A DNA stretch of 64,000 bases from Sphingomonadales bacterium (GTDB lineage: Bacteria; Pseudomonadota; Alphaproteobacteria; SMXS01): the NCBI GenBank assembly GCA_022844405.1, contig JALHLV010000010.1:1-64000 (forward strand), read 5' to 3'. The translations under genes and the position numbers were made by a program. Shown here one piece after another: positions 1 through 64,000 of this stretch. Position 1 is the first letter of the stretch. Each line of letters starts with the position of its first letter. The notes below the pieces were generated by a model. The model did no database searches, was not told the origin of the DNA, and saw nothing but the letters and a program-made list of their open reading frames with translations.

Positions 1-346
1 GCTGCTGCGCGGCCGGGTGAGCGACGCCAGGCGCGTGGCGGACGACCGGGCGGCGCGCCTGCTGCCGGCGGCGCGGCGGGTGGTCGAGCAGAAGGACAGG
101 GAGCTGACCGCCGCCGCGCGGGTGCTCGACAGCCTGGGCTATCACAACGTGCTGAAGCGCGGCTATGCGGTGATCCGGGACGCGGCGGACAAGCCGGTGA
201 CCGAAAGCCGGGCGGTGTCGCCGGGCGACGCGCTCAGCATCGAGTTCGCCGACGGCCGGACCCATGTGCTGGCGGCGGGCGACGACACGCCCCGGCCGCC
301 GAAGAAGAAGCCGCTGCCCGCGGTGCCGCAGGGAGACCTGTTCTGA
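1..346 (+). CDS. xseA: Exodeoxyribonuclease VII large subunit, C-terminal fragment
   Basis: The window opens inside this gene; about 114 C-terminal residues are visible. XseA with XseB degrades single-stranded DNA to short oligonucleotides. The visible part is the end of the long charged coiled-coil helix, followed by the conserved C-terminal segment centred on LDSLGYHNVLKRGYAVIRD, which is typical of XseA tails, and a terminal DLF. The OB-fold and catalytic core lie outside the window. The TGA stop at 344-346 overlaps the probable CTG start of the next gene, suggesting translational coupling. Confidence 0.85.
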   Translation, partial: LLRGRVSDARRVADDRAARLLPAARRVVEQKDRELTAAARVLDSLGYHNVLKRGYAVIRDAADKPVTESRAVSPGDALSIEFADGRTHVLAAGDDTPRPPKKKPLPAVPQGDLF

Positions 347-1155
347 GGCTTCTGCTCGCCGCTGTCCTTTCCCTTGTGGCCATCCTGCCGGCGCGCGCCG
401 AGCTGCGGCTCGACGGCCCGATGACCCAGGGCGGCATGATCATCGGCTATGGCGAACCGGGCGCGTCGGTGAGGCTGGACGGCCAGCCCGTGCGCGTGGC
501 GCCGGACGGCCGCTTCGTGTTCGGCTTCGGCCGCGAGGCGCCGCCGTCGGCCGTGCTGGAAGTGACGCCGCTAGGCGGCCCTACCGAACAGCGCACGCTC
601 GCCATCGCGCAGCGCACCTACGACATCCAGCGCATCGACGGCCTGCCGCCTTCCAAGGTGACGCCCGACCTGGCGCTGGACGCGCGGCTGGCGAAGGAAC
701 GCGCAGCCATCGGCGCGGCCCGCAAGCACACCTCGGACGCCCTGTTCTGGGCCGACAGGCTGGCCTGGCCGGCGAAGGGGCGCATCTCGGGCGTCTACGG
801 CAGCCAACGCATTCTCAACGGCACGCCGAAGCAGCCGCACTATGGGGTCGACGTGGCCGGACCGAAGGGATCGCCGGTGACGGCGCCGGGCGCGGGCACC
901 GTCACCCTGGCCGAGCCGGACTTCTACTACGAGGGCGGCATCGTCATCATCGACCACGGCTACGGCGTGTCCTCCACCCTGATCCACCTGGAGCGGGTCG
1001 ACGTCAGGGCCGGCGACGCGGTCGCGCAGGGCCAGCGAATCGGGCTGCTGGGGGCGGCGGGACGGGCGTCCGGTCCCCATGTGGACTGGCGCATGAACTG
1101 GAACGGCGTCCGCCTCGATCCGGCGCTGCTGGTTTCGCCCGTGCCTGAAAATTAA
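343..1155 (+). CDS. Secreted M23-family peptidase (LytM-like)
   Basis: Probable peptidoglycan endopeptidase or LytM-domain regulator in the periplasm. The first ordinary start in frame (GTG 376) lies inside an obvious signal peptide. Reading upstream to a CTG at 343, which overlaps the xseA stop and follows GGGAGA at 331-336, gives 270 residues with a complete Sec signal (LRLLLAAVLSLVAILPARA). The M23 domain occupies roughly residues 150-265. The metal-binding HxxxD (H166, D170) is present, and the second motif reads GPHVDW (H246, D248), so Asp replaces the usual second His of HxH. The domain is clear. Activity depends on whether the Asp serves as a ligand. The CTG start is inferred. Confidence 0.8.
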   Translation: MRLLLAAVLSLVAILPARAELRLDGPMTQGGMIIGYGEPGASVRLDGQPVRVAPDGRFVFGFGREAPPSAVLEVTPLGGPTEQRTLAIAQRTYDIQRIDGLPPSKVTPDLALDARLAKERAAIGAARKHTSDALFWADRLAWPAKGRISGVYGSQRILNGTPKQPHYGVDVAGPKGSPVTAPGAGTVTLAEPDFYYEGGIVIIDHGYGVSSTLIHLERVDVRAGDAVAQGQRIGLLGAAGRASGPHVDWRMNWNGVRLDPALLVSPVPEN

Positions 1156-1230
1156 CCGCCGCAACCCCGCGGACACTGCCTATTATTTCTTCTTTGTTGC
1201 AGCTGTTGGTTAATTTATGTGCATTCTGGG

Positions 1231-1250
1231 CTGTTGCAATGCTGCAACAG
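1231..1250. promoter_or_regulatory. Perfect 8-bp inverted repeat upstream of the porin gene
   Basis: CTGTTGCA and TGCAACAG are separated by ATGC. The element sits in an AT-richer 277-bp intergenic region, about 95 bp upstream of the sigma-54 -24 element, which is where an enhancer-binding activator would bind. It does not match the usual NtrC spacing (GCAC-N7-GTGC), so the binding protein is unknown. Further TTGCAGC-like words lie nearby at about 1197 and 1262. Confidence 0.4.
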
Positions 1251-1344
1251 CGAGGCGCAAATGCAGCAAAAAATATCATGAAATGTCCATAAATCGTTGA
1301 CCTACCTTGGGATATGCGGCATCCCGCAATGCGACATGCCGCGT

Positions 1345-1360
1345 TGGCACGTCTCTTGAA
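1345..1360 (+). promoter_or_regulatory. Sigma-54 promoter (-24/-12)
   Basis: TGGCACG-TCTC-TTGAA matches the RpoN consensus TGGCAC-N5-TTGC apart from the last base. The start point would fall near 1372, about 60 bp before the porin ATG. The same hexamer and spacing recur before glnK and the second amtB in this window, which supports the call. Confidence 0.75.
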
Positions 1361-1432
1361 TAAGAGAATGCAGAGCGCAGACACCTGCTCTGAGACACGA
1401 GAAAAACGCGCCCCAAGGGTAAGGAAGGACAC

Positions 1433-2221
1433 ATGATGAAGTTTACGAAGGCAATCGCACTGGCCGCACTGGCCGCCGGGTTCATCGCGACGAGCGCGCC
1501 CGCCATGGCCCAGGACGCCGCGGCCGAGCCGACGCCCGATTTCACCTTTACCGGCAACATCGCCCTGACCAACAACTACATCTTCCGCGGCTTCAGCCAG
1601 ACCAACGGCGACTTCGCGGTGCAGGGCGGCATGGATCTGGCCCACTCCAGCGGCTTGTACGCCGGCGTCTGGGCGTCGAACGTCGAGTTCAAGGACGGCG
1701 CCACCGGCCTGAACGACTCGACGTTCGAGATCGACCTTTACGCCGGTTACAAGGGTACCTTCGGCAACAGCATCTTCAGCTATGACGTTGGCGCCATCTT
1801 CTACGCCTATCCCGGCGACGCCGGCACCGGCTACGACTACTGGGAATTCTATGCCAAGCTGAACGCCGACCTGGGCTTCATGACCCTCGGCACCGGCTTC
1901 GTCTATTCGCCCGACTTCTTCGCCAACACCGGCGACATGATCAACGTGCCGCTGAACTTCAGCATCCCGATCCCGCTGGGCAGCGACACCTGGGGCCTGA
2001 GCATCGGCGGCCAGGTCGGCTACAACGTGTTCACCGAGACCGGCGTGACCTGGGACGGCATCCACGACGATTATTTCAACTGGAACATCGGCCTGACCGT
2101 GGCGATCACCGACTGGTTCAACATCGACCTGCGCTATCACGACACCAGCCTGGACGGCATCGCCTGCAAGGCGCTGCGCTGCGACGAGCAGTTCACTGCG
2201 ATGATCAGCCGGGCATTCTAA
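1433..2221 (+). CDS. TorF-family putative outer-membrane porin
   Basis: Encodes 262 residues with a Sec signal (about residues 1-27, cleaved after APAMA) and a mature part rich in alternating aromatic and polar residues, glycine and asparagine, as in an outer-membrane beta-barrel. The segment FTGNIALTNNYIFRGFSQTN near the mature N terminus is characteristic of the TorF/TIGR02001 family, and the protein ends in Phe (SRAF) as barrels usually do. The substrate is not known for the family. RBS AAGGAAGG (1421-1428) serves ATG 1433 or 1436. A sigma-54 promoter upstream suggests nitrogen control, and a strong terminator follows. Confidence 0.85.
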   Translation: MMKFTKAIALAALAAGFIATSAPAMAQDAAAEPTPDFTFTGNIALTNNYIFRGFSQTNGDFAVQGGMDLAHSSGLYAGVWASNVEFKDGATGLNDSTFEIDLYAGYKGTFGNSIFSYDVGAIFYAYPGDAGTGYDYWEFYAKLNADLGFMTLGTGFVYSPDFFANTGDMINVPLNFSIPIPLGSDTWGLSIGGQVGYNVFTETGVTWDGIHDDYFNWNIGLTVAITDWFNIDLRYHDTSLDGIACKALRCDEQFTAMISRAF

Positions 2222-2258
2222 TTCGTTAGATAAGCTAGCCAGCTTCTCTCCCAACTGG

Positions 2259-2294
2259 GCCCGGGACCGCAAGGTTCCGGGCACTTTTCTTTTT
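2259..2294 (+). terminator. Rho-independent terminator of the TorF-type gene
   Basis: A 10-bp stem GCCCGGGACC/GGTTCCGGGC (one G-U) with loop GCAA is followed by ACTTTTCTTTTT. It is preceded by an unpaired CTCTCCCAAC (2245-2254), so the 3' end resembles the C-rich small-RNA modules described elsewhere in the window. Confidence 0.85.
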
Positions 2295-2323
2295 GGGGGA
2301 ACCTCCCCGCCCATCCCCCGAGA

Positions 2324-2440
2324 TGTCATCCCCGACTTGATCGGGGATCCATGCCTGGACAGGAAAAATCGCCTGAGGATCGGGCAACTTGCCTGCATCG
2401 ACATGGGTCCCCGCTCGCGCTTCGCTTGACGGGGATGACA
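2324..2440. repeat. Dispersed palindromic intergenic repeat (TGTCATCCCCG type)
   Basis: An outer inverted repeat TGTCATCCCCG (2324-2334) and CGGGGATGACA (2430-2440) encloses an inner perfect hairpin ATCCCCGA-CTTGA-TCGGGGAT (2328-2348). A related element with a different inner sequence lies at 56608-56746. It has no coding capacity. Repeats of this kind are common between genes in alphaproteobacteria. Confidence 0.7.
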
Positions 2441-2458
2441 GTGGAGAGAACGGGCGGA

Positions 2459-3271
2459 TCAATCCTTCTTCGGGATCTTCGGCTCGAATTCGCGCAGCTT
2501 GGCGACGAGTTTTTCCTGCAGCACCGGGTTGGCGGCGATGACGTTCTGGTTCTTGCCGCCCTTGCCGTGGAAGACGTAGGGCTGGCCGTCTCGGTTGGTG
2601 CAGATGCCGCCGGCCTCGCGCAGGATCAGCTCGGCGGCGGCGATGTCCCAGTCGTTCTGCGGCTTGAGGTTGATGCAGGCGTCATGGTCGCCGCGCGCCA
2701 CCAGCGCCACCCGGTAGGCGATGGAGTTGACCATGTGGATCTTCACCGGCGGCCAGGGCGTGCGCCAGTGGCGGTCGTCGAACATGGCGCGGTAGCCGAT
2801 CATCCGCACGTTCTTCAGCTCGGCATGACCGCTGACATGGATCGGGCTGCCGTTGCAGAACGCGCCGGCGCCCAGTCCGGCCTCGAAGAACTCGTCGGTC
2901 GCCGGGTTGAACACGGCGCCCAGCACCGCCTGCTCGCCATGGACCAGCGCGGCGCAGATGGTGAAGTGGGGCTTGCGCTCGATGAAGGCGCGGGTGCCGT
3001 CGATGGGGTCGACCACCCAGGTGAAGGGCAGGCCCGGCGTGTGCGGCGCCCGCTCGGATTCCTCCGACAGCCAGCCATCGTCGGGCAGCCTGGCCAGCAG
3101 CCGTTCGCGCAGCAGCGCATCGACGGCCAGGTCCGCTTCGGTGACCGGATCGTCGGCCGCCTTTTCCCACTTGCGGGCGCCCTTGCGGAAATAGTCCATG
3201 GCCAGCGCGCCCGCCTCGCGCACCGCGGCCAGCAGGACCTCGCGGCGAAAGCTGTGGTCAGCTTCCGGCAA
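2459..3271 (-). CDS. cysQ: Inositol-monophosphatase-family 3'(2'),5'-bisphosphate nucleotidase
   Basis: 270 residues of the IMPase superfamily, most like CysQ, which hydrolyses PAP to AMP during sulfate assimilation. Visible motifs are WLSEESE with E70/E71, the metal site VVDPIDGT with D88 and D91, and a second metal Asp at WDIAAAEL (D209) followed by REAGG. The length is normal. The start is a TTG at 3271 that overlaps the end of pmbA by 14 bp; no better start lies nearby. The pair probably forms a two-gene operon with pmbA first. IMPase substrates are hard to tell apart by sequence, so the specificity is moderately sure. Confidence 0.8.
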   Translation of the reverse strand: MPEADHSFRREVLLAAVREAGALAMDYFRKGARKWEKAADDPVTEADLAVDALLRERLLARLPDDGWLSEESERAPHTPGLPFTWVVDPIDGTRAFIERKPHFTICAALVHGEQAVLGAVFNPATDEFFEAGLGAGAFCNGSPIHVSGHAELKNVRMIGYRAMFDDRHWRTPWPPVKIHMVNSIAYRVALVARGDHDACINLKPQNDWDIAAAELILREAGGICTNRDGQPYVFHGKGGKNQNVIAANPVLQEKLVAKLREFEPKIPKKD

Positions 3272-4601
3272 TGGTCATCCCGTCGATGCGCAGGGTGGGC
3301 GCGTTGATGCCGTATTTGAACACCAGGTCGTCGGCCGGGACGATCGCCTTGAACATGTCCTTCAGGTTGCCGGCGATGGTGAGGCCGGCGACCGGATAGG
3401 CCAGCTCGCCCTTCTCGATCCAGAACCCCGACGCGCCGCGGCTGTAGTCGCCGGTGACGCCGTTGACGCCCATGCCGATCATCTCGGTGACGTAGAAGCC
3501 GTCGTCGACGGCGCCGATCATGTCCTTGGCGCTCACCGTTCCGGGCGCCATGTAGAAGTTGGTCGGGCCGGGCGCGGGCAGGCCGGTGCCGCGGCTGGCG
3601 TGGCCGGTGCTCGCCATGTTGAGCTGACGGGCCGAGGCGCTGTCCATCAGCCAGGTCGTCAGCCTGCCGTCCTCGATGATGCTCTGGCGCCTGGTCGCCA
3701 CGCCCTCGCCGTCGAACGGCTTGGAGCGCTGGCCGCGCGGCCGCAGCGGATCGTCGATGACATGGATGCCCGGCGCGAAGATCGCCTCGCCCAGGCTGTT
3801 CTTCAGGAAGCTGGTGCCGCGCGCCACCGCGCTGCCGGAGATGGCGCCGGTGAGGTGTCCGAGCAGGCCGCCAGCGACGCGGGGATCGTAGACCACCGGA
3901 ACCTTGGTCGGCTTGACGCTGCGGGCGCCGAGGCGGCGGATGGTGCGCTCGGCGGCCTTGCGGCCGATCTCGGCGGGGTCCGCCAGGTCGGCGCGGTGCC
4001 GGGCGCTGTCATATTCGTAGTCGCGCTCCATGGCGGTGCCTTCGCCCGCCAGCACCGAGACGCCGACGGCGAAGCTGGTGTTCTCGTAGCTGCCGGCGAA
4101 GCCGTGCGAGGTGGCGAGGGCGATGCGGCCCCGGCTCCAGCTGGCGCTGGCGCCTTCCGAATTGGTGATGCCGGCGACGGCGCGGGCCGCGTCCTCGGTG
4201 GCGCGGGCCTGCTCGATCAGCTCCTCGGCGCCGGGCTCGGACGTGTCGATCATGTCCAGGTCGTCGGGCCAGCTGCGCGCCAGCAGCGCCGGGTCGGCGA
4301 GGCCGGCGAACGGGTCCTCGGTGGCGTAGCGCGCCATGTCGACGGCGCGCTGGGCCAGGAGTCCCAGCGCCATGGGCGCCACGTCGCTGCCCGAGACGAT
4401 GGCCTGCTTCTGGCCGATCAGCACCCGCAGGCCCACGTCGCGCCCTTCCGAGCGCTCGAGGTCCTCCATCTGGCCGAGGCGGCAGGACACGCCGAGCGAG
4501 GCGTTCTCCAGCAGCATGGCGTCGGCGTTCTCGGCGCCCGCGCGCCTGGCGAGATCCAGCAGCCTGGCCAGAATATCGAGGGATGGCCCGGTCTGGGTCA
4601 T
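3258..4601 (-). CDS. pmbA: PmbA/TldA-type modulator of DNA gyrase / metalloprotease partner
   Basis: 447 residues of the TldD/PmbA family. PmbA (TldE) pairs with TldD to degrade or mature peptides such as microcin precursors and CcdA. Family hallmarks are the N-terminal region with ARRAGAENADAM, the central VPVVYDPRVAGGLLGHL, and the C-terminal glycine-rich barrel ending NAPTLRIDGMTIAGS. As expected for the PmbA member there is no HExxxH metal motif; tldD is not in the window. ATG 4601 is preceded by AAGGAGA. It is transcribed from a TATAGT-type promoter and lies upstream of cysQ. Confidence 0.88.
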   Translation of the reverse strand: MTQTGPSLDILARLLDLARRAGAENADAMLLENASLGVSCRLGQMEDLERSEGRDVGLRVLIGQKQAIVSGSDVAPMALGLLAQRAVDMARYATEDPFAGLADPALLARSWPDDLDMIDTSEPGAEELIEQARATEDAARAVAGITNSEGASASWSRGRIALATSHGFAGSYENTSFAVGVSVLAGEGTAMERDYEYDSARHRADLADPAEIGRKAAERTIRRLGARSVKPTKVPVVYDPRVAGGLLGHLTGAISGSAVARGTSFLKNSLGEAIFAPGIHVIDDPLRPRGQRSKPFDGEGVATRRQSIIEDGRLTTWLMDSASARQLNMASTGHASRGTGLPAPGPTNFYMAPGTVSAKDMIGAVDDGFYVTEMIGMGVNGVTGDYSRGASGFWIEKGELAYPVAGLTIAGNLKDMFKAIVPADDLVFKYGINAPTLRIDGMTIAGS

Positions 4602-4631
4602 GGTGTCTCCTTGATGGCATTGTCGGCGCAC

Positions 4632-4659
4632 ACTATAGAGTGGTTTCGCGCGGCGTGAA
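4632..4659 (-). promoter_or_regulatory. Housekeeping promoter of pmbA-cysQ
   Basis: On the minus strand TTCACG (4659-4654) and TATAGT (4637-4632) are 16 bp apart, followed by GTGCGCC. The -10 plus GCGCC start region resembles those before tRNA-Val, pntAA and rpmJ in this window. Confidence 0.6.
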
Positions 4660-4769
4660 TACCGGTTACCGACCGGGAAACCCGGCCGCCGCCCGCCATG
4701 GCCAATGTTCGGGCGAGCCAACCGAGGCCATGGCGCGGCGCATAGACTCTGGTGTAAACTACCGGTAAC
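4660..4769. promoter_or_regulatory. Pair of TACCGGTwAC sites, possible TetR operators
   Basis: TACCGGTTAC (4660-4669) abuts the -35 of pmbA, and TACCGGTAAC (4760-4769) lies 25 bp before the TetR start. They are exactly 100 bp apart, about 9-10 helical turns. Both contain the palindrome ACCGGT. Their placement in the divergent intergenic region suits autoregulation by the TetR protein; this is inference. Confidence 0.35.
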
Positions 4770-4793
4770 AAGAACAAGCCGCAGCCCCACAAG

Positions 4794-5441
4794 ATGGCTC
4801 ACCGAGACGCCGAGGCAACCCGCAAGAACATTCTCCAAGCCGTCGGCCGGGTGCTGTCCCGGGACGGCTTCACCGGGCTTGGCGTCAACGCCATCGCCAA
4901 GGAAGCCGGCATCGGCAAGCCGCTGATCTACCGCTATTTCGGCGGTCTTGCGCCGTTGCTGGAGGAGTTCGGCAAGGACGCCCACTTCTGGCTGGCCGTC
5001 GCCGACATCTCGGCCGAGGCGCAGCAGGAGACCGGCGGCAGGCAGACCGACGATTATGCCGAGCTGGTGCGCCTGGCCATCACCTGTTACACGCGCATCC
5101 TGCGCCGACGCCCGATGATGCAGGAGATCATGGCGTCGGAACTGACGGCCGCGCCCGAGCTGATCGAGCCGCTGGCCCGCGCCCGCCGCGGCGCCGCGCG
5201 CGCCTCGACCGGCAGGTTCATGCACGGCGTCGAGCCGCCCAAGGGCATCGACGCCGACGCGGTCTACGCCATCCTGCTCTCGGGCTTCCAGCACCTGGTG
5301 CTGCGCTCGCGGGTTGCCGAGGACTTCTGGGGCGTTCCGCTGCGCTCAGAGGAAGACTGGGAGCGGCTGGAGAAGGCGTTCGGCCTGCTGGTCCACAGCG
5401 TGTTCAATGCGCACGACAAAGACGCCAAGGCGACCGCCTGA
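4794..5441 (+). CDS. TetR/AcrR-family transcriptional regulator
   Basis: 215 residues. The N-terminal TetR helix-turn-helix covers about residues 9-55, with VNAIAKEAGIGKPLIYRYF as the turn and recognition helices. The C-terminal ligand domain is unassigned. It is transcribed divergently from pmbA-cysQ and precedes the uup-like gene by 42 bp, so its target could be either neighbour or its own promoter. The inducer cannot be predicted. Confidence 0.88.
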   Translation: MAHRDAEATRKNILQAVGRVLSRDGFTGLGVNAIAKEAGIGKPLIYRYFGGLAPLLEEFGKDAHFWLAVADISAEAQQETGGRQTDDYAELVRLAITCYTRILRRRPMMQEIMASELTAAPELIEPLARARRGAARASTGRFMHGVEPPKGIDADAVYAILLSGFQHLVLRSRVAEDFWGVPLRSEEDWERLEKAFGLLVHSVFNAHDKDAKATA

Positions 5442-5483
5442 GCGCGCTTTCGCCCGCACTGGCTTCCTGCTAAACCCCGCGCC

Positions 5484-7306
<1,823 letters not shown>

Positions 7307-7310
<4 letters not shown>

Positions 7311-8230
7311 GCCCGGCGCCCATGCCGCCGGGCGGCGCGTTCGCCAGCTTCGCGGCCAGCGACGGCGGCGAAATTCGCTACGCGCTGTGGCCGCGCGAAG
7401 GCGCCCGTGGCACGGTCACCCTGCAGGGCGGCTTCACCGAGTTCATCGAGAAGCATTTCGAGAGCGTCCAGAACCTGCTGGACCGGGGCTTCGCCGTCGC
7501 CGCCATGGACTGGCGCGGCCAGGGGCTGTCGCAGCGGAGCGTCGCCAATCCGCAGAAAATCCACGCCACCTGCTTCCGCCGCTATGCCGACGACCTGCGG
7601 GAGTTCCAGGAGCGGATCGTGGCGCCGGCGCTGCCGGGGCCGTACCTGATCCTGGCCCATTCCATGGGCGGCCACATCACCCTGCGCTACCTGCACGACC
7701 TGCCGCCGTCGATCGCGGGCGCGGTGCTGTCGGCACCGATGGTCGACATCGCCCTGCCGGCGAAACTGCGCTGGGCGATCGCCGGCATGGTCAAGGGCGC
7801 GGTCAGCCTGGGCTTCGGCGAGGCCTATGCGCCGGGCGCGAAGGACTACGGGCCGTGGAAGCAGGAGTTCAAGGGCAACAATCTGACGTCGGACCCGGTC
7901 CGCTTCATGGACGCCCATCACTGGATCGCCCGGAACAGGATGCTGGCGTCGGGCGGCGGCACCTTTGGCTGGCTGAAGGCGGCGCTGCGCTCGGTCAAGC
8001 TGTTCGAGGACCGCGCCTATCTGGACCTGTTCCGGACGCCGATCTGCCTGGTGCAGGCGGGCGACGACAAGATCGTGTCCAACGCCGCCCAGGACCGCTT
8101 CGCGGAACGGGTGCCGAGCTGCGAGCTGCACCGGATCGACGGCGCCCGCCACGAGCTGCTGAAGGAGCGCGACGAACTGCGCGACCGGTTCTGGGGGTTT
8201 TTCGACGATTTCGTCGGAAGGGTTCTGTAG
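7307..8230 (+). CDS. Alpha/beta hydrolase, monoacylglycerol-lipase-like
   Basis: 307-residue cytosolic alpha/beta hydrolase of the serine aminopeptidase S33 / lysophospholipase group. The nucleophile elbow is AHSMGG (S119), the acid is in QAGDDKIV (D253 or D254) and the base is in GARHELL (H282). GTG 7307 overlaps the uup stop and has GGAGGG eight bases upstream; ATG 7322 is an alternative. Substrate is probably a lysophospholipid or monoglyceride, by family analogy only. Confidence 0.82.
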
Positions 8231-8317
8231 CGGCGCTGCCATACGCCGTGTCGGACGACACGCCGATGGGGCATACTTGGCCTTGACCGGCGCATTGCCG
8301 GCGCGGAGGGGGCGCGG

Positions 8318-9115
8318 ATGGACAAGGCACGGCCTGAACGGAAACTGCTGAAGCTGCTCGCGGCGGCCGCCGTGGGCCTGTTGCTCGGTCTGGCGATTAC
8401 CGCCGGACGGATCATCGTGATCGCCCCGACGCCGGAGGACGAGCTGGCGGCCGCGCTCGACGGCAACGCCGTGTTCCAGCTCGCCATCCGGCAAGACCCG
8501 TCGCTGCGCGAGGTGTACCTGACCCGGCTGAAGACCGCGTTCGCGCAGGGCGGCGTGGAGGCGTCGTCGTCGGAAGCCCACGCCATCGGCCAGGAGATCG
8601 GGCGCACCTTTGCCTCGACCCTGCTGGCGACGGCGTCCGACGCGGCGCTGTCCGATTTCCTCGAGGTCACCACCGAGTACCTTACCGAGGCCTATGAGGC
8701 TGATCCGGACGGCTGCTACGCCTTCGCCCGCGGACGGGCGGCGGCCGGCCAGTCGATGCTGCCCGCGGAGGTCAGCAGCCGGCTGGCCAACGCCATGCTC
8801 AACATCGTCGCCACGGCCACCACCCGTCCCGTGGCGATGAGCGCCGACGAATGGACGGCGGGCCGCGCCAAGGTCGAGGAAATCCGTGCCCGCATCGCCG
8901 CGGGCGACGAGGCGGCGATGATGTATTTCGGCGACTACACCGGGCAGCCGGCGACGACAGCGGCCGAACGCAAGGGCACCTGCCTGTTCCTGACCCGGAT
9001 CTATCAGGACATCGGCCGCATCGAGGCGCCACTGCGCTATCAGGCGCTGCGTGCCATGTCGGCGCCGAAACCTGCCCGTCAAAAGCCGCGGGAGCCGTCA
9101 AAAAACAGCGTTTGA
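8318..9115 (+). CDS. Membrane-anchored protein of unknown function, paralogue 1
   Basis: 265 residues, not recognised. A single hydrophobic segment near residues 10-33 follows a basic N terminus, so it is probably anchored in the inner membrane with the bulk in the periplasm. It is a paralogue of the next gene: shared features in the same order are an F-x-x-A-x-x-x-DP-x-L-R block, a GG turn, PD-x-CYA, and a C-terminal Y-x-x-x-PATT-x-x-x-RKG-x-CLF. Paired Cys in CYAF and TCLF could form a disulfide. RBS GGAGGGGGCG precedes ATG 8318. The function is open. Confidence 0.75.
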   Translation: MDKARPERKLLKLLAAAAVGLLLGLAITAGRIIVIAPTPEDELAAALDGNAVFQLAIRQDPSLREVYLTRLKTAFAQGGVEASSSEAHAIGQEIGRTFASTLLATASDAALSDFLEVTTEYLTEAYEADPDGCYAFARGRAAAGQSMLPAEVSSRLANAMLNIVATATTRPVAMSADEWTAGRAKVEEIRARIAAGDEAAMMYFGDYTGQPATTAAERKGTCLFLTRIYQDIGRIEAPLRYQALRAMSAPKPARQKPREPSKNSV

Positions 9116-9124
9116 GGGGACCCA

Positions 9125-9967
9125 TTGATCGACTGGGGGCAGATGCTGATGGGGTTGGCGTTCGCGGCGGGCGGCGCCGCGCTGGGCGCCGGTATCGCCC
9201 TGCTCGCCACGCGCCACGCGCCGGAGAACCGGCGGCGGATCGCGGCCCTGTTCGGCTTCGCCGGCCTGGGTCTTGCCGTCGGCATCGGCCAGGCAGTGTT
9301 CCCGCCGCCCACCGCCGCCGTGCAGATCGCCCGCGAGATCGATAACGAGGCCGTGTTCCGCGTCGCCTTCGCCAACGATCCCGCGTTGCGCGGCACGATC
9401 ATCGAGCGGCTGGAGCAGGCCCGCGAGAGGGGCGGCGAGGAAGGCTATCTGAAGGAGTCCGAGAAGGTCGCGTTCGAGCTGTCGCAGAAGTACTTCCCGC
9501 TGGTGGTGTCGCGGGCCTCGGCCGAGGCGCTGGACCAGTTCCTCGACTTCGCTCTCGCCATGATCGGGGACCGCTACGAACACGCGCCCGACGTCTGCTA
9601 CGCCTATCTGAGCGGCGGCGGCGACGCGGCAGCGGGCGGCCTGGCCGACCTGCCGGTCCGGCTGCAACGGCAGGCGCAGGACGCCATGGAGGCGGTGGTC
9701 GCCTCAGCCGAAAACGAAGCCGCCGTCATGTCGGATGCCGAGCGGCAGGAAGCCGTTTCCCGGCTGAACCAGATTGTCACCGACCTGGTTCAGGGACCCG
9801 AGCGCCTGTCGCTCTATGTCGCCGATTATGCCCGCTATCCGGCGACTACGCCGGAGACCCGCAAGGGCGCTTGCCTGTTCGCCCTGCGGCTGCATCAGGC
9901 CATGAAGGCGGCGCCGCAGCCGCAGCGGGCCGCGCTGCTGCGGCTGACGATGGGGCCGCAGCCCTAG
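9125..9967 (+). CDS. Membrane-anchored protein of unknown function, paralogue 2
   Basis: 280 residues with two N-terminal hydrophobic segments (about 5-27 and 41-61), then a soluble helical domain homologous to the preceding gene. TTG 9125 follows GAGGGGA at 9113-9119 and lies 9 bp after the previous stop, so the two genes form one transcript; ATG 9143 is an alternative start. The conserved CYAY and ACLFALRLHQ segments mirror CYAF and TCLFLTRIYQ of the paralogue. It runs convergently into the CsgG-like gene with only 2 bp between stops. No family name is offered. Confidence 0.75.
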   Translation: MIDWGQMLMGLAFAAGGAALGAGIALLATRHAPENRRRIAALFGFAGLGLAVGIGQAVFPPPTAAVQIAREIDNEAVFRVAFANDPALRGTIIERLEQARERGGEEGYLKESEKVAFELSQKYFPLVVSRASAEALDQFLDFALAMIGDRYEHAPDVCYAYLSGGGDAAAGGLADLPVRLQRQAQDAMEAVVASAENEAAVMSDAERQEAVSRLNQIVTDLVQGPERLSLYVADYARYPATTPETRKGACLFALRLHQAMKAAPQPQRAALLRLTMGPQP

Positions 9968-9969
9968 CG

Positions 9970-10929
9970 TTATTCGGCGCGCAGCACGTCGCCGCGGACC
10001 GGCGCGCCCTCGACCGCCTTGGCCAGCGCGGTCTTCTCGCGCACGGTTTCGACCTCCACCGCGCCCACCTTGTCGATGAGGGTATCGATGACGACGCCGG
10101 TCCCCGGATCGACCAGCTCCTTGGTCTTGCGGTAGACCGCCAGCTTCATGCCCGGCTTGACGTTCTGGTTGGTGCCGGCGTTGACGTAGATGGCGCCGTC
10201 GGTGTTCTCGATCACCAGCGCCGACCACGGGACGTTTTCCATGCCGGTGGCGATCTTGGCCAGCGCCGCCTGGATCGCCTGCTCGGCGGCCTGGCCCAGC
10301 GGCGTCTCCTTGAACTGGGTACCGCCGACCTGGAAGTCGCCCCGCTGGTAGAGCGTGGCGTTGAACTCCTTCGACGAGGCCGAGCCCTCGGCCTTCGATG
10401 TGGAGATGACCTGCCCGGTGGTGGCGTCGATCAGCCGCAGGCTGATCTCGACCACGGCGGTGCTGCCGCTCATGCCGACGCCGCTGTTGCCGCCGAACAT
10501 GCCGGAGCCCAGCGAGATGCCGCCGCCCTTGGCCTTGGGACTGAACTTGGTGACCGTGCCGCGGATGATGACGCTGGCGCCGATCAGCTGGCCGCCCTTG
10601 GGCGCGGTTTCCGCGGTGGTGGCGCCCAGCTTGCCGAGCTGCTGCTCGGCCTCGATGTCGCCGAAGCCGAGGCGCTCGACCGCCACGAAACGGCCGTCGC
10701 TCATGATCGCCTCGAGCAGCATCTGCGACATGCCTTCGCCCGTCGCCGCGCCATAGAGCATGTTGGCGGATTCGAAGGTGCTGACGAACACGGTCTTCTT
10801 CGGGCCCGCATAAGGCGCAGCCGGGCCTTCGGCACGCGCCGGCGCGATCACCAGCACGGCGGCCAGCAACAAAGCGGGCAGCAGCGTGCCGCCTGCCGTC
10901 ATCATCGAACGAGGTGTCGCCATGCCCAT
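9970..10929 (-). CDS. CsgG/HfaB-family outer-membrane secretion or assembly protein
   Basis: 319 residues. The CsgG-like core begins with KKTVFVSTFES and continues through GEGMSQMLLEAIMSDGRFVAVER, ASVIIRGTVTKF and VEISLRLIDATTGQVISTSKAEG, the signature region of the family. CsgG forms an oligomeric outer-membrane channel for curli subunits and HfaB acts in holdfast anchoring. Here the N terminus looks like an ordinary Sec signal ending ARA-EG, not a lipobox, unlike CsgG itself. The C-terminal domain (about 215-319) has a GxKxAVYRK FlgT-like barrel feel. It lies 86 bp downstream of an exported Hcp-like protein on the same strand. Confidence 0.8.
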   Translation of the reverse strand: MGMATPRSMMTAGGTLLPALLLAAVLVIAPARAEGPAAPYAGPKKTVFVSTFESANMLYGAATGEGMSQMLLEAIMSDGRFVAVERLGFGDIEAEQQLGKLGATTAETAPKGGQLIGASVIIRGTVTKFSPKAKGGGISLGSGMFGGNSGVGMSGSTAVVEISLRLIDATTGQVISTSKAEGSASSKEFNATLYQRGDFQVGGTQFKETPLGQAAEQAIQAALAKIATGMENVPWSALVIENTDGAIYVNAGTNQNVKPGMKLAVYRKTKELVDPGTGVVIDTLIDKVGAVEVETVREKTALAKAVEGAPVRGDVLRAE

Positions 10930-11015
10930 GCCCCCATGCGGGCCGCGCCGGCCAGACCGGCGGCGCGCCGCTTCATCGAACGCCAGCCGTCCCGCTATCG
11001 GGGACGGGCGGCCCG

Positions 11016-11591
11016 TCAGATCTTCTTGGCCGGCGCCAGGTCGTAGCTCGCCTTGGGCGGCGCCCCCGACTTCTCCTTCGCGTCGTCCATCTTGTACTCG
11101 ATCTTGGCAAAATTGAGCGACAGGCTTTCCATGGGCCGGTCGCCGCCGGACGATATGGAATAGCTGCTGACCATCACGTTCTCGAGTTCATACGTCATGT
11201 ATTCCTGCTGGCCGCCGCCCGCCTTCCGGACGGTCAGGGTCGCGCTCTTGATATGCTTGCCCGTGGCGCAGGCCTGCATCAGCTTCACCGAGGACGGGCT
11301 GTAGGCCTTCGACAACGTCACGGTGCCGGGACCGGGCGGAGGTTCCTGGCTCCCGGCGGCGGCGCGACCACCGGGCGCCGCCCCAAAGCGCGGTCCCTGC
11401 GTCTGCTGCGCCGCGCCGAACGACCACGACATGATTTCGATCTCGCCCTTATGGCGGTCGGCGGTGGACTCGCCTTCGACGCCCTCGATCTTCAGGTACA
11501 TATCCGATGCCGCAGACGCCGCGGGCGCGCCGACGACGCAACCCATGGCGAGAGCGAACAGCCCCACAACGCCGCTTTTCAACGATGACAT
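11016..11591 (-). CDS. Exported Hcp1-like protein (type VI tube-protein family)
   Basis: 191 residues. After a Sec signal (about 1-29, ending APAASA) comes DMYLKIEGVEGESTADRHKG, EIEIMSWSFGAAQQ, a Gly/Pro/Arg-rich insert (about 62-85), then TVTLSKAYSPSSVKLMQACATGKHIKSATLTVRKAG and ENVMVSSYSISSGGDRPMESLSLNFAKIEY, all matching the Hcp beta-barrel family. Classical Hcp is cytoplasmic and lacks a signal peptide; no other T6SS gene is present. RBS GGGGAGG precedes ATG 11591. Its partner is probably the downstream CsgG-like protein rather than a T6SS. Confidence 0.8.
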   Translation of the reverse strand: MSSLKSGVVGLFALAMGCVVGAPAASAASDMYLKIEGVEGESTADRHKGEIEIMSWSFGAAQQTQGPRFGAAPGGRAAAGSQEPPPGPGTVTLSKAYSPSSVKLMQACATGKHIKSATLTVRKAGGGQQEYMTYELENVMVSSYSISSGGDRPMESLSLNFAKIEYKMDDAKEKSGAPPKASYDLAPAKKI

Positions 11592-11683
11592 GATCCGCCT
11601 CCCCAATCCGGCGTGCCCGGATGGCCCGGGAGCCGAACCTGATAGTACCACGTCGCCCGGAGGGCCGTTAGCCGAAAGGGCCC

Positions 11684-12487
11684 CTAGCCCTTCAGCGCCG
11701 CGAGCGCCGCCGCGTGCACCCGCCGGTCGCCGGCGGCGAGGATGCGGCCCGCCTGCCACGCCGGCTCGCCTTCCCAGTTGGTGACGATGCCGCCCGCCTG
11801 CTCGACGATGGGGATCAGGGCGTGGATGTCGTAGGGCTGCATCCTGGCCTCGACCACCAGATCCACGAAACCGTGCGCCATCATGCAGTAGGCGTAGCAG
11901 TCGCCGCCGAAGCGGCGCAGCTTCACCCGCTTTTCCACCCGCTGGAACGCGGGCCAGTCCACCTCGGGCTCGAACATGTCGGGCGTGGTGGCATAGAGCA
12001 CCGCGTCTTCCAGGCTTGCGCAGGGCCGCACCCGCAGCCGCCGGTCGCCGAGGAACGCGCCGTCCGGGCCGCCGGTGAAGCGTTCGCCGGTCACCGGCTG
12101 GTCCATGATGCCGACGATGGGCCGGCCATACTCGGCCAGGCCGATCAGCGTGCCCCAGGTGGGAAAGCCGCCGATGAACGAGCGCGTGCCGTCGAGCGGG
12201 TCGATCACCCAGGTGAACCGCTCGCCCCATTCGGCGCCGTGCTCCTCGCCATAGACGGCGTGGTCCGGGTAGCGGGCGGCGATCAGCGCGCGCATGGCGG
12301 TCTCGGCGTCGCGGTCGGCGGCGGTCACCGGATCGAAGTCGGCGGGCCGCTTGTTGTCGATGGCGCCGGCCGACCGGAACAGCGGCCTGATCACCGCGCC
12401 GGCGGCGTCGGCCAGCGTGTGCGCGAAGGCGAGCAGCTCGCGCGCCTCGGCGTCGCTCAGTCGCTCCCTGCCGTCGGTGCCGGTCAC
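11684..12487 (-). CDS. hisN: Histidinol-phosphatase of the IMPase family
   Basis: 267 residues, IMPase fold. Motifs are YGEEHG (E81, E82), the metal site WVIDPLDGTRSF (D96, D99) and YDIHALIPIVEQAGG with the second-metal Asp. The pattern GGFPTWGTLIGL and YCMMAHGFVDLVVEA is typical of HisN-type histidinol phosphatases, which carry out the penultimate step of histidine synthesis. No other his gene is present. GTG start at 12487 with GGGGAAA upstream. It is the second IMPase-fold gene in the window and is clearly distinct from cysQ. Confidence 0.82.
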   Translation of the reverse strand: MTGTDGRERLSDAEARELLAFAHTLADAAGAVIRPLFRSAGAIDNKRPADFDPVTAADRDAETAMRALIAARYPDHAVYGEEHGAEWGERFTWVIDPLDGTRSFIGGFPTWGTLIGLAEYGRPIVGIMDQPVTGERFTGGPDGAFLGDRRLRVRPCASLEDAVLYATTPDMFEPEVDWPAFQRVEKRVKLRRFGGDCYAYCMMAHGFVDLVVEARMQPYDIHALIPIVEQAGGIVTNWEGEPAWQAGRILAAGDRRVHAAALAALKG

Positions 12488-12557
12488 GGATTTCCCCTTG
12501 CGTGCGATGTTCGGCTGCCTAGGTTAGGCACTCCGTTCCAACAGGGGAAGCACCCAA

Positions 12558-13685
12558 GTGGCCGCCCGCGACTGCGACTTCGTGATCATCGGCGCCGGCA
12601 TCGCCGGGGCGAGCGCCGGCTATTTCCTCAGCCGCCACGGCTCCGTGGCGCTGCTGGAGCGGGAAAGCGCGCCCGGCTATCACACCACGGGCCGGTCGGC
12701 GGCGTTCTACGCGCCGTCCTATGGCGGCGCCAGCATCAGGCCGCTGACCATCGCCTCGGGCGCGTTCCTGCGCCAGCCGCCGGAAGGTTTCGCGCCGACG
12801 CCGCTGCTGAGCGACCGGCAGGCGCTCTACATCGCCCGAGAGGACCAGATCCCGACGCTGGATGCGTTCGAGGCGGCGCTGCGGCCGCTGGAGCCCGACA
12901 TCGTCCGGATGGACGGCAAGGGCGCCCGCGAACTGTGCGGCGTGCTGCGCGAGGACTACGTCGCCTCGGCGCTGCTGGAACCGGAATGCTCGGACCTGGA
13001 CGTCAACGCGGTGCACCAGGGCTTCCTGCGCGGCCTGCGCCAGCGCGGCGGCAGCGTGGCCACCGACGCCACCGCCCGGTCCATCGTCCGCGAGGGCGGC
13101 AAATGGGTGGTCGAGACGCCGTCCGGCACCTGGCGCGCGCCGGTGCTGGTCAACGCGGCGGGCGCCTGGGCCGACCAGGTGGCGGAACTCGCCGGCCTCA
13201 AGCCCATCGGCATGCGCCCGCTGCGGCGGACCATCGTCATCCTGCCGCCGCCGCCGCTGTTTTCGCCTCACTGGCCGGTGGTGCTGGATGTGGACGACCA
13301 GTTCTACTTCAAGCCGGAATCAGGCCGCATCCTGGCCTCGCCCGCCGACGAGACGCCGAGCGACCCGGTCGATGCCCAGCCCGAGGAGATCGACGTCGCC
13401 ATCGCCGTCGACCGCATCCAGCGGGCGGCCGACATCCCGGTGCGCCGGATCGAGAACAAGTGGGCGGGCCTGCGCACCTTCTCACCCGACCGCACGCCCG
13501 TCGTCGGCTTCGACAGCCAGGGGCCGGGCTTCTTCTGGTTCGTCGGCCAGGGCGGCTACGGCATCCAGACCGCGCCGATGATGGGACGCCTCGCCGAGAG
13601 CCTGATCGTCGACCGCATGATGCCCGGGGAGCTGGAAGGCTTCGGCGTCACCGCCGCCACCTACGACCCCGACCGATTCGACTGA
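12558..13685 (+). CDS. FAD-dependent oxidoreductase (DAO / glycine-oxidase-like)
   Basis: 375 residues of the D-amino-acid-oxidase-like flavoprotein family. The dinucleotide-binding FVIIGAGIAGASAGYFLS occupies about residues 8-25, followed by TTGRSAAFYAPSYGG, and the C terminus carries GQGGYGIQTAPMMGRLAESL, which closes the FAD site. Likely oxidises a secondary amine or D-amino acid with electron transfer to oxygen or quinone; the substrate is not evident. GTG start 12558 follows GGGGAAG. Divergent from hisN, 10 bp ahead of a quinone oxidoreductase. Confidence 0.85.
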   Translation: MAARDCDFVIIGAGIAGASAGYFLSRHGSVALLERESAPGYHTTGRSAAFYAPSYGGASIRPLTIASGAFLRQPPEGFAPTPLLSDRQALYIAREDQIPTLDAFEAALRPLEPDIVRMDGKGARELCGVLREDYVASALLEPECSDLDVNAVHQGFLRGLRQRGGSVATDATARSIVREGGKWVVETPSGTWRAPVLVNAAGAWADQVAELAGLKPIGMRPLRRTIVILPPPPLFSPHWPVVLDVDDQFYFKPESGRILASPADETPSDPVDAQPEEIDVAIAVDRIQRAADIPVRRIENKWAGLRTFSPDRTPVVGFDSQGPGFFWFVGQGGYGIQTAPMMGRLAESLIVDRMMPGELEGFGVTAATYDPDRFD

Positions 13686-13695
13686 GGATTTACCC

Positions 13696-14667
13696 ATGAA
13701 AGCCATCATGTGCCGTGAATTCGGCGACCTGTCCGTGCTGAAGCTGGAGGAGGTGCCCGATCCTGTCGCCGGGCCAGGCCAGGCGCTGGTGCGCATCCGC
13801 GCCTGCGGCATCAACTTCGCCGACAGCATCATGGCGGCAGGCAAGTACCAGAACCAGCCGGCGCTGCCGTTCATCCCCGGCTCGGAAATCGCCGGCGACA
13901 TCGTCGCCCTGGGCGAGGGCGTGGGCGGGTTCGCCGTCGGCGACCGGGTGATGGGCCTGACCGGCGGCGGTTATGCCGAGCTGGCGGCGGTGAACGTCGA
14001 CCGGCTGACGAAACTGCCCGGCGGCCTGGGCTACGAGCAGGCGGCCAGCTTCGCCGTCACCTACGGCACCAGCCATGTGGCGCTCGCGCACCGGGCGCGG
14101 CTGCAGCCGGGCGAGACGCTGCTGGTGCACGGCGCGGCGGGCGGCGTCGGCCTGACTGCGGTGGAGCTGGGCAAGATCATGGGCGCGCGGGTCATCGCCA
14201 CGGCGGGCGGGCCGGACAAGCTGGAGATCGCCCGCGCCGCCGGCGCCGACGAGGCCATCGACTATCTGGCCGAGGACATCCGCGAGCGGGTGAAGGCGCT
14301 GACCGGCGGGCGCGGTGCCGACGTGATCTACGATCCGGTGGGCGGCGACGTGTTCGACGCCTCGCTGCGCTGCGTCGCCTTCGAGGGCCGCATCCTGGTG
14401 ATCGGCTTCGCCGGCGGACGGGTGCCGCAGATCCCGGCCAACCATGTGATGGTGAAGAACGTCGATATCATCGGCGTCAACCGCCCGGCCTATGACGCGC
14501 TGGCGCCGGAGGTGTCGCGCCGCAGCCAGGAGGAACTGCTGGGCTGGCTGGCCGAGGGCCGGATCAGGCCGCTGGTGTCGAAGACGTTCCCGCTGGAGCG
14601 GGCCGTCGAGGGCCTGGAATCGGTGGTGACCCGCAAGTCCACGGGCAAGGTCGTGATCACGCCGTGA
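13696..14667 (+). CDS. NADPH:quinone oxidoreductase, zinc-independent MDR family
   Basis: 323 residues. GroES-like N-terminal domain (ACGINFADSIMAAGKY, then FIPGSEIAGDIVALGEGV) and Rossmann domain with LLVHGAAGGVGLTAVEL; no zinc-binding Cys cluster, so quinone-reductase type rather than alcohol dehydrogenase. The C terminus ends STGKVVITP. It probably reduces quinones or enones with NADPH. It is co-directional with the flavoprotein 10 bp upstream, and they may be co-transcribed. A related MDR gene (58399-59397) exists elsewhere in the window. Confidence 0.87.
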   Translation: MKAIMCREFGDLSVLKLEEVPDPVAGPGQALVRIRACGINFADSIMAAGKYQNQPALPFIPGSEIAGDIVALGEGVGGFAVGDRVMGLTGGGYAELAAVNVDRLTKLPGGLGYEQAASFAVTYGTSHVALAHRARLQPGETLLVHGAAGGVGLTAVELGKIMGARVIATAGGPDKLEIARAAGADEAIDYLAEDIRERVKALTGGRGADVIYDPVGGDVFDASLRCVAFEGRILVIGFAGGRVPQIPANHVMVKNVDIIGVNRPAYDALAPEVSRRSQEELLGWLAEGRIRPLVSKTFPLERAVEGLESVVTRKSTGKVVITP

Positions 14668-14751
14668 AGGCGCCCGTGGTAGCGGGGTAACAGTGTTTCT
14701 CGGCGAACCCGGCCTGTAACCCATTGTTCATGAAAGATTTCCCGAATTGCC

Positions 14752-14779
14752 TTGATTCACGGCCGGGGAGTCTTAAAAT
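14752..14779 (+). promoter_or_regulatory. Promoter of the intergenic small RNA
   Basis: TTGATT (14752-14757) and TAAAAT (14774-14779) are separated by 16 bp. The predicted start, about 14786, coincides with the first base of the hairpin that begins the RNA. Confidence 0.6.
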
Positions 14780-14786
14780 CAGCCTC

Positions 14787-14884
14787 GTACCTTCGGCCGC
14801 GTTTCTCGCGAGAAGGTACTGCCCTTCGTGGGCGTTTCCTCCCTAAACTTGGGCCACTCCAGGCAACTGGAGTGGCTCTTTTTT
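14787..14884 (+). ncRNA. Candidate small RNA with CUCCC linker (copy 1)
   Basis: An independent transcription unit between two genes. Structure in order: hairpin GTACCTTC/GAAGGTAC (14787-14794 with 14812-14819) with an inner CGCG/CGCG stem; a small hairpin GCCC-TTCGT-GGGC (14821-14833); an unpaired linker TTTCCTCCCTAAACTTG; and a terminator hairpin GCCACTCCAG-GCAA-CTGGAGTGGC with TCTTTTTT. From CUCCC to the T-run it aligns with 59756-59798. A single-stranded CUCCC next to hairpins is typical of alphaproteobacterial anti-Shine-Dalgarno sRNAs, but I cannot assign a named family. Confidence 0.65.
14853..14884 (+). terminator. Rho-independent terminator of the small RNA
   Basis: A perfect 10-bp stem GCCACTCCAG/CTGGAGTGGC with loop GCAA, followed by TCTTTTTT. 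Confidence 0.9.
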
Positions 14885-14900
14885 GATCCCGCCAGGCGGA

Positions 14901-15824
14901 TCACACCGCCTTGAGCAGCGTGGGCGGCAGCGCGGCCAGCGCCAGGATCAGCGCGCTCATGGCGCCCTGGAGCGCCGCGAAGCCGTCGGCGCGACCCATG
15001 GTCGCCTCGTCCATGTAGAGCGCCCGGTTGATCTCGATCTGCAGCGCGTGGCGGCCCTCGCGCGGCACGCCGTAGTGCCGGGTGTTGAAGCCGCCCGAAT
15101 AGGGATCGTTGCGGACCACGCGGTAGCCCTGGTCGGCGAGCGCCTGTTGCGCCGCGGCCATGACCTCGCCGTGGCAGCTCCGGCCGTAACGGTCGCCGAG
15201 GATGAAGTCGGGCATGGCGCCGGTGCTCTTCAGCGGCATGTCGCCCCACGAGCCGCCAACCGACGGCATGGAATGGCAGTCGACGAGCACGGCGCAGCCG
15301 AACTGGCCGCGGGTCCGGTCGAGCAGCCGCGACAGCGCCTGGTGATAGGGCTTGTAGACCGCCGACACCCGGCGCTCGGCCTCGGCGAACGGCATGCGGC
15401 CCCGGTAGATGGCGGTGCCGCTCGCCACCACGCGGGCGATGGTGCCGAGCCCGGCGGCGACGCGGCCGGAACGGGCGTTGACGAATTCGGGCAGCGGCCC
15501 GTCGAACATCTCCGGGTCCAGCTCCCACGCCTCGCGGTTCACGTCCAGATAGGCGCGGGCGTAGGTGGCCTGGATGAGCGGCGCGCCGAGATGGGGCGCG
15601 GCGCCGAACAGCTCGTCCACATAGGCGTCCTCGGAGGCGCGCAGCGTGTGCGGGTCGAGCCGCGACGACGACACGAAATCGGCCGGGTAATATCGGCCGC
15701 TGTGCGGCGACGAGAACACCAGCGGCGCGGTCTGGCGCGCCGGCTCGGTCACCAGGCATGCAGGCGGTCCGGCCTCCGTGACGGGCGCGGCCTGGACTTT
15801 GCGTGCGGGTTCGCTGGGGGTCAT
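14901..15824 (-). CDS. N-formylglutamate amidohydrolase family protein
   Basis: 307 residues. Family motifs: FSSPHSGRYYP near residue 37, ASEDAYVDELF, ARAYLDVNREAWELD, DCHSMPS in the centre and QIEINRALYMDE near the C terminus. The enzyme hydrolyses N-formylglutamate to glutamate and formate in histidine degradation, though many family members act on other N-acyl amino acids. No hut genes are present, so the specificity is uncertain. ATG 15824. It runs toward the small-RNA terminator from the other side. Confidence 0.85.
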   Translation of the reverse strand: MTPSEPARKVQAAPVTEAGPPACLVTEPARQTAPLVFSSPHSGRYYPADFVSSSRLDPHTLRASEDAYVDELFGAAPHLGAPLIQATYARAYLDVNREAWELDPEMFDGPLPEFVNARSGRVAAGLGTIARVVASGTAIYRGRMPFAEAERRVSAVYKPYHQALSRLLDRTRGQFGCAVLVDCHSMPSVGGSWGDMPLKSTGAMPDFILGDRYGRSCHGEVMAAAQQALADQGYRVVRNDPYSGGFNTRHYGVPREGRHALQIEINRALYMDEATMGRADGFAALQGAMSALILALAALPPTLLKAV

Positions 15825-15951
15825 CGTCCGATCATCCGGTGCCGGATGCGCCTACGGCAAGGCACTTCCGCGTTGAAGTATGACGGATTTTGTCGGCGGA
15901 GCAACCGGCCGCGCGAAACCGTCCAGGCGCGCCATTCCGGCAACACAGGTC

Positions 15952-15979
15952 TTGCGCCACCGGACGTTTTGCTTATAGT
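15952..15979 (+). promoter_or_regulatory. Promoter of tRNA-Val
   Basis: TTGCGC (15952-15957), 16 bp, TATAGT (15974-15979), followed by CCGCGCC. The last base of the -10 is 17 bases before the tRNA 5' end. The -10 and discriminator region match those of pntAA. Confidence 0.65.
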
Positions 15980-15995
15980 CCGCGCCGATCCCGAG

Positions 15996-16070
15996 GGGCG
16001 CATAGCTCAGTGGTAGAGCACTACGTTGACATCGTAGGGGTCGCAAGTTCGAACCTTGCTGCGCCCACCA
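15996..16070 (+). tRNA. tRNA-Val (GAC)
   Basis: A complete cloverleaf of 75 nt. The acceptor GGGCGCA pairs with TGCGCCC, the discriminator is A and CCA is encoded. The D arm reads GCTC..GAGC, the anticodon stem CTACG/CGTAG has loop TTGACAT with anticodon GAC at 16028-16030, and the T arm is GCAAG-TTCGAAC-CTTGC. It reads GUC and, by wobble, GUU valine codons. A TATAGT promoter lies just upstream. The 163 bp that follow hold a CTCCCC/GGGGAG hairpin but no clear terminator. Confidence 0.95.
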
Positions 16071-16233
16071 TTATCCCCCTTGAACCTACCAGCGTTGTTG
16101 ATTCTCCCCTCTGGGGGAGCGGCTTGCACCGTCCGCGCTTCGTCGGCGGGTTCCGGGCCGGAGTTCCCGATTGCGGCATCAGGTGTCCGCCCATAGCATG
16201 AATGCCTGTTCGGGAAACGAGGGAGGTCGGTTC

Positions 16234-17019
16234 ATGGGACGGGTGCAGGACAAGGTGTGTCTGGTCACGGGCGGCGGCTCGGGCCTGGGGCGGGCGGACG
16301 TGCTGGCGCTGGCGCGCGAGGGCGCCAAGGTCGTCGTCACCGACATCAACCGTCAGGGCGGCGAGGAAACCGTCCACCAGGCGGGCGCGAACGCCATCTT
16401 CATCGCGCACGATGTCGCCGAGCGCGACCAGTGGGAACGGGTCATCGCGCGGACGCTCGATCATTTCGGCGAGCTCAATGTCGTGGTCAACAATGCCGGC
16501 ATGGTCAAGCCCGGCAATGTGGAGACCTGCAGCTGGGAGGACTACCAGCTGCACCAGCGCATCCACATGGACGGCACCTATCTGGGCCTCAAATACGGCA
16601 TCGAGACCATCAAGCGGAACGGCAGGCCGGGCTCGATCATCAACATGGCCTCGACCACGGCGATCATGGGCTACAAGGACGTCTTCGCCTATGCCGCGTG
16701 CAAGGGCGCGGTGCGGTCGATGAGCAATGCCGCGGCGATCCACTGCCAGCAGCAGCGCTACAAGATCCGCGTCAACTGCCTGCTACCCGGGGTGATCATC
16801 ACGCCGCTGGTGCTGGGGATTCGCGCGGCGACCGCCGGCACCGGCGAAGCCCAGCAGATCAGGGTGGAAGCGGACGAGGCAAAACCCGGGCCAGGAGTCG
16901 GCGAACCGATGGACGTGGGCAACACGGTGCTGTTCCTCGCCTCGGACGAATCGAAGTTCATCAACGGCGCCGAACTGCGCATCGACAACGCCGCCTGCGT
17001 CAACCCGGCGCCGCTTTAG
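16234..17019 (+). CDS. SDR-family oxidoreductase
   Basis: 261-residue classical short-chain dehydrogenase. The NAD(P) site is TGGGSGLGR (12-20), D37 in VTDIN after beta-2 favours NAD, then NNAG (86-89). The catalytic S140, Y153 and K157 are in MASTT and YAACK. The C terminus has PMDVGNTVLFLASDESKFINGAELRIDN. ATG 16234 has GAGGGAGG upstream; longer in-frame starts lack an RBS. The substrate, probably a hydroxysteroid-like or 3-hydroxyacyl alcohol, cannot be told from sequence. Confidence 0.88.
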   Translation: MGRVQDKVCLVTGGGSGLGRADVLALAREGAKVVVTDINRQGGEETVHQAGANAIFIAHDVAERDQWERVIARTLDHFGELNVVVNNAGMVKPGNVETCSWEDYQLHQRIHMDGTYLGLKYGIETIKRNGRPGSIINMASTTAIMGYKDVFAYAACKGAVRSMSNAAAIHCQQQRYKIRVNCLLPGVIITPLVLGIRAATAGTGEAQQIRVEADEAKPGPGVGEPMDVGNTVLFLASDESKFINGAELRIDNAACVNPAPL

Positions 17020-17099
17020 GGGAGCCGTGTCGCGCCCACCATTCCCTCTCCCATCGAGGTTCTCTCGGGCGCCGCCAGTGCCGCGTGCAGCCGGAGGCT

Positions 17100-18158
17100 T
17101 CATCTCGTCCGGTTGACCAGGCCGCGCGCCGCGTACCACAGGATCACCGCGACCAGGACGCCGAGATAACCGTCCACCGCGTAATGCCACGCCAGATGCA
17201 CGGATCCGGCGAGGATACCGACGGCGAACCCGGTCAGCAGCCAGCCGAGCCACCGCGCGAGCGAAAAGCCGTACAGCGCCATCGTCACGCTGCTGGCGAC
17301 GTGCAGGCTCGGCATCGCCGAAATCCCGCGCACCGGGCCGTCAGACCGATACCCCTCGAGAAGCATCCGCTGTATGTCGAGCGCCCAGACCGGACTGGTC
17401 CTGGCGGACGCGTACAGAAAATCCATCTGCGGCCGGAAATCGTCGCCGTAGCCGAGCGCGGCGTAATAGACCGGTCCCGCCGACGACAGGAGGATCGCCA
17501 GCAGGTTACCCGCGATCACCCAGGTGAGGGCGAAGGCGAGCAGGAAGACGGTGTGCTCGCGCCGGCTCGGATTTCCGAAGCATGCGACGAGAACCAGGAA
17601 GAACATGACGAAGAACCAGGCGTTGTAGACCGCGTTGACGGCGGTCGTGCGCAGCGGTGTCCCCAGGACCGGCAGGAGCAGGCGCCAAGGGTCGTGCCCG
17701 CCATGCAGCAGCCGGTCAAGAGCGGCAAATTCCGGATCCCACGAAAACGGCGCGATCAGCGAAATCTGATCCTTCACGAAGGTGAAGGCGCCGGCCATAA
17801 TGGCGACCGCTCCGAACGCGACGATCCCGTTGACCAGCCGGTCCATGTCCAGGACCGTGGCCCTGGTATCGCCGATCAGCCATTCGATCGGCTTTTCGGG
17901 CCGCACCCGGATCGCCATGTGGAAAACCCGCGCCGCCAGGAGGGCCATCAGGAAAAACGGCAGGAAAATCTGCGCGGCGGTCAGCAGGATATCCATCGCC
18001 CCCGACGTGAACGACTTCCCCAGGAACCGGGAGATGGCGTGCGCTATCGCGAAATGAATGGCGACGGCGCCGATCAGCAGCCGGTTGCGCCAGAGCGCGT
18101 GTCTGACGGCGCGGAGGAAGGACGGCCATCCGGCCATTATCGTTGCCTGCAAATACAT
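17100..18158 (-). CDS. PAP2-superfamily integral membrane phosphatase / inositolphosphotransferase-like
   Basis: 352 residues (ATG 18158; an ATG at 18245 would add 29 mostly polar residues). About six to eight hydrophobic segments. The phosphatase motifs are AMPSLHVASSVTMALY, with the catalytic-type His, and later SVHLAWHYAVDGYLG with the second His and Asp, as in the PAP2_3 group that includes inositolphosphorylceramide synthases. Acts on lipid phosphates at the membrane; the substrate is unknown. Codon usage and base composition look slightly less GC-biased than the neighbours. Confidence 0.78.
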   Translation of the reverse strand: MYLQATIMAGWPSFLRAVRHALWRNRLLIGAVAIHFAIAHAISRFLGKSFTSGAMDILLTAAQIFLPFFLMALLAARVFHMAIRVRPEKPIEWLIGDTRATVLDMDRLVNGIVAFGAVAIMAGAFTFVKDQISLIAPFSWDPEFAALDRLLHGGHDPWRLLLPVLGTPLRTTAVNAVYNAWFFVMFFLVLVACFGNPSRREHTVFLLAFALTWVIAGNLLAILLSSAGPVYYAALGYGDDFRPQMDFLYASARTSPVWALDIQRMLLEGYRSDGPVRGISAMPSLHVASSVTMALYGFSLARWLGWLLTGFAVGILAGSVHLAWHYAVDGYLGVLVAVILWYAARGLVNRTR

Positions 18159-18377
18159 CCTGCTGCCCCAGCCGCTATCGTCAGACCATGCTGTGCGCCT
18201 GGCTGGCCTGTTCTGTGCGGTTTCCCTTTGCCGATGGTAGACCATGGCCGCCCCGCGCACCAACGGGCGCGTGGCGCGCGCTCGCCGACCGCGTCGGCGA
18301 CCGTTCCCAGCCGGCGAGGAAGCCGCCAACGCTGGCGCCTCAGGGAGCCCGCCGACCGACGGTTCGACGAAAGCCGT

Positions 18378-18851
18378 CTATTTGGTCGGACACTGCTTGT
18401 ATTCGCCGCTACCCTCCAGCGCGCCGGTGCAGTTCTTCGAATCGCTCAGCTTCTTGCAGTCGGCCGTGCCGGTGCAGTCGCAGAAGCTGTGGCTCGGATT
18501 GTCGTGGTAGTAGCAGTCGTATTTCTGCGGGGTGGGCGCGGCGGCCAGCGCCATGGCCGGGCGGCGCGTCAGGTTCGCCCAGTCGCACTGCCCGCCGGTG
18601 GGGTTGCCGTTGTTGTCGTTGACGTTGGTCACCTCGCTCTTGCACTTGCCCGAATTGGCCAGCTTGATGCAGTTCTGCGCGCCGTGGCAGGTGCACTTCT
18701 TGGTGTCGCTGTTGCACGAGTAGAAGAAGGTCGGCTTGGGCTTGGGCGCGGCCAGCGTGGCCTGGCCACCGGTCGGCTGCGCGTGGGTTCCGGTGACGGC
18801 GAATACGAAGACAGCGGCCAGCGCGACCGCCAGCAATGCGATGCGGTTCAT
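18378..18851 (-). CDS. Cysteine-rich secreted protein with internally duplicated motif
   Basis: 157 residues, not a recognised family. A Sec signal (1-24, ending GTHA) is followed by a mature region with 12 Cys. Two related modules can be aligned: YSC-x6-C-x-C-x4-NC-IKLANSGKC (about 43-69) and YDC-x9-C-x-C-x4-DC-KKLSDSKNC (about 111-141), each with C..CxC..C-x-KL-x-x-S-x-x-C, joined by a linker containing one more Cys. All Cys are probably disulfide-bonded in the periplasm or outside. ATG 18851 is preceded by a GGGAGGGAGAGA tract that overlaps a (CT)7 repeat. Confidence 0.75.
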   Translation of the reverse strand: MNRIALLAVALAAVFVFAVTGTHAQPTGGQATLAAPKPKPTFFYSCNSDTKKCTCHGAQNCIKLANSGKCKSEVTNVNDNNGNPTGGQCDWANLTRRPAMALAAAPTPQKYDCYYHDNPSHSFCDCTGTADCKKLSDSKNCTGALEGSGEYKQCPTK

Positions 18852-19055
18852 GTCTCTCTCTCTCTCTCCCTCCCGGCGGCCCGTTGACCGCCTCCGCCCC
18901 CAAACCGCCCGATAGGTTATGTCGACGCAGGCGCACTTGCAATCGGCGCCCAACAGCCCGAAGGGACCCGTCGACGAAGGGTTGCGCTCGCCGGGCCGGT
19001 GGCCGAGTCTCGATCCCGCGCGGAGGCCGCGCTATCGGACGAACCGGAGGCCGTG

Positions 19056-19421
19056 ATGGACGACATGGAGAAAATTCAGGCGCGCACCATGACGGCGGCG
19101 GCCCGCCTCCCCGGCATCGAGGCCGGCATCTCCTACGGCACGCCCGCCGTGAAGGTGCGCGGCACGCTGCTGGCGCGGGTCAAGGACGGCGAGACGCTGG
19201 TGGTGATGTGCGCGCTGCCCGACAAGGAACTGCTGATGGAGGCGGCGCCGGATATCTACTATGAGACCGACCACTATCGGGGCTGGCCGGCGGTGCTGGT
19301 GCGCATGGCGGCCATCGCCGACGACGAGCTGGCGCACCGGATCGAGCAGGCCTGGCGGATGAAGGCGCCGAAGACGCTGGTCAGGCAATTCGACGACGCC
19401 TCGGCACGGAACGGGTCCTAG
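19056..19421 (+). CDS. MmcQ/YjbR-family protein
   Basis: 121 residues of the MmcQ/YjbR fold (DUF419), small double-wing DNA-binding-like proteins of unclear role. Typical features are GISYGTPAVKVRGTLLARVKDG, LVVMCALPDKELLMEAAPDIYYETDHYRGWPAVLVRM and a C-terminal helix with W-x-MKAPKTLVR. ATG 19056 has GGAGG at 19046-19050; GTG 18999 and 19053 are in frame but less well placed. Confidence 0.82.
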   Translation: MDDMEKIQARTMTAAARLPGIEAGISYGTPAVKVRGTLLARVKDGETLVVMCALPDKELLMEAAPDIYYETDHYRGWPAVLVRMAAIADDELAHRIEQAWRMKAPKTLVRQFDDASARNGS

Positions 19422-19485
19422 CCGCTTGCCGCCGGTTTCGCAGGCTCCTACTTTCCTCGCGACGCCAACCCATTATCCGTGAGTC

Positions 19486-20043
19486 ATGGACCTTCCGAAG
19501 CAGAACCGTGCGCTGCCGATCATCCTGGGCCTGCTGCTCGCCGCCGGGCCGGCGCAGGCGATGGCGCCGATCCGCGACCATCTGGACACCGGCCGGGCGG
19601 GCGAGCGCGACCATGCCTATCCGCTGATGCGCTGCGGCGCGCTCTACATGTCGTCGCTGAAGGCGACGGACGCCGACGTGCCGCCGGAAAAGGCCGAGCA
19701 CATCCTGCAGACGGCGATGAAGATGATCGCCATCGCCACGTCGTTCCGCATGAAGCAGGGCGACGACGCCACGGCCACGGCGAACGGGGTCATGGACGAG
19801 GTGGAGCGCATGGTCGCCGCCTATGCCGGCGAGAGCGCCGCGTCCAGCAAGACCTCGCTGCTGGCCCAGGACTTCAAGTATTGCCGCAACTTCGCCGAGC
19901 CGTTCGCGCGCAACTACAACATGGATCCGCCGCGGGGCGCACCGCGGCCGGTGCCGCGCGAGACGCCGCTGCCGGAGCCGTCGCCGCCGGACGAGCCCGA
20001 GATCCGTCCGGGCGACGTGCCCGGCGCGCCGCTGCCGCATTAG
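19486..20043 (+). CDS. Exported protein of unknown function with proline-rich tail
   Basis: 185 residues. Signal peptide about 1-25 (LPIILGLLLAAGPAQA), a helical middle with MRCGALYMSSL and CRNFAEPFARNYN (two Cys that could pair), then a Pro-rich tail from about residue 147 (PPRGAPRPVPRETPLPEP and onward). A Pro/Glu tail of this type suggests an extended linker or cell-wall-spanning segment. Family not recognised. Stands alone between two small genes. Confidence 0.7.
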   Translation: MDLPKQNRALPIILGLLLAAGPAQAMAPIRDHLDTGRAGERDHAYPLMRCGALYMSSLKATDADVPPEKAEHILQTAMKMIAIATSFRMKQGDDATATANGVMDEVERMVAAYAGESAASSKTSLLAQDFKYCRNFAEPFARNYNMDPPRGAPRPVPRETPLPEPSPPDEPEIRPGDVPGAPLPH

Positions 20044-20151
20044 GGCAAGAGCCGCTCAGGTTGGGTCAGTGGGATCAGCGTGCCGCTGGCGCGGTCGCCC
20101 TCATCCGGCGCTTCCAGCTTCGCCCGTTGGGCTACGCCGGGACAACTCGCG

Positions 20152-20221
20152 CCACCTTCTCCCCGGCGGGGAGAGGATGGCCGCGCAGCGGCCAGGTGAG
20201 GGGGACCGCGAAGCGGTTCCG
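20152..20221. repeat. Dispersed intergenic repeat (CTCTCCCCGGCGGGGAGAGG type)
   Basis: CTTCTCCCCGGCGGGGAGAGG forms a perfect palindromic hairpin, followed by GGTGAGGGGGACCGCGAAGCGGTTCCG. The reverse complement of this unit occurs at 34084-34130 with the same outer GGAACCGCTTCGCGGTCCCCCTCACC. The rest of the 245-bp gap (20044-20288) shows no gene. Confidence 0.7.
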
Positions 20222-20288
20222 AAGCGGATCGGGTGCTCAGCCAGCGGACCAGATTTCTCGGCTGCCACACCGGGCAGGATCGTCCCTT

Positions 20289-20918
20289 CTAGGCAAGCGA
20301 GCTGGGCCGCTTCTCGATCCTGTCCCACCAGCGCAGCAGGTTGGTGTGCCGGTCGGCGAAGAACAGGCCGGCATGCTTGCCGGTGCCGAGGCGTGCATAG
20401 GCGGTGATGTCGACCACGGTGAAATCGTCGCCGGCGATGTAGTCGCGGCCGGCCATGTCGGCGTCGAGCCAGTCGAACTTCTTCAGCGCGTCGTGGCGGC
20501 AGGCGTCCACATACTCCGGCACCTGGGTGAGCACCCCGGCGAAGAACGGCTGCTGGTGCTTGACGAAGCTGGTGACGTAGCTGGCGACGTCGAGCTCGAT
20601 GCGGCGGTTCCACATCTCGATGACGGCGCGCTCCTTCGGCGTGGTGCCAAACAGCGGCGGGTTGGGATGGAACTCCTCCAGGTAGCGGCAGATGGCGTAG
20701 GACTCGGTGAGATAGGAGCCGTCCTCGAGCCTGAGCACCGGCAGCGCCGCCATGGGATTGATCTTGCGGAATTCGGGCGTGCGGTGCTCCATCTTCGAGA
20801 AGTCCACGTTCTGCCGCGGTATCTCCAGCCCCTTTTCCGCCAGGTACATGCGGACCCGTTTGGTGTTGGAGCCGGCCTGATTGTCGAGCAACGTCAGTCC
20901 CGCGAGCCGAATGGTCAT
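20289..20918 (-). CDS. Glutathione S-transferase family protein
   Basis: 209 residues. The N-terminal thioredoxin-like domain has SNTKRVRMYLAEKGLEI, NPMAALPVLRLEDGSYLTES (glutathione-binding segment with cis-Pro and ES) and AICRYLEE. The C-terminal helical domain has DYIAGDDFTVVDITAYA. Cytosolic conjugation or isomerisation is likely. ATG 20918 was chosen because it begins the first beta strand; upstream codons in frame are unconvincing. Confidence 0.87.
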   Translation of the reverse strand: MTIRLAGLTLLDNQAGSNTKRVRMYLAEKGLEIPRQNVDFSKMEHRTPEFRKINPMAALPVLRLEDGSYLTESYAICRYLEEFHPNPPLFGTTPKERAVIEMWNRRIELDVASYVTSFVKHQQPFFAGVLTQVPEYVDACRHDALKKFDWLDADMAGRDYIAGDDFTVVDITAYARLGTGKHAGLFFADRHTNLLRWWDRIEKRPSSLA

Positions 20919-21067
20919 GGTGTCACCTGCTGATTTCCCTGTTTCGCCGCGGAGAGTAGACCTTCGCGTCACACCCGCGAAAGCCCGATCTGCGGCACAG
21001 CCCGTTGCCGCCATCCGAGCGGATCCTTAATATTGGCTGGGGCGCGGGCAGCGCCGCGAGGGGGAAC

Positions 21068-22636
21068 GTGCCGGCAAAAGTGCTTTTCATCGGCCTCGAC
21101 GCGGCCAGCGCGGCGCTGATCCGGCGGTTTACCGTCGAGGGGACGATGCCGACCTTCGCGCGGCTGGAGCGCGAGGGCGCGCTGTGCCGGCTGGAAAGCC
21201 CGCTGCAGACCCTCCCCGGCGCCATCTGGCCGGAGATCTCGACCGGCATCTCATGCGGCAAGATGGGAGAATTCTATCACCCCGGGCAGCTCCGCACCGG
21301 GGAATCGCGCATCCGGCCGCTGACCAAGGCCGACACCGACCCCGAACGCTATTTCTGGACGAAGGCCAGCCGCGCGGGCCGCAGGGTCGCCGCCATCGAC
21401 ATGCCGCAGACGGCCATCGCGCAGGATATCAACGGCGTCCAGCTCTGCGAATGGGGCCTGCACGACCGCAATTTCAAGATCGCGTCCGATCCGCCGGCGC
21501 TGCTCGGCGAGTTGCGCGCCCGGCACGGCGACCATCCGGTCCAGGGCCGGGCGTGCGACACGCTGGCCACCCAGGACGGCCACGACGTGCTGCTCGACAG
21601 CCTGCTCGACGGCTGCCGCAGGAAGGCCGATCTGCTGACGGACCTGATGGACCGCGACGGCTGGGACCTGTTCACCTGCGTGTTCAGCGAGGCCCATTGC
21701 GGCGGCCACCAGTTCTGGCACCTGCTCGACAAATCGCATCCCCGGCATCCGGCGGACGCGCCGCAGCGGATGCGCGACGCCATGAAGCTGCTCTACTCGG
21801 CCATCGACGACGGGGTGGGACGGGTGATCGCGCGGGCCGGCCCCGACGCCACAGTGATGGTCCTGGCGAGCCACGGCATGGGTCCTTATGTGGGCGGACC
21901 GCAGTTGTTGCCGGAAGTTCTCTCGCGCCTGGGCATGGGCGCGGCGCGCGACACGCCGATCCGCCGGCGGCTCCGCGCGCTGCATGACAAGGCGCGCTAT
22001 TTGCCGTGGGGCGTCAAGCGGCGGCTGCGCGCGGCGCTGGCGTTCGGCGGGCTGCGCCGGGCCCAGGCGAGCATCGGCGTGATGTACGATCCGTTCGAGT
22101 CCCGGGAGACCCGCGCCGGCGTGGTGCGGAACAACCGGTGCGGCGCCATCCGGCTGAACCTGAAGGGCCGCGAGCCGTTTGGCGCGGTGGCGCCGGGCGC
22201 CGGGGCGGCGGCGCTGGTCGCCGAACTGCGCGCCGAGCTGATGGCCCTGAAACTGCCGGGCACGGACAAACCCATCATCGACAGCATCATCGGCGCCGAG
22301 GAAGCGTTCGGCCCCGGCCACCATCCGGACGTCCCGGACCTGATGGTGAGCTTCCGCGCCGACATCGGCCGCATGGAGGCCTGCCAGTCGCCGCGCATCG
22401 GAACCGTGGCGGTGCCGATCAACTCGCCAGGCTATCCACGCACCGGCGACCACGTGCCCAATGCGCGGATGTGGGCGGCCGGTCCGGGCATCCTGGCGGG
22501 GAAGCGGCTGCCGGACGGCAGCGTGCTCGACATCGCGCCGACGGTCCTCGCCCTGCTCGGCGTGCCGCCCGGGGACATCGACGGGCGGCCGCTGGCGCTG
22601 CGCGCCTTGCCGTCGGCCGACCGGCCGGCGGGGTGA
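21068..22636 (+). CDS. Alkaline-phosphatase-superfamily phosphodiesterase / nucleotide pyrophosphatase
   Basis: 522 residues. The N terminus VPAKVLFIGLDAASAALIRRF with the metal Asp (D11), then LPGAIWPEISTG (nucleophile region), TVMVLASHGMGPY with the metal-type SHGM, and GDHVPNARMWAAGPGI plus DIAPTVLALLGV at the C terminus are the conserved blocks of type I phosphodiesterase/nucleotide pyrophosphatases. No signal peptide is evident, so it is probably cytoplasmic. GTG 21068 follows GAGGGGAA. The substrate is unknown; similar proteins occur in surface-polysaccharide and natural-product clusters, none of which is visible here. Confidence 0.83.
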   Translation: MPAKVLFIGLDAASAALIRRFTVEGTMPTFARLEREGALCRLESPLQTLPGAIWPEISTGISCGKMGEFYHPGQLRTGESRIRPLTKADTDPERYFWTKASRAGRRVAAIDMPQTAIAQDINGVQLCEWGLHDRNFKIASDPPALLGELRARHGDHPVQGRACDTLATQDGHDVLLDSLLDGCRRKADLLTDLMDRDGWDLFTCVFSEAHCGGHQFWHLLDKSHPRHPADAPQRMRDAMKLLYSAIDDGVGRVIARAGPDATVMVLASHGMGPYVGGPQLLPEVLSRLGMGAARDTPIRRRLRALHDKARYLPWGVKRRLRAALAFGGLRRAQASIGVMYDPFESRETRAGVVRNNRCGAIRLNLKGREPFGAVAPGAGAAALVAELRAELMALKLPGTDKPIIDSIIGAEEAFGPGHHPDVPDLMVSFRADIGRMEACQSPRIGTVAVPINSPGYPRTGDHVPNARMWAAGPGILAGKRLPDGSVLDIAPTVLALLGVPPGDIDGRPLALRALPSADRPAG

Positions 22637-22650
22637 GTGCCGGCGGCCGG

Positions 22651-23010
22651 CTACTGGTTGGCCCAGGCCGGCGACCGGGCGATATCGCCGAACGCCTTCC
22701 TCGCGGCGTCGAACGGCTCGCCCTCGACCTCCTTGCCGTCGACCTTGATCTCGTCCAGCTCGCCGTCATTGTCGATGGCGCAGGTGGTGACGATGCGTCG
22801 CTCGTCCTCGGAATCCTGGGTGATCAGGTCGAGCTGGGCCTGGCCCGGTCCCCAGCTGTGGGAGTCGACCTTGGCGCCGCGGATCGGCTCGCCCAGGGCG
22901 CGCGACGCCGAGATGCAGCCGCTGATCAGCACCTCCGGCTTGTAGACCACGCCGCAGCCGGCGACCGCCGCAAGCCCGATGACGGTCATGGCCCTCACGA
23001 TTCCGATCAC
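22651..23010 (-). CDS. Small lipoprotein of unknown function, paralogue A
   Basis: 119 residues with a lipobox AVAGC (C19). The mature part is short and ends GELDEIKVDGKEVEGEPFDAARKAFGDIA. The same layout and C-terminal motif (G-x-L-x-x-IK-x-DG-x-x-x-x-G-x-x-x-DAA-x-x-AF) occur in the gene at 24254-24595, so the two are paralogues flanking yceI and cytochrome b561. Location is the inner or outer membrane facing the periplasm. Not a named family. Confidence 0.72.
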   Translation of the reverse strand: MIGIVRAMTVIGLAAVAGCGVVYKPEVLISGCISASRALGEPIRGAKVDSHSWGPGQAQLDLITQDSEDERRIVTTCAIDNDGELDEIKVDGKEVEGEPFDAARKAFGDIARSPAWANQ

Positions 23011-23100
23011 GTTCCCTCCGTCGCCAACAGCGCGCCGGTCCCGGGCGCAGCCTTCCTTATAGGTAACGCGGCGGCGCGGCGAAAGTGGCGCACGCCCGGT

Positions 23101-23703
23101 TCAGCGCTTCACCGCAACCGCGACGATCGCCAGCTTGACGTCAAGCCCGATCCATTGATCCGTCGCCCACTGGCCTTCACCCACGCCGAAGTCGGTGCGC
23201 CTGAGGGTGAAGCCGCCCTTGATGGCGGCGGTGTCGCCCGTTGGCATGAGGGTGAACGGAATGGTCACCTGCCGCTGGACGCCCTTGATGGTCATCATGC
23301 CCGTGGCTTCGAAGCCGCGCCCGGCCTTCTCCACGATCTTGTGCGACTTGAACGTCGCCTTCGGATGGCCCGCCACGTCGAACCAGTCGCCGCCCGGCAG
23401 CGCCTCGTTGCGTTGCTTGTCGCCCGCGTCGATGGCGGACAGGTCCACGGTCGCGTTGAGCGTGGCGTTTGTCGTGTCCGCCGGGTCAAGGGTGAGGTCG
23501 GCGGTGAATTTGGAGAACTTGCCGGTGAAGGCCTGGCCGAGCTGGCTGGCGGTGAATGTCAGGCTGCTCTTTTCGGGCACGATGCGCCAGGTCGGCGCCA
23601 CCAGCCCGTGGCTTGCGCCGTCGTCCTTGCGCGCGCCCGCCGCCCAAACGCCCGGGGCCGCCAGGCAGAGCACGAGTATCGAAACCGGCAGCCACCGCCG
23701 CAT
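23101..23703 (-). CDS. yceI: YceI-family periplasmic protein
   Basis: 200 residues. Sec signal about 1-22, then the lipocalin-like YceI domain: SSLTFTASQLGQAFTGKFSKFTADLTLDP, STIDAGDKQRNEALPGGDWFDVAGHPKATFKS-like core, GFEATGMMTIKGVQRQVTIPF and the C-terminal DFGVGEGQWATDQWIGLDVKL. The family binds polyprenoid lipids. Co-directional with cytochrome b561 two bases upstream, the frequent YceI/b561 pairing. Confidence 0.9.
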   Translation of the reverse strand: MRRWLPVSILVLCLAAPGVWAAGARKDDGASHGLVAPTWRIVPEKSSLTFTASQLGQAFTGKFSKFTADLTLDPADTTNATLNATVDLSAIDAGDKQRNEALPGGDWFDVAGHPKATFKSHKIVEKAGRGFEATGMMTIKGVQRQVTIPFTLMPTGDTAAIKGGFTLRRTDFGVGEGQWATDQWIGLDVKLAIVAVAVKR

Positions 23704-23705
23704 CG

Positions 23706-24257
23706 TCACGCTCCTTTGCGCCGCATGAAGGGCAGCATCCGCGCCAGCACGTCGTCGCGCTGGACATAGTGGTGCTTGAGCGCCGCCGCGACGTGGAGCA
23801 CGAGAAGCGCGACCGCGCCGAACGCCAGCAGCACATGGCCGGCCTTGAAGGCCTCGAACGCCGCTTTGGGTAACGGCAGGTGCGGCCACGGGATCACGCC
23901 CCAGAGCACCGTCGGGATGTTGTAGGGCGACGCCGACACCATGGCCCAGCCGAGCAGCGGGATGGCGACGATCAGCATATAGAAGCCGATATGGGTCGCC
24001 CGCGCCGCCCGCCGCTCCCACGGCCTCAGCGTGTCCGGCAACGGCGGCGGCGGGTGCGTCAGCCGCCAGGCCAGCCGCAGCAGCGATAGCGCCAGCACGG
24101 TGATGCCCAGCGACTTGTGCAGCTGGTAGAGCGCGAATTTGCGGGTGAGCTCGGTATCCGGCAGGCCGGTCATGACGATGCCGATGACGACGAGACCGAC
24201 GATCGCCAGCGCGATCAGCCAGTGCAGCGCGATTGCCACCGCCGAATAGCGGGTCAT
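23706..24257 (-). CDS. cybB: Cytochrome b561-type membrane protein
   Basis: 183 residues, four transmembrane helices (about 6-29, 47-65, 86-108, 139-161). Conserved heme-ligand-type histidines lie in IALHWLIA (H12), QLHKSLG (H47) and in the last helix (GHVLLAF, VLHVAAALKHHYV). It probably moves electrons from ubiquinol across the inner membrane, with YceI as its partner. The start overlaps the stop of the upstream lipoprotein (ATGA), indicating coupling. Confidence 0.88.
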   Translation of the reverse strand: MTRYSAVAIALHWLIALAIVGLVVIGIVMTGLPDTELTRKFALYQLHKSLGITVLALSLLRLAWRLTHPPPPLPDTLRPWERRAARATHIGFYMLIVAIPLLGWAMVSASPYNIPTVLWGVIPWPHLPLPKAAFEAFKAGHVLLAFGAVALLVLHVAAALKHHYVQRDDVLARMLPFMRRKGA

Positions 24258-24595
24258 GGGTGGACCGCCGCGGCGAAGGCCGCCTTGGCGGCATCCAGCT
24301 CATCGCCGTGCGCGCCGGTGCCGTCGATCTTGATGCGCTTGAGGGTGCCGCCCATGGTGACCTTGCATTTGACGTTGACGACCGTGGGCTCGGCGCCCGC
24401 GCCCGGCACGTGGAACCGCAGGATCGCCTCGCGGCCGACCACCGCGCGGTAATCGAGCGCCGCGCTGTCCAGTTCGGGACGCATGGCGGCCGCCGAGGCT
24501 TCGCAGCCCGCCAGCATGGGCTTCTTGCCCAGCGGCTCGCCGCATGCCGCGAGCGCCACCAGACCCAGGGTCATGACCAGCATCCATATCCGCAT
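24254..24595 (-). CDS. Small lipoprotein of unknown function, paralogue B
   Basis: 113 residues, lipobox ALAAC (C18), then LAGCEASAAAMRPELDSAALDYRAV and a C-terminal GTLKRIKIDGTGAHGDELDAAKAAFAAAV that aligns with paralogue A at 22651-23010. It is the first gene of the lipoprotein B - cytochrome b561 - YceI run and is translationally coupled to cytochrome b561 by an ATGA overlap. Function unknown; the location suggests a role with the YceI/b561 pair. Confidence 0.75.
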   Translation of the reverse strand: MRIWMLVMTLGLVALAACGEPLGKKPMLAGCEASAAAMRPELDSAALDYRAVVGREAILRFHVPGAGAEPTVVNVKCKVTMGGTLKRIKIDGTGAHGDELDAAKAAFAAAVHP

Positions 24596-24735
24596 CGCCC
24601 GATTAATAGCACGGCGGCGCGTCCCGTCCAGCGTGGCGGTTTTTCTGCACCCGCGCCGGAAACTTCGCTGGACATCGCGAAGAGACGGACGTTTGCTTGA
24701 TGGAAGCCGGGACCAGCCGATATTGGGGAGATATC

Positions 24736-26193
24736 ATGGTCGAGGAAACGGGATACCGTCCGCTATCGAAGCGGACGATCTTCTTCTATGGCCTGTCCGA
24801 GATGCCGCTGCAGGTGGCGAGCGTCGTGATTTCCGCCTACCTGCTCAATTACTACGCGGCGGATCTTGGCGTGGGTCTGGCGGCGGTGGGCACCATCTGG
24901 CTGGTCGCGCGCATCTTCGACGGGGTTACCGATCCGCTCATCGGCTATCTGAGCGACATCACCCGGACACGGTGGGGCCGCCGGCGCGTCTGGATGGTCG
25001 CGTCGGTGCCGCTGATCATGCTCTCGGTGTGGAAGCTGTTCTTTCCCGACCCGCCGGTCGACGCCGTCTATTTCCTGACCTGGATGCTGGTGCTCTGGCT
25101 GGGCTGGACCATGCTGCTGATCCCCTATTATGCATGGGCGGCCGAGCTGTCGACCAACTACAACGAGCGGTCGGTGATCGTCGGCGCCCGGGTCTGGCTC
25201 GGCATGGCCGCCAACGTCGCGAGCAAGGTGGTGCCCGTCGCGGCCCTGCTGCTGTTCGGCTTCGGCGGCACCCGCGAGGTGCTGATGATGATCGGCGTCA
25301 TGACGCTGATCCTGGTGCCGCTGAGCGTCGGCCTGACCGTCGCCAACGTGCCCGAATTCCCCCAGTACCGGCCGCCGACCATTCCGTTCCTGCGCGGCCT
25401 GGTCGCCATGTGGCGCAACGGCCCGTTCAAGCGGCTGATGTTCGCGTTCTTCCTCAACTTCATGGGCACCACGGTGGCGACGGCGACGGCGCTGTTCTAT
25501 GTCCGCAACGTGGTCGGCGAGGAGAAGCTGGGCATCCTGTTCCTGCTGGTGTTCTATCTGGCGGGGCTGATCGGCATCCCGTTCTGGGTCTGGCTGTCGA
25601 AGAAGATCGGCAAGCACAGGGCCTGGGTCGCCTGCCTGATGGTCTATCCCTGCTTCAGCTGGCTCTACCTGCTGCTGGGGCCGGGCGATTTCTGGTGGAT
25701 GCTGCCGGTCGCGGCGGTCACCGGCTTCGGGGGCGGCTCGTCGGCGGTGCTGGCCAATTCCATGAAGGCCGACGTCATCGACCTCGACACGCTGAAGACG
25801 GGCCAGAACCGCGCCGCGCTGTTCTTCTCGGTCTGGGCGCTGATCACCAAGGTCTCGCTGTCGGTCGGCCCGGCGCTCGCGCTCTATCTGCTGGCCACGC
25901 TGGGATTCGACCCCAAGCCCGGCGCCGTGAGCACCGAGCAAGGGCTCTGGGGGCTGAAATGCATGTTCGCGCTGGGGCCGCCGGTGTTCATGCTCCTGAC
26001 TGCCTGGGTCGCATGGCGCTACCCGATCACCGAGGCGCGTCACGGCAAGATGCGCGCGGCGATCGTCCGCCGCAACGCAAGGCGCGCCGACCGGGAAACA
26101 GCCGCTGAAGCGGCGCGGACGTCGGCCGAGTGGTCTACACCTTCTCCAGCACGTGGACCGCGCAGGCTTGACCCAGGCCCAGCACGTGGGTGA
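24736..26193 (+). CDS. GPH-family (MFS) sugar:cation symporter
   Basis: 485 residues, 12 predicted transmembrane helices. The first cytoplasmic loop has the GPH signature RIFDGVTDPLIGYLSDITRTRWGRRR, and the sixth-seventh helix loop the related SKKIGKHRAW. The glycoside-pentoside-hexuronide family also includes lysolipid transporters, so the substrate is open. ATG 24736 follows GGGGAGATATC; GTG or ATG at 24697 is less likely. The last 20 codons (59 bp) overlap the convergent thiolase gene and are polar, probably an extended tail. Confidence 0.85.
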   Translation: MVEETGYRPLSKRTIFFYGLSEMPLQVASVVISAYLLNYYAADLGVGLAAVGTIWLVARIFDGVTDPLIGYLSDITRTRWGRRRVWMVASVPLIMLSVWKLFFPDPPVDAVYFLTWMLVLWLGWTMLLIPYYAWAAELSTNYNERSVIVGARVWLGMAANVASKVVPVAALLLFGFGGTREVLMMIGVMTLILVPLSVGLTVANVPEFPQYRPPTIPFLRGLVAMWRNGPFKRLMFAFFLNFMGTTVATATALFYVRNVVGEEKLGILFLLVFYLAGLIGIPFWVWLSKKIGKHRAWVACLMVYPCFSWLYLLLGPGDFWWMLPVAAVTGFGGGSSAVLANSMKADVIDLDTLKTGQNRAALFFSVWALITKVSLSVGPALALYLLATLGFDPKPGAVSTEQGLWGLKCMFALGPPVFMLLTAWVAWRYPITEARHGKMRAAIVRRNARRADRETAAEAARTSAEWSTPSPARGPRRLDPGPARG

Positions 26194-27280
26194 GGCCTAG
26201 CCGGGCGCCCTCGACCTGTCTTGCGCCGGCCTCGCCGCGCAGATGGGTGGCCACCTCGTAGATGTTGGCGATGCCGGTGGCGCCGAGCGGATGGCCCTTC
26301 GACAACAGGCCGCCCGAGACGTTGACCGGCACCTTGCCGCCCAGCCAGGTGGCGCCCGAATCGATGAACGCGCCGGCCTCGCCCTCGCCGCACAGGCCGA
26401 GGTTCTCGTAGTGGACGATCTCGGCGGTGGCGAAGCAGTCGTGCAGCTCCACCAGGTTGATATCCTGCGGGCTGACGCCGGCCTTTTCATAGGCGATCTT
26501 CGCCGCGTCCCTTGTGCAGGTGTTGAAGTCGGGCAGGGTGAGGTCGCGCTGGGTGAAGCGGTCGCTGGTCAGCGCCGAGGCGCGGATGCGGACGGCGCGG
26601 CCCATGCCCAGCTCGCGCGCCTTCTTTGCCGACGCGATAACCGCCGCCGCCGAGCCGTCGACGTTCACCGAGCACATCAGCTTGGTGTTCGGATAGGCGA
26701 TCATCTCGGCGCCCATCACCTCCTCGAGCGGCGTCTCGATCTGGTACATCGCCTTGGGATTGAGCGTCGAATGGTGGTGGTTCTTCACCGACACCTTGGC
26801 GAAATGCTCAGGCTTCGTGCCGTATTTGCGCGAGTGCTCCATGCCGACCTCGGCGAACAGCGCCGGCATCAGCCGCGAGCCCAGCAGGCCCTCGCGCGGG
26901 ATGCCGTCATCGCCGCCGCCGGCGTTGCCCAGCAGGCCCTTGCCCATCTGCTCGACGCCGACCGCCAGCACCAGGTCGAACTCGCCGGATTTCACCGCCA
27001 GGTAGGCCTCGCGGAACGCGGTGGCGCCCGAGGCGCAGGCATTGGTGCAGTTGACCACCGGAATGCCGGTCTGGCCGATCTGCTGCAGGATCTTCTGGCC
27101 GACGAACTGGGTGACGTGACCCACATTGCCGAGATAGAGCGCCTGCATGTCCTTGATGCCCAGCCCGGCGTCGTCGAGCGCAAGCAGCGCGGCTTCGGCG
27201 CCCAGGCCGTCGATGGTCCGGTGCGGGAAGCGCCCGAACTTGATCATGTCCACGCCGAGTACGTAAACGTCTTCGCTCAT
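26135..27280 (-). CDS. Thiolase-family protein (SCP-x/acetyl-CoA acetyltransferase-like)
   Basis: 381 residues of the non-decarboxylating thiolase group related to SCP-x and lipid-transfer thiolases. Active-site Cys is in NACASG (C82) and the catalytic His in GGLLSKGHPLGATG; a second element LVELHDCFATAE is typical of the SCP-x branch. The family works in side-chain beta-oxidation or in coenzyme A thioester cleavage. It is the last gene of a run with an acyl-CoA synthetase and a DUF35 protein; DUF35 partners are usual for this thiolase type. Confidence 0.87.
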   Translation of the reverse strand: MSEDVYVLGVDMIKFGRFPHRTIDGLGAEAALLALDDAGLGIKDMQALYLGNVGHVTQFVGQKILQQIGQTGIPVVNCTNACASGATAFREAYLAVKSGEFDLVLAVGVEQMGKGLLGNAGGGDDGIPREGLLGSRLMPALFAEVGMEHSRKYGTKPEHFAKVSVKNHHHSTLNPKAMYQIETPLEEVMGAEMIAYPNTKLMCSVNVDGSAAAVIASAKKARELGMGRAVRIRASALTSDRFTQRDLTLPDFNTCTRDAAKIAYEKAGVSPQDINLVELHDCFATAEIVHYENLGLCGEGEAGAFIDSGATWLGGKVPVNVSGGLLSKGHPLGATGIANIYEVATHLRGEAGARQVEGARLGLTHVLGLGQACAVHVLEKV

Positions 27281-27314
27281 GTCAGCTCTCCTTGGAGAAT
27301 TGTGTGGCGGAGGG

Positions 27315-27439
27315 AACGCCCCTCACCCTCCCACGCCCTTCGGGCGCGGGCCCCTCCCTCTCCCAGAGGGCGAGGGATCGATGCAGCACGCCGGCCAAAT
27401 TCCCTCTCCCTCTGGGAGAGGGTCAGGGTGAGGGGCGTT
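27315..27439. repeat. 125-bp inverted-repeat element between two co-directional genes
   Basis: Arms AACGCCCCTCACCCT (27315-27329) and AGGGTGAGGGGCGTT (27425-27439) are perfect inverted repeats, with inner CTCTCCCAGAGGG and CCCTCTGGGAGAGGG palindromes. It separates the DUF35 gene from the thiolase, both on the minus strand, and could fold in the mRNA. Related to the CCCCTCACC-type elements at 20152 and 34084. Confidence 0.65.
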
Positions 27440-27458
27440 GCTGCCACCCGCACCACCC

Positions 27459-27887
27459 TCAACCTTTTTTCGGCGCGAAGAAGTAGGACACGTATGTCCT
27501 GCCTTCCTTGTTCCTGTGCTCCAGCTCGCGGAACACCACCTCGACCTTCATGCCGGTCTTCACATGCTCCGGATCGGGCGTCACGTCCACGAGGGTGCCC
27601 TTCAGCGAGCAGGCGCCGTCCAGGTCGACGGTGGCCGACACGAACGGCACCTTGATGCCCGGATAGGAGCGGTGGACGATCGAGAAGGTGTAGAGCTCGC
27701 CGGTCGTGGGCAGCCTTACCGCCTTGAACGGCTTGCGCGAGAAGCACTTCGAGCAGGCCATGCGCTCGGTGGTGTAGATCTCGCCGCAGTCGGCGCATTG
27801 CTGGCCTTCCAGGTACGGCGCGCCGTCCGCGCCGAACTTCAGGAACGGCACGATGGTGGGCGGGTTGGCGAGGGCTGCGTCTGTCAT
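27459..27887 (-). CDS. DUF35 OB-fold/zinc-ribbon protein
   Basis: 142 residues. An N-terminal rubredoxin-like zinc ribbon with C31-x2-C34 and C45-x2-C48 (QCADCGEIYTT, MACSKC) precedes an OB-fold (about 60-142). Proteins of this type act as accessory subunits of thiolases or acyl-CoA enzymes. It lies between the acyl-CoA synthetase and thiolase genes on the same strand, nine bases after the synthetase stop. ATG 27887. Confidence 0.88.
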   Translation of the reverse strand: MTDAALANPPTIVPFLKFGADGAPYLEGQQCADCGEIYTTERMACSKCFSRKPFKAVRLPTTGELYTFSIVHRSYPGIKVPFVSATVDLDGACSLKGTLVDVTPDPEHVKTGMKVEVVFRELEHRNKEGRTYVSYFFAPKKG

Positions 27888-27896
27888 GGAACTCTC

Positions 27897-29465
27897 CTAA
27901 TTCACCTGGCGGGCGGTCTCACCCCAGAAGCGGGCACGCAGCACTTTCTTGTCGGGCTTGCCGATGGCGGTCACCGGGATCGAGTCGGCGAACTCGATCC
28001 GCTTGGGCGCCTGCACCGAGCCCTTCTTTTCCTTCACCAGCGCGATCAGCTCCTCGGCGGTGACGGTCGCGCCGGTCTTGCGGACGATGACGGCGGTGAC
28101 CGCCTCGCCCCACTTGTCGTCGGGCACGCCGATGACGGCGGCCTGGGCGACGCCCGGGTGATGGGTCAGCACGTCCTCGACCTCCTTCGGGTACACGTTG
28201 AAGCCGCCGGAGATGATCATGTCCTTCTTGCGGTCGACGATATAGAGGAAGCCCTCCTCGTCCTTGCGGGCCATGTCGCCGGTGTGCAGCCATCCGCTGC
28301 GCAGGGTGGCCGCGGTCTCCTCGGGCCTCTTCCAGTAGCCGTCCATGGCGAGCGGGCTGCGCACGCAGATCTCGCCGACCTCGCCCTGCGGCACCTCGAC
28401 GTCGTTCTCGTCGAGCAGCTTCACCTGCACGTTGGCGACCGGGAAGCCGCACGACGCCAGCCGTTCCGGATGGTTCGGGTCGTGGTCCCAGGTGTTGAGC
28501 GTGGTCACCGTCATCGGCAGCTCGGACTGGGCGTAGAGCTGCAGGAACACCGGGCCGAAGATGCCGAGCGCCTCATTCAGCCTTGTCGGCGACATGGGCG
28601 AGGCGCCGTAGACCACCAGCTTCAGGCTCGACAGGTCGAGCTCGCGGATGCGCGGATGCTCGAGCAGCCGGTAGAGCATGGTCGGCACCAGCCAGGTGAC
28701 GCTGATCTTCTCGCGCACCACGCAGTCGAGGAATTTGTCCGGGTCGAAGCCTTCCTGCAAATGGACCGTGCCGCCCTTGACGAAGCTGGGCGCCACCATG
28801 GAGCCGCCCGCGTGGGACAGCGGCGTGACCACCAGCGTGCGGATGTCGCGCGGCCATTCCCATTCGGCCAGCATCATCAGGATGGCGTTCACCGTCGCCC
28901 GGTGGCGGTGGATGACGCCCTTGGGCCGGCCCGTGGTGCCGCCGGTATAGACCAGGCCGACGATGCCGGCGGGATCGGCCTCGTCCCAGAGTTTTCTCGG
29001 CTCGAACGCGTCGGCGCGGGCCAGCAGGTCGTCGCCGATGTTGCTGGGTCCGACGCTGAATACATGCCGCAGCCCGGGCGCGCGCGCCGCCAGCGCCGCG
29101 CCGCGCTCCGCGTAGTACGGATCGACGGCCAGCGCGTCAGCCTCGCTGTCCTCGATGATGAAGGCGTGATCCTCCACCGCGCCCAGCGGATGCAGCGCGG
29201 TGTAGCGGATGCCGAGCAGGGTGCAGGCGAGCCGCACCATCAGCGTCTCGGGCCGGTTGGAGCCGAGCTGGCACAGCGCCATGCCGCGCTTCAGCCCACG
29301 CGCCTGCAGCGCCTGCATGATCTGGCTGATGCGCGCGCCGAGCTGGCGGTAGGTCAGCCGGATGTCGCCGCACACCAGCGCCTCGCGGTCGCCATAGCGC
29401 TCGATCGCCCGCCGCGAGATCTCGCCCGCGGTGGTGCCCAGGTGGACGTCGGCCAGTTCGGTCAT
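27897..29465 (-). CDS. Acyl-CoA synthetase (AMP-binding enzyme)
   Basis: 522 residues of the ANL adenylating family. The phosphate loop is VYTGGTTGRPKG, followed by the substrate/adenylate motif YAQSELP, the DGYWKRPEETAATLRSGWLHTGDMARKDEEG stretch in shorter pieces, the hinge VDRKKDMIISGG and the C-terminal catalytic-Lys region TAIGKPDKK. It activates a carboxylate as the CoA thioester, chain length unknown. ATG 29465. First gene of the three-gene set synthetase, DUF35, thiolase, which together suggest degradation of a fatty-acid or side-chain substrate. Confidence 0.88.
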   Translation of the reverse strand: MTELADVHLGTTAGEISRRAIERYGDREALVCGDIRLTYRQLGARISQIMQALQARGLKRGMALCQLGSNRPETLMVRLACTLLGIRYTALHPLGAVEDHAFIIEDSEADALAVDPYYAERGAALAARAPGLRHVFSVGPSNIGDDLLARADAFEPRKLWDEADPAGIVGLVYTGGTTGRPKGVIHRHRATVNAILMMLAEWEWPRDIRTLVVTPLSHAGGSMVAPSFVKGGTVHLQEGFDPDKFLDCVVREKISVTWLVPTMLYRLLEHPRIRELDLSSLKLVVYGASPMSPTRLNEALGIFGPVFLQLYAQSELPMTVTTLNTWDHDPNHPERLASCGFPVANVQVKLLDENDVEVPQGEVGEICVRSPLAMDGYWKRPEETAATLRSGWLHTGDMARKDEEGFLYIVDRKKDMIISGGFNVYPKEVEDVLTHHPGVAQAAVIGVPDDKWGEAVTAVIVRKTGATVTAEELIALVKEKKGSVQAPKRIEFADSIPVTAIGKPDKKVLRARFWGETARQVN

Positions 29466-29596
29466 GTTACTACCCCGTTTCCCCGCGCCCACTCTATCGA
29501 CGCGTCGCAAGCGCTTCAATCGGCGGATCACGGGACTATCCACCACCGCCGCCGCGCGATAGGGTTCGGCACGCGAGCTTCTTTGGATTCAGGCAC

Positions 29597-30595
29597 ATGC
29601 GCGCAAGGCTGGCCCTGCTGTCGATCGTTCTCCTGCTGCTGCCGGGCGCGGCGGCGGCGCAGCCGATCATCGCCCAGCCGACCAGCCGGCCTGGCGACAT
29701 CAACATCGCGTTCCGCGCGACGCCCACCACCATCGTCCGCTACCGCATCGACGTGACCCAGTCGCGCCAGAAGGAGGGCGAGCCCGGCCCGACCGTGACC
29801 GCGACCCAGGTCGCCGAGGTGTCGTTCCGGGTGCTGTCGACCCGCAGCGACGGCTACCGGATGGCGATGAACTACGACAAGGTGGAAAGCCGGTCGCCGC
29901 AGATGAAGGCGCTTGGCATCAGCGACGAGGTGGCCGACAAGATCGGCAAGCGGTTCGAGCGCACCACGCTGATCTATCTGTGCGACCACAACGGCAATCC
30001 CACGTCGCTGGAGAACCTGGTCGACCTCAAGGAGATGATGGCCAGGAACACCGAGAACCTGCGCTACTTCTTCAAGCAGGCCAAACTGCCGCCACAGGCC
30101 ATCGCCATGGTCGACAACATGGAGAAGGCCTACGCCACCATGACCCAGGAACAGGCGAACAAGGCGTTGCTGGAGGATATCAGGCCGTTGTTCGGCACCA
30201 CCGGCATCGACCTGCCGCCCGACGGCGAGATCCAGTTCGCCGAGGAAGAGCCCTGGGCCATGACCGGCACCATGCTCAAGACCAGGGGCACGCTGAAGCT
30301 GGTGCGCCAGGATACCGCCCAGGCGGTGATCCAGCTGCGCACCGCCTATGACCGGGACAGCGTACGCGAGGGATTGGCGCTGGCGTCGACGCAGGTCGCG
30401 GCGCAGAACGGCGGGACCGTGCCCGAAAGACTGGCCGCGCCGATCAAGGCGATGGAGAATTTCGACGTGCAGCAGAACCAGACCACTATCCTGCGCCTCG
30501 CCGATGGCTGGGCCGACAGCATGACCATGGAGCGCGTCTCGGTCATCGGACCCGAGCGGCGCATGAAGCGCACGGTGGCGACGCGCCTGCCGTAG
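29597..30595 (+). CDS. Exported protein of unknown function
   Basis: 332 residues with a Sec signal about 1-22 (ending AAAA-QP). The mature part has no transmembrane segment. One Cys (CDHNGNPTSLENLVDL) and a region rich in Met/Gln/Ala (MVDNMEKAYATMTQEQANKAL) are visible. I do not recognise the family. It is divergent from the acyl-CoA synthetase and lies 29 bp upstream of an MBL-fold hydrolase. Confidence 0.75.
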   Translation: MRARLALLSIVLLLLPGAAAAQPIIAQPTSRPGDINIAFRATPTTIVRYRIDVTQSRQKEGEPGPTVTATQVAEVSFRVLSTRSDGYRMAMNYDKVESRSPQMKALGISDEVADKIGKRFERTTLIYLCDHNGNPTSLENLVDLKEMMARNTENLRYFFKQAKLPPQAIAMVDNMEKAYATMTQEQANKALLEDIRPLFGTTGIDLPPDGEIQFAEEEPWAMTGTMLKTRGTLKLVRQDTAQAVIQLRTAYDRDSVREGLALASTQVAAQNGGTVPERLAAPIKAMENFDVQQNQTTILRLADGWADSMTMERVSVIGPERRMKRTVATRLP

Positions 30596-30624
30596 GAACG
30601 GGATATCGGAACGGGGAGAGACCG

Positions 30625-31521
30625 ATGGATTTTATGAAGTGGATGGTGGGCGACGTCACCGTCACCAAGGTGCCCGAGCTGGACCGGGTGCCCGGCATGC
30701 GCGGGCTGATCCCGGCCGCCACCCGCGAGGCGATCGAGCCGATCAAGTGGCTGCAGCCGCATTTCGTCACCCACGATTTGAAGCTGCTGGCCAGCATCCA
30801 CGCGCTGGTGGTCGAAACCGGCGGACGGCGCATCCTGGTCGACACCTGCGTCGGCAACGACAAGGACCGGGCGTTCGACGCCTGGAACCACATGCAGGGG
30901 CCGTTCCTGCAGGACCTGGCCGCCGCCGGCTTTCCGCGCGAGTCCATCGACACGGTGCTGTGCACCCATCTGCACATCGACCATGTGGGCTGGAACACCA
31001 TGTGGGTCGACGGCAAATGGGTGCCGACCTTCCCCAACGCCCGCTATCTGATGGGCGCCGACGAGTTCGCCTACTGGAAGGCCGAAGCCGACGCCGAGGC
31101 GGCGCTGCCGCCGGGCGAGAAAGGCATGCTGGAAAGCGGCCAGGTGTTCGGCGATTCCGTCCGGCCGGTGTTCGAGGCCGGGCTGGTCGACCTGGTCGGC
31201 ACCGACCACGTCCTCTCCGACACGGTGCGGCTGATCCCGACGGTCGGGCACACGCCGGGCCATGTCAGCGTGCTGATCGAGTCGCGGGGCGAGACGGCGC
31301 TGATCACCGGCGACTTCATGCACCATCCCTGCCAGATCGCCCGGCCGGACTGGGCCGCCGCCGTCGACTACGATTCGGACCAGTCGACCAGGACCCGCCG
31401 CGAGGTGTTCGAGCGTTACGCCGATACACCGACCCTGATCATCGGCACCCATTTCGCCAGCCCGACCGCCGGGCGGCTGGTGCGCGACGGCGACGCGTAC
31501 CGGCTGGACGTCGAGGAGTAG
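30625..31521 (+). CDS. MBL-fold metallo-hydrolase
   Basis: 298 residues. The metal motif is THLHIDHVGW (H115, H117, D119, H120), with later ligands in VGHTPGHVSVL and GTHFASPTAGRL. The N-terminal KVPELDRVPGMRGLIP and the W-rich DFMHHPCQIARPDW segment place it with AHL-lactonase-like/quorum-quenching and related lactamase-fold hydrolases. RBS GGGGAGAG precedes ATG 30625. Substrate unknown. Confidence 0.85.
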   Translation: MDFMKWMVGDVTVTKVPELDRVPGMRGLIPAATREAIEPIKWLQPHFVTHDLKLLASIHALVVETGGRRILVDTCVGNDKDRAFDAWNHMQGPFLQDLAAAGFPRESIDTVLCTHLHIDHVGWNTMWVDGKWVPTFPNARYLMGADEFAYWKAEADAEAALPPGEKGMLESGQVFGDSVRPVFEAGLVDLVGTDHVLSDTVRLIPTVGHTPGHVSVLIESRGETALITGDFMHHPCQIARPDWAAAVDYDSDQSTRTRREVFERYADTPTLIIGTHFASPTAGRLVRDGDAYRLDVEE

Positions 31522-31561
31522 GAACCGTCAGCAACGGCGCGCCACATCGGGGAATGAGGCC

Positions 31562-32686
31562 ATGAAGCGCGCCGTATCGAGCGGCATCTTCGTCGTGCTC
31601 GCGGTGGCGGCGGCCGGCTTCTTCGGCTGGAGCGGCTGGCGCGAGTACCGCGAGCAGAACCAGCCCGAGGTGGCGGAAACCTTCAAGCAGCCGGACATCC
31701 CCTATGCGCCGACGCCGATGATCGTGGTCGAGCGCATGCTGGAGGCCGCAAGGCCGAAGCGCCGCGAGGTGCTCTACGACCTGGGCTCGGGCGACGGCCG
31801 CATCGTCATCAAGGCGGCGCTGACCTACGGGGTGAAGGCCGAGGGCTTCGAGCTGGATCCCAAGCTGGTCGAGCTGTCGCGCAAGGCGGCCAGGGAGGCC
31901 GGGCTGGAGAACAAGGTCAGCTTCGTGCGGCGCGACATCCTGACGCTGGACCTGCAGGACGCCGACGTCATCACCCTGTCGCTGAGCCGCGCGCTGAACC
32001 GCAAGCTGCTGCCGCAACTGGAGCGGCTGAAACCGGGGGCGCGCATCGTCAGCCACGACCACGGCTTGGGCGACTACGTGTCCGACAAGCTGATCCGCTT
32101 CGCGCCCGAGGTGGAAGGCGGGCGCGAGCACCTGATCTATGTCTACACCACGCCGCTGAAGACCGCCTCGGCGGCGACCGCGGTCGACCGGCCGGGCGGC
32201 GCCGGCATCAACTTCGTGCCGACGCCCGAGCCCGTCGCCGAGGAGATGCTGGTGATGGCCCGCGTCATGCCGCACGAGACGGTCTACGATTTGGGCTCGG
32301 GCGACGGCCGCATCCTGATCGCCGCCGCGCAGACATACGGCGCGAAGGCGGTCGGCTACGAGATCGACCCCAGGCTGGTCGAGGAGTCGCGCAAGCGCGT
32401 CAAGGCGCTGAAGCTGGACAAGAAGATCGAGGTGCGCGAAGGCAATTTGTTCATGGCCGATTTGAGCCAGGCCGACGTGGTGACGCTCTATCTCAGCCCG
32501 ACCATGAACGCCAAGCTGCTGCCCCAGTTCGACCGGATGAAGCCGGGATCGCGCATCGTCAGCCACGATTTCGACATCCCCGGCATCCGGCAGCAGACCG
32601 TTGTAAAGGTGACGCCGGGCGGTGCATACAAGCGCGAACGGACTATCTATCTGTGGACCACGCCGCTCGAGCGCGTGAAGCAATAA
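31562..32686 (+). CDS. Membrane-anchored tandem methyltransferase-domain protein (FAM173-like repeats)
   Basis: 374 residues. An N-terminal hydrophobic anchor (about 5-25) is followed by two copies of a SAM-dependent methyltransferase domain. Copy 1 (about 50-200) has DLGSGDGR (73-80) and RIVSHDHGLGDY; copy 2 (about 220-370) has DLGSGDGR (243-250) and RIVSHDFDIPG. Both begin PTP, have ML-x-x-AR, and carry GFELDP/GYEIDP. The sequence resembles FAM173/ANT-KMT protein-lysine methyltransferases, usually one domain. An ATG at 31562 is used. Both SAM motifs look intact, though one copy could be structural. Confidence 0.8.
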   Translation: MKRAVSSGIFVVLAVAAAGFFGWSGWREYREQNQPEVAETFKQPDIPYAPTPMIVVERMLEAARPKRREVLYDLGSGDGRIVIKAALTYGVKAEGFELDPKLVELSRKAAREAGLENKVSFVRRDILTLDLQDADVITLSLSRALNRKLLPQLERLKPGARIVSHDHGLGDYVSDKLIRFAPEVEGGREHLIYVYTTPLKTASAATAVDRPGGAGINFVPTPEPVAEEMLVMARVMPHETVYDLGSGDGRILIAAAQTYGAKAVGYEIDPRLVEESRKRVKALKLDKKIEVREGNLFMADLSQADVVTLYLSPTMNAKLLPQFDRMKPGSRIVSHDFDIPGIRQQTVVKVTPGGAYKRERTIYLWTTPLERVKQ

Positions 32687-32706
32687 ATCTCTCGAAGGAA
32701 GCAGCG

Positions 32707-34077
32707 ATGAGCGTGATGCAGGCGATCAACCCGGCCACCGGCGAGGTCATCGCCACCTACCAGCAACACACCGCCGGCGAGGTGGGCCGGAAGATCGACA
32801 CCGCGGGCCGCGCCTTCGCCGGCTGGTCGGCCACCGGCATCGACGAGCGCGCCGCGCTGCTGCCGAGGCTCGCAACCGTGCTGGAGGCGGGCAAGGAACG
32901 CTATGCACGGCTGATGACCGCCGAAATGGGCAAGCCGATCAGGGAAGCCCGCGCCGAGATCGAGAAATGCGCCTGGGCCTGCCGCTACTATGCCGAGCAC
33001 GGCCCGGCATACCTGGCCGACGACATCGTCCAGACCGAGGCGCACAAGGCGTTCGTGGCGTTCCGGCCGCTGGGCGTGGTGCTGGCGGTGATGCCGTGGA
33101 ACTTCCCGTTCTGGCAGGTGCTGCGCTTCGCCATCCCCAGCCTGCTGGCGGGCAACGCGGCGCTGCTGAAGCACGCCTCCAACGTGCCCGGTTCGGCGCT
33201 GGCGCTGGAGGAGGCGCTGCGCGAGGCCGGCCTGCCGGACGGTGTGTTCCAGACCCTGCTGATCCCCAGCGGCATGGTCGAGGGCGTGATCAGGCACGAC
33301 GCCGTGCGCGCCGTCACCCTCACCGGCTCCAACGCCGCCGGCCGGGCCATCGCCGCGACGGCGGGCGCCTGCCTGAAGAAGAGCGTGCTGGAGCTGGGCG
33401 GCAGCGATCCCTTCGTGGTGCTGGAGGACGCGGACCTGGACAAGGCCGCCGAGGCCGGCGCCGCCAGCCGGCTGTTCAACACCGGCCAGGCCTGCATCGC
33501 CGCCAAGCGCTTCATCGTGGTCGACGCCGTGGCGAAGAAATTCGAGGACAAGCTGGCCGAGCGCCTGCTCGCGCGCAAGATGGGCGATCCCATGGACGAG
33601 ACGGTGGCGCTGGGCGCGCTCGCCCGCGCCGATTTGCGCGACGAGCTGCACGGCCAGGTGGAGCGCAGCCTGAAGGACGGCGCGCGCAACATCCTGGGCG
33701 GCGTGATCCCCAACGAGCCAGGCGCGTTCTATCCGGCGACCATCCTGAACGGCGTCGAGAAGGGCATGCCGGCCTTCGACGAGGAGCTGTTCGGCCCGGT
33801 CGCGTCGATCATCCGCGCCGCCAACGAGGACCAGGCGCTGAAGATCGCCAACGACACGCCTTACGGGCTGGGCGCCGCCGTGTTCACCGGCGACCGCAAG
33901 CGCGGCGAACGCATCGCCCGCGACCGTTTCGACGCCGGCGTCTGCTTCGTCAACGACTTCGTCAAGTCGGACCCGCGCCTGCCCTTCGGCGGCGTCAAGG
34001 AAAGCGGCTATGGCCGCGAGCTCGGCATCTTCGGCATCCGCGAGTTCACCAACATCAAGACGGTGGTGGTGGCGTAG
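32707..34077 (+). CDS. NAD(P)-dependent succinate-semialdehyde dehydrogenase-type aldehyde dehydrogenase
   Basis: 456 residues of the ALDH superfamily, shorter than usual and close to the GabD/Sad branch. The catalytic Cys is C263 in NTGQACIAAKR, and the general base is E229 in LELGGSD. The cofactor segment MPWNFPFWQVLRFAIPSLLAGN is conserved and the C terminus GGVKESGYGRELGIFGIREFTN is typical. It oxidises succinic semialdehyde or a similar short aldehyde. ATG 32707 is preceded by AAGGAAGCAGCG. Confidence 0.86.
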   Translation: MSVMQAINPATGEVIATYQQHTAGEVGRKIDTAGRAFAGWSATGIDERAALLPRLATVLEAGKERYARLMTAEMGKPIREARAEIEKCAWACRYYAEHGPAYLADDIVQTEAHKAFVAFRPLGVVLAVMPWNFPFWQVLRFAIPSLLAGNAALLKHASNVPGSALALEEALREAGLPDGVFQTLLIPSGMVEGVIRHDAVRAVTLTGSNAAGRAIAATAGACLKKSVLELGGSDPFVVLEDADLDKAAEAGAASRLFNTGQACIAAKRFIVVDAVAKKFEDKLAERLLARKMGDPMDETVALGALARADLRDELHGQVERSLKDGARNILGGVIPNEPGAFYPATILNGVEKGMPAFDEELFGPVASIIRAANEDQALKIANDTPYGLGAAVFTGDRKRGERIARDRFDAGVCFVNDFVKSDPRLPFGGVKESGYGRELGIFGIREFTNIKTVVVA

Positions 34078-34083
34078 CAGCAC

Positions 34084-34206
34084 GGAACCGCTTCGCGGTC
34101 CCCCTCACCCTGGCCCTCTCCCCGGCGGGGCGAGGGAACGCCGACATCGATTGCCGTCCTCTGTTTTTCTCCTCTCCCCGCCGGGGAGAGGGTAGGGTGA
34201 GGGGGC
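34084..34206. repeat. Dispersed palindromic repeat, partly inverted copy of 20152-20221
   Basis: Left part GGAACCGCTTCGCGGTCCCC continues CTCACCCTGGCCCTCTCCCCGG; the right part CTCTCCCCGCCGGGGAGAGG continues GTAGGGTGAGGGGGCC. It occupies most of the 232-bp gap (34078-34309) and shares the outer sequence with 20152-20221 in reverse orientation. No gene seen. Confidence 0.7.
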
Positions 34207-34309
34207 CTTCGCAAGAGATGCGAGAAACGATTCATTTTGCCCGTTTACCAGCGCAACCTGCCGCTTTATCGTCTGTAACCACACGGTAACAGCGTTGGGG
34301 AGTCGCGGG

Positions 34310-35977
34310 ATGGCGCAGGCGGACATTCTGATCAGGAACGGGCTGATCGTCGACGGGTCGGGCGGCGCGCCCTTCAGGGGCGACGTGGCCATCGCGGACG
34401 GCAGGATCGTCGCCGTCGGCAGCTTTTCCGGCAGCGCGGCGACGACCATCGACGCCGGCGGCAAGGCCGTGGCGCCGGGCTTCATCGACATCCACACCCA
34501 TTACGATCCGCAACTGTGCTGGGACCGGCTGGCGACGCCGTCGCTGGAGCATGGCTGCACCACGGTGGTGATCGGCAACTGCTCGCTGTCGGTGGCGCCG
34601 ATCCGCGACAAGGCGGCGGCGAAGAAGCTGGTCAGCATGTTCCGGGTGATCGAGGACATCGGCGACGCCACCTTCGAGGCAGGCGTGCCGTGGTCGTGGG
34701 AGAGCTTCCCCGATTATCTCGACTACATCCGCAAGGGCCTGGGCATCAATGTGGGCGCGCTGGTCGGCCATTCGGTGCTGCGCATCTACGTCATGGGCGA
34801 GGCGGCGCAGGAGCGCGTCGCCACCGACGCGGAGATCGCCGAGATGGTGCGCCTGCTGAAGGAGGCCATGGCGGCGGGCGCCATCGGCCTGTCGACCTCC
34901 TATGTGGACATCGACGAGAACATGAAGCCCGTGCCGAGCCGCTTCGCCGACATGCGCGAGAAGCTGGCGCTGGCGCAGGCCATGGCCGACACCGGCCGCG
35001 GCGTGATGCAGACCGTGCCGTTCTTCCTCGATCCGGTGAAGCAGATCGAGTGCATCGACGAGCTGGCCCAGATCTCGCGCGAGACCGGCGTGATGTGCAC
35101 CCTGGCGCCCATCGTCTACAGCCCCATGGGCACGCTGTGGCAGGATTCGCTGGATCGCCTCACGCAAGTGCGCGCGGGCGGCGCCAACGTCTACGGCCAG
35201 TCCATGCCGCGGCCGTTCGACCTCAACATGCGGCTGTCGGAGAACTCGTTCCTGCTGCTGTCGATGCCGGCCTGGGCCAAGGCGCTGAAGATGCCGCTGC
35301 AGGACCGGCTGGCCTATTTCTCGGATCCCGCCACCCAGGAAATTCTCATCAAGGAGATGAGCGCCGGCCCGATCATGGCCGCCTTCGGCGCGCTGCGCGT
35401 GGGCCGGGTCACCCATCCGGACAACAAGCCCTTCGAGGGCCGGGGGCTGCACGAGGTGGCGAACGAGCTGGGCGTGCCGATGCCGCGGGCGATGATCGAC
35501 ATCGCCCTGCGCGACGATCTCGACGCCGAGTTCCAGCTGGTCGGCGCGATCCACGGCGACGAGAACTTCGTCGCCAAGATCCTCGACCATCCGGCCTGCC
35601 TGGTCGGCGCGTCGGACGCGGGTGCCCACATCGCCCAGTTCTGCGGCGCGGGCGACACCTGCTACATGCTGTCGCGCCATGTCCGCGACCGGGGCGACAT
35701 GACGCTGGAACGCGCCGTCCACCGCATGACCAAGGAGGTGGCCGACGCCTGGGGGATCGCCGACCGGGGCCTGCTGAAGCCCGGCATGGCCGCCGACATC
35801 GTGGTGTTCGATCCGGCGACCATCGACCGGGGCGAGGAAGTCTTCGTCCATGACGTGCCCGGGAACGCCAACCGCTACATCCGCCATCCGGCCGGCATCG
35901 ACACGGTGATCGTCAACGGCCAGGTGACGGTGAACCGCGGCGCCTACACCGACGCGCGCGCCGGGCTGATCGTCTAG
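34310..35977 (+). CDS. N-acyl-D-amino-acid deacylase family amidohydrolase
   Basis: 555 residues. The N-terminal strand MAQADILIRNGLIVDGSGGAP, the metal segment GFIDIHTHYDPQL (two His), VVIGNCSLSVAP, LVGHSVLRIYVMGEAAQ and SDAGAHIAQFCGAG, plus the C-terminal MAADIVVFDP, are the blocks of the D-aminoacylase group. It would hydrolyse N-acyl-D-amino acids, but many members act on other amides. ATG 34310 has TTGGGGAG upstream. Confidence 0.83.
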   Translation: MAQADILIRNGLIVDGSGGAPFRGDVAIADGRIVAVGSFSGSAATTIDAGGKAVAPGFIDIHTHYDPQLCWDRLATPSLEHGCTTVVIGNCSLSVAPIRDKAAAKKLVSMFRVIEDIGDATFEAGVPWSWESFPDYLDYIRKGLGINVGALVGHSVLRIYVMGEAAQERVATDAEIAEMVRLLKEAMAAGAIGLSTSYVDIDENMKPVPSRFADMREKLALAQAMADTGRGVMQTVPFFLDPVKQIECIDELAQISRETGVMCTLAPIVYSPMGTLWQDSLDRLTQVRAGGANVYGQSMPRPFDLNMRLSENSFLLLSMPAWAKALKMPLQDRLAYFSDPATQEILIKEMSAGPIMAAFGALRVGRVTHPDNKPFEGRGLHEVANELGVPMPRAMIDIALRDDLDAEFQLVGAIHGDENFVAKILDHPACLVGASDAGAHIAQFCGAGDTCYMLSRHVRDRGDMTLERAVHRMTKEVADAWGIADRGLLKPGMAADIVVFDPATIDRGEEVFVHDVPGNANRYIRHPAGIDTVIVNGQVTVNRGAYTDARAGLIV

Positions 35978-36101
35978 CAAGGCACGCGGCGGAGGCGCTG
36001 TCAGAAAAAGTTCACTGGCAACTCCTGGCCCGTTTCGAAACCATGGCCTGGGAGCGGCGGCTGCGCGGGCGGCATGCCGACCTATTGCCATGAGGATGAC
36101 C

Positions 36102-36626
36102 ATGCCCAAAGACGGCGTCTATGACGTGCTGTTCCTGTGCACCCGCAATTCGGTGCGCAGCATCATCGCCGAGGCGATCCTCAACAAGCTGGGTCAGGGC
36201 AAATTCAAAGGCTACAGCGCGGGTACCAAGCCCAAGGGATCCGTCGACCCGCGCGCCCTCAACCTGCTGCGGCAGATGAAGCATCCCGTCGAAGGACTGC
36301 GCTCCAAGTCGATCGACGAGTTCAGCGGGCCGGACGCACAGGCGTTCGACTTCATTATCACCCTGTCCGATCCCACCGATGGCGAGCCCGCGCCGCAGTT
36401 GCCCGGTCACCCGGTGACCGCCCAGTGGACTTTCCCGGATCCGTCGCGCTTCGAGACTGGCGAGCACAACGAGGCCGAGATCGCCGCCGAGTTCGCCGAG
36501 ACCTACAAGGACATCAACGTGCTGCTGTCCACCTTCGTCAGCCTGCCGCACGCTTCGCTCGACCGGCTGAGCCTGGAGGACAAGGTGGGCGAGATGACCG
36601 CCCAGCACGCCTCGCGCAAAGGCTAG
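36102..36626 (+). CDS. Low-molecular-weight phosphotyrosine-phosphatase-like protein / arsenate reductase ArsC
   Basis: 174 residues from ATG 36102, chosen because GAGG at 36092-36095 fits as its RBS; ATGs at 36090 and 36096 are alternatives. The P-loop CTRNSVRS (C13-x5-R19) and the general acid in FPDPSRFE (Asp) are present. The thioredoxin-dependent ArsC class uses a similar fold with extra Cys; here the further Cys residues of the Bacillus type are not evident, so a phosphatase or glutaredoxin-type ArsC is about equally likely. It runs into maoC-like gene by 4 bp. Confidence 0.78.
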   Translation: MPKDGVYDVLFLCTRNSVRSIIAEAILNKLGQGKFKGYSAGTKPKGSVDPRALNLLRQMKHPVEGLRSKSIDEFSGPDAQAFDFIITLSDPTDGEPAPQLPGHPVTAQWTFPDPSRFETGEHNEAEIAAEFAETYKDINVLLSTFVSLPHASLDRLSLEDKVGEMTAQHASRKG

Positions 36627-37081
36627 GCGGCCACCGGCCGCTTGTGGACCAGGCTGTCGCCGAGGAAGTGGAAGACGGCCTCGCCGGCGTCGTTGCGCAG
36701 CTCGTGGCGAATGGTGACGCGGCCGATGTCGGTGCGCTTCTTCCACGGCCGCTTTTCCAGGATCTCGGCCCAGGCACGCACCCGGTCGCCGGGCCTCAGC
36801 GGCTTGCGCCAGCGCACCTGGTCCCAGCCGATGCCGCAAACCCAATGCACGTCGCCGAACACCTGGTGATCCAGCAGCCGCCAGATCGCCGCCGTGTAGA
36901 TGCCGCTGGCGCTGAGGCCCTCGAACACCGGATGGCCGGCGGCCAGCGCCTCGTCGTTGTGGAACCATTGCGGGTCATAGCGCGAGGCGAAGGCGATCAT
37001 CGCGTCCCGCTCCAGCGTGAACGGTTCGGATTCGACGGTTTCACCCACCGCCAGATCCTCGAAATACCGCCATTCCGTCAT
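36623..37081 (-). CDS. MaoC-family acyl-CoA hydratase
   Basis: 152 residues, hot-dog fold. The hydratase motif FASRYDPQWFHND supplies D36 and H41, which match the catalytic Asp/His of (R)-specific enoyl-CoA hydratases. The C-terminal half WRKPLRPGDRVRAWAEILEKRPW and FHFLGDSLVHKRP follow. Hydrates trans-2-enoyl-CoA, either for PHA supply or for fatty-acid breakdown. Ends 4 bp inside the convergent ArsC-like gene. ATG 37081. Confidence 0.87.
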   Translation of the reverse strand: MTEWRYFEDLAVGETVESEPFTLERDAMIAFASRYDPQWFHNDEALAAGHPVFEGLSASGIYTAAIWRLLDHQVFGDVHWVCGIGWDQVRWRKPLRPGDRVRAWAEILEKRPWKKRTDIGRVTIRHELRNDAGEAVFHFLGDSLVHKRPVAA

Positions 37082-37177
37082 GGCCTTCGCCTTCCCCTGC
37101 CGCTACGTTTACGCCCTGGTATGTAGACCTATTGTCGCCGATGCCACAACGGCCGCGCCCGCGGGGAGGGGCGCTCG

Positions 37178-38419
37178 ATGAATTACCTGGCCTTCATCCT
37201 GTCGAACCCGCGCTTCCTGGCATACGGGTTCATGATGCTGTTCTTTTCCGGCTTCGGGCAGACCTACTATTTCGGCCCCTACACGGATTCGGTGCGCCAG
37301 TCGTTCAACCTGAGCCATGGCGACATCGGCCTGCTGTTCTCGCTGGCCACGGGCCTGGCCGGCCTGCTGATGATGTGGGCCGGGCGCAAGATAGACGACA
37401 TGGACCTGCGCACCTTCACCTTCCTGATCTGCGTGACCCTGATCGCCGGCTGCTTCTCCATGTCGACGGCCAATTCCATCCCGACCCTGATGCTGGGGTT
37501 CTTTCTGCTGCGCATCTCGGGGCAGGGCCTGATGATGCAGGCCTCGTTCACCTCCATGGCGCGCTATTTCGACAAGGAGCGCGGCAAGGCGATCTCGGTC
37601 GCGTCGTTCGGCATGGCGCTCGCCCAGGCGACCTTCCCGGTGTTGGCCAAGACGCTCAACAGCGAGTTCGGCTGGCGCGACGCCTGGCACTGGAGCGCCC
37701 TGTTCCTGACCGTCACCCTGATTCCAATGATGCTGTGGCTGCTGGTCGGCCACAAGGAACGGCACGCGGCGTTCCTGCGCGACAACGAGGAAGGCCAGCC
37801 TGGGGCGCAGCGGAAGTCCGGCTGGACGCGCCGCGTGCTGCTGCGCGACATCCGCTTCTACCTGATGTTCCCGTCGGCCATGACCATGCCGTTCATCCTC
37901 ACCGGCTTCATCTTCCACCAGCAGCACGTCGCGCGCCTGCAGGACTGGCCGCTGGGCCTGCAGCCCAAGGCGTTCATCGCCTTCGCGGGCGTCGCCTTCG
38001 TCTGTTCAGTCATCGCCGGGCCGCTGGTCGACCGGGTCGGCGCGCGCAAGATGATTGCGTGGAACACGCTGCCCTTCATGGCGGGCATGGTGGCGCTTGC
38101 CGTCACCAGCCATCCGATCGCCGCCTGGCTCTATCTGGGCCTGTCGGGAATCACGCTGGGCTTCGGCATTCCGGCGGGCACGGCGTTCTGGACCGAGATG
38201 TACGGCCCGCGCCATGTGGGGTCGGTACGCGCGATCATGAGCAGTTTCGGCATGCTGGCCACGGCGCTGTCGCCCTATGTCATGGGCCTCGCCTTCGACC
38301 ACGGCGCCTCGGTCAGCCTGCTCGCCTGGCTGAGCGCCGCCTATCTGGGATCGAGCGCCGTGCTGGTCTGGCTGGTGGTGTACAAATACTGGGAACAACC
38401 TCACCTGGAGAGGACATGA
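37178..38419 (+). CDS. MFS transporter
   Basis: 413 residues, 12 predicted transmembrane helices. The N-half loop has AGRKIDDMDLRTFTF (signature-like between helices 2 and 3), later RYFDKERGKAISVASFGMALAQA and MYGPRHVGSVRAIMSS. GGGGAGGG precedes ATG 37178. The substrate is unknown. Its stop TGA is embedded in the start ATG of the next gene, an isomerase, so the two are translationally coupled; the transporter may import the isomerase's substrate. Confidence 0.85.
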   Translation: MNYLAFILSNPRFLAYGFMMLFFSGFGQTYYFGPYTDSVRQSFNLSHGDIGLLFSLATGLAGLLMMWAGRKIDDMDLRTFTFLICVTLIAGCFSMSTANSIPTLMLGFFLLRISGQGLMMQASFTSMARYFDKERGKAISVASFGMALAQATFPVLAKTLNSEFGWRDAWHWSALFLTVTLIPMMLWLLVGHKERHAAFLRDNEEGQPGAQRKSGWTRRVLLRDIRFYLMFPSAMTMPFILTGFIFHQQHVARLQDWPLGLQPKAFIAFAGVAFVCSVIAGPLVDRVGARKMIAWNTLPFMAGMVALAVTSHPIAAWLYLGLSGITLGFGIPAGTAFWTEMYGPRHVGSVRAIMSSFGMLATALSPYVMGLAFDHGASVSLLAWLSAAYLGSSAVLVWLVVYKYWEQPHLERT

Positions 38420-39027
38420 TGATCAGGTTCGAGTTCTTCTTCGACTGCTCCAGCCCGTGGACCTATCTGGGCTTCGTCAACATCCAGCCGATCGCCGCCG
38501 AGTTCGGTGTCGACATCGAATGGAAGCCGATCCTGGTGGGCGGCATCTTCAACGCGGTCAACGACAGCGTCTACCGCAACCGGGAAAATCCGGTGCCTGC
38601 CAAGGCGACGTATTCGCGCAAGGACCTGTATGACTGGGCGCGGGTCGCGGGCATCGAGATCAACTGGCCGAGCATCTTCCCGATCAACAGCGTCAAGGCG
38701 ATGCGCGGCTGCTTCATCGCCGCCGGGGACGGCAGGCTGGTACCGTTCGCGACCCGCGTGTTCCACGCCTATTGGGGCGAGAACCGGGACATAAACGACG
38801 ACGCGGTGCTGGCCGACATCGTCGCCGAAACCGGCCTGGACCGCGCCCGATTCTTCGACGGCATCGCCCGGCAGGAGATCAAGGACCGGCTGAAGGCCAA
38901 CACCCAGGACGTCATCGACCGGGGCGGCTTCGGCTCGCCCACCATGTTCGTGAACGGCACCGACATGTATTTCGGCAACGACCGTCTGCCGCTGGTACGC
39001 GCCGCGTTCGAGCGGCTTACGCGATAA
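38416..39027 (+). CDS. 2-hydroxychromene-2-carboxylate isomerase-like DsbA-family protein
   Basis: 203 residues of the kappa-class GST/DsbA-like fold. MIRFEFFFDCSSPWTYLG near the N terminus carries the active-site Ser (SSPW), with WKPILVGGIFNAV and GGFGSPTMFVNGTDMYFGNDRL near the C terminus. The known reaction isomerises 2-hydroxychromene-2-carboxylate in naphthalene breakdown, using glutathione. No other naphthalene gene is present. ATG 38416 (or 38419) overlaps the transporter stop. Confidence 0.85.
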   Translation: MMIRFEFFFDCSSPWTYLGFVNIQPIAAEFGVDIEWKPILVGGIFNAVNDSVYRNRENPVPAKATYSRKDLYDWARVAGIEINWPSIFPINSVKAMRGCFIAAGDGRLVPFATRVFHAYWGENRDINDDAVLADIVAETGLDRARFFDGIARQEIKDRLKANTQDVIDRGGFGSPTMFVNGTDMYFGNDRLPLVRAAFERLTR

Positions 39028-39460
39028 CCAGGCCGTCGCCCTCGATCCGCTTCATCGCCTCGAAGAACGACGGCATCACCGGCACCGGGCGGTGGGTGGC
39101 GAGGTCGGCGCAGACCATCACCGTCTCGCCCGAGGCGAGCAGGTCGTCGGCGTCGGCGGCATGGATCTCGAACAGGTTGGTGACGCTGGTGCGGCCGACG
39201 CGCGCGGCGCGGACGCAGACGTCGACCTGCTGGTCGAACACCAGCGGCTGGCGGTATTCCACCACCGACCTGACGAGGTGGAAGTCGAGGCCCGAGCGCG
39301 CCACTTCGCCTTTGTAGTCGTAGCCCATGGCGCGCATGTACTCGGTGTGGGCCACGTCGAAATAGGTCAGGTAGTGGGCGTTGAACACCACGCCCTGCGC
39401 GTCGACCTCGGCGTAGCGGGTGCGGATGCGGTGGAAGAATTTGAAGTCCTGACGCGCCAT
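39017..39460 (-). CDS. 4-hydroxybenzoyl-CoA-thioesterase-family acyl-CoA thioesterase
   Basis: 147 residues, hot-dog fold of the YbgC/4HBT family. The segment RYAEVDAQGVVFNAHYLTYFD contains the catalytic-type Asp (D20). The long helix after residue 30, VRAARVGRTSVTNLFEIH and the C-terminal VPVMPSFFEAMKRIEG follow. Hydrolyses an aromatic or short-chain acyl-CoA. It overlaps the convergent isomerase by 11 bp. ATG 39460. Confidence 0.88.
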   Translation of the reverse strand: MARQDFKFFHRIRTRYAEVDAQGVVFNAHYLTYFDVAHTEYMRAMGYDYKGEVARSGLDFHLVRSVVEYRQPLVFDQQVDVCVRAARVGRTSVTNLFEIHAADADDLLASGETVMVCADLATHRPVPVMPSFFEAMKRIEGDGLVIA

Positions 39461-39544
39461 GTCCGGCACTTTCGAACATGCGCCTTCCTGGCGCAACCCG
39501 GATCGGCACGGTTGTGACTGTGCATCGCCGGGCGCACTGCTACT

Positions 39545-40984
39545 ATGGCCCGAACAACCAACCGGAGGAGCCTGGTGCTCGAGCAGCAGATCGGCGTCGT
39601 CCTCGACAGGCAACGGCGCGCGTTTCTCGATCAAGGCGCACCCGACCTCAAGGAACGTCTCGCGCAGCTGGATGCGCTGGATGACCTGATCCGGCAGAAC
39701 CACGTCCGGATGGCCGAGGCGCTGAGCGCGGACTTCGGCAGCCGCAGCCCGCACGAGACCATGCTGGCCGAAGCGCTGGGATCGCTGATGGTGATGCGCC
39801 ACACCCGCAAGCACCTGCCGCGATGGATCAAGCCGCGCGCCGTGCCGCTGAACCGATTGCAACAGCCCTTCGCACGGGCCTATGTGAACTACCAGCCGCT
39901 GGGCGTGATCGGCGTCATGGCGCCATGGAACTATCCGTACAAGCTGTGCCTCGTGCCACTCGCCCAGGCGCTGGCCGCGGGCAACCGGGTGATGATCAAG
40001 CCGTCCGAGCTGACGCCGGCGGCCTCGGCGCTCATGAAGGAGCTGCTCGCCCGGGCGTTCGACGAGGACCGCGTCGCGGTGATCAATGGCGGTCCCGACG
40101 TGGCGGCCGCCTTCGCCCGCCAGAAGTTCGACCACCTGATGTTCACCGGATCGACGGCCACGGGCCGGCTGGTGATGAAGGCCGCCGCCGAGAACCTCGT
40201 GCCGGTGACGCTGGAGATGGGCGGCAAGTCGCCGGTCATCATCGGCGGCGGTTGCGACATGGCCAAGGCGGCGGGCGCCATCGCCTTCGGCAAGCTGATC
40301 AACGCCGGCCAGACCTGCATCGCCCCCGACTACGGCTTCGTGCCCGAAGGCCGCATGGACGCCTTCGCCGCCGCCTTCGCCGGCCAGGTGACCGCCATGT
40401 ACCCGTCGCTGGCGGCCAATTCGGATTACACCTCCATCGTCTCCGACCAGCACTATGCGCGCCTGCAGGCGCTGGTGGCGGACGCCCGCGACAAGGGCGC
40501 CGAGATCGTCGAGATCAACCCGTCGAACGAGGCGCTGGGCAACCGGCGCAAGATCGCGCCGACGCTGATCCTGCAGGCGACCGACGACATGGCGGTGATG
40601 CAGGAGGAGGTGTTCGGCCCGCTACTGCCGCTGAAGTCCTACCGGTCGATCGACGAGGTCATCGGCTACATCAACGCCCGCGACCGGCCGCTGGCGCTCT
40701 ATCACTTCACCAATGACACCGCCGAGAAGCACGCGGTGCTGAACCGCACCCTGTCGGGCGGCGTCACCATCAACGACACCATGCTGCACGTGGCGATCGA
40801 GGACCTGCCGTTCGGCGGCGTCGGCGCCAGCGGCATCGGCGCCTATCACGGCGAGGCCGGGTTCCGCAGCTTCAGCCACGCCCGCTCGGTGCTGGAGCAG
40901 GGGCGCATCGCCTTCAACAAGGCGGCGTGGCCACCCTTCGGCACCCGCATCGAGCGCATCGCCCGGTTCCTGATCGGCCGGTGA
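39545..40984 (+). CDS. Coniferyl-aldehyde-dehydrogenase-type ALDH
   Basis: 479 residues. The ALDH core has VIGVMAPWNYPYKLCLVPLAQALAAGN, LEMGGKSPVIIG with the general base Glu, and the nucleophile Cys in NAGQTCIAPDYGFVPEG. The YHFTNDTAEKHAVLNRTLSGG and INDTMLHVAIEDLPFGGVGASGIG segments are characteristic of the coniferyl aldehyde dehydrogenase branch. It probably oxidises aromatic or long-chain aldehydes. ATG 39545. Confidence 0.88.
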   Translation: MARTTNRRSLVLEQQIGVVLDRQRRAFLDQGAPDLKERLAQLDALDDLIRQNHVRMAEALSADFGSRSPHETMLAEALGSLMVMRHTRKHLPRWIKPRAVPLNRLQQPFARAYVNYQPLGVIGVMAPWNYPYKLCLVPLAQALAAGNRVMIKPSELTPAASALMKELLARAFDEDRVAVINGGPDVAAAFARQKFDHLMFTGSTATGRLVMKAAAENLVPVTLEMGGKSPVIIGGGCDMAKAAGAIAFGKLINAGQTCIAPDYGFVPEGRMDAFAAAFAGQVTAMYPSLAANSDYTSIVSDQHYARLQALVADARDKGAEIVEINPSNEALGNRRKIAPTLILQATDDMAVMQEEVFGPLLPLKSYRSIDEVIGYINARDRPLALYHFTNDTAEKHAVLNRTLSGGVTINDTMLHVAIEDLPFGGVGASGIGAYHGEAGFRSFSHARSVLEQGRIAFNKAAWPPFGTRIERIARFLIGR

Positions 40985-41062
40985 CCGGCGCCGCTCAACC
41001 GGATGACAGGACGGGGAAAACCGGTATGATCGGCTCCCCTACCGTTGGATTCGGAGTGCTTC

Positions 41063-41572
41063 ATGCTGCGGAAGACCGCTCTCATGGCCACCGCCGTCGC
41101 GCTGGCCGCGGCCCAGACCACGCCCGCGTTCGCGCAGGACTGGCGCAACCTCTACGCGGCGCAGGAGAGCGCCCTGGCGGGTGTGCTGGGCGAGGACGAG
41201 GTGGCCGGCATGGCCTATCTGAAGATTCCGTTCGGCGGCCCGGCCCATCTGCGCAAGGCCGACGTGAAATACGGCGTCAACCTGGCGGCCCGTATGCCCG
41301 ACAGCGTCTCGACCACCTATGTCGACACGCGCCGCAACCTGATGTCGCTGGCCGAGCTGAAGTTCACGCCGGACGGCTTCGAGGACCTGCGGGTCAACGG
41401 CCTGAGCGTGCGCGAGACCGAGCAGCGCCTCGCCGCCCGCAGCGAAGGCGAGCCGTCGCCGTGGTGGACCTACGGCCTGATGGCGCTGGCGCTGGGCGTG
41501 GGCGCGGTCATCGTCGTCAGCGCCTCGGACGACGGCTTCTCCGAAGAAGAGGCGCCGGCGGCGGCGCAGTGA
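41063..41572 (+). CDS. Exported protein of unknown function with C-terminal transmembrane segment
   Basis: 169 residues. Sec signal about 1-24 (ending TPAFA-QD). A C-terminal hydrophobic segment (about 133-153, [21 protein letters not shown]) follows a short soluble region with [15 protein letters not shown] and [18 protein letters not shown]; an acidic tail ends it. Probably a periplasm-facing inner-membrane protein. Family not recognised. ATG 41063 (TTG 41045 in frame is less likely). Confidence 0.7.
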
Positions 41573-41601
41573 CGATTCGCGCAACCGGCTTTTTCTGCGT
41601 G

Positions 41602-41630
41602 TTGACAACGCCGGTTGCCGCCCATATGGT
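41602..41630 (+). promoter_or_regulatory. Promoter of rpmJ
   Basis: A perfect -35 TTGACA (41602-41607), 17-bp spacer, then -10 TATGGT (41625-41630), followed by CCGCGCC. The discriminator region matches the tRNA-Val and pntAA promoters. Confidence 0.75.
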
Positions 41631-41672
41631 CCGCGCCTCGAATTCAGCCGCAGTGCGGTCCGGAGCAGAACG

Positions 41673-41798
41673 ATGAAGGTCAAGAACTCACTCAAGTCGC
41701 TGAAGGCGCGCCACCGCGACTGCCGCGTGATCCGCCGCAAGGGCCGCGTCTATGTCATCAACAAGACGCAGCGCCGCTACAAGGCGCGCCAGGGCTGA
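41673..41798 (+). CDS. rpmJ: 50S ribosomal protein L36, zinc-free (YkgO) type
   Basis: 41 residues: [19 protein letters not shown] and onward to YKARQG. This is the type-B L36, which keeps only a single Cys in HRDC and lacks the CxxC zinc ribbon of the type-A form. It is the form commonly found in alphaproteobacteria. Strong promoter upstream and strong terminator downstream make it a single-gene unit. It is shorter than 60 residues and easy to miss. Confidence 0.95.
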
Positions 41799-41825
41799 TC
41801 CCAGCCCGCTGGCGAAGGAATTCAA

Positions 41826-41859
41826 GGGCCGCGTCCGCAAGACGCGGCCCTTTCCTTTT
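41826..41859 (+). terminator. Rho-independent terminator after rpmJ
   Basis: GGGCCGCGTC (41826-41835), loop CGCAA, GACGCGGCCC (41841-41850), then TTTCCTTTT. It lies just before the end of the convergent pyruvate kinase gene and could serve both. Confidence 0.85.
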
Positions 41860-41869
41860 GGGGCAGCGC

Positions 41870-43294
41870 TCAGTCCTCCTCCAGCACCCTGGCGATGCGT
41901 AGCACGTTGGTGCGGCCGGGGGTGCCGAAGGGCTCGCCGGCGGTGACGACGATGTAGTCGCCGGTGCGGGCGAAGCCCTGCTGCTTGGCGACGCGGCGGG
42001 CCTTGTCGACCATGTCGCCGAAATTGTGCGCATCCTCGCCGACGAAGCTGTGGAGGCCCCAGCCCAGGGTCAGCCGGCGCGCCGTGTCCTGCCGCGGCGT
42101 CAACGCCAGGATGGGCACCGCCGGGCGCTCGCGCGCGGCGCGCAGGGCGGTGGAGCCGGAGCTGGTGTAGGTGACGATGGCCGCCGCCTTGATGGTCTGC
42201 GCCACCTGGCGCGCGGCAGTGGTGATGGCGTCGGCGCTGGTCGCCTCGGGCGTTGGGCGCACCGAATCGATATAGGTGCGGTAGTGCGGATCCTGCTCGA
42301 CCTTGGCGCCGACCCGGTCCATCACCTCGACCGCCTCGATGGGGTAATCGCCGGCGGCGGACTCGGCCGACAGCATGACCGCGTCGGCGCCTTCGAACAC
42401 GGCGTTGGCCACGTCCGACACCTCGGCGCGGGTCGGCACCGGCGACTTGACCATGGAATCGAGCATCTGGGTGGCGACCACCACCAGCTTGCCGCGGCGG
42501 CGGGCGGCGTCGATGATCGTCTTCTGGGCGCCGGGGACGTCCTCGACCGGCATCTCCACGCCCAGGTCGCCGCGCGCCACCATGACCGCGTCGACGATGT
42601 CGGTGATGGCGGCGATGTCCTTCAGCGCCTGCGGCTTTTCGATCTTGGCCAGCAGCCCGGCGCGGCCTGCGATCAGGTCGCGGGCGGCGGCGACGTCGGC
42701 GGCGGTCTGCACGAAGGACTGGGCGATCCAGTCGACGCCGAGATCCAGCGCGAATCGCAGGTCGCGCTTGTCCTTCTCGGTCAACGGCGGCAGCGGCAGC
42801 ACCGCCTCGGGCAGGTTGACGCCCTTGCGGTCGGACAGCAGGCCGCCGACCTCGACCTCGGTCTCCGCGCTGTCGCCGCTGAGTTCCAGCACCTTCAGGC
42901 GGATCTTGCCGTCGTCGAGCAGCAGCCGCTGGCCCCGCTTGAGAGCGGCGAAGATCTCCGGGTGAGGGAGGTGGGCGCGGTTCCCGCCGCCGGGCGACGG
43001 ATCGCCGTCCAGCCGGAAATGATCGCCGTCGCGGAGCATCACCGGCCCGCCGGCGAAGCCGCCGATGCGGAACTTGGGGCCCTGCAGGTCGGCGAGTACG
43101 CCGATGGGTCTGCCGATCGACGCCTCGAGATCGCGGATCGCCTCGTAGAGCGCCGCGATCTGGTCATGGTCGCCGTGGCTCATGTTCAGCCGGAATACGT
43201 CCGCGCCGGCGCTGTAGAGCGCGCCGATCATCTCCGGCGTGTTGCTGGCCGGACCGAGCGTGGCAATGATTCGGATGCTGCGTGAGCGGCGCAT
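41870..43294 (-). CDS. pyk: Pyruvate kinase
   Basis: 474 residues. It starts with RSIRIIATLGPASNTPEMI, then FRLNMSHGDHDQ, VLADLQGPKFRIG, AKIEKPQAL, MVARGDLGVEMP (active site) and ATQMLDSM, with the C-terminal domain ITTAARQVAQ and TYTSSGSTALRAARERP. It converts PEP and ADP to pyruvate and ATP. ATG 43294 was chosen over ATG 43312 because GGGGGAAG lies about nine bases upstream of it. It ends just after the rpmJ terminator. Confidence 0.93.
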   Translation of the reverse strand: MRRSRSIRIIATLGPASNTPEMIGALYSAGADVFRLNMSHGDHDQIAALYEAIRDLEASIGRPIGVLADLQGPKFRIGGFAGGPVMLRDGDHFRLDGDPSPGGGNRAHLPHPEIFAALKRGQRLLLDDGKIRLKVLELSGDSAETEVEVGGLLSDRKGVNLPEAVLPLPPLTEKDKRDLRFALDLGVDWIAQSFVQTAADVAAARDLIAGRAGLLAKIEKPQALKDIAAITDIVDAVMVARGDLGVEMPVEDVPGAQKTIIDAARRRGKLVVVATQMLDSMVKSPVPTRAEVSDVANAVFEGADAVMLSAESAAGDYPIEAVEVMDRVGAKVEQDPHYRTYIDSVRPTPEATSADAITTAARQVAQTIKAAAIVTYTSSGSTALRAARERPAVPILALTPRQDTARRLTLGWGLHSFVGEDAHNFGDMVDKARRVAKQQGFARTGDYIVVTAGEPFGTPGRTNVLRIARVLEED

Positions 43295-43432
43295 TTTCGG
43301 CACTTCCCCCATGGCGTCTTGGCGACCGGAGTAGCATACCGGCGGCGGCGGGGCCACGCGCGAAAACCTCTGGAAGCATCGCGCGCCATGCGGCAAACGG
43401 ATACAGTGCCGCACACCCGACGACGAGGTCCC

Positions 43433-44272
43433 GTGAAGATCGCCTATTTCATCGCCGCGCACCGCGACCCAGGGCAGTTCGAGGACCTCGCCGGACTGCT
43501 GACGGGTCCGCACGACACCATGGTGCTGCATGTGGACGCGAAGGCGGACGCCGGGATGCATGACGCGGCGCGCCGGCTGCATGATCGGCTGGGCGCCCGG
43601 CTGCTGCCGTCGCGCAAGGTGTACTGGGGCGGCTGGAGCATGTCGCGCATGCTGCTCGACGCCGTGCGCGACCTGTGCGCGAGCGGACAAGACTGGGACT
43701 ATTTGATCAACCTGAGCGCCCAGGACATGCCGGTACGGCCCATCGCCGAACTGCGCGCCTTCCTGGCCGCGCATGACGGCGCCAACTTCATCGATGTCCG
43801 CGCCATCGATCAGCTCGATCAGCCGCTGCGGGGCGTGCTCCAGCGCCGCCGCCGCTGGTTCACCTATGAGGGCGGGGGGCGCACGCGGCGCCTGCCCGTG
43901 CCGATGGGGCTCGTCCATCGCCGCCGTGTGCGCTATTACGGCTCGCAATGGGTGATGCTGAGCCGGCGGTTCTGCGACTGGGTCGCCGGGGCGACGCCGC
44001 GCGAGGCCGGATGGTCGACGCTGCCGTTCACCTTCGCCTCGGACGAGCTCCTGGCGCAGCAGATGATCACGGCGAGCCCGTTCCGCCATACGCTGGTGGC
44101 CGACAACAAGCGCTACTACCGCTTCGGCGGCAGGGCGCATCCGGCGGTGCTGCGGCTCGAGGATCTGCCGGCGGTCGATGCGTCGGGCGCGTTCTTCGCG
44201 CGCAAGTTCGATCCGGCGGTGGATGCGTCGGTCATCCGCGAGCTTGCGGCGCGCATCGTCCCCCAGGTGTGA
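43433..44272 (+). CDS. Glycosyltransferase family 14 (core-2/branching-type) protein
   Basis: 279 residues beginning VKIAYFIAAHRDPGQFEDL. The regions MVLHVDAKAD, YWGGWSMSRMLLDAVRDLC, YLINLSAQDMPVRP, GSQWVMLSRRF and FTFASDELLAQQMI match the bacterial GT14 or beta-1,6-N-acetylglucosaminyltransferase family. Transfers a sugar to a surface polysaccharide or glycoprotein. GTG 43433 has a GAGG upstream. Divergent from pyk. No other capsule gene is near. Confidence 0.84.
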   Translation: MKIAYFIAAHRDPGQFEDLAGLLTGPHDTMVLHVDAKADAGMHDAARRLHDRLGARLLPSRKVYWGGWSMSRMLLDAVRDLCASGQDWDYLINLSAQDMPVRPIAELRAFLAAHDGANFIDVRAIDQLDQPLRGVLQRRRRWFTYEGGGRTRRLPVPMGLVHRRRVRYYGSQWVMLSRRFCDWVAGATPREAGWSTLPFTFASDELLAQQMITASPFRHTLVADNKRYYRFGGRAHPAVLRLEDLPAVDASGAFFARKFDPAVDASVIRELAARIVPQV

Positions 44273-44350
44273 ATTCTCAGAAGGTTGCAATCCGGGGCGC
44301 AGCCGCTAAGTTCCGGCAGGACCGGAACAGACAATAGCAGGGAGCGTTTC

Positions 44351-44593
44351 ATGGCCGATGTCGGCGGTATCGCGGCGGGTCAACTCAAGTCGCTGATCGA
44401 ACGGATCGAGCGCCTGGAGGAAGAGAAGAAGGGCCTCGCCGATGATATCCGCGACGTCTATGCCGAAGCGAAGGGCAACGGCTTCGACCCCAAGGTCATG
44501 CGCCAGGTGATTCGGCTGCGCAAGATGGAGCGGGGCGACCGCCAGGAGCTGGAAGCCCTGCTCGATCTCTATATGAGCGCCATCGAGGGGTGA
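44351..44593 (+). CDS. gapR: GapR-family (DUF2312) nucleoid-associated DNA-binding protein
   Basis: 80 residues, entirely helical: [56 protein letters not shown] and [16 protein letters not shown], the DUF2312 pattern. In Caulobacter the protein wraps overtwisted AT-rich DNA and helps replication. ATG 44351 has GGGAGCG upstream. The TGA overlaps a GTG that could start the next gene at 44590, but ATG 44596 is better. Confidence 0.9.
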
Positions 44594-44595
44594 CC

Positions 44596-46374
44596 ATGGC
44601 CAAGCCCGCGAAATCCAACACAGCGCTGCCCGAATGGGATCTGTCGGACCTCTACCCCGGTCCCGAGTCGCCCGAGCTGAAGGCCGCGCTGGCCGAGCTC
44701 GAGAAGCGGGCCACGGACTTCGAGACCGCCTATCAGGGCAGGATCGGCGGCCTGACCGGCGACCGGCTCGGCGAGGCGGTCCAGGTCTATGAGCGGATCG
44801 AGGAGCTGGCGGGGCGGATCGGCAGCTATGCGGGCCTCTATTACGTTACCCGGCTCGACGACGCCGACACGGCGCGCTTCAGCCAAGGCATCCAGGAAGC
44901 GCTGACCGACATCAGCGCGCACCTGCTGTTCTTCACCCTGGAGATCAACCGCATCGAGGACGCGGCGTTCGCCGCGCTGCTGGCCAGTCCGGTGCTGAAC
45001 CACTACCGGCCATGGCTCGACGAGGTGCGGCTGTTCCGCGACCACCAGCTGTCCGACGAGGCCGAGCATCTGCTGCACGACAAGTCGGTGACGGGCCGGT
45101 CGTCCTGGGCGCGGCTGTTCGACGAGACCATCGCCGGCCTGCGCTTCACCGTCGACGGCGAGAGCCTGACCGAGGAGCAGGTCCTGGGCCTGCTGTCGGA
45201 CAAGGATCCGGACAGGCGGCGCAAGGCCGCCGAGGCACTGACCGACGTGTTCGGCAAGAACATCCGGCTGTTCGCGCTGGTGATGAACACCCTGGTCAAG
45301 GACAAGGAGGTGGAGGACCGCTGGCGGAAATATCCGACGCCGGCCGCCTCGCGCCATCTCGCCAACCAGGTGGAGCCGGAAGTGGTCGATGCGCTGGTGA
45401 ACGCCGCGCGCGACGCCTATCCGCGGCTGTCGCACCGCTACTACGCGCTCAAGGCCAGGTGGATGGGCGTGGAGCGGCTCAACTTCTGGGACCGCAACGC
45501 GCCGCTGCCCGAGCATGACGACGCGCACATCCCGTGGGAGCAGGCCACCTCGACGGTCATCGAGGCCTACCGCGCCTTCTCGCCGAAGCTGGCGGATGTG
45601 GCGCAGCCGTTCTTCGCCAACGCCTGGATCGACGCGCCGGTGAAGCCGGGCAAACAGGGCGGCGCCTTCGCGCACCCGACCGTGCCGTCGTCGCATCCCT
45701 ATCTGCTGCTGAACTACCAGGGCAAGACCCGCGACGTGACCACGCTCGCCCACGAGCTGGGCCACGGCGTCCACCAGGTGCTGGCCGGGCCGCGCGGCGC
45801 GCTGATGGCGGGCACGCCGCTGACGCTGGCCGAGACCGCCAGCGTGTTCGGCGAGATGCTGACCTTCCAGGCACTGCTTGGCCAGACCAGCGATCCGGTG
45901 CGCCGCAAGGTGATGCTGGCGTCCAAGGTCGAGGACATGATCAACACGGTGGTGCGCCAGACCGCGTTCCATACTTTCGAGGAGCAGGTCCACGCCGAGC
46001 GCCGCCGCGGCGAGCTGACGCCGCAGCGGCTGGGCGAGATCTGGATGGGCGTGCAGGGCGACAGCCTGGGTCCGGCCATCGAACTGACGCAGGCGTACCG
46101 CGACTACTGGTGCTACATCCCGCACTTCATCCACACGCCGTTCTACGTCTATGCCTATGCCTTCGGCGACTGCCTGGTGAACTCGCTCTATGCGGTCTAC
46201 CAGCAGCAGCCCTCCGGCTTCGAGGACAAGTATCTGGACATGCTGCGCGCCGGCGGCACCAAGCGGCACAGGGAGCTGCTGGCGCCCTTCGGCCTCGACG
46301 CATCCGACCCGGCGTTCTGGCAGAAGGGTTTGTCGGTGATTTCTGCTATGATCGACGAACTGGAATCGCTTTAG
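44596..46374 (+). CDS. M3-family oligoendopeptidase (PepF-like)
   Basis: 592 residues. The zinc motif TTLAHELGHGVHQ gives HExGH, with the third ligand Glu in LAETASVFGEML. The long N-terminal helical lid is typical of oligoendopeptidase F/M3 enzymes, and the C terminus has YVYAYAFGDCLVNSLYAVYQQ. It degrades small peptides in the cytoplasm. GAGGGG lies before ATG 44596, two bases after the gapR stop, which probably places it in one transcript. Confidence 0.9.
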   Translation: MAKPAKSNTALPEWDLSDLYPGPESPELKAALAELEKRATDFETAYQGRIGGLTGDRLGEAVQVYERIEELAGRIGSYAGLYYVTRLDDADTARFSQGIQEALTDISAHLLFFTLEINRIEDAAFAALLASPVLNHYRPWLDEVRLFRDHQLSDEAEHLLHDKSVTGRSSWARLFDETIAGLRFTVDGESLTEEQVLGLLSDKDPDRRRKAAEALTDVFGKNIRLFALVMNTLVKDKEVEDRWRKYPTPAASRHLANQVEPEVVDALVNAARDAYPRLSHRYYALKARWMGVERLNFWDRNAPLPEHDDAHIPWEQATSTVIEAYRAFSPKLADVAQPFFANAWIDAPVKPGKQGGAFAHPTVPSSHPYLLLNYQGKTRDVTTLAHELGHGVHQVLAGPRGALMAGTPLTLAETASVFGEMLTFQALLGQTSDPVRRKVMLASKVEDMINTVVRQTAFHTFEEQVHAERRRGELTPQRLGEIWMGVQGDSLGPAIELTQAYRDYWCYIPHFIHTPFYVYAYAFGDCLVNSLYAVYQQQPSGFEDKYLDMLRAGGTKRHRELLAPFGLDASDPAFWQKGLSVISAMIDELESL

Positions 46375-46383
46375 GAGCGGATC

Positions 46384-47358
46384 GTGGCGCAAGCTTCCAC
46401 GAAGCGGATCGGACGGAAGCTGCGAACCTGGTGGATGCGTGTCCGCCAGTGTTACCTGCCCGACTCCGACGCGGACGTCCAGCGCTACCGGGAGGACGCC
46501 AGGGCGGAGTTCGAGGCCATGGGCAGGCTGAAGCCGATCCTGGCCGAGGCGGGCGCCGCCTATCTGGGTCTGCTGGAACGCCAGGCCTCGGAGAGCGCCG
46601 CCGACAATGCGCTTGTCAATGCCGCGACATCCGCGGGCATCGCCTCGCGCGCGCTCAGGCTGGTGCCGGTGCCGAGGCTGCGCGACACCCAGCGGCAGGA
46701 CTATGTCACCGGCGTTTTCGCCTATGCCGCGGCGCTGATCGCGGCGACGGAACGGCAGATCGTGATTTCGCGCCAGGTTCGTATCGCCCGGGAGAAGAAG
46801 GATCTGGCCGCCGAGCTGCTGCTGGCGGCGGCCCAGGACCAGTTGCTGATCGACCTGCTGGGGCGGGAGAACGATTTCCAGTATGCCGCGGCCGACGCCA
46901 TCCGCACCGCCAATCCGCAATACTTCCTGACCCGGGCGCGGGCCGAGCTCAACACCGCCATGATCCACCTGCTGGAGCGGCCGGACGCCGCCGGCCAGCC
47001 GCTCGCGCCGGCCAATCTGGCCGCCGCGCGCCGGGCCATCGATAAGGCCGAGGGGCTGCTGCGCAAGGCCACCGCGTCGGCACCGCGCTATTACGACTGG
47101 CTGCGCCGCCACGACGATCCCAGCGGCATCGCCAGCACCGCGCCGATGCGCACCGCCATGGGTGCGCTGAAGAAGGGCCTGGAGGAGAGCATCGCCACCG
47201 AACGGGCCATCGCCTCCGGCGCGCGCGCCCTCGCCGACGCCGTCGACGGCGCCCCGTCGCTGGCCATGCGGCTGGGCCACGGACCGCATCCGCACGTGAC
47301 CATCGCCAGCCTGGTCGTGCGGCGGCTGGCGCCATCGCAGGCTGTGCAAAAACCCTAA
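46384..47358 (+). CDS. Helical protein of unknown function
   Basis: 324 residues, mostly alpha-helical, not recognised. It has no signal peptide; one hydrophobic stretch VTGVFAYAAALIAATERQIV is near residue 110, too short and polar for a confident membrane helix. GTG 46384 lies 9 bp after the pepF stop with GGAGCGG upstream, so it is the last gene of that transcript. No metal motif or nucleotide site is visible. It is placed between peptidase and transhydrogenase genes, which does not help. Confidence 0.75.
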   Translation: MAQASTKRIGRKLRTWWMRVRQCYLPDSDADVQRYREDARAEFEAMGRLKPILAEAGAAYLGLLERQASESAADNALVNAATSAGIASRALRLVPVPRLRDTQRQDYVTGVFAYAAALIAATERQIVISRQVRIAREKKDLAAELLLAAAQDQLLIDLLGRENDFQYAAADAIRTANPQYFLTRARAELNTAMIHLLERPDAAGQPLAPANLAAARRAIDKAEGLLRKATASAPRYYDWLRRHDDPSGIASTAPMRTAMGALKKGLEESIATERAIASGARALADAVDGAPSLAMRLGHGPHPHVTIASLVVRRLAPSQAVQKP

Positions 47359-47389
47359 AGTCACGTGCGCTTGTACGCTGCCGAGATTG

Positions 47390-47417
47390 TTGCGGTGCAG
47401 TGATGCTCTGCTATAGT
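47390..47417 (+). promoter_or_regulatory. Promoter of the pnt operon
   Basis: TTGCGG (47390-47395), 16 bp, TATAGT (47412-47417), then CCGCGCC. Matches the tRNA-Val promoter over the -10 and start region. The distance to the pntAA ATG is 49 bp. Confidence 0.65.
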
Positions 47418-47466
47418 CCGCGCCAACGATAAACATCGCCAAAAAACGGCATAACGGGACGTTTTC

Positions 47467-48612
47467 ATGAAAATCGCTGTACCCAAGGAACGGCGTCCGC
47501 ACGAGCGCCGCGTCGCGGTCTCGCCAGACACCGTGAAGAAACTGAAGGCCCTGGGCTTCGACGTCGTCGTCGAGACCGGCGCGGGCGACGCCGCCTCGCA
47601 GCCGGACCGGGTGTTCGCCGAGGCCGGCGCGACCATCGCGGCCGATGCGGCGTCGACCTATGCCGACGCCGACGTCATCTTCAAGATCCAGCGTCCGTTG
47701 CGCGCCGGCGAGGGCGACGTGGACGAATTGGGCCTGATCAAGCGCGGCGCCTACCTGATCGCGTCGCTGACGCCCTATCAGGACATGGACGGCGTGAAGG
47801 CCTATGCCGCCGCCGGGATCAACGCCATGGCCATGGAGCTGATGCCGCGCATCAGCCGCGCCCAGTCCATGGACATCCTGAGCTCGCAGAACAACCTGGC
47901 CGGCTACAAGGCCGTCGTCGAGGCGGCGGACCATTACAACCGCGCCATGCCGATGATGATGACCGCGGCCGGCACCGTGGCGCCCGCCAAGGTGATGATC
48001 TTCGGCGCCGGCGTCGCCGGCCTGCAGGCGGTCGCCACCGCCAAGCGGATGGGAGCCATCGTCTCCGCCACCGACGTGCGTCCCGCCACCAAGGAGCAGG
48101 TGGAATCGCTGGGCGGCAAGTTCCTGATGGTCGAGGACGAGGAGTCCAAGGCCGCCGAGACCGCCGCCGGCTATGCCAAGGAAATGAGCGACGCCTACAA
48201 GGCCAAGCAGGCCAAGCTGATCGCCGACACCATCGCCAAGCAGGACATCGCCATCACCACGGCGCTGATCCCCGGCCGCCCGGCGCCCAAGCTGATCGAC
48301 GACGCCATGGTCGCGTCGATGAAGCCGGGCTCGGTGATCTACGACCTGGCGGCCGAAACCGGCGGCAACTGCACGCTGACCGTGCCCGGCGAGGTGGTGG
48401 TGCGCAACGACGTGACCATCATCGGTCACTTCAACGTGCCGAGCCGCATTCCGGTCGACGCATCGAACCTGTTCGCCAAGAACCTGCTGAATTTCATCAC
48501 GCCCCATGTGAAGGACGGTGCCCTGTCGTTCACCTGGGACGACGAGACGGTGGCCGGCATCCTGCTGACCCGCGACGGCCAGATCGTCCATCCGCAATTC
48601 ACCGGAGCCTGA
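47467..48612 (+). CDS. pntAA: NAD(P)+ transhydrogenase subunit alpha part 1 (domain I)
   Basis: 381 residues. The soluble NAD(H)-binding domain begins [20 protein letters not shown] and has [20 protein letters not shown] and VTALIPG-type [16 protein letters not shown], as expected for dI of the proton-pumping transhydrogenase. Alpha is split into two genes as in Rhodospirillum. The TGA is 2 bp before pntAB. Confidence 0.95.
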
Positions 48613-48614
48613 TC

Positions 48615-48944
48615 ATGGAACACGCACTCGTTAGCCCCGTCGTCTTCGAGCTGGCCATTTTCGTGCTGGCGATCTTCGTCGGCTATTACGTGGTCTGGAG
48701 CGTCACGCCCGCCCTGCACACGCCGCTGATGGCGGTCACCAACGCCATTTCGTCGGTGATCGTGGTCGGCGCGCTGATCGCCGTGGGCGTGCAGGTGCCC
48801 GAAATGGCCGCCAACCTGGCGAAGATGACCTGGACCTCGAAGATCCTCGGCTTCCTCGCCCTGATCATGGCCTCGGTCAACATCTTCGGCGGCTTCCTGG
48901 TCACCCAGCGCATGCTGGCCATGTACAAGAAAAAAGAAAAGTAA
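48615..48944 (+). CDS. pntAB: NAD(P)+ transhydrogenase subunit alpha part 2 (membrane domain)
   Basis: 109 residues, three to four predicted transmembrane helices (about 7-29, 41-60, 71-95). The segment [25 protein letters not shown] is diagnostic. It forms part of the proton channel of transhydrogenase with PntB. It ends in a basic MYKKKEK tail. Gap of 12 bp to pntB. Confidence 0.95.
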
Positions 48945-48956
48945 GGGGCCGGGGAA

Positions 48957-50369
48957 ATGTCCGCGAATCTGACCGCCATCCTCTATCTCGTCGCCGGCGT
49001 GCTGTTCATCCTGGCGCTGCGTGGCCTGTCGTCGCCGGTTACGTCGCGCCGCGGCAACACGCTGGGCATGCTGGGCATGGCCATCGCCATCGGCACGACG
49101 CTGGCCAATGTGGCCGCCCACGGCGTCGATCCGGCCACCATCGGCCTGATCGTCGGCGGCCTCGCCATCGGCGGCGGCATCGGCGCGGTGATCGCCCGCA
49201 AGGTGGCGATGACCGCCATGCCGCAGCTGGTCGCCGCGTTTCACAGCCTGGTCGGCCTCGCCGCCGTCATGGTCGCCGCCAGCGCGTTCTACTCGCCGGT
49301 CGCCTTCGGCATCGACGTGCCGGGCGAGCCCGGGATGATCAAGATCGCCAGCCTGATCGAGATGTCGCTGGGCATCGCCATCGGCGCCGTCACCTTCACC
49401 GGCTCGGTGATCGCCTTCACCAAGCTGCAGGGCCTGGTGTCGGGCGCGCCCGTGGTGTTCCCCGGCCAGCACCTGCTGAACGCCCTGCTGGGCATCATCC
49501 TGGTGCTGCTGATCGTTTATTTCTGCATCTCGCAGGAAGCCTGGGTGATGTGGGCCATCGCCGTCCTGGCGCTGGTGATCGGCGTCACCCTGATCATCCC
49601 GATCGGCGGCGCCGACATGCCGGTCGTGGTGTCCATGCTCAACTCCTATTCGGGCTGGGCGGCCGCGGGCATCGGCTTCACCTTGTCGAACACGGCGCTG
49701 ATCATCACCGGCGCGCTGGTCGGCAGCTCGGGCGCGATCCTGAGCTACATCATGTGCAAGGCGATGAACCGCTCGTTCTTCAGCGTCATCCTGGGCGGCT
49801 TCGGCGGCGAGTCGGGCACCGGCGCGACCGGCGTGGTCGAAACCCGCCCGGTCAAGCGCGGCTCGGCCGAGGACGCGGCCTTCATCATGAAGAACGCCGG
49901 CTCGATCATCATCGTCCCCGGCTACGGCATGGCCGTCGCCCAGGCGCAGCACGCGCTGAAGGAAATGGCCGAGGAGCTGAAGAAGGAAGGCGTCACCGTG
50001 AAATACGCCATCCATCCGGTCGCCGGCCGCATGCCCGGCCACATGAACGTGCTGCTGGCGGAAGCCAACGTTCCTTATGACGAGGTGTTCGAGCTCGAGG
50101 ACATCAACTCGTCGTTCAGCCAGGCCGACGTGGCCTTCGTCATCGGCGCCAACGACGTCACCAACCCGGCGGCCAAGACCGACAAGACCAGCCCGATTTA
50201 CGGCATGCCGGTGCTGGACGTGGAAAACGCCAAAACCGTGCTGTTCATCAAGCGCGGCATGGCGGCCGGTTACGCCGGCGTCGAGAACGAGCTGTTCTTC
50301 CGCGACAACACCATGATGCTGTTCGGCGACGCCAAGAAGATGGTCGAGGAGATCGTCAAGTCGCTGTAA
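48957..50369 (+). CDS. pntB: NAD(P)+ transhydrogenase subunit beta
   Basis: 470 residues: about nine transmembrane helices in the N-terminal two-thirds (VALYLVAGVLFILALRGLSSP-like start, MTAMPQLVAAFHSLVGLAAV) and the NADP-binding domain III from about residue 300 (IIVPGYGMAVAQAQHALKEMA, YAIHPVAGRMPGHMNVLLAEA, VIGANDVTNPAA, MPVLDVENAKTVLFIKRGMAAGYAGVEN). It couples proton entry to hydride transfer from NADH to NADP+, supplying NADPH. Last gene of the operon; terminator follows. Confidence 0.95.
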   Translation: MSANLTAILYLVAGVLFILALRGLSSPVTSRRGNTLGMLGMAIAIGTTLANVAAHGVDPATIGLIVGGLAIGGGIGAVIARKVAMTAMPQLVAAFHSLVGLAAVMVAASAFYSPVAFGIDVPGEPGMIKIASLIEMSLGIAIGAVTFTGSVIAFTKLQGLVSGAPVVFPGQHLLNALLGIILVLLIVYFCISQEAWVMWAIAVLALVIGVTLIIPIGGADMPVVVSMLNSYSGWAAAGIGFTLSNTALIITGALVGSSGAILSYIMCKAMNRSFFSVILGGFGGESGTGATGVVETRPVKRGSAEDAAFIMKNAGSIIIVPGYGMAVAQAQHALKEMAEELKKEGVTVKYAIHPVAGRMPGHMNVLLAEANVPYDEVFELEDINSSFSQADVAFVIGANDVTNPAAKTDKTSPIYGMPVLDVENAKTVLFIKRGMAAGYAGVENELFFRDNTMMLFGDAKKMVEEIVKSL

Positions 50370-50391
50370 GGCGCATCGACAGTGCTTCGGG

Positions 50392-50419
50392 AAGGCCGCC
50401 TCCGGGCGGCCTTTTCTTT
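50392..50419 (+). terminator. Rho-independent terminator of the pnt operon
   Basis: AAGGCCGCC (50392-50400), loop TCCG, GGCGGCCTT (50405-50413) followed by TTCTTT. Confidence 0.85.
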
Positions 50420-50528
50420 GGCGACTGCATAGTTTGAGAACCGACGCGCTGATGGCGGCTATGGGTAGAGGCTGTCGCCAGCCTGTTAAGGGTGGAAAGC
50501 CGGCGGTCCATCTGCAAACCTGCAGTCC

Positions 50529-51269
50529 ATGGAGTCACCCGTCCCACAAACCGATATTTACGACCCCGCTTTCGTCAAAAGCGTGTTCGACCGGTGCTCG
50601 TCCAAATATATCGCGTTCAGTTGGGCATGCTCGTTTGGCTTCACCGAGCGGTGGCGGCGCCAGTGCGTCGAGGCTCTGCCCCTTGGCCGCGCGCAGGCTT
50701 CCGTCGTGTATGATCTCATGGCTGGCACCGGCGAGGCTTGGCCGCACCTCCTGGCCCGATATCCGCAGATCGACTCTATCGTCGCCGTCGACATTTCCAC
50801 GGGTATGCACCGGTTGGCATTGGAACGGTTGCACCGTCAGCGGACCGACAAGATCCGCTTTATTGAAGACGACGTGCTGGCCAGCGAACTTCCTCCGGCA
50901 AGCGCGGATTTCATTGTCTCGACCTTTGGCCTGAAGACGTTCAACCCCGCGCAGCTCGCGCGGCTGGCGAAACTGGTCGCCGTCACACTCAAGCCCGGCG
51001 GCGCATTCGCGTTGATCGAGGCTTCCGACCCAAAGGGCTGGTGGCTGCGCCCGATCTATCTGTTCCACCTGAAGACGGTGCTTCCGATCGTCGAACGGAC
51101 CTTGCTCAAAGGGGCCGAGGATTTCGCGATGATCGGTACCTATTGCACCAACTTCGGCGACGCATCAGCTTTCGCCGGAATGCTGCGCGAGGAAGGCCTC
51201 GACGTCTATTTCCGCCGCCACTTTTTCGGATGCGCATCAAGTGTCAGCGGTACAAAACCCGCTCCGTAG
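50529..51269 (+). CDS. Class I SAM-dependent methyltransferase (UbiE/MenG-like)
   Basis: 246 residues. Motif I is VVYDLMAGTGEAWP (DxxxGTG), followed by DSIVAVDISTGMHRLALERL, the acidic FIEDDV and STFGLKTFNPAQLARLAKLVAVTLKPGGAFALIEASDP, the post-motif of UbiE-like enzymes. It may methylate a quinone or small molecule. ATG 50529 fits the FAD/N-terminal length. The gene and its surroundings have a visibly lower GC content and more A/T-ending codons than neighbours, which hints at recent acquisition. Confidence 0.75.
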   Translation: MESPVPQTDIYDPAFVKSVFDRCSSKYIAFSWACSFGFTERWRRQCVEALPLGRAQASVVYDLMAGTGEAWPHLLARYPQIDSIVAVDISTGMHRLALERLHRQRTDKIRFIEDDVLASELPPASADFIVSTFGLKTFNPAQLARLAKLVAVTLKPGGAFALIEASDPKGWWLRPIYLFHLKTVLPIVERTLLKGAEDFAMIGTYCTNFGDASAFAGMLREEGLDVYFRRHFFGCASSVSGTKPAP

Positions 51270-51542
51270 TTGCAGCTTTGGGTCGTGGATCACCCGTCGA
51301 TAGCCGACGTCCGCGGAGCAAGGGTATGCAAACCCATAATCGCCTTTTCTTTTTGCCTCGGCTCGAAGCCGCGTGCTACCAAGCCGCCATGATGCAGCGC
51401 CCGAACACCACCCTGTGGATTATTCCCGGTCTCCGCGACCGGGGCGGTGCCTGATTCAGCATCGAGGCCGGCCGCGCGAGCGACGCGCCGCCGGTCTCTT
51501 GCCAACGCGATCGCTCCCGTCCCAAGCTCAAGGAACGATCGC

Positions 51543-51710
51543 ATGACCCCGCAGACAGCTTCATCCGCCCAACGATCACGCCTCGCCGTCGGCTACGTCC
51601 TCGGCGGGCTGGGCTCGATCCTGGGCGAAGCAATGTCCGGCATGGAATGGCTGGGCGCGGCACTGATCATAGCCGGCGTAGGCTGGTTTACTCTGACGGA
51701 GAGAAAGTAG
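51543..51710 (+). CDS. Small putative membrane protein
   Basis: 55 residues: MTPQTASSAQRSRLAVGYVL then a hydrophobic stretch of two segments (GYVLGGLGSILGEAM, EWLGAALIIAGVGWFTL) ending in a basic TERK. AAGGA at 51530-51534 precedes ATG 51543. It lies in a 273-bp interval after the methyltransferase; the rest (51270-51542) shows nothing convincing. Homology is unknown. Confidence 0.5.
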   Translation: MTPQTASSAQRSRLAVGYVLGGLGSILGEAMSGMEWLGAALIIAGVGWFTLTERK

Positions 51711-51724
51711 GGTCCAGAAACACG

Positions 51725-51748
51725 AAAGCCGCCCAGCGGGCGGCTTTT
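51725..51748. terminator. Bidirectional Rho-independent terminator
   Basis: AAAGCCGCCC-AGC-GGGCGGCTTTT: a 9- to 10-bp palindromic stem with T-runs on either strand. It ends both the small protein on the plus strand and rpsU on the minus strand. Confidence 0.8.
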
Positions 51749-51770
51749 CGATCCGGTATCGGCGTGAGAC

Positions 51771-51977
51771 TTACACGCCGCCGTCGCGTTCGGCGCGCTT
51801 GCGTTCCAGCTTGCGGGCCCGGCGGATGGCCGTGGCGTGCTCGCGGGCGCGCCGCTCGGACGGCTTTTCGTAGAAACGGCGGAGCTTCATTTCCCGGTAG
51901 ATACCCTCGCGCTGCATCTTCTTCTTCAGGGCGCGCAGCGCCTGATCGACGTTGTTGTCACGAACGGAAACCTGCAC
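51771..51977 (-). CDS. rpsU: 30S ribosomal protein S21
   Basis: 68 residues beginning [20 protein letters not shown] and continuing [21 protein letters not shown], then a very basic tail [14 protein letters not shown]21 helps translation initiation on the 30S subunit. GTG 51977 has AGGAGA just upstream; longer in-frame starts are not plausible. Convergent with the small protein through the shared terminator. Confidence 0.95.
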
Positions 51978-52126
51978 GTTCTCTCCTGTCGTTGATGTCA
52001 CCGCACGGTAGACATATAGGTGTATCGCCAGCGTGTTCCAGCCAGCAAGTTGGCGCGTGTTTATCACTTCGTCCGGGGCTTGTGAAGCCCTTTGACCGCG
52101 CGGAGCGCAGCAACCATATTGAAAAC

Positions 52127-52801
52127 ATGAGCGATACGCCCGCAGACCGCCTCGATCCCGTCCGCCGCGACCTGCTGGCCGCCGCGCTGACCCATGTTCC
52201 GTTCGACGGCTGGACCAGCATCAGCCTGAACAAGGCGGCCAGGGACATCCATGTGGACGCGGGGACGGCCTCCATGGCGTTCCCGGCCGGCGGAACCGAC
52301 CTGCTCGACTTCTTCACCCGCTACGCCGATTCGCGCATGGTCGCCCGGGTCGCCGAGCTCGGCGTGGGCGAGATGCGCATGCGCGACCGCATTCGCACCG
52401 TAGTGAAGACCCGCATCGACGTCATCGCCGAGCACAAGGAAGCCGAGCGCCGGGCGCTCAGCTTCGTCGCGCTGCCGCAGAACGCCCCTTTGGGCGTCAA
52501 GGCGCTGTCGCGCACCGTCGACCAGATGTGGCGCGCGGCGGGAGACACCTCGACCGACTTCGCCTTCTACACCAAGCGCGCCACGCTGGCGGCGGTGTAT
52601 TCGGCCACCGTGATGTACTGGATCGCCGACACATCGGCGGACGACGCCGACACATGGGCGTTCCTCGACCGCCGGATCGAGAACGTCATGGCGTTCGAAA
52701 AGGCCAAGCTGCGGGTGAAGGACAAGATCAGGAGCGCGCCGTCGCTGGCCAGCGTCCTGTCGCGGTTGCGCTATCCGGGCGAGACCCGGATGAAGCCCTG
52801 A
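52127..52801 (+). CDS. COQ9-family ubiquinone biosynthesis protein
   Basis: 224 residues. The TetR-like fold of COQ9 shows as [51 protein letters not shown] and the C-terminal lipid-binding part ending [19 protein letters not shown]9 presents ubiquinone intermediates to the COQ7-type hydroxylase. ATG 52127. A P450 is convergent downstream; a UbiH-type enzyme and ubiX are further along the window. Confidence 0.88.
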
Positions 52802-52812
52802 GGCGGAAGGTG

Positions 52813-54051
52813 TTACGCCGGCACGCGGGTCGTCGCCGGGTCCCACACCAGCGGCAGCTCGCGAACGCAACCGACGATGCCGCCCATGCATTCGATCACC
52901 GCGTCCGGCGCCACGCTGAATTCAGGGATGCGCGACAGCCACTCCTCGAGCGTGACGCGTATTTCGACCCGCGCCAACGGCGCCCCCACGCAATGATGCG
53001 GCCCTTTGCCGAAGCCTGAATGCTTGTAGGGTGGCCGGGCGAAATCGACCGTCATGGGGTCGGCGTTTTCCCGATCGTCGAGGCCGTGCAACTGGGTCGG
53101 CAGGACGATCATGTCGTCCTTCTTGAGGGTGACGCCGTGAAAGTCGACGTCGCGCGTGACGAGCCGCCCGATGGTGACCAGCCCATAGCGCCGCACCAGT
53201 TCCTCGACCGCCGCGGGGATCAGGGAATGGTCCGCGGCGAGCCGCCGCCGGTCCTCCGGGTTTCGCGCCAGGTACAGGAACAGGTAGCCCATGAAATTGA
53301 CGACGGTGTCGAGGCCGGCGATCAGGATCTGGGTGATGAAATTGATGCATTCATCGAAGGTCAGCGCGCGGCCTCCGACCTTGGCATTGACGATTTCGCT
53401 GAAGAAGTCGTCGCCGGGGCTGGCCCGGCGCGCCTCGATATAGGGTCCGGCGTAGTCGCTGAACGCCTGCCGTATTTCCTCATAGGTCATGGACCCGTCC
53501 GGGCGCACGAGCTGGTCCGACAGGCGCTTGAGCTTTTTCGCATCGGTGAGCGGCAGGTCGACCATGGCAAGGAAAACCCGCACGGGGAACTGCTCGGCAT
53601 AGGCGGTAATGAGATCGCATGAGCCGGACGTGCGCACCGCCTCGATCAGCTCGACCGAGATCGACCTTATCGTCGCTTCCAGGCCGCGCATCCGGCTTGG
53701 AACGAAGCCGGGGTTGATCACATTCCGGTAGGCACGGTGCTCCGGCGGATCGAGCGTGGTGGGCAGCATGTTATGCAGTTCGCCGATCGAACGGGGCACC
53801 AGGATGATCCGGTTGGAAAATGTCTCGTAGTCGTTGAGCGCCGCGCTCAGGGAGTCGCCTCGCAGCGCGATCCAATGGCCGCCGTTGCGCGGGGTCCACA
53901 TGACATTGTAACGGGACTGGTCCTGGATGGTCTTCCACGCGACATGGAAGTCCGCCGACACGTTCGCCGGGTTGTACATGTCGATGTCGACGACCCGGTC
54001 GTCGGGCACATAGGAGGGCTTGGGCGCGAGACCATGATCTTGCAGGGCCAT
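52813..54051 (-). CDS. Cytochrome P450
   Basis: 412 residues, soluble bacterial P450. The heme-binding loop is FGKGPHHCVGAPLAR (C354). The oxygen-activation I-helix has AGLDT (D248, T249), and EELVRR gives the ExxR pair (E284, R287). An N-terminal PPEHRAYRNVINPGF segment is typical of substrate-binding class CYPs for terpenes, steroids or alkanes. No ferredoxin or reductase gene is adjacent. ATG 54051. Confidence 0.93.
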   Translation of the reverse strand: MALQDHGLAPKPSYVPDDRVVDIDMYNPANVSADFHVAWKTIQDQSRYNVMWTPRNGGHWIALRGDSLSAALNDYETFSNRIILVPRSIGELHNMLPTTLDPPEHRAYRNVINPGFVPSRMRGLEATIRSISVELIEAVRTSGSCDLITAYAEQFPVRVFLAMVDLPLTDAKKLKRLSDQLVRPDGSMTYEEIRQAFSDYAGPYIEARRASPGDDFFSEIVNAKVGGRALTFDECINFITQILIAGLDTVVNFMGYLFLYLARNPEDRRRLAADHSLIPAAVEELVRRYGLVTIGRLVTRDVDFHGVTLKKDDMIVLPTQLHGLDDRENADPMTVDFARPPYKHSGFGKGPHHCVGAPLARVEIRVTLEEWLSRIPEFSVAPDAVIECMGGIVGCVRELPLVWDPATTRVPA

Positions 54052-54206
54052 TCATCTCTCCACTCTGTCGGCAGGGTCCTTTGCCGGCGCCGATCCGACC
54101 GGCTCCCGCGAGGCCATTTGGTCGCATGTTAGAGCAAGGTGGATTTATGCGCCAACGGTCGCGCGTCCGGTGGCGTTGGCCGCGCGAGGGGGAGGGAACC
54201 TGGAAG

Positions 54207-55280
54207 TCAGTCGTCCAGCGGAAAGATCTGCGTTACGTGGCCCATCTTGCGGCCGGGGCGGGCTTCGGTTTTGCCGTAGAGATGCACGAACGTGCTGGGT
54301 TGCGCCTGCCACTCGGGCACCTTCTCGATGTCGTCGCCGATCAAATTGGTCATCACCGCGCGGTGGGTCTGGGTCGTCGGACCCAGCGGCAGGCCGCAGA
54401 TGGCGCGGATGTGGTTCTCGAACTGGCTGGTTTTCGCCCCTTCGATGGTCCAGTGGCCGGAATTGTGCACCCGGGGCGCGGTCTCGTTGACCAGCAGGCC
54501 GCCATCGACGGTCTCGAACAGCTCCACGGTGAGCACTCCGATGTAATCCAGGCCCTCGGCGATCTTGGTGGCGATGGTCTGGGCGCGCTGCTCCAGCCGC
54601 TCGGAGATCAGCGCCGGCGCCGTGGTGCGGAACAGGATGTGGTTGCGGTGCTCGTTCTCGACCACCGGATAGAACTGGATGGCGCCGGACCGGCCGCGCA
54701 CGCAGATGATCGACAGCTCGCGGGTGAACTCGACGAACGCCTCGATGATGCAGGACTGGCCGAGCATCTGGGCGTAGGCCCGGCCCATGTCCTTGCGCTC
54801 GCGGATCAGCACCTGGCCCTTGCCGTCATAGCCGCCACGCTGGGTCTTGAGCACGCAGGGGAAGCCCAGCACCGGCGCCTCGCCGACCAGGTCGTCGAGC
54901 AGCTGCACGGCGGCGAACGGCGTGGTCGGCACGCCGATGCGGTTGAGGAAGGTCTTTTCGTCCAGCCGGTTCTGCGACGTCTTCAGCGCCTGCAGCGACG
55001 GCTGCACCGGCTTGTCCTTGCTGGCGAACAGCACGGTCTGCTGCGGAATGTTCTCGAACTCGTAGGTCATCACATCGACCTTGTCGGCGAACGCCTTCAG
55101 CGCCTCCTCGCGCTTGTAAGGCGCGATGATGGTCTCGTCGGCGACCTGCGAGGCGGGGCTGTCCTCCTCGGGCGTGAAGATGACGGTGCGGTAGCCCAGC
55201 GTCTTGGCCGCCTGCGCCAGCATGCGGCCCAGCTGACCACCCCCGAGGATGCCGATCGTCCCGCCTGGTGCGATGCGCAT
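54207..55280 (-). CDS. purK: N5-carboxyaminoimidazole ribonucleotide synthase
   Basis: 357 residues, ATP-grasp. Starts MRIAPGGTIGILGGGQLGRM; motifs TYEFENIP, FPCVLKTQRGGYDGKGQ, ELSIICVRGR and NETAPRVHNSGHWTIEGA. It carboxylates AIR to N5-CAIR with ATP and bicarbonate. It is the second gene of a purE-purK pair, separated by 8 bp from purE. Confidence 0.95.
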   Translation of the reverse strand: MRIAPGGTIGILGGGQLGRMLAQAAKTLGYRTVIFTPEEDSPASQVADETIIAPYKREEALKAFADKVDVMTYEFENIPQQTVLFASKDKPVQPSLQALKTSQNRLDEKTFLNRIGVPTTPFAAVQLLDDLVGEAPVLGFPCVLKTQRGGYDGKGQVLIRERKDMGRAYAQMLGQSCIIEAFVEFTRELSIICVRGRSGAIQFYPVVENEHRNHILFRTTAPALISERLEQRAQTIATKIAEGLDYIGVLTVELFETVDGGLLVNETAPRVHNSGHWTIEGAKTSQFENHIRAICGLPLGPTTQTHRAVMTNLIGDDIEKVPEWQAQPSTFVHLYGKTEARPGRKMGHVTQIFPLDD

Positions 55281-55288
55281 GGGGCCTG

Positions 55289-55783
55289 CTACGCCTCGTC
55301 GACGGGTTCGGCGGCGACGGAGTCGGTCAGCGCGCGGTGCCAGGCCTCGAGCCGGGACGAGACCGCCTCGTCCATCAGCGCGACGACGCGCGCCGCGAGC
55401 AGCCCGGCGTTCTTGGCGCCCGCCACGCCGATGGCGAGGGTGCCGACCGGTATGCCGCCGGGCATCTGGACGATCGACAGCAGGCTGTCCTGCCCCTTGA
55501 GCGCCTTCGATTCGACGGGCACGCCGAACACCGGAAGGATGGTCATCGACGCGGTCATGCCGGGAAGATGGGCGGCGCCGCCGGCGCCGGCGATGATCGC
55601 CTTCAGCCCGCGGGCGCGGGCCGTCTTGGCGTATTCCACCATGCGGTCGGGCGTGCGGTGCGCCGAGACAATGCGGGTCTCGTAGGGCACGCCAAGCTCG
55701 TCCAGGATGTCGGCGGCATGTTTCATGGTCGCCCAGTCGGACTGGCTCCCCATGATGATCCCCACCAGCGGCTGATCCGCCAT
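55289..55783 (-). CDS. purE: N5-carboxyaminoimidazole ribonucleotide mutase
   Basis: 164 residues. [51 protein letters not shown] and [16 protein letters not shown] are the conserved purE motifs. It moves the carboxyl group of N5-CAIR to C4 of the imidazole. ATG 55783 has GGAAGG about nine bases upstream; a TTG or ATG five codons earlier is unlikely. Class I PurE working with PurK. Confidence 0.95.
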
Positions 55784-55879
55784 TACGTTGCCTTCCACTG
55801 GAAAGCGCGGGATTATAGGCGGGAATCCGCCGGTAGCAAGCGCGCGGTTCAGGCGCTACGGGGTGATGCCGGCGCAACG

Positions 55880-56080
55880 TCAGGCGATGATGTCGGGGGT
55901 GAGCTCGCTGCGCACCTTCGCGATCTGGTCCTTGAGGGCCAGCTTGCGCTTCTTCAGCCGCTGCACGCGAATCTGATCTACATGCGCCTGCGTCTGCAGG
56001 GCCAAGATCGACGCGTCCAGATCGCTGTGTTCAATCTCCAACTGGGCCAGTTTGGCTTCCAGCGCCGCTCGATCGATCAT
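55880..56080 (-). CDS. YdcH-family (DUF465) small protein, copy 1
   Basis: 66 residues: MIDRAALEAKLAQLEIEHSD then LDASILALQTQAH and QRLKKRKLALKDQIAKV. Two amphipathic helices separated by a turn; typical DUF465. Role unknown. A second DUF465 gene lies at 57454-57618. ATG 56080. Confidence 0.85.
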   Translation of the reverse strand: MIDRAALEAKLAQLEIEHSDLDASILALQTQAHVDQIRVQRLKKRKLALKDQIAKVRSELTPDIIA

Positions 56081-56156
56081 CGTCCCGTAGAGTCAGAAAA
56101 GTTTCCGCGTGTATGATAACAGCGTAACCGCAAATCCGTGAGCCTTTCAGTCGCCC

Positions 56157-56645
56157 ATGTCTCCTGCCGGCCGTTTCTGGGATTTTTCGTTGTCGGTCTA
56201 TGGCAAGCCTGGCGTCGAGGCCGCGTGCCTGGATCTGCAGGATCGTTTCGGCGCCGACGTGAATCTGGCGCTCTATTGCCTTTGGATCGGCAGGCCACTG
56301 ACGGCCGAGGCCTTGGAACTGGCACTGGAAACGGCGGCGCCGCTGCGCCAGTACATCGACCCGCTGCGCGAGATGCGCCGGTCGCTGCCGAAGGACGCGG
56401 GCGTGCGCGACGCCGTGAGGAAGGCCGAGCTGGCGGCGGAAAAGCTGGAGCAGGACGCGCTCGAGGCGCTGGGTGAGGCGGGGATGCCAAATGTGGAGAC
56501 GGCGGTCGTGAATCTGCGGCTGTATGCGGAGCGGCTGGGGGTCGACGTTGAGGGGTTTCTTGCTGCCTCTAAGTCGCTGATTGACACGGTGAAATTTCAA
56601 CAAACCTCGTCATCCCCGCGCACGCGGGGACCCAGCTCTTCGTAG
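56157..56645 (+). CDS. TIGR02444-family protein with a tail read from a repeat
   Basis: 162 residues. The body (MSPAGRFWDFSLSVYGKPGVE, FGADVNLALYCLWIG, ETVVNLRLYAERLGVD-like) matches TIGR02444, which is usually somewhat shorter. The last 15 residues QQTSSSPRTRGPSSS are translated from the start of the dispersed repeat at 56608, so the native end of the gene was probably modified by the repeat. Function unknown. Confidence 0.78.
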   Translation: MSPAGRFWDFSLSVYGKPGVEAACLDLQDRFGADVNLALYCLWIGRPLTAEALELALETAAPLRQYIDPLREMRRSLPKDAGVRDAVRKAELAAEKLEQDALEALGEAGMPNVETAVVNLRLYAERLGVDVEGFLAASKSLIDTVKFQQTSSSPRTRGPSSS

Positions 56646-56746
56646 GGCACCAGCCCCATTTCCAGATCCCAAGTCTTATCGTGATCGAAGCGCACAAAGG
56701 CCTCGTACCCTGCCCCATCTGGGTTCCCGCGTGCGCGGGAAAGACG
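56608..56746. repeat. Dispersed palindromic repeat abutting a gene end
   Basis: Left unit TCGTCATCCCCGCGCACGCGG continues GGACCCAG; its inner palindrome is CCCCGCG-CA-CGCGGGG. Right unit CTGGGTTCCCGCGTGCGCGG, continued by GAAAGACGG, is the inverted copy. Same family as 2324-2440 (outer GTCATCCCCG). The left unit extends the upstream reading frame. Confidence 0.75.
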
Positions 56747-56766
56747 GTGAGTTTTGAGTTTGGCCC

Positions 56767-57324
56767 CTATTCACGCCACCGGTGCGCCAGCTCGTTGTCG
56801 ATGCCGAACAGGTCGAGGACGCGGCCGACCGAATGGTCGACGATCTGCTGCACGGTTTCCGGGCGCGGGTAGAAGGCCGGCAGGGGCGGCGCGATGATCG
56901 CGCCCATCTCGGTCAGCGCCACCATGGTGCGCAGGTGGCCGAGATGGAGCGGCGACTCGCGCAGCATCAGCACCAGCCGGCGGCGTTCCTTCAGCGTGAC
57001 GTCGGCGGCGCGGGTGAGCAAGGTGGTGGTGACGCCGGTCGCGATCTCCGACATGGAGCGCACCGAGCAGGGCGCGATGGCCATGCCGAGGCCCCGGAAC
57101 GAGCCGGAGGCGATGGCCGCGCCCACGTCGGCTGCCGGATAACAGTGGTCGGCCAATGCCCTGACGCCGGCCGGCTTCAGGTCGGTCTCGTAGCCCAGGG
57201 TCATCTCGGCGGCCTTCGATATGACCAGATGGCTTTCGACGCCGGCCGCCTTGAGCGCCCGCAGCAGGGTGACGCCGTAGATCACGCCCGACGCACCGGT
57301 GATGCCGACGATCAGCTTGTTCAC
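56767..57324 (-). CDS. ubiX: Flavin prenyltransferase UbiX
   Basis: 185 residues. KLIVGITGASGVIYGVTLLRAL is the FMN-binding start; SGSFRGLGMAIAPCSVRSM, RRLVLMLRESPLHLGH and AFYPRPETVQQIVDHSVGRVLD are conserved. It attaches a dimethylallyl group to FMN to make the cofactor for the UbiD decarboxylase. No ubiD in the window. ATG 57324. Confidence 0.95.
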   Translation of the reverse strand: MNKLIVGITGASGVIYGVTLLRALKAAGVESHLVISKAAEMTLGYETDLKPAGVRALADHCYPAADVGAAIASGSFRGLGMAIAPCSVRSMSEIATGVTTTLLTRAADVTLKERRRLVLMLRESPLHLGHLRTMVALTEMGAIIAPPLPAFYPRPETVQQIVDHSVGRVLDLFGIDNELAHRWRE

Positions 57325-57453
57325 ATTGGGGGTTTTGGCCTGTGTGGAGATGCCGGCCTCCGCGTTGCAACCTAGATTAGAATCGTTCTTCCGTGACTCT
57401 GCCGCTGTCGCCGTGATGTAATATACGGGTTAAGCCTGAAGAAGGAGATATTG

Positions 57454-57618
57454 ATGACCAGTGAGGCGCATCTGTCGGCACTCGAGTCAAAACATCATCG
57501 TCTCGAAGACGAAATCAGCGGCGAAATGCATCGCCCCTCGCCGGACCAGATCCGGCTCACCTCCCTCAAACGGGAAAAGCTCCGAATCAAGGAAGAGATC
57601 ACGCGGTTGCAGGACTGA
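57454..57618 (+). CDS. YdcH-family (DUF465) small protein, copy 2
   Basis: 54 residues: MTSEAHLSALESKHHRLEDE, then ISGEMHRPSPDQIRLTSLKR and EKLRIKEEITRLQD. AAGGAGA lies six bases before ATG 57454. It is the short helix-turn-helix shape typical of DUF465 and is under 60 residues, so easily missed. The 129 bp upstream contain a TAATAT -10-like word at about 57418. Confidence 0.88.
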   Translation: MTSEAHLSALESKHHRLEDEISGEMHRPSPDQIRLTSLKREKLRIKEEITRLQD

Positions 57619-57682
57619 TCGTCGGCGCCGTCACCCGGCGGTCCGATGGCCGCCGGGAGGGATCGGTCTGCCTGGCTCCGGT

Positions 57683-58300
57683 CTAGTCGAACGTGATGTC
57701 CGGCTGGGGCATCTTGCCCAGGTCGATGAACGGCTGTTCGCCCATGCCGGGGACGTCGGTCTGCGCCGGGCGCAGCTTGTCGAGGCGCGCGCCGGCGATG
57801 CGAAGCGCGTCGTCCAGTTCCATCTGGCTGCACAGGCCCAAGCTCACCGGATCGGTGGGTTTGAGGTTGGTCATGTTCCAGTGGGAGCGGTTGCGGATCG
57901 ACGCGATGGTCGGCTTGGTCGTGCCGATCAGCTTGCCGACCTGCGCGTCGGTGAGCTCCGGGTGATGGCGCACCAGCCAGGCGATGGCGTCGGGCCGGTC
58001 CTGGCGTTTCGACACGGGCGTATAGCGCGGACCCTTGCGCTTCTTGGCTTCCGGAATCACCGGCTGGTTCAGCGTCAGCCGCTCGGCCGGATCGCCCTCG
58101 CAGCGGGCGATCTCGTCGCGGGTAAGCTGGCCGTTGCCGACGGGGTCAAGGCCAACGATGTTCTGTGCAACCTCGCCGTCGGCGATTCCCTGCACTTCCA
58201 GTTCGTGCAAACCACAGAAATCACCGATCTGACGGAAGGTCAGCTTGGTGTTGTCGACGAGCCAGACAGCGGTTGCCTTGGGCATCAACGGTAGGTTCAT
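57683..58300 (-). CDS. trcR: Cell-cycle transcriptional regulator TrcR (DUF1013)
   Basis: 205 residues: MNLPLMPKATAVWLVDNTKL, TFRQIGDFCGLHELEVQGIADGE, an HTH-like region DAQVGKLIGTTKPTIASIRNRS, and the C-terminal LRPAQTDVPGMGEQP. This is the DUF1013/TrcR family, which controls cell-cycle genes in alphaproteobacteria. ATG 58300, with a TTG one codon upstream. Taxonomically diagnostic. Confidence 0.92.
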   Translation of the reverse strand: MNLPLMPKATAVWLVDNTKLTFRQIGDFCGLHELEVQGIADGEVAQNIVGLDPVGNGQLTRDEIARCEGDPAERLTLNQPVIPEAKKRKGPRYTPVSKRQDRPDAIAWLVRHHPELTDAQVGKLIGTTKPTIASIRNRSHWNMTNLKPTDPVSLGLCSQMELDDALRIAGARLDKLRPAQTDVPGMGEQPFIDLGKMPQPDITFD

Positions 58301-58398
58301 CAATAGTCTCCTGTGCGCCGCATCGGCGCCGACGGGCAGTCAATGCTGGGATGTTCGCCCCTATATAGGCTGAGGCCCGCGCGAAAGAAAGATTTTGT

Positions 58399-59397
58399 CT
58401 AATCGACCTTCAGGATGATCTTGCCGATGTGGACGCTGGATTCGATGCGGCGTTGCGCGTCCGCCGCCTGGGCCAGCGGCAGCACCGAATCGATCACCGG
58501 CGCGATGCGCCCGCTCTCGAACAGCGGCCAGACAGTCGCGTGAACGGCGCGGACGACGGCGCCTTTCTGCTCGGGCGTGCGGGCCCGGAGCGTCGAGCCG
58601 GTGATGGTGAGGCGCTTCAGCATCATCGTGAAGATCGGGATCTGGGCGGTGTTGCCGCCGAGGGCGGCGATGCTGACATGCCGGCCCTCCAGCCGCATGA
58701 TCGACAGGTCGCGGGCCAGGTAGTCGCCGCCCACCATGTCGAGCACCACATCGACGCCGTCGCCGGCCTCGGCCTTGATCACCTCGACATAATCCTCGGT
58801 CTTGTAGTTGATGGCCCGCTTCGCGCCCAGGTCGACGCAGGCCCGGCACTTCTCGGGCGTGCCGGCGGTGGCGTAGACCTCGGCGCCCAGCGCCGCGGCC
58901 AGCGCCACGGCGGCGGTGCCGATGCCCGACGAGCCGCCATGCACCAGCAGCCGCTCGCCAGGCTGCAGCCGGCCGCGCTCGAACACGTTGGTCCAGACGG
59001 TGCAGAACGTCTCCATGACCGCCGCACCCTGCTCGAAACTGAAGCCTTTCGGCAGCTTCAGCGCCTGGACGGCGGGCACGGCGCAATAGGTAGCATAGCC
59101 GCCGCCCGCGAGCAGCGCGCAGACCCTGTCGCCGACCTTGAAGCCGGTGACGCCGTCGCCGACGGCCGCGACCTCGCCCGCGCATTCCAGGCCCATGATC
59201 TCGGACGAGCCCTTGGGCGGCGGATAGTGGCCCTCGCGCTGGGCGGCGTCGGCCCGGTTGATCCCGGCGGCGCGCACCCGGATAAGGATCTCGCCCGCCT
59301 GCGGCGCGGGCACCGGCACGTCCCGCAGCGCCAGGTTCTCCGGGCCGCCGAAGCTGGTGATGACGATGGCCGGCGCGGTCTTGGGCAGGTCGGACAT
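58399..59397 (-). CDS. NAD(P)H-quinone oxidoreductase, zinc-independent MDR
   Basis: 332 residues. GroES-like domain with AAGINRADAAQREGHYPPPKG and GLECAGEVAAVGDGV; Rossmann domain with LLVHGGSSGIGTAAVALA; C terminus SSVHIGKIILKVD. The enoyl-reductase TP53I3/PIG3 group matches the MGLECAGEV style. It reduces quinones with NADPH. ATG 59397. Paralogous in class but not closely similar to 13696-14667. Confidence 0.9.
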   Translation of the reverse strand: MSDLPKTAPAIVITSFGGPENLALRDVPVPAPQAGEILIRVRAAGINRADAAQREGHYPPPKGSSEIMGLECAGEVAAVGDGVTGFKVGDRVCALLAGGGYATYCAVPAVQALKLPKGFSFEQGAAVMETFCTVWTNVFERGRLQPGERLLVHGGSSGIGTAAVALAAALGAEVYATAGTPEKCRACVDLGAKRAINYKTEDYVEVIKAEAGDGVDVVLDMVGGDYLARDLSIMRLEGRHVSIAALGGNTAQIPIFTMMLKRLTITGSTLRARTPEQKGAVVRAVHATVWPLFESGRIAPVIDSVLPLAQAADAQRRIESSVHIGKIILKVD

Positions 59398-59460
59398 TCT
59401 GGATATCCTCGTTTTCGAGTAAGCTCGCGGCACCTTACCAATGACGAACAGGAGGACAAG

Positions 59461-59652
59461 GTGGATTTGGACGACCTGCCCCGCCCGCGCCCGGCCGGCG
59501 CCGCCGATCTGGCCAGGGAAGTGCTCGACAATCTGTCGCTTTATGAACTGAAGGAGCGCATCGCACTGCTCGAGGCCGAGATCGCGCGCACCAGAAAGCT
59601 GATGGAATCCAAGGAATCCAGCCAGTCCGCGGCGGCCAAGCTGTTCAAGTAG
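59461..59652 (+). CDS. DUF1192-family small protein
   Basis: 63 residues: VDLDDLPRPRPAGAADLAREVLDNLSLYELKERI in two pieces, then a coiled-coil ALLEAEIARTRKLMESKESS and a tail SAAAKLFK. The family is a short coiled-coil protein of alphaproteobacteria with unknown function. GTG 59461 has GGAGGAC just upstream. The candidate small RNA follows 60 bp later. Confidence 0.88.
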   Translation: MDLDDLPRPRPAGAADLAREVLDNLSLYELKERIALLEAEIARTRKLMESKESSQSAAAKLFK

Positions 59653-59712
59653 CGGAAAGCGCAAATCCGGCTGCCGTTAATCTGCCGTTAAGGTTCACCC
59701 GCATAGAGTGAC

Positions 59713-59798
59713 GTCATCAGATCGGCATCACCCCTCCCTTGGCCGGTCTGATGACTCCCCCAGACTTGGCCGCTCAGGCATTGCCGAGCGGCCTTTTT
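59713..59798 (+). ncRNA. Candidate small RNA with CUCCC motifs (copy 2)
   Basis: A 13-bp hairpin GTCATCAGATCGG/CCGGTCTGATGAC (59713-59725 with 59743-59755) carries a loop CATCACCCCTCCCTTGG, followed by an unpaired CTCCCCCAGACTTGG and a terminator hairpin GGCCGCTC/GAGCGGCC with an inner GGC/GCC and CTTTTT. The second half aligns with 14840-14884. -10 TAGAGT at 59704-59709 is weak, so it may be an independent RNA or the 3' end of the DUF1192 transcript. Confidence 0.6.
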
Positions 59799-59814
59799 CT
59801 TGCGAAATCTCCTG

Positions 59815-61050
59815 CTACAGCGCCTCGCCCTTCAGCAGCCGCGGCAGCGTGCCCACCGTGCCGCGCGCGTGCTGCATGAAGAAGCGCTTCAGAGGTTCGA
59901 TGCGGTTGACCATGGCGAGGCCGGCGTCGCGCAGCAGGCGGATGGGGGCGACGTCATTGGTGAACAGGGCGTTGAGGCTGTCGGTGACGGCGGCCAGGGT
60001 CAGCGTGTCGATGCGCCGCCAGCGGTCGTAGCGCTCCAGCACCAGCGGCGAGCCGATGTCGAGGCCGAGCCGCGCGGTATCGACCAGCAGTTCGGCCAGC
60101 GCCGCCACGTCGCGCCAGCCCAGATTGAGGCCCTGGCCGGCGATGGGATGGATGCCGTGGGCGGCGTCGCCCACCAGCGCGAGTCGGTCGGCGCAGAACC
60201 GCTCGGCCACATGCACCGCGTAGGGATAGGAAAAGCGCGGGCCGACGGCGCGCACCGTGCCGAGGAAACCTTCCATGCGCCTGGCGATCTCGACGTCGAA
60301 CGCGTCGTCGTCGAGCGCGAGCATGGCCTTGGCCACATGATGCTTCTCGCTCCACACCAGCGACGAGCGCCGGCCGGCGATCGGCAACACGGCGAACGGC
60401 CCGGCGGGCAGGAACCGCTCGTGGGCGATGCCGAGATGGTCCTTCTCGTGCTCGATGGTGGTGACGATGCCGGTTTCGGCATAGTCGTGCCCCAGCACCT
60501 TGATGCCCGCCGCCTCGCGCAGCGGCGATTTCCGCCCGTCGGCCGCCACCACCAGCGACGCGCGCAGCGCACCGTGGCCGCCGAAATGGACGGTGGCGCC
60601 GCCAGGATGCGGGTCCATGCGATCGACCGTGGCGGGATAGTGCAGGTGGACCGTGCCCAGATCCTGGATCGTCCTGAGCAGCCCGAGCCTGATGTGCCGG
60701 TTCTCCACCAGATAGCCGAACGGCTCGCTGCCGAGCGCCCTGTGGTCGAAATTGAGGAACACCGGCGCGGCGCCATCGGTCACCCTGATGTCCAGGATCG
60801 GCTGGGCATGGGCTTCCATGTGCCGCCAGGCGCCGATCGCCTCGAGCAGGCGCCACGAGGCATAGGCGATGGCTGTCACCCGGCCGTCGAAGCCGGCATC
60901 GACCGTGGCGTCCAGACTGGCCCGCTCGGCGACGGTAACGTCGAGGCCGGCGCGGCCGAGCGCCACGGCAAGGCTGAGACCCGCGAGGCCGCCGCCGACG
61001 ATCAGCACGTCGGTGCGCGGACACGGAGCAGGCGCGTGGGTCGAGGTCAT
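59815..61050 (-). CDS. UbiH/UbiF-family FAD-dependent hydroxylase
   Basis: 411 residues. FAD motif DVLIVGGGLAGLSLAVAL near the N terminus, ADGRKSPLRE in the middle and GDAAHGIHPIAGQGLNLGWRD near residue 285 are the hallmarks of ubiquinone-ring hydroxylases of the flavin monooxygenase family. UbiH, UbiF and UbiI cannot be separated by eye. ATG 61050 is chosen; ATG 61062 is in frame. With COQ9 it suggests ubiquinone synthesis. Confidence 0.86.
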   Translation of the reverse strand: MTSTHAPAPCPRTDVLIVGGGLAGLSLAVALGRAGLDVTVAERASLDATVDAGFDGRVTAIAYASWRLLEAIGAWRHMEAHAQPILDIRVTDGAAPVFLNFDHRALGSEPFGYLVENRHIRLGLLRTIQDLGTVHLHYPATVDRMDPHPGGATVHFGGHGALRASLVVAADGRKSPLREAAGIKVLGHDYAETGIVTTIEHEKDHLGIAHERFLPAGPFAVLPIAGRRSSLVWSEKHHVAKAMLALDDDAFDVEIARRMEGFLGTVRAVGPRFSYPYAVHVAERFCADRLALVGDAAHGIHPIAGQGLNLGWRDVAALAELLVDTARLGLDIGSPLVLERYDRWRRIDTLTLAAVTDSLNALFTNDVAPIRLLRDAGLAMVNRIEPLKRFFMQHARGTVGTLPRLLKGEAL

Positions 61051-61242
61051 GAGCCAAACCATGGACGGCGAGGCAATATGTTGTCCATCCCCATCACCCG
61101 CCTAATCTTTGATCAAAATGCAGTCAGCCTGATAAAATTGCACATTTTGTAATCATTTCGTCTGTCCGGCATGCTGCGGCGCACTATCGGGGCAATTTAG
61201 AAATACGTTATTACGCAATATCTTAGACATAAATTTCAAGTT

Positions 61243-61258
61243 TGGCACGGTTCTTGAC
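61243..61258 (+). promoter_or_regulatory. Sigma-54 promoter of glnK-amtB
   Basis: TGGCACG-GTTC-TTGAC is a near-consensus -24/-12 element; the 15-nt core TTGGCACGGTTCTTG is identical to that before the second amtB. It sits 89 bp before glnK in an AT-rich stretch with TTGCAC and GCAC-N7-GCAA words at 61138-61195 that could be NtrC half sites, none convincing. Confidence 0.85.
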
Positions 61259-61271
61259 TCTAGCGAGATAG

Positions 61272-61685
<414 letters not shown>

Positions 61686-61708
61686 CAAGATTAGGGAGAA
61701 CTAATCCT

Positions 61709-63010
61709 ATGAAGACGAAATCAACCCTTCTGGCCGCGGCTTCGGCGATCGCCGTCCTGGGCATGGCCGCCGCGCCAGCCTTCGCGCAGGACGCCGCCCC
61801 CGTCCCGACCCTGAACTCGGGCGACACCGCCTGGATGATGACCGCGACCGCGCTGGTCTTGCTGATGACCATCCCGGGCATCGCCCTGTTCTATGCGGGC
61901 ATGGTGCGCAAGAAGAACATCCTGGCCACCGCCATGCAGAGCTTTGCCATCTGCAGCCTGATGACCATCCTGTGGATGGTCGCCGGCTACAGCATCGCGT
62001 TCGGCAACGGCGGCTCGCTCAACGCATTCTGGGGCGGTCTGGACCGCCTGTTCCTGCACGATCTGGACATGAAAACGCTGAGCGGCACCATCCCCGAGAG
62101 CGTGTTCATGCTGTTCCAGATGACGTTCGCGATCATCACCCCCGCGCTGATCGCCGGCGCCTTCGCCGACCGCATGAAGTTCTCGGCGATGCTGTGGTTC
62201 ATGGGTCTGTGGAGCCTGATCGTCTACGCGCCGATCACCCACTGGGTCTGGGCGCCCGGCGGCTTCCTGTTCGACGAAGGCGTTCTGGACTTTGCCGGCG
62301 GTACGGTGGTGCACATCAATGCCGGTGTCGCCGGCCTGGTGGCCTGTATCGTCCTCGGCAAGCGCACCGGCTATCGCCAGGAGAACATGGCCCCCCACAA
62401 CCTGACGCTGACGCTGATCGGCGCCTCGCTGCTGTGGGTGGGCTGGTTCGGCTTCAACGCCGGTTCGGCACTGACGGCCGGCGAGCGTGCGGGCATGGCC
62501 ATGGTCGTCACCCAGATCGCCACGGCGGCCGCCGCGCTAGCCTGGATGCTGGTCGAGTGGATCGTTCACAAGAAGCCCAGCGTTCTCGGTATCCTGTCGG
62601 GTGCCATCGCCGGTCTCGTCGCCATTACCCCGGCGTCGGGCTTCGTCGATCCGATGGGCGCGCTGATCATCGGCCTCGCGGCCGGCGTGGTCTGCTTCTT
62701 CGCGGCGACCAGCCTGAAGAAGGCGCTGGGCTATGACGACTCCCTCGACGTGTGGGGCGTTCACGGCGTCGGCGGCATCGTCGGCGCGTTGCTGACCGGT
62801 GTCCTGGCCGTCGAGGCCATCGGCGGCGTCGCCGGCAGCATGGAACAGCTCGTGAAGCAGATCGAGGGCATCGGCGCCACCATCGTGTGGAGTGCGTTCG
62901 CCACCTTCATCATCCTCAAGGCGATCGATCTCATCATGGGTCTGCGCGTCACCAAAGAGCAGGAAATGGAAGGCCTCGACATCAGCCTCCACGGCGAATC
63001 CCTGCAGTAA
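61709..63010 (+). CDS. amtB: Ammonium transporter
   Basis: 433 residues with a cleavable-type signal (1-26, ending AAPAFA-QD) and 11 transmembrane helices. Channel histidines lie in GGTVVHINAGVAGL and WGVHGVGGI. GlnK plugs the channel when nitrogen is plentiful. The 3' UTR carries a C-rich hairpin and terminator. Confidence 0.96.
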   Translation: MKTKSTLLAAASAIAVLGMAAAPAFAQDAAPVPTLNSGDTAWMMTATALVLLMTIPGIALFYAGMVRKKNILATAMQSFAICSLMTILWMVAGYSIAFGNGGSLNAFWGGLDRLFLHDLDMKTLSGTIPESVFMLFQMTFAIITPALIAGAFADRMKFSAMLWFMGLWSLIVYAPITHWVWAPGGFLFDEGVLDFAGGTVVHINAGVAGLVACIVLGKRTGYRQENMAPHNLTLTLIGASLLWVGWFGFNAGSALTAGERAGMAMVVTQIATAAAALAWMLVEWIVHKKPSVLGILSGAIAGLVAITPASGFVDPMGALIIGLAAGVVCFFAATSLKKALGYDDSLDVWGVHGVGGIVGALLTGVLAVEAIGGVAGSMEQLVKQIEGIGATIVWSAFATFIILKAIDLIMGLRVTKEQEMEGLDISLHGESLQ

Positions 63011-63075
63011 GCCCGTCGGGTCCGGTTCGCGCCTGGCCGCAAGGCCAGCGCGAACCGGCCCGAACCGTTTCTCCC

Positions 63076-63152
63076 CCGGCTCCTCCCAAGCCGGTCTCTC
63101 CACCGGGCCTGCCCAGAACTTCATCGTTCCGGGCAGGCCCGGCCCGTTTTTT
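63076..63152 (+). ncRNA. C-rich hairpin plus terminator in the amtB 3' UTR, possible 3'-UTR small RNA
   Basis: CCGGC (63076-63080) pairs with GCCGG (63090-63094) and presents the loop TCCTCCCAA. It is followed by GGGCCTGCCC (63105-63114) and GGGCAGGCCC (63131-63140) with a T-run at 63147-63152. Layout like the two candidate sRNAs and the torF-like 3' end. The 323-bp gap 63011-63333 contains this and the next promoter; nothing else is seen. Confidence 0.5.
63105..63152 (+). terminator. Rho-independent terminator of glnK-amtB
   Basis: A 10-bp stem GGGCCTGCCC/GGGCAGGCCC with a 16-nt loop, followed by GGCCCGTTTTTT. Confidence 0.75.
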
Positions 63153-63245
63153 GAGCAGGCGCCGCTACCCATGCCGCCGGCATATGTGCGGCACCGGCGT
63201 GCCAACATCCTGAAATACCTTCACTTACTTCTCCGCCATGCCACT

Positions 63246-63261
63246 TGGCACGGTTCTTGGT
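63246..63261 (+). promoter_or_regulatory. Sigma-54 promoter of the second ammonium transporter
   Basis: TGGCACG-GTTC-TTGGT. The core TTGGCACGGTTCTTG is identical to that before glnK. Upstream, GGCAC-CGGC-GTGCC (63191-63204) is an inverted repeat, though not with NtrC spacing. Confidence 0.8.
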
Positions 63262-63333
63262 ACTGCTTTGCCGTTGATGCGGTCGCCGTGCCTACGGATT
63301 GACCGTCGGGAGAGGGAAAAAGGGAGAGAGCGA

Positions 63334-64000
63334 ATGGAAGCGTCCGGTCGGGCGGCTGACGTGTTTTTCGTACTGATGGGGGCGATCCTGGTGTTCGCGA
63401 TGCATGCGGGCTTCGCGTTCCTCGAGGTCGGCACGGTGCGGAAGAAAAATCAGGTCAACGCCCTGATGAAGATCCTGGTCGATTTCGCGGTATCGACCAT
63501 TGCCTATTTTTTCGTCGGCTACAGCATCGCCTACGGGGTGCACTTCCTGCAGGGCGCCGACGTCATCTCCGGTGCGGCGGAAGGCGGCGCCTTCGCGGCC
63601 AGCGGCTTCGACCTGGTGAAGTTCTTCTTCCTGCTGACCTTCGCCGCGGCGATCCCGGCGATCATCTCGGGCGGCATCGCCGAACGCGCCCGCTTCACGC
63701 CCCAGCTCATCGCCACCGCCGTCATCGTCGGCCTTGCCTATCCGTTCTTCGAAGGGATGGCGTGGAACAACAATTACGGCTTCCAGGACTTCATGGCGGC
63801 CCAGTTCGGCGCCAAGTTCAACGACTTCGCCGGCTCCATCGTGGTGCATGCCTTCGGCGGCTGGCTGGCGCTGGGCGCCGTGCTGATGCTGGGCGCGCGG
63901 GCCAACCGCTACCGCAAGGACGGGACGGTCATCGGCATTCCGCCATCGAACATCCCGTTCCTGGCGCTGGGCTCGTGGCTGCTGTGCATCGGCTGGTTCG
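63334..64000 (+). CDS. Second ammonium transporter, N-terminal part (cut by window end)
   Basis: About 222 residues visible. No signal peptide; begins MEASGRAADVFFVLMGAILV, continues AGFAFLEVGTVRKKNQVNAL and has FAGSIVVHAFGGWLALGAVL with the channel His. It is in the Amt family but not the same as the preceding amtB: shorter N terminus, different loops. GGGAGAGAG precedes ATG 63334. Confidence 0.9.
   Translation, partial: MEASGRAADVFFVLMGAILVFAMHAGFAFLEVGTVRKKNQVNALMKILVDFAVSTIAYFFVGYSIAYGVHFLQGADVISGAAEGGAFAASGFDLVKFFFLLTFAAAIPAIISGGIAERARFTPQLIATAVIVGLAYPFFEGMAWNNNYGFQDFMAAQFGAKFNDFAGSIVVHAFGGWLALGAVLMLGARANRYRKDGTVIGIPPSNIPFLALGSWLLCIGWF

What the first reader, a model, noticed from the sequence alone, without database searches (positions are those of the whole stretch)
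14752..14884. Free-standing small RNA with CUCCC linker, related to 59713-59798
Promoter, two hairpins, single-stranded UUUCCUCCCUAAACUUG and a perfect terminator in 130 bp between genes. From CUCCC to the T-run it aligns with the locus at 59756-59798 (CUCCC..A.ACUUGG.CC.CUC.AGGCA..., then AG.GGC.UUUUU). Two homologous copies, each with unpaired CUCCC, suggest a multi-copy anti-Shine-Dalgarno regulator family.
Basis: partly seen in the sequence, partly recalled or inferred. Interest (0 to 1): 0.75.

Follow-up and report, generated by a model that had tools for sequence, protein, structure and literature searches.

The report
Known alpha-r8 small RNA with siblings
The stretch encodes a bacterial small RNA of a known family (alpha-r8: MmgR, SisA) that probably silences messenger RNAs by covering their ribosome-binding sites, and the same genome carries two diverged siblings that show this blocking sequence twice.

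Summary
14752-14884 holds a promoter, a 5' hairpin, a small hairpin, single-stranded UUUCCUCCCUAAACUUG and a terminator. It is a canonical alpha-r8 sRNA (Rfam RF00519 suhB/MmgR, 64.2 bits, cut-off 41). It carries the 10-mer anti-Shine-Dalgarno seed of Caulobacter SisA-D and lies tail to tail with an N-formylglutamate amidohydrolase gene, the family's usual neighbour. All 10 genomes held of its taxonomic family have a copy over cut-off. It is a new member of a known kind.

The second claim also holds. 59713-59798 is a diverged sibling: 20.9 bits here, but its syntenic ortholog in a sister genus scores 42.8. A third copy lies on another contig. Loci 2 and 3 form a variant with two CUCCC motifs, one in a covarying hairpin's loop and one in the linker, laid out like AbcR1/2 (alpha-r15), although RF02345 does not match them. 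All 13 readable copies have TTAA-N7-TT[A/C]A near -35, a CtrA-like box.

Best mechanism: Hfq-assisted pairing of the seed to ribosome-binding sites of several mRNAs. Transcription, Hfq binding, targets and the CtrA link are inferred. Interest is modest; the two-motif siblings are the newest part.

The parts
14752..14779 (+). promoter of locus 1: TTGATT-16-TAAAAT
   Evidence: similar hexamers (CTTGATT ... C/TAAAAT) in most genus copies of the alignment
14786..14884 (+). locus 1: alpha-r8 (RF00519) sRNA, predicted transcript of about 99 nt
   Evidence: RF00519 match 14814-14891, 64.2 bits, cut-off 41; start inferred from the promoter
14787..14819 (+). 5' hairpin GUACCUUC/GAAGGUAC, upstream of the Rfam model except for its last arm
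   Evidence: fold; re-forms with other bases in sister genera
14820..14834 (+). small hairpin UGCCC/GGGCG
   Evidence: fold; identical in 10 of 10 family genomes
14835..14844 (+). single-stranded 10-mer seed UUUCCUCCCU (anti-Shine-Dalgarno)
   Evidence: identical in 9 of 10 family genomes, first base changed in G008; same 10-mer as SisA-D
14851..14884 (+). intrinsic terminator of locus 1
14901..15824 (-). N-formylglutamate amidohydrolase (FGase) gene, convergent with locus 1
   Evidence: PF05013 E 4.8e-77, over cut-off; TIGR02017 below that model's cut-off
59677..59691 (+). TTAA-N7-TTAA box upstream of locus 2 (CtrA-like)
59713..59798 (+). locus 2: diverged alpha-r8 sibling with two CUCCC motifs
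   Evidence: RF00519 20.9 bits; orthologs and model R1
59715..59753 (+). locus 2 hairpin with CCCUCCC (59732-59738) in its loop
   Evidence: covariation in alignment A1; position
59755..59759 (+). second CUCCC of locus 2, in the linker
59768..59798 (+). terminator of locus 2
   Evidence: fold

Best explanation
14752-14884 is the gene of a trans-acting sRNA of the alpha-r8 (RF00519, MmgR/SisA) family, about 99 nt long. It is transcribed from its own sigma-70-type promoter (inferred from sequence). Its two 5' hairpins leave the 10-mer UUUCCUCCCU single-stranded (predicted fold; the outer hairpin re-forms with other bases in relatives). With Hfq, whose gene is present, it pairs by that seed with purine-rich Shine-Dalgarno regions of several mRNAs and blocks their translation (inferred from SisA). 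The genome has two further, diverged siblings, at 59713-59798 and on contig C4; they present a second CUCCC in a hairpin loop and share a different, CtrA-like promoter box, so the siblings probably bring overlapping seeds into play under different conditions.
For: RF00519 64.2 bits over the whole model, cut-off 41; best hit of the genome, E 9.1e-13. Over cut-off in 10 of 10 genomes of the taxonomic family and 32 of 60 genomes sampled, own included. Seed, small hairpin, terminator and FGase neighbour are those of the family as described in PMC12559287. Of 73 FGase loci, 42 have TTCCTCCC on the opposite strand within 400 nt downstream. Hfq gene present, E 2.3e-32. Siblings: syntenic orthologs, G007 ortholog 42.8 bits, covariation; a model made from loci 2 and 3 alone finds locus 1 in 10 of 10 family genomes at 22.4-31.2 bits.
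Against: No expression data. The match of locus 2 in this genome is below the Rfam cut-off (20.9 of 41), as are 11 of the 12 locus-2/3 copies scanned (2 of these, L209 and L213, have no RF00519 match on their strand at E <= 1). 14 of 73 FGase loci show no TTCCTCCC in the fetched DNA (4 of them with under 400 nt of flank) and 17 have it elsewhere. No target is shown; RF00519 matches below cut-off also turn up in all control genomes at E <= 10.
Confidence: 0.9

Rival explanations
1. The element is only a terminator between two convergent genes, or a 3'-UTR piece of the upstream oxidoreductase gene (13696-14667), with no regulatory role.
For: It lies between convergent genes and ends in a strong terminator; the upstream gene runs in the same direction.
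Against: A promoter of its own; the seed and small hairpin upstream of the terminator are conserved in 10 of 10 family genomes and match RF00519 over the full model.
Confidence: 0.05
2. The locus at 59713-59798 is not a sibling but an unrelated sRNA (for example of AbcR, SorX or SorY type) that resembles locus 1 by convergence on CU-rich seeds and G+C-rich terminators.
For: Only 20.9 bits to RF00519, with SorX 15.9 and SorY 11.4 as weaker matches; its layout is that of AbcR1/2; SorY 25.9 bits at the G007 ortholog, cut-off 111.
Against: The G007 ortholog passes the RF00519 cut-off (42.8); RF00519 is the best Rfam match on the right strand in 10 of 12 locus-2/3 copies; RF02345 (alpha-r15) has no match at loci 2 or 3 in the own genome at E <= 10; model R1 recovers all locus-1 copies of the family.
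Confidence: 0.15
3. The TTAA-N7-TT[A/C]A box of loci 2 and 3 is the site of another OmpR-type regulator, not of CtrA.
For: The box also reads as a direct repeat GTTAA-N6-GTT[A/C]A; nine OmpR-type output domains are encoded, one of them ChvI-like by my recall. The genus genomes hold only 2-7 full sites each against 8-14 for the reversed control pattern, so no wide CtrA regulon with full sites is visible.
Against: It equals the published full CtrA motif of Caulobacter, whose 5' base lies near -35 of activated promoters; a site with TTCA as second half is also reported there (PMC4287350 passages). A CtrA C-terminal fragment is encoded (NF045991 E 5.4e-33, 114.6 bits; a fragment, below the model's cut-off of 350).
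Confidence: 0.4

Closest known systems
SisA, Caulobacter crescentus (alpha-r8)
   Same: Same 10-mer seed UUUCCUCCCU downstream of a weak hairpin, terminator, FGase neighbour, several siblings in one genome.
   Different: Here an added 5' hairpin that re-forms in related genera. Siblings here share a promoter box, whereas SisA-D show no common promoter motif. No CrfA-like sponge was looked for.
MmgR, Sinorhizobium meliloti (RF00519)
   Same: Full-length match to the family model, 64.2 bits.
   Different: MmgR is 77 nt and the only alpha-r8 copy of its genome; the predicted RNA here is about 99 nt and has siblings. Control of PHB was not testable here.
AbcR1/AbcR2 (alpha-r15, RF02345)
   Different: RF02345 has no match at loci 2 or 3; linker and terminator are alpha-r8-like; gene neighbours differ.
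CcsR / cuckoo RNAs
   Same: Alphaproteobacterial sRNAs with CU-rich motifs (recalled; the cuckoo paper is not held).
   Different: Those are tied to DUF1127 genes; here the neighbours are FGase (locus 1), DUF1192 and UbiH (locus 2) and LGT (locus 3).

Membership tests
alpha-r8 / RF00519 (locus 1) | Covariance-model score at or above the gathering score of 41 | tested here: met
   64.2 bits over positions 1-77 of 77
alpha-r8 / RF00519 (locus 1) | Single-stranded 10-mer UUUCCUCCCU downstream of a weak hairpin, then an intrinsic terminator | tested here: met
   14820-14884; definition from PMC12559287
alpha-r8 / RF00519 (locus 1) | Gene beside an FGase gene (most species) | tested here: met
   14901-15824, PF05013 E 4.8e-77
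alpha-r8 / RF00519 (locus 1) | Hfq-dependent repression of mRNAs through the 10-mer | not testable with these tools
   Only the presence of an Hfq gene was checked
alpha-r8 / RF00519 (loci 2 and 3) | Covariance-model score at or above 41 | tested here: inconclusive
   Not met in the own genome (20.9 and 29.8); met by 1 of 12 locus-2/3 copies, the G007 ortholog of locus 2 (42.8)
alpha-r8 / RF00519 (loci 2 and 3) | Exact 10-mer UUUCCUCCCU in the linker | tested here: not met
   Linkers read ACUCCCUAAACUUGGG-like or ACUCCCCCAGACUUGG-like; the loop has CCCUCCC. They are therefore called diverged siblings, not canonical members.
AbcR / alpha-r15 RF02345 (loci 2 and 3) | Covariance-model match | tested here: not met
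   No match at either locus at E <= 10 in the own genome
CtrA-activated promoter (loci 2 and 3) | TTAA-N7-TTAA with its 5' base near -35, bound by CtrA | tested here: inconclusive
   Motif and position fit; binding not testable; no excess of full sites in the genus genomes

The most novel reading that the evidence does not exclude
In this family of Alphaproteobacteria an alpha-r8 gene was duplicated into a distinct sRNA type (loci 2 and 3) that presents two independent anti-Shine-Dalgarno seeds, one in a hairpin loop and one in the linker, as AbcR does. It came under a CtrA-type promoter, so that one sRNA on an ordinary promoter and cell-cycle-timed siblings share a target network. It would be an sRNA branch that couples the cell-cycle regulator to broad translational silencing and bridges alpha-r8 and alpha-r15.
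Probability: 0.35. Interest if true: 0.6.

Novelty: new member of a known kind. Interest (0 to 1): 0.35.

Why it matters
It places a firm alpha-r8 member, with siblings, in a little-known lineage and shows how the family diversifies: an added 5' hairpin in the FGase copy, and a two-seed form with a common promoter box in the others. If the box is CtrA's, a widespread anti-Shine-Dalgarno sRNA family would gain a direct link to the alphaproteobacterial cell-cycle regulator, and the likeness of alpha-r8 and alpha-r15 could be studied through an intermediate.

Tried and rejected
Alpha-r15 (RF02345) as the identity of loci 2 and 3: no match there. amtB, near locus 2, as a target: the window leader's TTAGGGAG is complementary to CUCCCUAA, but its duplex energy with the seed region (-19.6) is ordinary against 84 ORF starts of the window (median -18.3, 5th percentile -24.1; the starts include spurious ORFs); the genus leaders give -20.1 to -23.2 and the G007 leader, without the motif, -13.2. 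A ClpB-type gene (-27.0) is better, but the strict site was seen before it in only 3 of 10 genomes.

The two-motif form outside the family: 91 of 289 class genomes, 4 of them of the own genus, match model R1 at E <= 0.01. Of 26 non-family loci read, none has two CUCCC; 24 have one and 2 have none. Only the best-scoring loci were read, so weaker two-motif copies elsewhere are not excluded.

Loci L141 and L142, fetched as possible further copies, lack the layout and were dropped. RNAalifold on alignment A2 did not draw the outer 5' stem: MAFFT sets the sister-genus arms out of register, so that stem rests on single folds, not on counted pairs. In one search my script took the wrong strand for several regulators; it was redone. 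A first attempt to file this report had its fields garbled and was not filed; in rechecking I corrected the box-to-loop distance, the G008/G009 neighbour statement and the counts.

Full report
Observation. A scan finds one promoter-like site, TTGATT-16-TAAAAT at 14752-14779, and one terminator, stem 14851-14878 followed by six T. Folding 14785-14885 gives a 5' hairpin (14787-14819), a small hairpin (14820-14834), an unpaired UUUCCUCCCUAAACUU and the terminator, z -6.8, 0 of 200 shuffles as stable.

Identity. Against all 4227 Rfam families the stretch matches RF00519 (suhB, 'Makes More Granules Regulator', mmgR) over the full model at 64.2 bits, cut-off 41. It is the best of 16 matches in the own genome at E <= 10, with E 9.1e-13. 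Of 60 genomes sampled (own included) 32 have a match over cut-off; all 10 held of the same taxonomic family do, at 53.7-65.5 bits. PMC12559287 (I saw the abstract, section 7, part 1 of the discussion, and passages) describes alpha-r8 sRNAs by a terminator and the single-stranded 10-mer UUUCCUCCCU downstream of a weak hairpin, with most species carrying one copy beside an N-formylglutamate amidohydrolase (FGase) gene. It reports that SisA pairs by the 10-mer with an mRNA upstream of its start codon and represses many mRNAs, and that mutual inhibition of SisA and its sponge CrfA is much reduced without hfq. The window has the same 10-mer at 14835-14844 and an FGase gene at 14901-15824 on the other strand (PF05013 E 4.8e-77; TIGR02017 E 3.5e-39, below that model's cut-off).

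Linkage. Of 73 loci found with the FGase protein in titled genome records, 42 have TTCCTCCC on the opposite strand within 400 nt downstream; 17 have it elsewhere in the fetched DNA and 14 not at all, 4 of the latter with less than 400 nt of flank.

A 5' hairpin of this lineage. The Rfam match begins inside the downstream arm of the 5' hairpin. In the 10 family genomes the small hairpin is identical and the seed is identical in 9, with its first base changed in G008. The outer 5' stem is GUACCUUC/GAAGGUAC or near it in the genus, GUAUCGG/CUGAUAC in G007, UUACCUG/CAGGUAA in G009 and UUGCCUG/CAGGCAA in G008: it re-forms with other bases. Folding that 37-nt stretch alone gives z -3.8 to -6.8 in the 8 family copies tested (2 of 10 were dropped as duplicates of the core), against -0.7 to 1.3 for control stretches further upstream; of 29 distinct copies outside the family 4 fall below -2. 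Without the upstream arm the downstream arm is predicted to pair with CCU of the seed (third fold), so one role of the hairpin may be to keep the seed open; that is inference.

Locus 2. The locus at 59713-59798 scores only 20.9 bits to RF00519 here. DUF1192, UbiH and PII genes flank it in G001, G002, G003, G005, G006 and G007 as in the window (DUF1192 is PF06698). In G008 and G009 the DUF1192 side matches; no UbiH match was found in the 1.4 and 0.8 kb fetched on the other side. In G004 only the terminator half is seen, near a contig end, next to UbiH and PII. The G007 ortholog scores 42.8, over the cut-off. Locus 3 lies on contig C4 of the own genome (29.8 bits) upstream of an LGT gene, with related copies in G001, G003 and G004. 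Among 12 locus-2/3 copies scanned with all of Rfam, RF00519 is the best match on the right strand in 10 (23.7-42.8 bits, 1 over cut-off); L213 has none, and in L209 the only RF00519 match lies beside it on the other strand.

A two-motif variant. Eleven locus-2 and locus-3 sequences align into a 12-pair hairpin whose loop carries invariant CCCUCCC, a linker with invariant CUCCC, and a terminator. Six of 20 consensus pairs have changes on both sides, four of them in this hairpin. G008 and G009, not used for the model, show the same layout. It is the layout of AbcR1/2, where a loop motif and a linker motif act independently (PMC8844928, passages); but RF02345 gives no match at loci 2 or 3. A model built from loci 2 and 3 alone still finds the locus-1 copies of all 10 family genomes, at 22.4-31.2 bits, as common ancestry predicts. 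In 289 class genomes 91 match at E <= 0.01; of the 26 non-family loci that I read, none has two CUCCC, so the two-motif form may be confined to this family.

Promoters. Loci 2 and 3 share TTAA-N7-TT[A/C]A, with its first base 52-56 nt before the loop motif, in 9 of 9 and 4 of 4 readable copies; it is TTAA-N7-TTAA in the six genus copies of locus 2, and a -10-like element follows in 10 of 13 by a simple pattern. The full motif occurs at 2 places in the whole own genome, against 12 for the reversed control, and once in the window, where 0.11 matches to the looser pattern are expected. It is the published CtrA full motif of Caulobacter, found near -35 of activated promoters (PMC4287350, passages). 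A fragment of CtrA is encoded on C41. Against this, the genus genomes hold only 2-7 full sites each, fewer than the reversed control, 8-14, and another OmpR-type regulator could bind such a repeat. I hold CtrA at about 0.5.

How it works. Most likely all three RNAs act with Hfq (gene present) by covering Shine-Dalgarno regions. Shown here: family membership of locus 1, predicted structure, conservation, siblings. Inferred: transcription, Hfq binding, targets, regulation. A strict search for AGGGAGGAA before ATG gives 2 sites in the own genome; one lies before a ClpB-type gene (Clp_N and AAA domains; the name ClpB is recalled), with 12 nt complementary to the transcript. Such a gene has the site in 3 of 10 family genomes, and its seed duplex energy lies between the 1st and 5th percentile of 84 window starts. 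It is a candidate, not a finding.

Novelty. Locus 1 is a new member of a known family. I saw no description of two-motif alpha-r8 copies, or of a CtrA-type box on them, in the listings of six literature searches or in the passages read, but a phylogeny of the family that I recalled by its DOI is not held, so I do not claim that they are unpublished.

Noticed in passing
L215 (G005:C1:323398-323485 and about 100 nt upstream): An extra copy in G005 with TTAA-N7-TTCA and two hairpin loops with CCCCTCCC in a row, its linker without CUCCC.
   Followed up: partly
L143/L214 (G004:C119, start of contig): Locus 2 of G004 keeps only its terminator half; the 5' half is replaced by other sequence near the contig end, by assembly or by loss.
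   Followed up: no
G001:C46, G002:C2 (two places), G004:C57: A perfect palindrome TTAATCAWTGATTAA recurs in several genus genomes, twice about 4 kb apart in G002.
   Followed up: no
61686-61708: The amtB leader carries TTAGGGAG, complementary to CUCCCUAA of locus 1 and locus 3; duplex energy is ordinary.
   Followed up: partly
L038-L040: Close relatives of this genome are titled 'Rhizobium sp. Q54' and 'Candidatus Kuenenia stuttgartiensis' in the records; the names look wrong for them.
   Followed up: no
15996-16067: A tRNA gene lies just beyond the FGase gene (72.1 bits).
   Followed up: no
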